Below, one piece after another: positions 1 through 33,406 of a stretch of DNA of 33,406 nt. The notes beneath the pieces were generated by a model. That model had not been told where the DNA came from and searched no databases. It was given only the letters and a program-made list of their open reading frames with translations. Made by a program: the position numbers and the translations under genes. Every line of letters begins with the position of its first letter. The first letter of the stretch is position 1. Source of the stretch: an uncultured Methylococcaceae bacterium (GTDB taxonomy: Bacteria > Pseudomonadota > Gammaproteobacteria > Methylococcales > Methylomonadaceae); NCBI GenBank assembly GCA_903944165.1, contig CAJAQT010000097.1:1-33406 (forward strand), written 5' to 3'.

Positions 1-80
1 ACAGATGGATAACATTTTTAGGTCTTAGTCATCAGTCGTGAGCACGTTTTCTTTTTTCAACTATATATTTTTTAATTATT

Positions 81-926
81 ATGACAGCAAGTATCGATAC
101 CGCTCTTATTCAATTATTTCTTGAGGAAGATATTCGCTCAGGAGATATTACTGCGGGTATTATTCCTGAACAGTGTTTGGCTACGGCTGAAGTTATTAAT
201 CGTGAACGCATGGTTATGTGTGGGCAAGCGTGGTTTGATGAGGTGTTTAACTGCGTAGCTTCATCTATAACTATTACCTGGCTGGTTAATGAAGGCGAGA
301 TGATCGAAGCCAATACAGTGCTGTGTCGTGTGCACGGCGCGGCGCGGGCATTATTAAGTGCCGAACGTACCGCACTTAACTTATTACAAACCTTAACTGC
401 CACGGCAACTATTGCTAGAAAATACGCAGATGCAGTGGCTCAGACTGAGTGTAAAGTGCTGGATACGCGAAAAACCTTGCCTGGTCTTCGTTTAGCACAA
501 AAATATGCAGTACGTTGCGGCGGCTGTTATAACCATCGTTTGGGCTTAGATGATGGGGTGTTAATTAAAGAAAATCATATTATGGCAGCAGGCTCTATTA
601 GCCAAGCGATAATCCTTGCACGTTCTTTAACTGCTTTGCCTATAGAAATTGAGGTAGAGAATTTGGCGCAATTTTATGAAGCATTACATGAACAACCTGA
701 ACGAATCATGTTGGATAATTTTACGTTTAATGAATTACAAACAGCCGTGCAATTAAAAAAAGCCCAACCTGAATATGCGCACATTGAATTAGAAGCGTCG
801 GGCAATATTACCTTAGCAAACATTCGCACTATTGCCCTAACTGGGGTTGATTTTATTTCTATTGGTGCGTTAACTAAAAATGTGATGGCCACTGATTTAT
901 CAATGCGCATCACCCTGATTACTTAA
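81..926 (+). CDS. nadC: Nicotinate-nucleotide pyrophosphorylase (carboxylating), quinolinate phosphoribosyltransferase
   Basis: 281 aa ORF with family motifs: N-terminal EDIRSGDITA, DTRKTLPGLRLAQKYAVRCGGCYNHRLGLDDGVLIKENH, IEIEVENLAQ, IMLDNF, EASGNITLANIR, GVDFISIGALTK. Confidence 0.97.
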   Translation: MTASIDTALIQLFLEEDIRSGDITAGIIPEQCLATAEVINRERMVMCGQAWFDEVFNCVASSITITWLVNEGEMIEANTVLCRVHGAARALLSAERTALNLLQTLTATATIARKYADAVAQTECKVLDTRKTLPGLRLAQKYAVRCGGCYNHRLGLDDGVLIKENHIMAAGSISQAIILARSLTALPIEIEVENLAQFYEALHEQPERIMLDNFTFNELQTAVQLKKAQPEYAHIELEASGNITLANIRTIALTGVDFISIGALTKNVMATDLSMRITLIT

Positions 927-2259
927 TAAACCACGCATCGGGTAAGGTGACATAGCGCGTCGTAATTTCGTTGAGCATAGTCTGATAATGCGCTTTGAGT
1001 CGATATTGAAGCTCGGCTGGAATTTTGGTTTTTTGAGTTGCGTGAATACGTTGATGCAACGTATCGGCAAAAAGCTCAGTTGAGGCTAAAGGCAAGTCAA
1101 TGAAGTCATAAATAGCGTGCATGAGTTGTGCTGGATTTGCAACAATGTCATCGTAAAACTTAATCAAGACCTGATTTAATAAGCCGGCTTTTTCTAAATC
1201 TTCTAAGGTGAGTAAATAATCATTACGTAAACTTATATCTGACATTTTTGTACATGCGTTAAATAAATAATCAATATCTTTTCCATAACGCATTAAAAAC
1301 GCATTAATACCACCCTCTTCATTTTTTTTACCTTGTAATAAGCTAGACCATGCGCGTTCAGAAGGTTCACGTAAAATAAAAATAATTTTTAAATTCTCTG
1401 TAATGGATTTCATGTGAGTAAAGCCAGCTTCACCAATTAACGCATATTCAGGGGTAATATCTAAAGCATACTTTCGTTGTTTAGTGGTACGTAATAAATC
1501 AACATACCAGGCATCATTTATTTTTTTAGTTAACAAACCTATTCTTCGTGCTAAAGCTGGGCTTAATCCGTCCGCATCTTCAATAAGTGCTTTTAATAAA
1601 GAGGCATCATCTGCAAGCATTGCTGAAATAAAGGGAGTTAGTTGTTTTAGCTTGTCTTTATCGCCTTGGCATACTTTTAAAAAATGTACGGCGCGCCAAT
1701 TATTAAGATGTGGGCTGTTTTTGTATAAATGGTCAAAATAATGCACTTCTTTTGCAAACATACATTTAGCAAAGCGTTCATCTTTGGTTAAATTCTGAAA
1801 CAACCATGACGTCCCCGCCTTTTGTGCGCCAATGCACACTAACACATTGCTTAGTTTTGGGGATTTATGCACATGTTTTTTTAGCAAGCGTGTATGCACT
1901 AAGTTATCTGTCATGTTTAATGGGCATCCATTAGCATACACATTAATGGGCTGGTTTTCTTGTAAGGCAAGCATGAAGATTCTAGTTAACGCGAAGGGAA
2001 TATCAAAAATAAAACCTACTTCGGCATGAGCAGAGTGTTTAAATTGTGCGTCAACATCAGCACGTTTATGCCACGTGGCGAGTACTGGTTGGACAATATT
2101 ATTAAATACTAGGCTGAGTTCAATAGCAGACGGTTGATCACTTACCACCCAGCCTTTTATTTGACTGGGTGTGATGGCTTCAACAAAACCTATCATTTCC
2201 GCAGTGTGCTCATCAGTTAAACAAGTAGATGATGGCAGTGTGTCAAGGATTTTTTGCAT
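919..2259 (-). CDS. Sulfotransferase family protein with an N-terminal 'GWV/GWA'-type accessory domain
   Basis: 446 aa. PAPS-binding P-loop-like motif CIGAQKAGTSWLFQNL, later FILREPSERAWSSLLQ (3'-phosphate-binding-like) and a C-terminal DFIDLPLAS. N-terminal ~95 aa contains VEAITPSQIKGWVVSDQPSAIELSLVFN...RADVDAQF...EVGFIFDIP, resembling the domain often fused to sulfo-/glycosyltransferases. Confidence 0.85.
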   Translation of the reverse strand: MQKILDTLPSSTCLTDEHTAEMIGFVEAITPSQIKGWVVSDQPSAIELSLVFNNIVQPVLATWHKRADVDAQFKHSAHAEVGFIFDIPFALTRIFMLALQENQPINVYANGCPLNMTDNLVHTRLLKKHVHKSPKLSNVLVCIGAQKAGTSWLFQNLTKDERFAKCMFAKEVHYFDHLYKNSPHLNNWRAVHFLKVCQGDKDKLKQLTPFISAMLADDASLLKALIEDADGLSPALARRIGLLTKKINDAWYVDLLRTTKQRKYALDITPEYALIGEAGFTHMKSITENLKIIFILREPSERAWSSLLQGKKNEEGGINAFLMRYGKDIDYLFNACTKMSDISLRNDYLLTLEDLEKAGLLNQVLIKFYDDIVANPAQLMHAIYDFIDLPLASTELFADTLHQRIHATQKTKIPAELQYRLKAHYQTMLNEITTRYVTLPDAWFIK

Positions 2260-2426
2260 ACTGATTACTTCCTAATGGCTAAAATTAAGGTTAACGCGGT
2301 AGCGCACTTATACGATGTTGGGTGAGAAGAGTGATCAAATTAAAGCGTTTTATGTGTTTACTAGGTTGACCGCAATTGCTCATTGTATAATTGGTTATTC
2401 TTGCTTAATTGGATCAAATAAACAAT

Positions 2427-3167
2427 ATGGTTTCTGAAAAAACGAATTTACGTTCACGAGGTATTTATTTATTACCTAATTTATTTACCTCTGGGGCGTT
2501 ATTTTCTGGCTTTTATGCCATCACCTCAGCGATGAATAATCACTTCGAAACGGCAGTGATTGCAATTTTTGTAGCAATGATTTTAGATGGTCTTGATGGT
2601 CGTGTCGCTAGAATGACCAATACGCAAAGTGAATTTGGTGCTCAATACGATAGCTTATCAGACATGGTGTCGTTTGGTGTTGCGCCTGCTTTAGTTATGT
2701 ATTTATGGGCCTTTGGCGATATGGGACGAGTAGGCTTGTTTGCCGCGTTTGTGCACACCGCTGGGGCAGCCTTACGTTTAGCCCGCTTTAATACCCAATT
2801 AGAAACAGCGGATAAGCGTTATTTTCAAGGCTTACCCAGTCCTGCGGCAGCGGCGATTATTGCAGGATTTATTTGGATCTGCCTTGAACATGGCTATGAA
2901 CTCGAGGTGATTAAGTTCCCCGCTTTAGTGCTGATCTTAAGTACCGGCTTACTGATGGTCAGTAATTTTCGTTATTCTAGTTTTAAGCAAATTGATTTAA
3001 AAGGAAAAGTGCCCTTTATTGCAGCCATTGCCATGATGCTCGCCATTGCTTTTGTTATGGCACAGCCCCAAACTATGTTATTTTTACTATTCTTAGTTTA
3101 TGCCATTTCAGGTCCAGTGATTACGCTTATTCAACGCAAACGAATCTTACAAGAGCGTAAAAATTAA
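2427..3167 (+). CDS. pssA: CDP-diacylglycerol--serine O-phosphatidyltransferase
   Basis: YLLPNLFTSGALFSGFYAI and CDP-alcohol phosphatidyltransferase signature DGLDGRVARMTNTQSEFGAQYDSLSDMVSFG. The ORF extends to 2409 via TTG; ATG at 2427 looks like the start. Followed by leuA, as in other gammaproteobacteria. Confidence 0.95.
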   Translation: MVSEKTNLRSRGIYLLPNLFTSGALFSGFYAITSAMNNHFETAVIAIFVAMILDGLDGRVARMTNTQSEFGAQYDSLSDMVSFGVAPALVMYLWAFGDMGRVGLFAAFVHTAGAALRLARFNTQLETADKRYFQGLPSPAAAAIIAGFIWICLEHGYELEVIKFPALVLILSTGLLMVSNFRYSSFKQIDLKGKVPFIAAIAMMLAIAFVMAQPQTMLFLLFLVYAISGPVITLIQRKRILQERKN

Positions 3168-3437
3168 GCTCGTACAGAGAAAGTTTTTTGTAAGACTATT
3201 CACGGAGTGCCTAACTAAACTTAAAATACTGTCAACTTAGTTTTTAAGGGCAGGGCATTTAAGCAAGTTATGCAAGCCTGTTGTGTATTCACAGCATGTA
3301 CCGATAGGCGCTTATGTCATTAAGTTCTGATTTACACGTTTAATCACGCATGTTTGTCACTGTTTTTACCTGTTCATCCTATTTCCCCCTAAACCAGCAA
3401 CGTAGCTCGTGTTGGTGTTTTGTGCCAGGAGTTTTTT

Positions 3438-4982
3438 ATGAAAGACCATTTAATTATATTTGATACAACCTTGCGTGACGGCGAACAAAGCCCGGGTGCA
3501 TCAATGACACGTGATGAGAAATTACGTATAGCTAAAGCGCTTGAACGCTTAAACGTGGATATTATTGAAGCAGGCTTTCCAGCGGCAAGTCCTGGCGATT
3601 TCGATGCTGTACAAGCGGTAGCGCGAGGCATAAAAGACAGTATCGTATGCGGACTTTCACGCGCCTTAGACAATGATATTGATCGTGCAGGCGCCGCACT
3701 TAAAGATGCGCAACGTGCGCGTATTCATACGTTTATTGCTACTTCGCCCATTCACATGCAGAGAAAATTAAATATGACTCCTGCACAAGTAATTGAGCAT
3801 GCTGTGCGTGCCGTTAAGCGTGCGCGACAATTTACCGATGATGTTGAATTTTCTCCTGAAGATGCCGGCCGTTCAGAAGAAGATTTTTTATGTCGAATAT
3901 TAGAAGCCGTCATTGATGCAGGCGCTACCACATTAAATATTCCAGATACTGTTGGTTACAGTATTCCACAGCAATTTGGTGCCACGATTGCTAATCTTAT
4001 TGAGCGCATTCCTAATTCAGATAAAGCAATTTTTTCAGTGCATTGCCACAATGATTTAGGGTTGGCTGTAGCTAATTCCTTAGCAGCGGTAATGAATGGT
4101 GCGCGTCAAATCGAATGTACAATTAATGGCTTAGGTGAGCGAGCAGGCAATGCTTCGTTAGAAGAGGTGGTGATGGCAGTAAAAACCCGTCAAGATGTTT
4201 TTACTTGTCAAACGCGCATTGATACTCGGGAAATATTAACGTGTTCAAAATTAGTTTCAACCATCACAGGGTTTCCGGTACAGCCAAATAAAGCAATTGT
4301 TGGAGCAAATGCCTTTGCTCATGAAGCAGGCATTCACCAAGATGGTATTTTAAAAAGTCGAGAAACCTATGAAATCATGCGCGCTGAAGATGTAGGTTGG
4401 ACAGCAAATCGCATGGTATTGGGTAAGCATTCAGGTAGAAATGCTTTTAAAAATAGAATGGTAGAGTTGGGTTTTGAGTTTAATTCAGAAGAAGAGATTA
4501 ATAAAACCTTTATGCGTTTTAAGCAATTAGCTGATAAAAAGCATGAGATTTTTGATGAAGATTTACAAGCATTGATTTCAGAAACGACCGTTGCTTCTGA
4601 AGATGAACAGATTAAATTAATAGCCTTAAAAGTGTGTTCAGAAACAGGTGAAATTCCTACCGCAACAGTCACCTTACGTTTTGCCAATAAAGAGCTCACT
4701 GGGTGCTCAGAGGGGGGAGGAGTGGTCGACGCTTCCTTAAAAGCAATTGAAAAGATTGTGCAATCGAATGCCGTCATGGCGCTTTATTCTGTTAATAACA
4801 TTACTAATGGTACTGATGCGCAAGGCGAAGTGTCGGTACGTTTGGAAAAAGACGGGCGCATCGTCACGGGTTTAGGTGCAGATACTGATATCGTGATTGC
4901 TTCCGCTAAAGCATATATTAATGCGATAAATAAATTGCAAATACCCGATCAGCGTCGTCATCCACAACAAGCGACTGTTTAA
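3438..4982 (+). CDS. leuA: 2-isopropylmalate synthase
   Basis: [72 protein letters not shown]-terminal LeuA regulatory domain. AGGAG RBS precedes ATG at 3438 (ORF track starts at 3420 with TTG). Confidence 0.97.
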
Positions 4983-5024
4983 GATTTCAATGCTTGTCAT
5001 TATAGTCAAACGCTTATTTAATTT

Positions 5025-5052
5025 GGGTGGCGTATTGTCTACATTGCTACCC
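5025..5052 (+). terminator. Possible intrinsic terminator after leuA
   Basis: GGGTGGC/GCTACCC stem (one G-T wobble) with a 14-nt loop, followed after a few nt by ATTATTTTT. Confidence 0.35.
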
Positions 5053-5142
5053 ACTATTATTTTTGGTGTTGTTTAGCTGTAATGATTATTAAATTATTTC
5101 CTGCCAGAATAACTGACATTTCTTTTACTCCATCGAGAAGTT

Positions 5143-6075
5143 ATGAAAATCGCTATCCTATCGCGTAATGCTAAATTATATTCAACAACTCGCTTGGTTG
5201 AGGCGGCTGAAAGTCGTGGTCACGAAGTTCGTGTGTTAGATGTGCTGCGCTGCTACATGAATATCACCTCACATAATCCATCCATTCATTATCGAGGTGA
5301 AGATTTAACTGACTTTGATGCTGTTATTCCGCGTATTGGTGCTTCAGTCACTTTTTATGGCACGGCGGTTTTAAGACAGTTTGAAATGATGAATGTCATG
5401 CCCCTTAATGAATCGGTAGCAATATCGCGGTCACGTGACAAATTGCGCTCTACTCAATTATTGGCTAGAAAAGGTATCGGCTTGCCAGTAACTGGTTTTG
5501 CCAATAATCCTGATGATATTGCCGATTTAATCAATCAAGTGGGCGGCGCGCCTTTAGTGATTAAATTGTTGGAAGGAACACAAGGCATTGGGGTGGTGTT
5601 GGCGGAAACCTATAATGCTGCAGAAAGTGTCATTCAAGCCTTTATGGGCTTAAAAGCCAACATCATGGTACAAGAGTTTATTAAAGAAGCGGGCGGTAGT
5701 GATATTCGTTGTTTTGTGGTCGGAGATAAAGTGGTCGCGGCAATGAAAAGACAAGGAGCCGAAGGTGAATTTAGATCTAATTTGCATCGAGGTGGCTCAG
5801 CGTCGATTGTACGCTTAACACCAGAAGAACGATCAACCGCAGTAAGGGCAGCAAAAATTATGGGTTTAAATGTCTGTGGTGTAGATATGTTACGCTCCAA
5901 TCATGGTCCCGTTATTATGGAAGTTAATTCATCGCCAGGATTACGCGGCATAGAGGCCGCAAGTGAAAAAAATATTGCTGATTTAATTATTCAATTCATT
6001 GAAAAACGCTTTGAAACTTTAGAAACTGCTAAAGATAAAGCGCACTCTAAAACACGGACACGTGGAAAAGGCTAA
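5143..6075 (+). CDS. rimK: Ribosomal protein S6--L-glutamate ligase (ATP-grasp)
   Basis: [87 protein letters not shown]. Short basic C-terminal extension [14 protein letters not shown]. Confidence 0.93.
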
Positions 6076-6085
6076 GGTAAGCAAC

Positions 6086-7411
6086 TTAGTTTGCAGTGAC
6101 TGGGGAGGTTGTATTTGCAACAAGTGGAATAATAAGTGTAAAAGTAGTGCCACTATTACGTTTACTGCTGACTTCAATAGTGCCATTTAATAACTGATGC
6201 ACATTGCTGTACACAATATGTAAACCTAAGCCACTGCCGCCTTTACCTAAGCGAGTGGTGAAAAAAGGATCAAAAATTTTAGCTAAATTTTGTTCATCAA
6301 TGCCAATACCGTTATCAGATAAGGTAATTAACACAGAATGATCTTCAATCGGTTTAGCCGTAAGCTGAATAGTCCCGTCTGGATTATCTTCAAAGCCATG
6401 AATAAGCGCATTTAAAGTTAAATTAGTAATAACTTGCCCTAATGGACCTGGATAACTATTAAGGTTAATCGTGTCGGGAATATCAATGGCTATCTTACAG
6501 TGGCTATGTTTAAACTGTGGTTGTAACGTTAACAGTAGCTCTTGAATATATGTTTTCAAGTTAAATTGTCGTCGATTTTCGCTAGTTTGATCAACGGCGA
6601 CTTGTTTAAAGTGAATGATTAGCTCATTAGCACGGGATAAGTTTCTATAAATCAAATCCGTTGCCTGTTCGGTTTGCTCGAGATAATTTGCCAGTACAGA
6701 GCGCCTAAGTTGACCGCTATTTACTTCTTTTAAAAATTCTTTTGTAGCATCGGAAAGCGAGGTTGCCACCGTAAAGCTATTGCCTAGTGGGGTGTTGAGT
6801 TCGTGGGCAATGCCGGCCACCAATGACCCTAGCGAGGCTAATTTTTCACTGCGCACTAAACTTGCTTGAGTGTTTTTTAAGGCGATTAAGGTTTCATTTA
6901 ATTGGCGATTAGCTTCACCTATTTCACTGCGGCGTTGTTCTTCAACTTGCTGCTCTAATTCACTATTAAGCTGCCTGTTTTCTTCTTCGATTAATTTTTT
7001 AAGGGAAATATCGCGCTGACTAAAGTGTAAAAAAATGTGCCCATCGACAATGAATTTTATTAAATGTACTTCAGAATCCCATAAACTACCATTTGGTCGT
7101 TGATGCCGCCATTCAAAGATAACCATACTTTCTGCCAGCGCTTGGCGCATAAAGTGAGGAAAGCTCTCGGCAGATAAGCGGCCATCGTATTGCTGTTCAG
7201 GTGACAATTCCACAAAGGTTTTTGATAAAAAGGTTTCCCGATCAGTAAAGCCATGTGCTTGAAGTGTTGCTACATTACATTCAATAAAAGAGCCTGAATA
7301 AGCATCCAGCACACCTAAGGAAATATGCGATTGCGTATATAAGGCATTGGTAAAGGCTTCACTTTTGCTTAAAGCTGAAACAGCTAATGTGTCTGTAGTT
7401 GCTAAAGTCAT
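6086..7411 (-). CDS. Soluble PAS-domain sensor histidine kinase
   Basis: PAS-like N-terminus, coiled coil, H-box SLVAGIAHELNTPLGN, N-box NLTLNALIHG, G1 SDNGIGID, F/G2 boxes IFDPFFTTRLGKGGSGLGLHIVY. No transmembrane segment evident. Confidence 0.9.
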   Translation of the reverse strand: MTLATTDTLAVSALSKSEAFTNALYTQSHISLGVLDAYSGSFIECNVATLQAHGFTDRETFLSKTFVELSPEQQYDGRLSAESFPHFMRQALAESMVIFEWRHQRPNGSLWDSEVHLIKFIVDGHIFLHFSQRDISLKKLIEEENRQLNSELEQQVEEQRRSEIGEANRQLNETLIALKNTQASLVRSEKLASLGSLVAGIAHELNTPLGNSFTVATSLSDATKEFLKEVNSGQLRRSVLANYLEQTEQATDLIYRNLSRANELIIHFKQVAVDQTSENRRQFNLKTYIQELLLTLQPQFKHSHCKIAIDIPDTINLNSYPGPLGQVITNLTLNALIHGFEDNPDGTIQLTAKPIEDHSVLITLSDNGIGIDEQNLAKIFDPFFTTRLGKGGSGLGLHIVYSNVHQLLNGTIEVSSKRNSGTTFTLIIPLVANTTSPVTAN

Positions 7412-7471
7412 TGTTTATTTAGGCAATTGAAATAATACGTAGACGATCTTAACCGTGCAGTGAGTGAGTTG

Positions 7472-9712
7472 TTAAGATGGATGACTGTGTACCCATGTTT
7501 GTAGCCAACTTTTTAAATCAGTTGCAGTCATAGGTTTGGCGTACAAGTAACCTTGCGCCTCCTGACAACCCAAGGATAATAATCGATTTGCTTGAAATTC
7601 ATTTTCAACACCTTCGGCAATAACCCTAATATCCAAACTTTTGCTTAAGCGTATAACAAGATCAGCAATTCTAGCTTCATCGTTGTCGTTAGAAATGGTC
7701 ATGATAAAAGAGCGATCAATTTTAACGCGGTCTACGGGCAGACCTTCTAAATAAGACAAACACGAAAAGCCAGTGCCAAAGTCATCAATGGCAATGCTTA
7801 TCCCTAATGCTCTGATTTCTCGTAAGGTATGTTCAACCAAGGATTGATCCATCATTGCCACAGATTCGGTGATTTCCAACTCTATTAAGCGAGGATTAAC
7901 GGCGCTTTCTTCTAAGCATTGTCTGACACTAGCGAGAAAGTTAGGCATACGAAATTGCACTACCGATACATTTATTGATACGGTAATATCTTCCCAACCC
8001 TCAGCTTCGAGTTGTTGAGCAAGCTTAATAGATTCGCGCAAAATCCATAAACCCATGGGCACGATTAAGCCTGATTTTTCGGCGAGTGGAATAAATCGAT
8101 CAGGTGAAATAAATTCACCTTCTTTAGTACGCCAGCGCATTAAGGCTTCACAGCCAATTACACGTTTCGTGTACATATTAATTTGTGGTTGAAATAAGGG
8201 AAATAAGAGACCCTGTTCAAAATCAATCAATAATTTGTGTAGTAAATGAGTTCGTTCTTTGGCTTTAAAACCAATATCATTGGTATAGTACGCGTCGCTG
8301 TTAAGGCCAGATTCTTTAGCTAATTTACGTGCAATACTGGCATTTTTTAACACCGACTGACCATCTGGATTAGAATCACGTAAATTCACGATGCCAGTAC
8401 TGATAGGCACAACGTGATTCATATCTTCAATACGGAAGTTTTTTTCGAAACAAGGGCGAATTAAATGCGTTTGTAAATCGATAGTTTTACCTAACATACC
8501 AAAGGCATCGCCAGAAATTCTTGCAATCAGACACTGTTTACCAAAATTATCATGTAAGCGATAGGCTAAAGCCTCGAGTAAACGATCGCCGTAGTTATAT
8601 CCAAAGGCATTGTTAATCTCTGCAAATTGATCAATATCAATTTGCATCACGCAGTATTCATCAGCTTCGCCAGATTTAAAGCAGTCATTAATTGCTTCAA
8701 TAAAGGCTGTTCGATTAGGTAAGTTAACAAGCCGATCAAAGTATGCAAAGTCTTTTAAGCGCGCAATAAGATGAATGTTTTCGGCGCACACCGAGACATT
8801 GCTACAAAAAACTTTAAGCAACTCTTGGTTTAAATGATTTGGGGATTTATTGGATTTAACAAATACAGCAAAATGTTTGTTGTCACGTATGGGAAAATAT
8901 AACACCAGATATTCTTTAGCGAAGAGATGTTCGTGATGGGTTAAACAATGCGCTAAGCCATCTCGAATAATACTGTCATCAATTTCATTTAAACGGCGTT
9001 GAATAAGACTTTGAAAACGTCCAGCTGCAGCGATGATTACATAATCAGGAGCGGCTGAGGATTCATTTAATGTTGATTGCGCACATAATAAGCCTTCAGG
9101 ATTAACACCTAAAATTGCCGCTAATTGGCGAATAACACCGCTGGCAAAATGCTGTAAACCAGTTTCTGCGATTAATTCCCTTGAGCCATGAACGATTTGC
9201 TCTAAGCCCACACGGCTGGATTCCATGCGGTTCAGTTGATCGTAACTACGAATAGCAGATAACACAGTGATAAATAATTTATTACGTGTTAATTCGGTTT
9301 TAGTTTTGTAATCGTTGATGTCGTAATCACGCACTGCATCAAGTTCTGGCGCGTAGCCTGGCTGTCCTGTACGTAAAATGATTCGGGGAAATTTAAGATT
9401 TAATTGATTGCGAATAATGCCCACTAATTGCAAACCAGAATCTTCTGCCTCCATGACAACATCAAGTAAAATAACAGCTATATCAGAGTGTTCGGATAGT
9501 AATTTAAGACAATCAGCGGTTGAGTAGGCATTAAGAAAGAGAGGTACTTTGCCAATGAGATCGGTGTTTTGCAATGCATGTTTAGTGGCAAGATGCACAT
9601 CTTGATCATCATCAACAATGAGGATTTTCCAAAAATCTAGTTGTTCAGGGCAGTCATCATCGATAAGTGGTAATTCATCGGAAAAAACAAATTCATCATT
9701 AGCTAAAGTCAT
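7472..9712 (-). CDS. Response regulator: REC-DUF3369-GGDEF(degenerate)-EAL, predicted c-di-GMP phosphodiesterase
   Basis: REC: KILIVDDDQDVH...VILLDVVME. DUF3369-like middle region. GGDEF site reads ARISGDAFGML (SGDAF, degenerate). EAL motifs intact: CEALMRWR, ELEITESVAMMD, IDDFGTGFSCLSYL, VIAEGVENEFQ. Confidence 0.9.
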   Translation of the reverse strand: MTLANDEFVFSDELPLIDDDCPEQLDFWKILIVDDDQDVHLATKHALQNTDLIGKVPLFLNAYSTADCLKLLSEHSDIAVILLDVVMEAEDSGLQLVGIIRNQLNLKFPRIILRTGQPGYAPELDAVRDYDINDYKTKTELTRNKLFITVLSAIRSYDQLNRMESSRVGLEQIVHGSRELIAETGLQHFASGVIRQLAAILGVNPEGLLCAQSTLNESSAAPDYVIIAAAGRFQSLIQRRLNEIDDSIIRDGLAHCLTHHEHLFAKEYLVLYFPIRDNKHFAVFVKSNKSPNHLNQELLKVFCSNVSVCAENIHLIARLKDFAYFDRLVNLPNRTAFIEAINDCFKSGEADEYCVMQIDIDQFAEINNAFGYNYGDRLLEALAYRLHDNFGKQCLIARISGDAFGMLGKTIDLQTHLIRPCFEKNFRIEDMNHVVPISTGIVNLRDSNPDGQSVLKNASIARKLAKESGLNSDAYYTNDIGFKAKERTHLLHKLLIDFEQGLLFPLFQPQINMYTKRVIGCEALMRWRTKEGEFISPDRFIPLAEKSGLIVPMGLWILRESIKLAQQLEAEGWEDITVSINVSVVQFRMPNFLASVRQCLEESAVNPRLIELEITESVAMMDQSLVEHTLREIRALGISIAIDDFGTGFSCLSYLEGLPVDRVKIDRSFIMTISNDNDEARIADLVIRLSKSLDIRVIAEGVENEFQANRLLSLGCQEAQGYLYAKPMTATDLKSWLQTWVHSHPS

Positions 9713-9792
9713 TCTTTGATACTCGTAAGATTAATAAAGTAAGCGTTTAAAAAATACTATTAAAGGATTAAATTATTTTAGGTTTTGTTGCA

Positions 9793-9808
9793 ACAGTAAA
9801 AATACTGT
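9793..9808. promoter_or_regulatory. Palindromic motif ACAGTA-AAAA-TACTGT, candidate regulator site
   Basis: Perfect 6-bp arms; its 14-bp core CAGTAAAAATACTG recurs at 10046-10059 in the same divergent intergenic region. Confidence 0.45.
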
Positions 9809-9858
9809 GTCTAGCACTTTACAGACTAATAAAGCTTAAATATAAAAAATACACTCTG

Positions 9859-9879
9859 AGTATTTTATTTTTTAATACT
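9859..9879. promoter_or_regulatory. AGTATT-N9-AATACT inverted repeat with the same half-site
   Basis: Read directly: AGTATT TTATTTTTT AATACT, between the two CAGTAAAAATACTG copies. Confidence 0.3.
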
Positions 9880-10045
9880 GCAATCTAGTGATTAATTATA
9901 GCTTAAGGATTGATATTTGCTTTAATTCGTTTGATTTTACAAAAATCGTTGATACTGTCTTGCCACCCAAAAAACAATGCTGTCGGCGCGCTAGTTGATA
10001 GCCGTACTGTTCAGCATGATGACGATACGCTGAATAATTTATTCT

Positions 10046-10059
10046 CAGTAAAAATACTG
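10046..10059. promoter_or_regulatory. Palindromic motif CAGTA-AAAA-TACTG, second copy
   Basis: Identical 14-mer to the core at 9794-9807; about 70 bp upstream of the STAS gene start. Confidence 0.45.
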
Positions 10060-10129
10060 GGCGTTAGCTTGACAGGCGGATAAGTTCAGGGAAATTACCA
10101 TTAACTACGCGAGGATTTAGGGAAATAAC

Positions 10130-10468
10130 ATGAAATTACGCTACGAAACTAAGCAAGAATATGAAGTAATCATCATCGATGAAGAGCGTATTGATGCACA
10201 TAATTCTGGTGACTTAAAAGAAGCGCTTTTGCATAAAATTGAGCAAGGTAATACCCAGCTTATTGTGCATTTGGCGCAGGTACGTTTTATTGATAGCTCT
10301 GGCTTAGGGGCGTTGTTAGCGGCGTATAAAAAAATTAATGCGGGGCATGGGAAGTTGATATTAGTTCATGTACAAGCTCAGGTGCTCGCTATGTTTGAAT
10401 TAACGCGCTTAACTCAAGTGTTTGATATTTATGCTGAGTTAGACGATGTGTTGGCTCATCATGGATAG
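10130..10468 (+). CDS. STAS-domain anti-sigma factor antagonist (RsbV/SpoIIAA-like)
   Basis: 112 aa single STAS domain with phospho-Ser motif FIDSSGLGALLAAYKK. Confidence 0.92.
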   Translation: MKLRYETKQEYEVIIIDEERIDAHNSGDLKEALLHKIEQGNTQLIVHLAQVRFIDSSGLGALLAAYKKINAGHGKLILVHVQAQVLAMFELTRLTQVFDIYAELDDVLAHHG

Positions 10469-10903
10469 GTGCGTGTGATGGGCATACCCGTTTTTCAGGT
10501 TGATGTCATTATTCCAACGCAAACCAGATATTTACGTTTAATTGGTCATATTGGGGAGCGCATTGCTAATGAATTGGACACCTATACGGGTGATAAAGTC
10601 CAGCTTGCCTATGATTTAAATTTAGTCCTGACTGAAGCAACGGCGAATGCTATTAAACATGCTAAAACCGACTCACCTAAAGAAACAGTAAGGATACTTA
10701 TTCAAATCGAAGAAAATGAATTAATTATCAAGGTATTTGATCATGGTCAGGGCTTTGATTTAAAAAATGTAGAGCCTTTAGATTTTGCAAACCCACAAGA
10801 AACGGGGATGGGGCTTTTTTTTATCAAAACGTATATGGATTCGGTGCGTTATACAATGACACCAGAAGTTAATATCTTAGAAATCAGCAAAAAACTACAA
10901 TGA
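10469..10903 (+). CDS. RsbW/SpoIIAB-like serine-protein kinase (HATPase_c anti-sigma factor)
   Basis: 144 aa. N-box LVLTEATANAIKHAK, G1 VFDHGQGFD, G2 ETGMGLFFIKTYMD. Begins directly after the STAS stop codon. Confidence 0.9.
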   Translation: MRVMGIPVFQVDVIIPTQTRYLRLIGHIGERIANELDTYTGDKVQLAYDLNLVLTEATANAIKHAKTDSPKETVRILIQIEENELIIKVFDHGQGFDLKNVEPLDFANPQETGMGLFFIKTYMDSVRYTMTPEVNILEISKKLQ

Positions 10904-13900
10904 CTTCCTCTTCTACTGCTTGGCACAATGCCTGTAATCGTATCGCCACACGAGCTTTAGGTAGTGCGCAAGCGCAACCTCTTTTAGCTACGTATCGTTC
11001 ATTATTTACTAAAGAGTATCAAACGCTTATCACACCATCGTATGCTGTTCGCGATATTCTTGCGTTGCATAGCTTAGTGACTACCGATCCTCAACAGGTC
11101 AATTTGGTAAAAATTACTAAGGCGACCGAAGTATTTAGGTTACATTTTTACAGTAATACTGAACGTTATTTAGACGAGTATATTCCGTTATTAGAAAACA
11201 TCGGGTTGCGCGTGTTAGATCAAGTGCAATTTACTTGCACATATACCCAAAATGAACAGGTCATAGTGGGATATATAAAAAGTTTCACGCTTAAAGTTGG
11301 TGCCGAATTAGTGCTTGATTGGCTAAGTCTGAAGCGTTATTTACTAACGGGATTGCGTGCGATATTACGCCATCAAGTCGACAACGACGCGTTAAATAAA
11401 TTAGCTATCGTTGCTGGCTTAACGTGGCAAGCAACTGATTTAATTAGAGCTTATTGTAATTATTATCTTCAATTAGGTCATTCTACGGCACGGGACAGTG
11501 TGTACCGTGCGCTCATTAATCATCCCAAGGTTGCGGCGTGTTTGTTTCATTATTTTGATGCTCGCTTTGTGCCCAATCCTGCATGGCAGGCATTAGCCTT
11601 TAGAGAAGAGCAGTGTTTATTACCATTACGGACAGAATTATCACAACACTTAGCCAGTGTCGCTAATATTAATGAGGATCGAATTTTACGCGCTCTTTTT
11701 AATTTAATAGATGCCACGGTAAGGTCAAATTTTCATCAACGCTGCATGCAAGATGATTTTTTTATTGCGCTAAAAATAAGTAGTCTGGGCATCATCGATA
11801 TGCCATCGCCAAGACCCTGTTATGAAATTTATGTGCATGCCTATGAGATGGAAGGTATTCATTTACGTGCAGGTAAAATTGCGCGGGGAGGTATTCGTTG
11901 GTCAGATCGCCCTGATGATTTTAGAACTGAAATTTTGGGGTTAATGCAAACACAGGTCAGCAAAAATGCCTTGATTATTCCAACGGGCGCAAAAGGTGGC
12001 TTTATTGTAAAACCCAATGCTCAATTTAGTGACTATCAGGTTGCAGGGCAACACGCGTATTTACGCTTGATAACAGGCTTATTAGAGTTGACCGATAATC
12101 ACACTCTCCACGATGTGGATAAGACAACAGCCGTTATTTATGATGATCCAGATAGTTATCTAGTGGTCGCCGCAGATAAAGGTACGGCACATTTTTCAGA
12201 TAGTGCCAATCAATTGGCAAATCAGTATGGCTTTTGGTTGCATGATGCCTTTGCTAGTGGCGGTTCACAAGGTTACGATCATAAAGCCTTGGGCATCACT
12301 GCGCGTGGTGCTTGGGAGTGTATTCGTCGACATTTTTATGAGTTAGGCAAGGATATTCAAACAGAGGCTATTTCAGTGTTGGGTATCGGCAGTATGGATG
12401 GTGATGTTTTTGGCAATGGCATGCTGCTTTCTCGCCACCTTCAGTTACGTGCTGCGTTTAGCGGACAACATATTTTTATTGATCCTACGCCATCTCCACT
12501 AGCCTTTGCAGAGCGGCAACGCTTATTCATGTTGCCTAGGTCCAGTTGGTTAGATTATGCGCCTGCGTTAATTTCTAAAGGTGGCGGTGTGTATTCTCGT
12601 TATGACAAAGAAATTATCTTGTCTGAAGAGGTAAAAAATTGGTTAGGTATTCGTTATCACAGCGTAGATGGTGAGTCGCTAATTCGTTATTTATTAACTG
12701 CATCGGTGGATTTACTTTGGCTTGGGGGCATTGGTACGTATGTTAAATGCAGTGAAGAAAAACACCTCGAAGTTGGGGACAGAAGCAATGACAGTGTGCG
12801 TGTGAATGCGAATGAAATTAAAGCGCGGGTGGTTGGCGAAGGGGCTAATTTAGGGTTTACACAAAAAGCACGTATTGAATATGCCCTTGCAGGTGGTCGG
12901 ATAAATACCGATGCAGTGGATAATTCCGCGGGTGTGGATACTTCTGATCATGAAGTTAATCTTAAAATCATGCTGATGGCGTTGCATAAAAAAGGGCTTA
13001 TTGCTGATTATCAACCCTTATTTGAAGCAATGACCGAGTCTGTTTGTGAGTTAGTTTTAGCCAATAATGTCGCGCAAAGTCGTTGTCTGTCATTAGAGCA
13101 AATTCGCTGTCAACAGGCCCTCGATAACTTTTTGCAAGTGGCTGATGTACTTGAAGCGTCGGGGTTTTTAGATAAAACCGTAGAGGCTTTTCCGCAGACT
13201 AAGCAATTGCTGACACGTCGCCAAGCGTGCTTAACGCGTCCAGAATTAGCTGTGTTAATGGCGTCGGCGAAGCGTTTTCTTACTCATATTTTGGTGCAAA
13301 ATACGGCGTCTTTACCAGCGGACTATTATGCTGACGTGTTAGCCTCTTATTTCCCAGCGCCATTTGTTGAGGCGTTCCGTAGACATTTAGCAAGTCATCC
13401 TTTAGCTCAGCACATTCAAGCAACGTTACTAAGTAATCATATAATCAACTATCAGGGCTGTAGTTTTTTATTACTTAATCAAACGCAAAATCCTGCTAGA
13501 TTAATGGAGGCAATCGCCAGTTATGTATTGTATGAACAGGCGTTAGAGATTAAGACCGTTCGAGCGGAACTTCATAAACAGACTAACGTTAACAATGCCA
13601 AAGAAATAGTGGCGTATTATCATGATTTATTAGTTATCGAAGATCGCTTATTGGGCTTTTGTCAATGGCATATCAACCACCATGTAAGCGTGTATCCAGA
13701 TACTCACACGCAGGCTATTTACGCCGCTTATTATGCTGAATATCGCCTGTACAGCGCAACGTCAACGGCATTATCTTCAAGCCAAGCGCACTGTAATATC
13801 AAGCAAGCACTACAGCTTATAAATGGATGTGAAGATTTGCCTTTAATTGCCCAATTATGCCAAGACACCGCACAGCCATTTAGCGCGCAATGGGTTCTTT

Positions 13901-14214
13901 TTAACGAGGTTGTGGCAATGTTGGATTTATCTGCTATTCAAGCCGCATTGTTTAGGTTTGCTGTGAAAGATCAGTGGGAGGCTAAAGTCCATCGTTTGTT
14001 GTGTGATGAGTTAAAATTAAGCGTGGTAAGCTTGAGTCAAAAATTGAGTTATTCGGCATCTGCGCCAAGGTCAAGCTGGCGTGATTATTTTCAATTACCA
14101 GAAAATAGTGCGGCGTGGCAAAGCTATCAACGTGTGCATCACGAAATTTGTCAAGCCACGCCGATGAGTTTGTTCCCTTATTTGGTATTAGCTGAGGAAT
14201 TAAAAAAATTATAA
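10900..14214 (+). CDS. NAD-specific glutamate dehydrogenase, large type (Bac_GDH family), N-terminally short form
   Basis: RGGIRWSDRPDDFRTEILGLMQTQVSKNALIIPTGAKGGFIVKP, GFWLHDAFASGGSQGYDHKALGITARGAWECIRRHF, GIGSMDGDVFGNGMLLS, IFIDPTPSP, VVGEGANLGFTQKARIEYAL. Start ATG overlaps the RsbW stop (ATGA). 1104 aa versus about 1600 aa for the canonical large class. Confidence 0.93.
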   Translation: MTSSSTAWHNACNRIATRALGSAQAQPLLATYRSLFTKEYQTLITPSYAVRDILALHSLVTTDPQQVNLVKITKATEVFRLHFYSNTERYLDEYIPLLENIGLRVLDQVQFTCTYTQNEQVIVGYIKSFTLKVGAELVLDWLSLKRYLLTGLRAILRHQVDNDALNKLAIVAGLTWQATDLIRAYCNYYLQLGHSTARDSVYRALINHPKVAACLFHYFDARFVPNPAWQALAFREEQCLLPLRTELSQHLASVANINEDRILRALFNLIDATVRSNFHQRCMQDDFFIALKISSLGIIDMPSPRPCYEIYVHAYEMEGIHLRAGKIARGGIRWSDRPDDFRTEILGLMQTQVSKNALIIPTGAKGGFIVKPNAQFSDYQVAGQHAYLRLITGLLELTDNHTLHDVDKTTAVIYDDPDSYLVVAADKGTAHFSDSANQLANQYGFWLHDAFASGGSQGYDHKALGITARGAWECIRRHFYELGKDIQTEAISVLGIGSMDGDVFGNGMLLSRHLQLRAAFSGQHIFIDPTPSPLAFAERQRLFMLPRSSWLDYAPALISKGGGVYSRYDKEIILSEEVKNWLGIRYHSVDGESLIRYLLTASVDLLWLGGIGTYVKCSEEKHLEVGDRSNDSVRVNANEIKARVVGEGANLGFTQKARIEYALAGGRINTDAVDNSAGVDTSDHEVNLKIMLMALHKKGLIADYQPLFEAMTESVCELVLANNVAQSRCLSLEQIRCQQALDNFLQVADVLEASGFLDKTVEAFPQTKQLLTRRQACLTRPELAVLMASAKRFLTHILVQNTASLPADYYADVLASYFPAPFVEAFRRHLASHPLAQHIQATLLSNHIINYQGCSFLLLNQTQNPARLMEAIASYVLYEQALEIKTVRAELHKQTNVNNAKEIVAYYHDLLVIEDRLLGFCQWHINHHVSVYPDTHTQAIYAAYYAEYRLYSATSTALSSSQAHCNIKQALQLINGCEDLPLIAQLCQDTAQPFSAQWVLFNEVVAMLDLSAIQAALFRFAVKDQWEAKVHRLLCDELKLSVVSLSQKLSYSASAPRSSWRDYFQLPENSAAWQSYQRVHHEICQATPMSLFPYLVLAEELKKL

Positions 14215-14421
14215 AATAATGTTTACTGAGTTATTTTGGGCATACTCACGTTACTATTTTTAGGCTATCAACTTAACATGGGTTTTCAATAAGGTTTGAC
14301 TGTTCCATCCGAGCCTTTCAACACATTCACCACGAACATCTTAATCTTTAACTGTGTCCCGTGTTAAATTGAGCGCCTATTTTTCTACGTTCACCTTACT
14401 ATTTTTTTATATTAGCTCTTT

Positions 14422-15648
14422 ATGCCTACCTCTTCGCGCTTCGCCATTATTCCTCGTGCTCTGCAATTTGAATGGGGCATTTTTATGGTTATTGTTATTG
14501 TTCTGACTTTGCCTTTTTGGTTTACTGATTTAGATATTCATGCAGCACAATTTTTTTTCCATCCAGACAATGGAGAAAATTTATGGCCTGAAGAAAATAA
14601 TGCTATTTGGGTGTTTTTTTATCGTGCCGCCCCTCTTCTAGTCAATGTATTATTGCTAGGAGCCTTAGCTATCATGGCGTTAACTGGACAACAGGCATCG
14701 GCAACGCGGTTGCGTCGAATGGCATTATTTGTATTTTTGGGCATTATTTTAGGACCAGGTGTTGTCGTTAATGGTATTTTTAAAGATCATTACGGTCGAC
14801 CTAGACCGCGTCAAATTGAACAATTGCACGGTCATTTACATTACCAACCGCCAGGAATGCCCGGCCTTGAAGGTAAATCATTTCCATGTGGCCATTGCAG
14901 TGTAGGGTTTGTTTTAGCGTTATTTTATTTTATTCAACGACGTAATCGACCATGGCTAGCAAGGGCGCTGTTAATTGCTGCGATAGCTTTGGGAGGGGCA
15001 ATTGGCGTAGGCAGAATGGCGGCAGGCGGGCATTTTTTATCCGATATCTTATGGAGTGGGTTTTTAAGTTATGGCGTGTGTTTACTGTTATATCACCCAT
15101 TATTAGGCAAATGGGAACAGACGCCCGATGAAGAAGTGCCCGAGATTGCGCTTTTCGCGCGTTGGCAGGGGCTTAGTAAAACCACGCGGATTACTTACTT
15201 TGTTAGTTTTGCCGTGCTTATTTCTGTGTTAGCCTCATTAGCTACGCCCAGAAAAACTAACAAAAAACTAAGTTTTCCTAGTGTAACGCAAGCGCATCAG
15301 GTCTTAGACATTCATGCACACGTGGGGGATATCGTGATTACCCAACACGCGTCTGTAGATAAAACCATATATGCCCATTTAGTTTTTAAAGGTTTTGGTT
15401 TCCCCACCAGTAAAATTGAAGGCATATATCAGGCTGATCAGCAGCTGTTTTCAGTGCTTCAAAACGGTATGTTTACAGACGTGGAGGGTAAAGTTGAAAT
15501 TTCTGTACCCGCTGATTTTAAAGAACAATTGCTTATTACTGCGGATAAAGGGGCGATTTATACCACGATGCCTGCCCCTATAAATTGGACAATGAGCGCG
15601 AAAAAAGGCACCTTTTTAGAATCAGCAACGCACGCTAAGCAAGATTAA
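14422..15648 (+). CDS. PAP2-family phosphatase (membrane) with an extra C-terminal domain
   Basis: PAP2 motifs KDHYGRPRPRQ, SFPCGHCSVGF, GRMAAGGHFLSDILWSG. C-terminal ~130 aa (QVLDIHAHVGDIVITQHASVDKTIYAHLVF...) after a final TM segment, resembling DUF4097/adhesin-like repeats. Confidence 0.85.
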   Translation: MPTSSRFAIIPRALQFEWGIFMVIVIVLTLPFWFTDLDIHAAQFFFHPDNGENLWPEENNAIWVFFYRAAPLLVNVLLLGALAIMALTGQQASATRLRRMALFVFLGIILGPGVVVNGIFKDHYGRPRPRQIEQLHGHLHYQPPGMPGLEGKSFPCGHCSVGFVLALFYFIQRRNRPWLARALLIAAIALGGAIGVGRMAAGGHFLSDILWSGFLSYGVCLLLYHPLLGKWEQTPDEEVPEIALFARWQGLSKTTRITYFVSFAVLISVLASLATPRKTNKKLSFPSVTQAHQVLDIHAHVGDIVITQHASVDKTIYAHLVFKGFGFPTSKIEGIYQADQQLFSVLQNGMFTDVEGKVEISVPADFKEQLLITADKGAIYTTMPAPINWTMSAKKGTFLESATHAKQD

Positions 15649-15685
15649 CATGTTGTTTAGGGTTGTTTTTTAATAAGTGAGAACG

Positions 15686-15720
15686 AGCTTTAGCCAAATT
15701 TCATGGCTAAAGCTGTTTTT
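15686..15720 (+). terminator. Rho-independent terminator after the PAP2 gene
   Basis: Perfect 10-bp stem AGCTTTAGCC / GGCTAAAGCT, 9-nt loop, followed by GTTTTT. Confidence 0.85.
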
Positions 15721-15740
15721 ACAAAGGGTAAAAATTGAAA

Positions 15741-16046
15741 TTAGAGTGCGTCGTGGTTTAACACGTCATCTAATTTTTGATGTAATTTATTAAGACAGTC
15801 ATTAAGTTCTTGTTGTAACAGTTCATGCTGGTTTTTTAATACCTCTAATTCATGGGCAATATTAAGCGCAGTCATGACGGCGATTCGATCCGCACCATTT
15901 ATTTTTCCAGAATCGCGTAATTTACGCATTTGAGTATCTAACTGAAGCGCTGATTGAATTAATTCATCTTGCTCTTCTGGCTCGCAAAGTATTCGATATT
16001 CTTTGCCCATGATCATCAATGTGATGGATTGCGCTTTGTCAGCCAT
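15741..16046 (-). CDS. zapA: Cell division protein ZapA
   Basis: 101 aa, ITLMIMGKEYRILCEPEEQDELIQSALQLDTQMRKLRDSGKINGADRIAVMTALNIAHELEVLK. Confidence 0.93.
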   Translation of the reverse strand: MADKAQSITLMIMGKEYRILCEPEEQDELIQSALQLDTQMRKLRDSGKINGADRIAVMTALNIAHELEVLKNQHELLQQELNDCLNKLHQKLDDVLNHDAL

Positions 16047-16053
16047 TGTATAG

Positions 16054-16272
16054 TTACTCCAAAGTTTTTAGTTTGCTTATGATAGTTTCAACGCGGGATT
16101 TTGCTAGACTTGTTTTTTCTAAAAGTTCATTTTTTTCAAGCACTAATTCATTATTTTGTTTTTTTAATAGGCTATTTTCTTGGCTAACTTCATGGTAAAG
16201 AGTTATTAATTCATGTAGTTTTTCTTCAAGGTTTTGTAGAGCATTGGGGTAAGCTTGGTGAGATTGTGTCAT
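16054..16272 (-). CDS. ZapB-like coiled-coil protein (TIGR02449-type)
   Basis: 72 aa heptad-rich protein directly upstream of zapA; conserved gammaproteobacterial position. Confidence 0.75.
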   Translation of the reverse strand: MTQSHQAYPNALQNLEEKLHELITLYHEVSQENSLLKKQNNELVLEKNELLEKTSLAKSRVETIISKLKTLE

Positions 16273-16437
16273 AGCGAGTTTAAGTTAATAATAAATAAGT
16301 GTTTAATCGTAAATTAACAAATTTCGGTTGTTGATAACAGTAAAGTTTGTATTAATCATGCTTAATTAATGTGCTTAAATGGTAGCATAAGCGCAATTTT
16401 TCTTTTAGTGATTGTATTAAGAAAGGAGGGAATGGTT

Positions 16438-16977
16438 ATGGCTTATTTCATAGTTGACAGCATAATCAAAAGTATTGATAACAGCTTAACTGCCGCCGAT
16501 GTTCATGGCATTGCCACGGGCATGTTATGCGTAAATATTAAGACTTCGCCGAGTCGTTGGTTAGCAGATTTTATCTTACCCGACACGCAATTAAGTGCAC
16601 AACATCAGCAAATTTTAGAACATTTGTTTTTGGGAACACAGCGTCTATTAATCAGTAGTGATGGTGATTTTAACTTGTTATTACCCAATGATGATGCACC
16701 GTTGTCTGAACAGGTAATCGCCTTAAGAAGTTGGTGTCAGGGGTTTTTATATGGTGTAGGCGCAACGACAACATCGGCGACAATACTATCCAAAGAAGCG
16801 ACGGAAATTTTTAAAGACATGACTGAAATTACACGGCTTGATAACGATGTCGAAGGCAATGATGATGAAGCCGCGTTCACAGAAATTTATGAATACTTAC
16901 GCTCTGTCGTGATCTTACTTTGTCTTGAATTTAATCAACCCAAAGTCACCGCTACGTATAGTCAATATTTACATTGA
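16438..16977 (+). CDS. UPF0149 family protein (YgfB-like)
   Basis: ADVHGIATGMLCVN, LRSWCQGFLYGVG, NDDEAAFTEIYEYLRSVVILL. AGGAGG RBS upstream of ATG 16438 (alternative ATG 16432; ORF track from 16369). Neighbour of pepP. Confidence 0.9.
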   Translation: MAYFIVDSIIKSIDNSLTAADVHGIATGMLCVNIKTSPSRWLADFILPDTQLSAQHQQILEHLFLGTQRLLISSDGDFNLLLPNDDAPLSEQVIALRSWCQGFLYGVGATTTSATILSKEATEIFKDMTEITRLDNDVEGNDDEAAFTEIYEYLRSVVILLCLEFNQPKVTATYSQYLH

Positions 16978-16997
16978 GGTTATTTGCATTGAAACAA

Positions 16998-18314
16998 ATG
17001 GTATTTAAAAAACGTCGGCAGGCATTAATGCAACAAATTGGTCAGGGTAATATTGCTCTTATTCAAAGTGCTGCACCGAGTGTACGTAATCGTGATGTCG
17101 ACTTTCCCTTTCGTCAAGACAGTGATTTTTATTATTTAACTGGCTTTAATGAACCCGATGCTCTGGCTGTTTTTATTCCTGGGCGTGAACAAGGTGAGTA
17201 TATTTTATTCTGTCGTGAATTTGATAAAACCAAAGCCTTATGGGAAGGTGCTCATGCTGGTTTAGCAGGTGCTACAAAACATTACAAAGCTGATGATGCG
17301 TTCCCCATTGAGGATTTGGACGATATTTTACCTAATATGTTAGAAGGTAAAAAAAAGGTTTTCTACCCTATGGGACGGGATAGTGATTTAGATCAACATT
17401 TACTAGAGTGGATCAATCATCTGCGCAGTCAATCACGCTTAGGTTTAACCGCGCCAAGCGAATTAGTCGCCTTAGATTTTATTATTCATGAAATGCGCCT
17501 GTTTAAAGACGACGAAGAGCTTATTTTAATGCGTCGTGCAGCTGAAGTTTCAGCGCAAGCTCATATTAAAGCCATGCAAGCTTGTCGAGCAGGCTTGTAT
17601 GAATATCAAATAGAAGCCGAATTAATTTATTCTTTTATGCAGCAGGGGTTACGACATGTAGCCTATCCCTCGATAGTTGCAGCGGGTAAAAATGCGTGTA
17701 CATTACATTACACAAAAAACACTGGACAATTAATCTCAGGGGATTTGTTACTTATTGATGCAGGCGCAGAATGTGATCATTATGCCGCTGACATTACCCG
17801 CACCTTTCCTATTTCAGGGACGTTTACAGAACCTCAAAAACGGCTCTATCAATTAGTTTTAGATGCACAAACTGCCGCTATTGCACAAATTAAGCCCGGT
17901 GCAAGCTGGAATCATGCACACGAAGCAGCAGTAGAAACATTAACTAAAGGCTTGGTTGAGCTAGGCTTATTAAAAGGCTCAGTAAAAAAACTAATCAAGG
18001 ATGAAAAATATAAAGCCTTTTATATGCACCGCACTGGCCATTGGCTAGGTATGGATGTTCATGATGTAGGTGAATATAAAATTAATCAACAATGGCGACT
18101 CTTAGAGCCTGGTATGGTGTTAACCGTTGAGCCAGGCTTGTACATTCCTGCTAATTGTAAAACCGTCGATAAACAGTGGCGTGGCATAGGTATTCGTATT
18201 GAAGACGATGTTTTAGTCACGGCAACGGGGCATGAGGTACTCACTCAGTTAGTACCAAAATCAATTGCTGATATTGAACAACTGATGCAGGAACGTCATG
18301 TCGCACAATTATGA
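16998..18314 (+). CDS. pepP: Xaa-Pro aminopeptidase (aminopeptidase P)
   Basis: RRQALMQQIGQGNIALIQSAAPSVRNRDVDFPFRQDSDFYYLTGFNEPDA, LLIDAGAECDHYAADITRTFP, MHRTGHWLGMDVHDVG, MVLTVEPGLYIP. Start uncertain (TTG 16974/16989 or ATG 16998). Confidence 0.95.
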   Translation: MVFKKRRQALMQQIGQGNIALIQSAAPSVRNRDVDFPFRQDSDFYYLTGFNEPDALAVFIPGREQGEYILFCREFDKTKALWEGAHAGLAGATKHYKADDAFPIEDLDDILPNMLEGKKKVFYPMGRDSDLDQHLLEWINHLRSQSRLGLTAPSELVALDFIIHEMRLFKDDEELILMRRAAEVSAQAHIKAMQACRAGLYEYQIEAELIYSFMQQGLRHVAYPSIVAAGKNACTLHYTKNTGQLISGDLLLIDAGAECDHYAADITRTFPISGTFTEPQKRLYQLVLDAQTAAIAQIKPGASWNHAHEAAVETLTKGLVELGLLKGSVKKLIKDEKYKAFYMHRTGHWLGMDVHDVGEYKINQQWRLLEPGMVLTVEPGLYIPANCKTVDKQWRGIGIRIEDDVLVTATGHEVLTQLVPKSIADIEQLMQERHVAQL

Positions 18315-19485
18315 TTTACTCATTGTTGGCGGTGGCTTAACAGGAAATTGTTTAGCCTTAGCACTTCAACAAAGTGGCTTAACGATTGCAATTGTTGAAG
18401 CCAGTCATCGTGAGCAGGTGGTAAATTCACCTGCTGGCGAGCGTGCCTTAGCCTTAGCGGCAGGTACGGTCGAGGTGCTAAAAAACTTGGGTATTTGGGC
18501 TGGACTTGACGCAATAGCCACACCTATTGAACATATTCATGTGTCAGACCAAGGGCATTTTGGAAAAACGCGCTTATCTGCTAAAAAAGAAGGGGTTGCT
18601 GCGCTGGGTTATGTTATTACGGCACGTGCTTTAGAAACGCATTTACTGAATTTACTTGCTGATTCAAACGTTACTCACTATTGTCCCGCGCACATCACAG
18701 ACTTAGTGTCTCAGGCTAATGAGGTTAAAGCAACGCTTAAGCACGCTACTGAAACACTAAGTTTATCAGCAAAATTAGCCGTGGGGGCCGATGGTGGACA
18801 ATCTTCCGTTCGTGACTTATTGTCCATTGGGCAATCCAAAATTGATTACCAACAAACTGCATTAGTCACCACAGTTACGACTGAAATCAGTCATCAGTAC
18901 ACCGCATATGAACGTTTCACCGCATCAGGTCCACTAGCCTTATTGCCCATCGCTGTTAACCAATGTTCAGTGGTCTGGACACGCACTCACCAACAAGCGC
19001 AAACATTAATGCAAGGCAGTGAAGAAGAGTTTATCACGGCATTGCAGCACTGTTTTGGCTATCGTTTGGGGGTGTTACAGTTATCAGCGCCTATTCGTGC
19101 GTTTCCACTTTCATTAATTCGTGCTGACCAACTTACCGCTGGACGTACTGTTATTATTGGTAATGCGGCCCATCAATTGCACCCTGTTGCGGGTCAAGGC
19201 TTTAATTTAGGGTTGCGTGATGTTATGCAATTAGCTGATTATTTAACTGTTCTTGCTCAGCATGGTAAAGATATTGGCAAAGCTGATTACTTAACTGCGT
19301 ATGCGCATGCAAGACGGCAGGATCATAATAAGATTATTCACTTCACCGATAGCTTAGTTAAACTATTTTCGAGTGATAATTTACCTTTAAGTTTTGTCAG
19401 AAACTGTGGCTTAACGCTGTTAGATCATCAACCTTACATGAAAAGTCAGCTAGCACGTCATGCAATGGGCTGGGTCAATGACTAA
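18298..19485 (+). CDS. ubiH: UbiH-family FAD-dependent monooxygenase (2-octaprenyl-6-methoxyphenol hydroxylase)
   Basis: DLLIVGGGLTGNCLALAL (Rossmann GxGxxG-like), GADGGQSSVRDLL, RTVIIGNAAHQLHPVAGQGFNLGLRD. Overlaps the pepP end by 17 nt. Confidence 0.9.
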   Translation: MSHNYDLLIVGGGLTGNCLALALQQSGLTIAIVEASHREQVVNSPAGERALALAAGTVEVLKNLGIWAGLDAIATPIEHIHVSDQGHFGKTRLSAKKEGVAALGYVITARALETHLLNLLADSNVTHYCPAHITDLVSQANEVKATLKHATETLSLSAKLAVGADGGQSSVRDLLSIGQSKIDYQQTALVTTVTTEISHQYTAYERFTASGPLALLPIAVNQCSVVWTRTHQQAQTLMQGSEEEFITALQHCFGYRLGVLQLSAPIRAFPLSLIRADQLTAGRTVIIGNAAHQLHPVAGQGFNLGLRDVMQLADYLTVLAQHGKDIGKADYLTAYAHARRQDHNKIIHFTDSLVKLFSSDNLPLSFVRNCGLTLLDHQPYMKSQLARHAMGWVND

Positions 19486-19522
19486 ATTTCTTTCATTTTT
19501 TACTTTTACACTTTCTTGTACT

Positions 19523-20026
19523 ATGCGTAACTTTTTAAATTTAATAGCCTGTTCGTTGTTTTCAGGGCTTCTTACTGGATGTGCAACTATGCTAGATCAT
19601 CTGCCAGGCGTGTATGCCTTAGACATACAACAAGGCAATATTATTGAGCAAAGCATGATTGATCAATTACATCCTGGGATGAATACGCGGCAAGTGCTTT
19701 ATATTTTGGGTTCGCCCATGTTAATCGATCAATTCCATCCTAATCGCTGGGATTACATCTATTACAATAAAGTTAATCATGAAGATAAAGTTCAAAAACG
19801 GGTTACGTTATTTTTTGACAAGGATCAATTGGTGAAACTGGAAGGTGCTTATAAACCGACTGAGCATCCTATTGCAGTAACAAGTAACGAAACCACTGTC
19901 GATGTGCCAAAACGCGATCTCGATAAAACTTTGTATGAAAAATTAAGTGGTTTATTTGGTTACGCTCAAGACCGTGAACATAGTGAGCCAGCTAATCTCA
20001 AGCCTACAAGTCCAAGTGATAATTAG
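19523..20026 (+). CDS. bamE: Outer membrane protein assembly factor BamE (SmpA/OmlA) lipoprotein
   Basis: Signal peptide and lipobox LLTGC, then VYALDIQQGNIIEQSMIDQLHPGMNTRQVLYILGSPMLIDQFHPNRWDYIYY. ORF track starts at 19460; ATG at 19523 fits the signal peptide. Confidence 0.92.
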   Translation: MRNFLNLIACSLFSGLLTGCATMLDHLPGVYALDIQQGNIIEQSMIDQLHPGMNTRQVLYILGSPMLIDQFHPNRWDYIYYNKVNHEDKVQKRVTLFFDKDQLVKLEGAYKPTEHPIAVTSNETTVDVPKRDLDKTLYEKLSGLFGYAQDREHSEPANLKPTSPSDN

Positions 20027-20059
20027 GTAAATTAAGTTTATATCACCATAGCATCACTA

Positions 20060-21661
20060 ATGAGTTTATTATCTTCTCTTGATCAATTAATATTTCATAA
20101 TCGTTTTGTCGACGCGTTTCCAGCCGATAAAATTACTGAAAATTATCCTCGCCAAGTTTTTAACGCGGCGTATTCTTTTGTTAAGCCCACTCCCGTCAGT
20201 CAACCGCAATGCGTTGCTTATGCTACAGATGTTGCACGATGTTTAGATTTATCAGCAGACTGTTATGAATCAGCTGCATTTACCCAAGTGTTTTCAGGTA
20301 ATCGTTTATTAGCAGGAATGCAACCACAGGCCAGTTGCTATGGTGGACATCAGTTTGGACATTGGGCAGGGCAATTAGGTGACGGTAGAGCCATTAATTT
20401 AGGCGAAGTAGTTAATCAACAAGGACAGTATTGGACCTTACAATTAAAAGGCGCGGGGCTAACGCCTTATTCTCGTCGTGCCGATGGCTTGGCAGTTTTA
20501 CGCTCCTCAATTCGTGAGTTTTTATGCAGTGAAGCAATGCATCATTTAGGTGTACCAACAACACGTGCATTAAGCGTGATGCTTACCGGCGAAACAGTCA
20601 TTAGAGATATGTTTTATAACGGCAATCCAAAAGCTGAATTAGGTGCCGTGGTCTGTCGAGTAGCCCCTTCTTTTACCCGTTTTGGGCATTTTCAATTATT
20701 TTCTGCGCGTCAAGAGTATCCGTTACTCGAGCAATTAGTAGAGTTCACGATCGCTACTGATTTTAAAGAGTATCAAGTCTTACCAAAAGAACAACGCTAC
20801 CTCGCGTGGTTTTCGGATGTCTGCCGCCGTACAGCACAAATGATAGTGCATTGGCAGCGTGTCGGTTTTGTCCATGGCGTAATGAATACGGACAATATGT
20901 CCATACTCGGCTTAACCATTGATTATGGTCCTTATGGGTGGTTAGATAATTTTGATTTTGATTGGACGCCTAACACCACTGATGCAGGCGAACGGCGTTA
21001 TCGCTTTGGCAATCAGCCAGCGATTGCGTTTTGGAATTTAGCGCAATTAGCCAATGCAATTGCACCGTTATTTCAGATCAAGACGCAGCCAAAATTGGTC
21101 GCTGTACTAACCAGCTTTAATGAACTATTTGCACACGAATGGCAAAAAATGATGGCATCTAAATTGGGCTTTAGTGCTTTTGATGTGTCGGAAGATCATG
21201 AGTTATGCAGTGAATTATTTGAGGTGTTACAACAAGCTGAAATCGATATGAGCTTGTTTTTTAGGCAATTGGCGGACGTGTCATTAGATAATGAAGGCTG
21301 TGATGATGACTTAACTCTGTTTAATGATGTTTTTTATCAGCCTGAACAGCTAACGACTGACATTCAGCAAAAGTTTATTGGGTGGTTAAAAAAATATCGC
21401 AATCGTTTGTTAAAAGAACATTACGTAGCCGATCGAAAACAGCGTATGCATGCCGTCAATCCAAAATATGTATTGCGTAATTATCTTGCTCAGCAAGCAA
21501 TTGATAAGGCTGAGCAAGGAGATTTTTCAATGGTTAAGGATTTATTAGCCTTAGTACAACGTCCTTATGATGAACAACCAGATAAAGCACAATATGCATT
21601 AAAACGTCCAGATTGGGCAAAACAACGTGCTGGTTGCTCTATGTTGTCTTGCAGTTCATAA
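20060..21661 (+). CDS. selO: Protein adenylyltransferase SelO (YdiU/UPF0061)
   Basis: GGHQFGHWAGQLGDGRAINLGE, LQLKGAGLTPYSRRADGLAVLRSSIREFLCSEAM, GFVHGVMNTDNMSILGLTIDYGPYGWLD, C-terminal KRPDWAKQRAGCSMLSCSS. Confidence 0.97.
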   Translation: MSLLSSLDQLIFHNRFVDAFPADKITENYPRQVFNAAYSFVKPTPVSQPQCVAYATDVARCLDLSADCYESAAFTQVFSGNRLLAGMQPQASCYGGHQFGHWAGQLGDGRAINLGEVVNQQGQYWTLQLKGAGLTPYSRRADGLAVLRSSIREFLCSEAMHHLGVPTTRALSVMLTGETVIRDMFYNGNPKAELGAVVCRVAPSFTRFGHFQLFSARQEYPLLEQLVEFTIATDFKEYQVLPKEQRYLAWFSDVCRRTAQMIVHWQRVGFVHGVMNTDNMSILGLTIDYGPYGWLDNFDFDWTPNTTDAGERRYRFGNQPAIAFWNLAQLANAIAPLFQIKTQPKLVAVLTSFNELFAHEWQKMMASKLGFSAFDVSEDHELCSELFEVLQQAEIDMSLFFRQLADVSLDNEGCDDDLTLFNDVFYQPEQLTTDIQQKFIGWLKKYRNRLLKEHYVADRKQRMHAVNPKYVLRNYLAQQAIDKAEQGDFSMVKDLLALVQRPYDEQPDKAQYALKRPDWAKQRAGCSMLSCSS

Positions 21662-21677
21662 GGATTTTGTGGAGCAG

Positions 21678-22934
21678 TTATCGTTTCATTGATTCAAAAA
21701 ATTCAGCATTGGTTTTAAAATCTTTAAGTTTACCAATAAGGAATTCAGACGCTGCGGTTTCATCCATTGGTTGCAATATTTTTCTTAGAATCCATGTTTT
21801 TTGCAAGGTATCGTTATCAACCAAATACTCTTCTCTGCGGGTACCAGAACGATTGATATTGATAGCAGGATAAATTCGTTTTTCGGCAATCTTACGATCT
21901 AAATGTAATTCCATATTGCCCGTGCCTTTAAACTCTTCGTAAATAACTTCATCCATTCTGGAGCCTGTATCGACAAGAGCCGTAGCAATAATTGTTAAGC
22001 TTCCACCTTCTTCAATATTACGTGCAGCACCAAAGAAACGCTTTGGTTTTTCAAGAGCATTAGCATCGACACCGCCTGTTAGAATTTTTCCAGAAGAGGG
22101 GACGACAGTATTGTAAGCGCGTGCTAAGCGGGTAATGGAGTCTAACAGAATAACTACATCGTGTTTATGTTCAACCAAGCGACGGGCTTTTTCAATAACC
22201 ATTTCTGCAACCTGGACATGGCGGGTGGCTGGCTCATCAAAGGTGCTAGAAATAACTTCGCCACGCACGCAGCGTTCCATTTCTGTCACTTCTTCAGGGC
22301 GTTCATCGATTAATAACACAATGAGGTAACATTCAGGATTTTGTTCTGCTATTGCTTGAGCTAGACTTTGTAAAATCATAGTTTTACCAGCCTTAGGAGG
22401 GGAAACGATTAAGCCGCGTTGACCTTTACCAATAGGAGCGATTAAATCAATAATGCGACCAGTTAAATCTTCGCTAGTGCCATTACCTTGTTCAAGTACA
22501 AAACGTTCTTTTGCAAAAAGTGGAGTGAGATTAGAAAAGTAGATTTTATTTTTGGTATTTTCAGGTGGTTCAAAGTTGATTTGTTCAACTTTTAACATCG
22601 CAAAATAGCGTTCGTTATCTTTAGGTGGTCTAATTTTACCGCTAATGGTGTCGCCAGTTTTAAGAGAGAACCGTCGAATTTGACTTGGCGAAACATAAAT
22701 ATCATCTGGACCAGCTAAGTAAGAACACCCAGGTGTTCGTAAAAAACCAAAACCATCTTGTAAAATTTCTAATACACCATCACCGTAAATATCATCGCCT
22801 GCTTTTGCTTGCTTTTTTAAGATGGCAAAAATTAAGTCTTGTTTTCGAGATCGAGCAACACTTTCAAGACCAAGAGATTCTGCAATATCAATAACGTCAC
22901 TAATTTGTTTTAGCTTTAACTCAGTAAGATTCAT
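21678..22934 (-). CDS. rho: Transcription termination factor Rho
   Basis: 418 aa. [71 protein letters not shown]. Confidence 0.98.
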
Positions 22935-23133
22935 AAGGATAATTTGGAAAGTAATAGAACCGTAGGCACATTTACTTAAGTGGAAGGATGGATTTAATTA
23001 AGGGATAAAATTAAGCATGAGATGCTTGGGTGCGGAGACTTTAAACGCTTCAAAGTATAACGTATGCACCCAGACCCGTCCAATCTTTTATAATTAAGAA
23101 AATTGTATAGATCTGGGCATAATATTAACTTTA

Positions 23134-23460
23134 TTAGATATTGTTATCTATAAACTTTGCTAATTCAGCTTTTGATAAAGCACCTACTTTAGTTGCTTCA
23201 ACTTGCCCATCTTTAAATAACATTAAGGTTGGGATACCACGTACACCGTAATGTTGAGGAGTTTGTGGATTATTATCAATATTGAGTTTAACCACTGTAA
23301 GTTTGCCCGCATAATCTTGAGCGACGGCATCCAATATTGGAGCAATCATTTTACAAGGACCACACCATTCGGCCCAATAATCTACTAAAACTGGACCATT
23401 TGCTTGAATTACTTTTTCGTTAAATTCGCTATCGTTTACATGTAGGACTAGGTCGCTCAC
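23134..23460 (-). CDS. trxA: Thioredoxin
   Basis: 108 aa, [30 protein letters not shown]; upstream of rho as in other gammaproteobacteria. Confidence 0.97.
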
Positions 23461-23605
23461 ATTTATTCTCCAACTATTAAAAATTTAAACTATATGAGGG
23501 TTAATATTCTGAGTCAATTTATTTTTATCTTAACCAAGTATCTTGATTAAATTTAAGAATGGATTTGCTTTTAAACCGTTTGCTTTTTACGTTATGCTAT
23601 ACAAC

Positions 23606-24865
23606 ATGAAAAATACTCATCTAACACAAACTCGTTTTAGCAATCTTGAGCTATCAGACATTATTCTGAATGGTTTAAAAGAGGCTGGCTTTGATCATTG
23701 CACGCCTATTCAAGATAAAGCCTTGCCACTTTCATTGCGAGGCAAGGATATTGCTGGTCAAGCACAAACAGGCACGGGTAAAACAGCCACTTTTTTATTA
23801 GCGACATTTCAGCATCTTCTCAATGATGAACGTGAAGAAATCACCAATCCAAGAGCCATTATTTTAGCCCCTACGCGTGAATTAGCCATTCAAATTCATA
23901 AAGATGCAGTGCTTTTAAGTAAGTATTTAACGTTGAAATTCGCGCTTATTTATGGCGGGACAGATTATCAAAAACAGTTAACTAAAATAAAATCAAACGT
24001 TGATATTATCATTGGCACACCAGGTCGGATTATTGATTTTTATCGACAAAATGCCTTTTCCTTGGCGAATGTGCAAGTGATGGTCATGGATGAAGCTGAT
24101 CGTATGTTTGATTTAGGTTTTATTAAAGATATTCGTTATTTATTAAAGCACATGCCGTTGGCTGAACAGCGTTTAAACATGCTATTTTCTGCCACCTTAT
24201 CTTATAAAGTCACTGAATTAGCCTATGAGCACATGAATAATCCAGTGCTGATTAAAATAGAAAGCGAAGAAGTGACGTCTAAAGCGATTGAGCAATTCGC
24301 TTACTGTCCAGCGAACGAGCAAAAACTGCCTTTACTTATAGGCTTGCTTAAACATCATTTACCATTACGTAGTATTGTTTTTGTAAACACTAAGCGCTGT
24401 GCAGAAATCTTAAAAGACACGCTAAGCGTCAATGGCTATAAAACTGCTGCGCTAAGTGGCGATGTACCCCAAGAAAAGCGTCAGCGGTTATTAACTGATT
24501 TTCAAGAAGATCGTATTAATTTACTGATTGCAACGGATGTTGCCGCGCGAGGTTTACACATTCCAGATGTGTCGCATGTTATTAATTATGATTTACCGCA
24601 AGACTCTGAAGATTATGTGCATCGTATAGGCAGAACTGCGCGGTTTGGTAGCAGTGGTGTGGCAATTAGTTTTATTTGTGAGCATTATGCGTATTCAATG
24701 CCTGATATCGAAGCGTACATAGGACAGAAAATCCCCGTTCATGCTATTTCACCAACGCTTTTGGTCGAGGTTATTAAACCTGCGAAGAAGTTCATACCCC
24801 AACAACAAAACAATCATAAAAAAAAGCCTTTGCCACGCCCCAGGCCTAACTCAGTACCCACTTAA
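23606..24865 (+). CDS. rhlB: ATP-dependent RNA helicase RhlB (DEAD-box)
   Basis: CTPIQDKALPLSLRGKDIAGQAQTGTGKTATFLL, APTRELAIQ, DEADRMFDLGF, SATLS, HRIGRTARFG. Divergent from trxA. MKNTHLTQTRFSNL start at 23606. Confidence 0.92.
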   Translation: MKNTHLTQTRFSNLELSDIILNGLKEAGFDHCTPIQDKALPLSLRGKDIAGQAQTGTGKTATFLLATFQHLLNDEREEITNPRAIILAPTRELAIQIHKDAVLLSKYLTLKFALIYGGTDYQKQLTKIKSNVDIIIGTPGRIIDFYRQNAFSLANVQVMVMDEADRMFDLGFIKDIRYLLKHMPLAEQRLNMLFSATLSYKVTELAYEHMNNPVLIKIESEEVTSKAIEQFAYCPANEQKLPLLIGLLKHHLPLRSIVFVNTKRCAEILKDTLSVNGYKTAALSGDVPQEKRQRLLTDFQEDRINLLIATDVAARGLHIPDVSHVINYDLPQDSEDYVHRIGRTARFGSSGVAISFICEHYAYSMPDIEAYIGQKIPVHAISPTLLVEVIKPAKKFIPQQQNNHKKKPLPRPRPNSVPT

Positions 24866-25518
24866 AGTCCTTGCATTAATTCACGAAAATCCTCAATAGC
24901 GGGATATTTAGTAATGTTACGGACAGGCAACTTGCTGTCAGGTTTACTAACAGAAATCAACTCCTTGATACCAAATTGTTGCGCAGAATCCAATACAGAC
25001 AGGTTATCATCAATCAATACACTGGTTGTTTTATCAAAAGGATAGCGCAATTGAAATGCCCCCCAGAAATCAGGATGTTCTTTTGCAAAGCCTATGTCAT
25101 GAGAACTAATCATGGCATGAAAAAATACGTGCAAACACGTTTTATCCATTTTTAACGCCAAGCCTTTTGGATGCGCGTTGGTGACAAGCATAACTTGTTT
25201 TTCAGTGTGTTGCAGTCTTTCCAAAAACTCAATAACATGGGGCAAGGTGGTAATAAGTCCTGCTAATTCCGCTTTAAGACCATTGATATCAAGTTTTAAT
25301 TTGTCACTCCAAAAGTCTAAACAATACCATTCCAATTGACCTTCCATACGTTTAAAAAGTGGAATTAATTGATTTTTTGCCTCAGCTAAAGACAAGTTAT
25401 GTAATTCAGCGTATTTTAGCGGTACAAACTCCTTCCAAAAATGATTATCAAAGTTGAGATCCAGCAAGGTGCCGTCCATATCAAGTAAAACGGTGTCAAT
25501 GGTATTCCAGTTAATCAT
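24862..25518 (-). CDS. HAD-superfamily hydrolase, YrfG-like (GMP/IMP nucleotidase)
   Basis: DTVLLDMDGTLLDLNFDNHFW, MLVTNAHPKGLALKMD, SSHDIGFAKEHPDFW, SVLIDDNLSVLDSA; adjacent to nudE. Confidence 0.88.
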   Translation of the reverse strand: MINWNTIDTVLLDMDGTLLDLNFDNHFWKEFVPLKYAELHNLSLAEAKNQLIPLFKRMEGQLEWYCLDFWSDKLKLDINGLKAELAGLITTLPHVIEFLERLQHTEKQVMLVTNAHPKGLALKMDKTCLHVFFHAMISSHDIGFAKEHPDFWGAFQLRYPFDKTTSVLIDDNLSVLDSAQQFGIKELISVSKPDSKLPVRNITKYPAIEDFRELMQGL

Positions 25519-25561
25519 AGGGCTAAGTAAAAAATAATTATTATTATATCAGGGTAAGAAT

Positions 25562-26116
25562 ATGGTCAAGCACCCCATCATCCTTAATAAAACGACTGTT
25601 GCTAAAAGTCGATTGTTTTGTATCGAGGCATTACAGATACAATTTAGCAACGGTCAATTACGTCATTATGAACGCTTAGCTAAATGCGGTGCATCTTATG
25701 GCGCAGTATTGGTGATTCCTATGCTCGATAAGGATACCGTATTATTAATTAAAGAGTATTCAGCTGGTTTACATCGATATGAAGTAGGTTTGCCAAAAGG
25801 CAAAGTTGATGCAGGTGAAACTTTTTTAGAAGCAGCTAATCGCGAATTAAAAGAAGAAATAGGGTACGGTGCGGAACGGTTGCAGCATTTAACAAGCTTT
25901 TCGATGGCGCCTTCTTATCTTGAGCACACCACCGAAATTATTCTTGCTGAACAACTGTATGCAGAAAAATTAATGGGCGATGAACCCGAGGAGTTGGAAA
26001 TTATTCCTTGGCCCATAGCAAATATTAATGAATTAATTGCTACGGGTGGTTGCTCTGAAGCGCGTTCCATCGCGGCGTTATTTTTAGCAAAAGAGTTTAT
26101 GTTACAAACGAAATAA
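25562..26116 (+). CDS. nudE: ADP compounds hydrolase NudE (Nudix)
   Basis: Nudix box GKVDAGETFLEAANRELKEEIGYGAE; AEQLYAEKLMGDEPEELEIIPW. Confidence 0.9.
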   Translation: MVKHPIILNKTTVAKSRLFCIEALQIQFSNGQLRHYERLAKCGASYGAVLVIPMLDKDTVLLIKEYSAGLHRYEVGLPKGKVDAGETFLEAANRELKEEIGYGAERLQHLTSFSMAPSYLEHTTEIILAEQLYAEKLMGDEPEELEIIPWPIANINELIATGGCSEARSIAALFLAKEFMLQTK

Positions 26117-27862
26117 TGGCGCTAAACTGTCGTGATTAATTTTTTTATCAGGCGTTAGTTTTATACGAGCATCATGCTCAATAAAAGCTTGATAAAGTCG
26201 TTTGCCACTCCATAACGCACTGTTTTTAGCTGTGTCTGGGCCATACGCAAGGGCATTAATTAGCAAGATTTCATCTCGCAAGCGCGCCTCACAATGCTCA
26301 GCTAGCACACCTAAACTGGTTAAATTAAATGCCAATGTAGCCCAGTTAAGTAATATTTTTTTTGCTTCGGTCATATCATTTTTATCACATGCTTGTTTTA
26401 GTCGCTGTTTAATCGCTTTTAATTCTACACTTTGCGTATCAACTGTATTAATTACTGCTTTGCTTACTGATGCTTTAGGTTTGCTTAAGAAAAAAATCAA
26501 GGTGGCCAGCCACGCTATCGTTAAACCTAAGGCTACCCAAGGCCAGTAAGCCGCTGTTGTCACGGTTAAATTATCTGTGTTTGTAGGCAGTGTGTTGGGT
26601 ATATCTAATGGTGTCGCACGCGGTTCAGTTGCTTGTTCAGGCGGTGCTTGTGTGCTAACAGAGTTAGCCGATGCTAAAGCGGTGAGGTGGATTTCAGGGA
26701 GCATAGCTTCTGTCATGTGTTCTGTTTTGGTATTAAACCAAGCAACTTTGATTGCAGGTAGCGTGTACTGTCCTGGTTTGGAAAACATATACGCTAGCTT
26801 TTCTTCACGGACAGCCATGATGCCATCAACATTTTTATCCTCTTTTAACACTGGCTGATCAGGATATGTTTTTATATCGTTTACATTGCTGGTATTGGTT
26901 AATTCTGGCAATAACCCAACCGTAGTGCCTTGTGCGGTAATTTTTAGTGTGCGAGTTAACGGTTCCCCCACCGTTAAACTTTTTGTATCTGCTGACCATG
27001 ATTCGGTCAGTGTTAAGTGTTCAGAAGGTAACCACGCTTGCTGTTTAAACTGCTCAGGAACAGGTTTCACCTCTACTTCTAGTGATTTTGATTGAATATG
27101 TTGGCTTTTGCCCAGTTGCGAATTAAAAAAACCATTAAACATTGGACGTTGTGATGGGCTAATTATTTCTGCGGTTAGATCAATTGGCTTAATAATAAAA
27201 TGCCCACTTTTTTGTGGAAAAATAGCGTATTTTCGTTCTGTAACCGTATAGTCTTCACCATCAACTTGGGTAGTAAAAACGCTATCTTCGCCTAATTTTT
27301 CAACGACAGCATCAGTTAGTGTAGGTTCATTCAAGCGTGCTTGGGCAATATCTATACGAGAAAATAAACGTAAGGTATAAATAACTTGTGCTTGGATATA
27401 CGTCGTTGATGAGCTAAGCGATACATCTAAAAACATATCCTCAGCGTGATTATTTTGTTGTTGTCGATAATTATTTTGAATGCCAGGCGTAACTAAAAGC
27501 GCAATATCTGAACTTTTATCTGCGCCAAAAGCAATACTAGGCACGACTACGTTGCCGGTATTTTTTGCCATGACTTGCACGCGCCATTCAAGGACTTTAA
27601 TTGATTTACCATTGATCCAGGTCATACTGGTAGAATGATTTTGGTTAAGAATAGTAAAATCTTGTTCTAATGCAGAGAAATCAGGATCTTTATCAGGGCT
27701 GTCGTGTGCGGTAAAAATAATCTGAAAGGATTCATTAATCGTCACTGGATTACGATCAACTTTGGTATCGATTTCAAGTGCGTGGGCTACATGCCCAAAC
27801 GTAAGGCTAGTGGTTAGGAGTAGCAGAGTAAAAAATAATAATAATGAGCGAAAAGTAATCAT
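26102..27862 (-). CDS. BatD-family protein (oxygen-tolerance-related)
   Basis: Signal peptide; EIDTKVDRNPVTINESFQIIFTAHDSPDKDPDFSALEQDFTILNQNHSTSMTWINGKS; PTLTDAVVEKLGEDSVFTTQVDGEDYTVTERKYAIFPQKSG; C-terminal TM YWPWVALGLTIAWLATLIFFL. Confidence 0.88.
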   Translation of the reverse strand: MITFRSLLLFFTLLLLTTSLTFGHVAHALEIDTKVDRNPVTINESFQIIFTAHDSPDKDPDFSALEQDFTILNQNHSTSMTWINGKSIKVLEWRVQVMAKNTGNVVVPSIAFGADKSSDIALLVTPGIQNNYRQQQNNHAEDMFLDVSLSSSTTYIQAQVIYTLRLFSRIDIAQARLNEPTLTDAVVEKLGEDSVFTTQVDGEDYTVTERKYAIFPQKSGHFIIKPIDLTAEIISPSQRPMFNGFFNSQLGKSQHIQSKSLEVEVKPVPEQFKQQAWLPSEHLTLTESWSADTKSLTVGEPLTRTLKITAQGTTVGLLPELTNTSNVNDIKTYPDQPVLKEDKNVDGIMAVREEKLAYMFSKPGQYTLPAIKVAWFNTKTEHMTEAMLPEIHLTALASANSVSTQAPPEQATEPRATPLDIPNTLPTNTDNLTVTTAAYWPWVALGLTIAWLATLIFFLSKPKASVSKAVINTVDTQSVELKAIKQRLKQACDKNDMTEAKKILLNWATLAFNLTSLGVLAEHCEARLRDEILLINALAYGPDTAKNSALWSGKRLYQAFIEHDARIKLTPDKKINHDSLAPLFRL

Positions 27863-27959
27863 TGTTAGTGTATCGTCAATTTATTTTAAATAAGGTCTTA
27901 GTAATTATAACGTGCATTAGTGTACGTCTTGCAATTAGCTTAGCCATCAGGAGCGAAGG

Positions 27960-28118
27960 ATGTGGATTGTATTTTTTATGTTAGCGGTACTTGTCGTGCT
28001 TGGTAATGCGTTAATCTTATTAAGAACAGCCACTATGCCAGGCGTTAATAACAAGGCATCTTGCTCAATAAAAGATAAAGATAAAAATGATAGCAACCAA
28101 AATGCTAAAAATGGTTAA
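27960..28118 (+). CDS. Small single-TM protein, DUF2897-like (52 aa), absent from the supplied ORF track
   Basis: ATG at 27960 preceded by AGGAG; MWIVFFMLAVLVVLGNALILLRTATMPGVNNKASCSIKDKDKNDSNQNAKNG*, N-terminal TM followed by a charged tail. Confidence 0.65.
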   Translation: MWIVFFMLAVLVVLGNALILLRTATMPGVNNKASCSIKDKDKNDSNQNAKNG

Positions 28119-28145
28119 GGCACACTGTGCATTTATTTTATGAAT

Positions 28146-29297
28146 TCAGGACTGATGATGAAAATTCATTGATTGCATTGCAATTAATCTGGAGACGGTT
28201 CGTCTAAATTCAAAGGATCCATCCCCGTCAAGATAAAGTTCAGTTGCTGGAACTTCTGCAGTACAAATCAGCTGTTTTTTAAACTCATAAAGCACATCAA
28301 TTAACGTGACTAAGCGCTTGGCTTCATTGCGATGATCACGCGTTAATCTGGGAATGTCTTTGATAATAAATATGGAAAATTGTTGTGCTAAATACAAATA
28401 ATCAGCTGGCCCCATGGCCGTGGCACATAATTCAGCAAAGCTAATCACCATTACGTCGTCATACACTGTGTTTAAGGTAAAGATGTGTCCAAGTACCTCA
28501 ATATGTCGCTTATGTAATGCGTTTGCGGGCACTAATTGCGTTAAATGCTGATCAATAAAATCTTCTGCCGCGGTGCCCAAGGGAAAATAATAGCGGTTAA
28601 GTTGCTGACCTTGCTTAGTTAAGCGGTAATCCTGCCGAGCTTGTAATTCAATCACATCAACAGAATTTTCTAAGATACCAATAAAAAATAAAAATTGTTC
28701 GCGCAGTAAGCCTCCCTGATACAGTTCATTTGGATGACGATTTGACGTGATGACAAGCATGACACCTAAACTAAATAAGTGCTTAAATAACTGGCTAAGC
28801 AACATTGCATTGGCAATATCAGTAATATGAAATTCATCAAAACAGAGTAACGCAGTTTCCTGACTTATTTTTTTAGCCAAGTTATCTAAAGCATCGGCGT
28901 GCTGCTGTTGCTGGCACTCATGGATATAAGCATGCATTTCAAGCATAAAAACACTGAAATGCACACGCCGTTTATTAAGCAGTGGGCAATTGTTATGAAA
29001 AAGCTCCATCAACATCGACTTGCCACGCCCTACATCACCAAAAATATACAAGCCTTTGCCGTGTTTAGGCGCTGAATGGGTGAGTTTGTAAAATACTGAT
29101 TTAGTTTGATACGCTTGAGTGCTGCTTAAAGAATCATATAGGCATTGCAAATGCTGGATAATCGTATACTGAGCATCATCATATTCAAGTTTATGTTGAT
29201 TAATAAAATGATGATAGGTCTCTTCTAATGAAGGAAATGCAGAATGGGTCACGTTTGGCACAACTTTAGTGCGTGAAAAAAGAGTGTTTAGCTGCAT
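28146..29297 (-). CDS. zapE: Cell division protein ZapE (AFG1-like ATPase)
   Basis: GLYIFGDVGRGKSMLMELFH (Walker A), LLCFDEFHITDIANAMLLSQLF (Walker B), VMLVITSNRHPNELYQGGLLREQFL. Confidence 0.93.
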   Translation of the reverse strand: MQLNTLFSRTKVVPNVTHSAFPSLEETYHHFINQHKLEYDDAQYTIIQHLQCLYDSLSSTQAYQTKSVFYKLTHSAPKHGKGLYIFGDVGRGKSMLMELFHNNCPLLNKRRVHFSVFMLEMHAYIHECQQQQHADALDNLAKKISQETALLCFDEFHITDIANAMLLSQLFKHLFSLGVMLVITSNRHPNELYQGGLLREQFLFFIGILENSVDVIELQARQDYRLTKQGQQLNRYYFPLGTAAEDFIDQHLTQLVPANALHKRHIEVLGHIFTLNTVYDDVMVISFAELCATAMGPADYLYLAQQFSIFIIKDIPRLTRDHRNEAKRLVTLIDVLYEFKKQLICTAEVPATELYLDGDGSFEFRRTVSRLIAMQSMNFHHQS

Positions 29298-29492
29298 TAG
29301 GCGCGTCGATTGATAACTTAATTAGTTTTATAAAAAACAATAAGATAAGCGATATAATCAGTTTATGTGAAGAAAAAAAACGCATTTGCTTGGTAATACC
29401 TGTGGCTAGGATTCTACAATTTACAGCAATTATGATAGCATTTATTATCACGCCCTTATTCCATTGGGCAGTTTTTTTTTAGAATAAACCTT

Positions 29493-30416
29493 ATGATTAA
29501 ACAGCGTACTTTAAAAAATACTATCAGAGCAACAGGTGTAGGACTCCACACAGGAGAAAAAGTTTTTTTAACGTTAAGGCCTGCGGATGCTAATACAGGA
29601 ATTCGTTTTCGTCGTGTTGATTTAGCCGAGCCAGTGACCATTCAGGCAACGCCAAGTAATGTTGGGGAAACAGTGTTATCCACCACTTTAGTTGCGGGTA
29701 ACGTTAAAATTTCAACCATTGAACATTTATTGTCAGCCTTAGCAGGCTTGGGCATCGACAATGCCATTATTGATGTTAGTGCTGCCGAAGTCCCTATTAT
29801 GGATGGTAGTGCTGGGCCGTTTGTGTTTTTATTGCAATCAGCAGGGGTTCAAGAATTAGATAGCCCTAAACAATATTTGCGTATTAAACAAAGCGTACGT
29901 GTTGAAGAAGGTGATAAATGGGCATCGTTTGAGCCATTTGATGGTTTTAAAGTAACCTTCACCATTGATTTTGAACATCCTGCTTTTGAAGATGACGTAA
30001 AAACGGCCACTATGGATTTTTCTTCAACAACATTTGTAAAAGAAGTGAGTCGTGCTAGAACTTTCGGCTTTATGAAAGACATTGATATGTTGCGAAAAAA
30101 TAATCTAGCATTAGGGGGTAGTTTAGATAATGCCATTGTTGTGGACGACGATAAAATTTTAAATGAAGATGGTTTAAGGTGTGCAGATGAATTTGTAAAA
30201 CACAAAATTCTCGATGCCATTGGCGACCTATACCTACTAGGCTACAGTTTAATTGGTGAGTTTACTGGTTATAAATCAGGACATGGTTTAAATAATAAAC
30301 TGTTGCTGCGTTTGTTAGAAGAGAAAGACGCATGGGAAATGGTTACGTTTGATAATGAAAAAGACGCTCCGATTTCTTTTATGCGTTCTGCTGAATCACA
30401 ACGGACAGAATCGTAA
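29493..30416 (+). CDS. lpxC: UDP-3-O-acyl-N-acetylglucosamine deacetylase
   Basis: [101 protein letters not shown]. Confidence 0.98.
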
Positions 30417-30419
30417 TTA

Positions 30420-30881
30420 TTAAGGCTGCTTTTTTGCCCGCGCTAAGGTTGCTGTTAATTTTACTAATGCCGTTTTAAAATCACTAGGCGCTAAGGCCTC
30501 GCAATCGTTTTGCATGGCTAAAATTGTTGGTTTAGTAGGAATGATTGGTGGTGTTTTAATATCTTTATTAACCCCTGTGGTGACAGTTAATAGTCTAATT
30601 TTAACTGTTTCAACAGGCGCGCCACTTTCTTCTTTAATCGTCTGCGCCAAAACTTCGCTATAAAAACGTAACTGACTAGCCCAAATAGCCGCATCAGTAT
30701 AGACAATTAACCCTCTATTTTTAACTAAACAATGCACAACATGAGTAGCTAATTGCTTTGGGAGAACATTTTTTACTTTACGCATTAAACGTTTATGTAC
30801 GGTAATTTGCCCCTCATAAAAAGCAATGGTGCGATTAAAATGTCCTAATGGGGCAGTAAAAAAAGGCTTTTTTTTGCTCAT
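30420..30881 (-). CDS. dciA: DUF721 / DciA-type protein (DnaB-helicase operator family)
   Basis: 153 aa; LPKQLATHVVHCLVKNRGLIVYTDAAIWASQLRFYSEVL typical of the DUF721 core, located next to lpxC as in other gammaproteobacteria. Confidence 0.75.
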   Translation of the reverse strand: MSKKKPFFTAPLGHFNRTIAFYEGQITVHKRLMRKVKNVLPKQLATHVVHCLVKNRGLIVYTDAAIWASQLRFYSEVLAQTIKEESGAPVETVKIRLLTVTTGVNKDIKTPPIIPTKPTILAMQNDCEALAPSDFKTALVKLTATLARAKKQP

Positions 30882-30935
30882 AGTTTAGTGATTGCAGGCT
30901 TATTGAGATGAGTAAAATTAACACATTATTTAATT

Positions 30936-31505
30936 ATGTTTTACGTTAAAACTGAGTATCGTATTGATTACCTACTAAAAAAATCTCGCTTCATTGGCAT
31001 TATAACGCCATGTTTAACAGAGCAAGAGGTATCGAACACATTACATCAATTACATCAAGAATATGCAGATGCGAGTCATATTGTATTTGCCTATCAGCTA
31101 AAAACGCCAACTGGACTAATTTATCGTTTTCATGATGCTGGAGAACCTACAGGAACAGCGGGAAAGCCAATTTATCAACAATTAGAAGGTAAGCATCTCG
31201 TTAATGTCGTCATTTCAGTGGTAAGGTATTTTGGCGGCATTAAATTGGGGGCAGGTGGTTTAACACGCGCTTATGGTAACACCACTAGGCAACTTATCGA
31301 GGCGGCTGAGCTTGTGCCCTATATCGAATGGACTTCCTTAACGCTGGTTTTAGCCTATCAAGAATTTCCCGCGTTTGAATACTTCTTAAAAAAACTTGAG
31401 GGACGAATCATAGAGCAAGTTTTTATGGAATGCATAAACTTACTTATAGAACTTCCCCAACAGCATGTAGCACAGCTTTTAGCACGTTATCCAGCGCTGT
31501 ATTAA
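30936..31505 (+). CDS. YigZ/IMPACT family protein
   Basis: KKSRFIGIITPCLTEQE, DASHIVFAYQL, FHDAGEPTGTAGKPIYQQLEGKHLVNVVISVVRYFGGIKLGAGGLTRAYGNTTRQLIE. Confidence 0.95.
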   Translation: MFYVKTEYRIDYLLKKSRFIGIITPCLTEQEVSNTLHQLHQEYADASHIVFAYQLKTPTGLIYRFHDAGEPTGTAGKPIYQQLEGKHLVNVVISVVRYFGGIKLGAGGLTRAYGNTTRQLIEAAELVPYIEWTSLTLVLAYQEFPAFEYFLKKLEGRIIEQVFMECINLLIELPQQHVAQLLARYPALY

Positions 31506-31537
31506 AGGATTTCTACGCGATGATCAGCAGGTAAGCG

Positions 31538-31582
31538 GGTAGGCATGAAATTATGCACTGCGGCATCGTAGCCTACCGTTTT
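31538..31582 (+). terminator. Possible intrinsic terminator after the yigZ-like gene
   Basis: GGTAGGC (31538-31544) / GCCTACC (31571-31577) with an internal GCAT/ATGC mini-hairpin, followed by GTTTTAG. Confidence 0.45.
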
Positions 31583-31599
31583 AGACCTTTAAAAAAGTG

Positions 31600-32565
<966 letters not shown>

Positions 32566-32618
32566 CTAACAGTTTTAAAAGCCTCAACAAATACCTTAGG
32601 GAAAATATTATTTTCTAT

Positions 32619-32716
32619 ATCAGTGTTCCCATATTTTCACCTACCCAGGAGCGCTTTAGAAAGCCATTGGCCTGAACATTTCCTTATTATCCTTGGTTTT
32701 AGGGGGGAACACTGAT
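32619..32716. repeat. 98-bp element bounded by 12-bp perfect inverted repeats (MITE/foldback-like)
   Basis: ATCAGTGTTCCC (32619-32630) and GGGAACACTGAT (32705-32716), no ORF inside. Confidence 0.6.
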
Positions 32717-32827
32717 GATTTCACTTTTAAAAAATAACAGTTCTAATCAAATATCGTCATCAGCTATGTAAACGCGCTGGAGCCTTGCCTTGGCTCATCT
32801 ACATGAATAACGTTCATTACCCCATAC

Positions 32828-32852
32828 GTTATCCACAGAAAATGTGGATAAC
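32828..32852. promoter_or_regulatory. Inverted pair of consensus DnaA boxes / perfect palindrome
   Basis: GTTATCCACA-GAAAA-TGTGGATAAC: two exact TTATCCACA boxes on opposite strands, 5 bp apart. Confidence 0.55.
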
Positions 32853-33037
32853 TCTGTTATAAAAGAGCGATTTTTTAATTCAACACTTTGAATTACTATG
32901 TATTTATTCGGATTGTCTAAAACTTATTCGAGATTAATAGGCTCGCAACCTTAATGAGGTAATATAGGCATCACTTATATGCTAAATTTAAGTCAGCTTA
33001 GGTGTTTCAATAATTGTATCGTTCCCACGCTGGAGCG

Positions 33038-33255
33038 TCACTGCGATTAAGTTAAGGATTAATGTATTAAATATCAATGTGTTGTGTGTTGTATAAATCC
33101 CCCTCAGTCCCCCTTTTCCAAAGGAAGAAGACTGTTTTCATACCATGTTAGAGCAAAAGCCAATAATTCCCCCCTTTGAAAAAGGGGGGTTAGGGGGGAT
33201 TTATCAACATAACTATCTGCTTTATTGACGATTTTCCTTAACTTAATGGCAGTGA
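33038..33255. mobile_element. Nested MITE-like palindromic element (~218 bp)
   Basis: Outer arms TCACTGCGATTAAGTTAAGGA (33038-33058) vs reverse complement of 33235-33255 (TCACTGCCATTAAGTTAAGGA, 1 mismatch). Inner arms ATAAATCCCCCTCAGTCCCCCTTTT (from about 33094) vs reverse complement of AAAGGGGGGTTAGGGGGGATTTAT (to about 33205). Internal perfect hairpin CCCCCCTTT-GAA-AAAGGGGGG (33169-33189). Confidence 0.65.
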
Positions 33256-33390
33256 GCGTTTGCCTGTGACCAAATCGGTGATTAAGGCTTCGCGGTATTC
33301 TTTTATGGCGGTGATTTCTTGTTGCCGACATTCCGCACCCTCATTACCCAGAACAGGCATATAACTGAACATAACGCTCACCGAGTACGT
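33238..33390 (-). pseudogene. Fragment resembling the C-terminus of a type I restriction specificity subunit (HsdS)
   Basis: Reverse-strand translation ...ECRQQEITAIKEYREALITDLVTGKRSLPLS*, matching the HsdS C-terminal 'LKEYRxALITxxVTGK' pattern. In-frame stop (TGA) at 33391-33393, so not continuous with an intact hsdS in this frame. Confidence 0.5.
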
Positions 33391-33406
33391 TCAGCAGCGG
33401 GTGATG

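Follow-up and report, generated by a model that had tools for sequence, protein, structure and literature searches.

A 33,406-nucleotide stretch of DNA from the metagenome-assembled genome (MAG) of an uncultured bacterium of Methylococcaceae/Methylomonadaceae type, hereafter the window, harbours at positions 10130-14214 genes for a STAS-domain protein and an RsbW-like kinase immediately preceding a gene for a large NAD-dependent glutamate dehydrogenase (GDH). STAS/RsbW-type switches elsewhere usually control sigma factors, and the locus thus raises the question of what such a pair controls when its neighbour is a metabolic enzyme. The preliminary description of this DNA proposed that the pair might act on GDH itself or that all three genes might simply be co-regulated. 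Our analyses suggest that Methylococcales possess a partner switch that is co-inherited with one form of GDH and may act directly on metabolism.

Organization of the STAS, kinase and GDH genes

The three ORFs, all on the forward strand, are intact and have clear domain matches, and their positions were found to be as first described. The first one (10130..10468) codes for a 112-residue, STAS-only protein similar to the RsbV/SpoIIAA antagonists (PF01740, 3.7e-19; TIGR00377, above the cut-off), with TM1442, SpoIIAA and RsbV as matches in the PDB. Its phospho-Ser motif D55-S56-S57-G-L-G (DSSGLG), already noted in the preliminary description, is invariant in sets of 12 and 31 relatives, including both S56 and S57 in the set of 12, and S56 is the expected phospho-acceptor. 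The second ORF (10469..10903) codes for a predicted serine kinase of the RsbW/SpoIIAB type (HATPase_c_2; PF13581, 7.6e-21, above the cut-off). Its N, G1 and G2 ATP-binding boxes are intact, with residues E56, N60, D91, G93, G95, G113 and G115 invariant among relatives, and it matches RsbW (6m36) at 2.9e-12 in a profile comparison and SpoIIAB with a TMt of 0.76-0.78 in Foldseek. Given that its scores against the RsbW and SpoIIAB equivalog models (46-53 bits) are below their cut-offs (135-155) and that no sigma factor gene is linked to it, the pair appears to resemble RsbV/RsbW in its working without qualifying as an anti-sigma system. STAS and HATPase are the only domains of the two proteins, neither of which has an FHA domain. 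In an AlphaFold model of a STAS-kinase read-through chain both domains fold (pLDDT 80), with no confident docking between them (pTM 0.49), which the artificially short linker may have prevented. The third ORF (10900..14214) codes for a short-form GDH of 1,104 residues that belongs to the class A defined below (PF05088, 6.4e-209; PF21074 also above the cut-off).

The kinase has 144 residues if translated from the GTG at 10469, or 141 from the ATG at 10478, and the latter is probably the true start, as relatives begin at that position. With this start, the STAS and kinase genes, initially described as abutting, are probably coupled over 9 nucleotides instead. A putative ribosome-binding site for the kinase gene, GGATAGG (10463..10469), identified from the sequence and the relatives' consensus, overlaps the STAS stop codon TAG (10466-10468). 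In relatives also, the STAS stop usually lies inside the ribosome-binding site (TAGAGG), with the kinase start 8-9 nucleotides further on. Programmed read-through of the conserved TAG was considered and rejected on account of this overlap and because many pairs are out of frame. The kinase stop and the GDH start do overlap as ATGA (10900..10903), as claimed, which is consistent with translational coupling. The window contains neither a sigma factor nor an RsbU/SpoIIE-type phosphatase gene, in agreement with the preliminary description.

Co-inheritance of the switch with class-A GDH

We surveyed GDH neighbourhoods, as the preliminary description had suggested, in 101 genomes of the window's GTDB family, taking proteins with at least 55% identity as kinase orthologues and distinguishing GDHs of class A (50-85% identical to the window GDH) and class B (37-48%). 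Class-A GDH and the kinase were found in the same 56 genomes, and neither of them in the other 45 (hypergeometric p 9e-30, phylogeny ignored). The 11 genomes that have class-B GDH alone are all devoid of the kinase. For 55 of the 57 class-A GDH genes the kinase gene lies directly upstream on the same strand, a linkage far beyond chance. In the two exceptions, G042 and G097, the STAS-kinase pair is present at another place in the genome; with G127 and G145, they make up four genomes in which a rearrangement has split the pair from GDH and both are retained. Where both GDH classes are present (G043, G045, G084 and G098), the pair stands beside class A only, and it is never adjacent to class-B genes in the genomes sampled. 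Far from being confined to one genome, the STAS-kinase-GDH pairing is conserved across three Methylococcales families. Among 365 sampled Gammaproteobacteria outside Methylococcales no kinase orthologue was detected (E <= 1e-18), and no STAS-kinase pair accompanies the Desulfuromonadales-type GDHs (~1,600 residues), which are the closest outside methanotrophs.

The missing phosphatase proved to be a feature of the window and not of the genome, which encodes three SpoIIE-type phosphatases. Two of them belong to self-contained systems, namely a CBS-SpoIIE-HATPase protein with a multi-STAS protein on contig C114, and a SiaABC-like cluster on contig C129. The third one, a PAS-SpoIIE protein of the RsbU/RsbP type on contig C83, is an orphan in this genome; it would be the phosphatase cognate to the pair, and the partner switch would thereby be complete. 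Its orthologues occur in all 109 kinase-bearing genomes of a sample of 201 Methylococcales. They are encoded near GDH in many relatives, with a four-gene STAS-kinase-GDH-phosphatase operon in G043 and G084. Nevertheless, the phosphatase gene is at most 10 kb from the kinase or GDH gene in just 28 of 110 genomes and unlinked in about three quarters, so that its joint presence or absence with them is not due to linkage. Across the 201 genomes, GDH, kinase and phosphatase are all present in 89 and all absent from 90, while 20 have only the kinase and phosphatase, one only GDH and one only the phosphatase. Of the 127 genomes of the window's family in this larger sample, 63 have the full set, 64 have none of it and 0 have part of it, and both states occur inside six genera. 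Class-A GDH without the switch module was found in G105.

The genes also covary in evolutionary rate. Using branch lengths on a fixed sucA topology for 38 genomes, with sucA as the single control gene, we obtained partial correlations after removal of sucA of 0.74 for kinase and GDH and 0.52 for kinase and STAS, and of 0.80 for GDH and the mostly unlinked phosphatase (21 genomes). With one control gene these values are supportive only, and they could stem from shared inheritance of linked genes.

Possible targets of the switch

Analyses of 25 kinase loci in 23 groups showed that GDH, STAS, kinase and, in 6 groups, phosphatase genes are the only ones to recur broadly near the kinase. A response-regulator/EAL-like cluster, within which orthologues were not separated, also recurs near it in 6 groups. 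In the window and the neighbourhoods of the 25 loci, no sigma factor gene recurs near the kinase or phosphatase genes. This counts weakly, because other partner switches act on sigma factors encoded elsewhere in the genome.

The 20 genomes with kinase and phosphatase but no class-A GDH are all outside the window's family. In two of the families concerned, f2 and f5, the module adjoins sucA, which codes for 2-oxoglutarate dehydrogenase E1. The kinase and sucA genes overlap as ATGA in G104, the STAS, kinase, phosphatase and sucA genes are all neighbours in G114, and the phosphatase gene is next to sucA in G108 and G101. We noticed these adjacencies after the fact, and they probably reflect a single origin; as sucA is near-universal (198 of 201 genomes), its co-occurrence with the module is uninformative and only adjacency counts. 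Thus, GDH is probably a client in most lineages, but not the sole one. Co-occurrence and gene order speak for the fixed and specific link to GDH and for the non-sigma output put forward in the preliminary description, but GDH is unlikely to be the only target. In the kinase tree, the GDH-less members of family f4 sit among GDH-linked ones, and their loss of GDH therefore looks secondary. Other neighbours of GDH-less modules vary and include oligopeptidase, purN and TrkH genes, among others.

In our judgement, a complete partner switch with GDH as its dedicated client, setting the 2-oxoglutarate/glutamate flux by protein binding instead of acting on a sigma factor, has a slightly better than even chance of being correct. 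We infer its phosphorylation cycle by homology with known switches, and likewise that GDH is physically bound, which way control runs and what is sensed. The RsbW-like kinase would phosphorylate Ser56 of the STAS protein with ATP; phospho-STAS would dissociate, leaving the kinase (or, with lower probability, STAS) free to bind GDH and alter its activity, most simply by inhibition. On sensing its signal, the PAS-SpoIIE phosphatase would dephosphorylate STAS, which would then recapture the kinase and release GDH. In some lineages, 2-oxoglutarate dehydrogenase E1 might be the client, alone or in addition.

The RsbU/RsbV/RsbW-sigma B and SpoIIE/SpoIIAA/SpoIIAB-sigma F switches of Bacillus are made of the same three protein families, with the same nucleotide-binding and phospho-Ser motifs and the same order of STAS and kinase genes as in the window. 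In contrast with them, the third co-inherited gene in Methylococcales codes for a metabolic dehydrogenase rather than a sigma factor, and the phosphatase gene is usually unlinked. The closest known case of a switch with an enzyme as its output comes from Pseudomonas aeruginosa, where binding of SiaC activates the enzyme SiaD (PMC8457831). The SiaABCD system similarly uses a SpoIIE-type phosphatase and a kinase to set a small partner that directly binds SiaD and alters its activity (PMC8457831, PMC7647112); however, SiaC is not a classical STAS protein, and SiaD is a signalling enzyme rather than one of central metabolism. The Sia-like cluster on C129 is a separate system of the window's genome.

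In functional terms, the nearest analogue would be GarA/OdhI of Actinobacteria with the kinases PknG/PknB, a phosphorylation-dependent binder that works at the glutamate/2-oxoglutarate node on the large NAD-GDH and 2-oxoglutarate dehydrogenase E1. GarA binds GDH and 2-oxoglutarate dehydrogenase and thereby inhibits them (PMC5448819). The likeness is one of outline, since GarA is an FHA protein served by Hanks-type kinases, whereas the Methylococcales module combines STAS and a GHKL kinase, of unrelated folds, and is tied to GDH and sucA by genomic association only. It is conceivable, albeit doubtful, that a counterpart of GarA/OdhI evolved from STAS/RsbW in Methylococcales, with one phosphorylation-controlled binder setting both GDH and 2-oxoglutarate dehydrogenase, and with GDH having shed its ACT segment in several lineages.

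The strongest rival, which we nevertheless regard as unlikely, is an ordinary switch that acts on a distant sigma factor or another regulator of transcription or translation, GDH being a co-transcribed member of the regulon and the set being inherited as one metabolic programme. The nearest solved relatives of the kinase, RsbW and SpoIIAB, are indeed anti-sigma kinases, the partner-switch targets in the literature consulted are mainly sigma factors or unknown, and PMC6482189 describes the control of RpoS by HsbR-HsbA. The 20 genomes that have the module without class-A GDH would also be accommodated. Nevertheless, no sigma factor recurs by the kinase or phosphatase loci, the kinase is always found with class-A GDH in the 127 genomes of the window's family, even when the two are separated, and class-B GDH is never linked to it.

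A reversed direction of control, with GDH as a trigger enzyme whose occupancy by glutamate, 2-oxoglutarate or NAD(H) would be sensed by the kinase or STAS acting on another target, seems to us quite improbable. Such a scheme would explain how the module outlives the loss of GDH, and GDH and GltC of Bacillus offer a precedent for a metabolic enzyme as a nitrogen sensor. Partner switches can also read the 2-oxoglutarate node, as illustrated by chlamydial RsbU, which senses 2-oxoglutarate (PMC11619594). However, sensing is already provided for by the PAS-phosphatase, and our analyses revealed no other output. Lastly, passive hitchhiking, in which a conserved STAS-kinase-GDH operon of functionally unrelated genes would travel and disappear as one unit, is very improbable. 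Adjacency in most genomes does mean that single events can remove all three genes; however, the mostly unlinked phosphatase and the kinase come and go jointly (110 genomes), the four genomes with separated parts have retained them, and translational coupling and rate covariation also argue against it.

The oxoglutarate node and the short form of GDH

We found no published report of an association between a partner switch and GDH in the literature accessible outside subscription journals. If GDH is the client, the partner switch would act on an enzyme of central metabolism, whereas the published targets that we found are sigma factors, signalling enzymes or unknown. In extracts of Methylomicrobium alcaliphilum, 2-oxoglutarate dehydrogenase activity is undetectable though the genome predicts the complex, and metabolism in this species seems to branch at the oxoglutarate node (PMC5802761). 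A reversible block at this node by protein binding, if true, would account for such activity gaps and would offer a lever for engineering nitrogen and carbon fluxes in methanotrophs.

The only relative of the window GDH in the PDB is mycobacterial L-GDH180 (7a1d), to residues 479-1363 of which it aligns. The catalytic and C-terminal parts of the two enzymes are homologous, but the N-terminal ACT/PAS segment of L-GDH180 (~480 residues) is absent from the window protein. In mycobacteria, the ACT and PAS domains of that segment were proposed to be metabolic sensors (PMC8175468). Similarly, the window GDH aligns from about residue 470 of homologues of 1,565-1,600 residues and is devoid of their ~465 N-terminal residues (ACT region), which are present in outgroup GDHs and in several class-A GDHs. 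Truncation to the short form took place 2 to 4 times, a range given because a single origin within the family is not rejected (p-AU 0.26). The loss of the ACT segment in module-bearing lineages fits a replacement of the enzyme's own allosteric control by a separate regulator, but long GDH forms were also found alongside the module. The idea that long GDHs have no pair, and hence that the pair replaces the ACT segment, was discarded because the pair also lies upstream of long GDH genes. Likewise, an open frame of 1,293 residues in G004 was considered as a natural kinase-GDH fusion and rejected, as a TAG codon lies between the two parts. The closest named record to the window GDH comes from Methylococcaceae bacterium PowLak16_MAG1, with 85% identity.

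The STAS-kinase junction and the divergent genes

At the STAS-kinase junction of the window (10463-10480) and of its relatives, the stop codon of the STAS gene overlaps the ribosome-binding site of the kinase gene, with a mostly fixed spacing of 8-9 nt. This stop codon is TAG in 59 of the 83 STAS-kinase pairs.

Upstream of the operon and divergent from it, the window harbours a (-)-strand response-regulator gene (7472-9712), whose product carries DUF3369, GGDEF and EAL domains, next to the gene for a PAS histidine kinase (6086-7411). A response-regulator/EAL-like cluster was seen again near the RsbW-like kinase in six groups of kinase loci, and the members of this recurring cluster are possibly paralogues.

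Module copies and irregular reading frames in relatives

Genome G044 harbours two copies of the whole module, with STAS, kinase and GDH genes and a phosphatase gene nearby (loci L176 and L175). In G215 (locus L178), the phosphatase gene adjoins the GDH operon. Judged by visual reading, the genes that follow it encode a PAS sensor kinase and a regulator resembling NtrC, a hint of nitrogen control.

The class-A GDH of G025 (locus L103) is broken into two ORFs of 622 and 462 residues, reflecting either an assembly frameshift or a gene in decay. In several related genomes of family f7, including G117, G120 and G132, the sucA matches contain an in-frame TAA, perhaps because the match extends beyond the gene end.

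Other partner switches in the same genome

The genome to which the window belongs holds two more partner-switch systems (loci L108 and L109, on contigs C114 and C129). One comprises a CBS-SpoIIE-HATPase protein and a multi-STAS protein, and the other is a cluster resembling SiaA/SiaB/SiaC.
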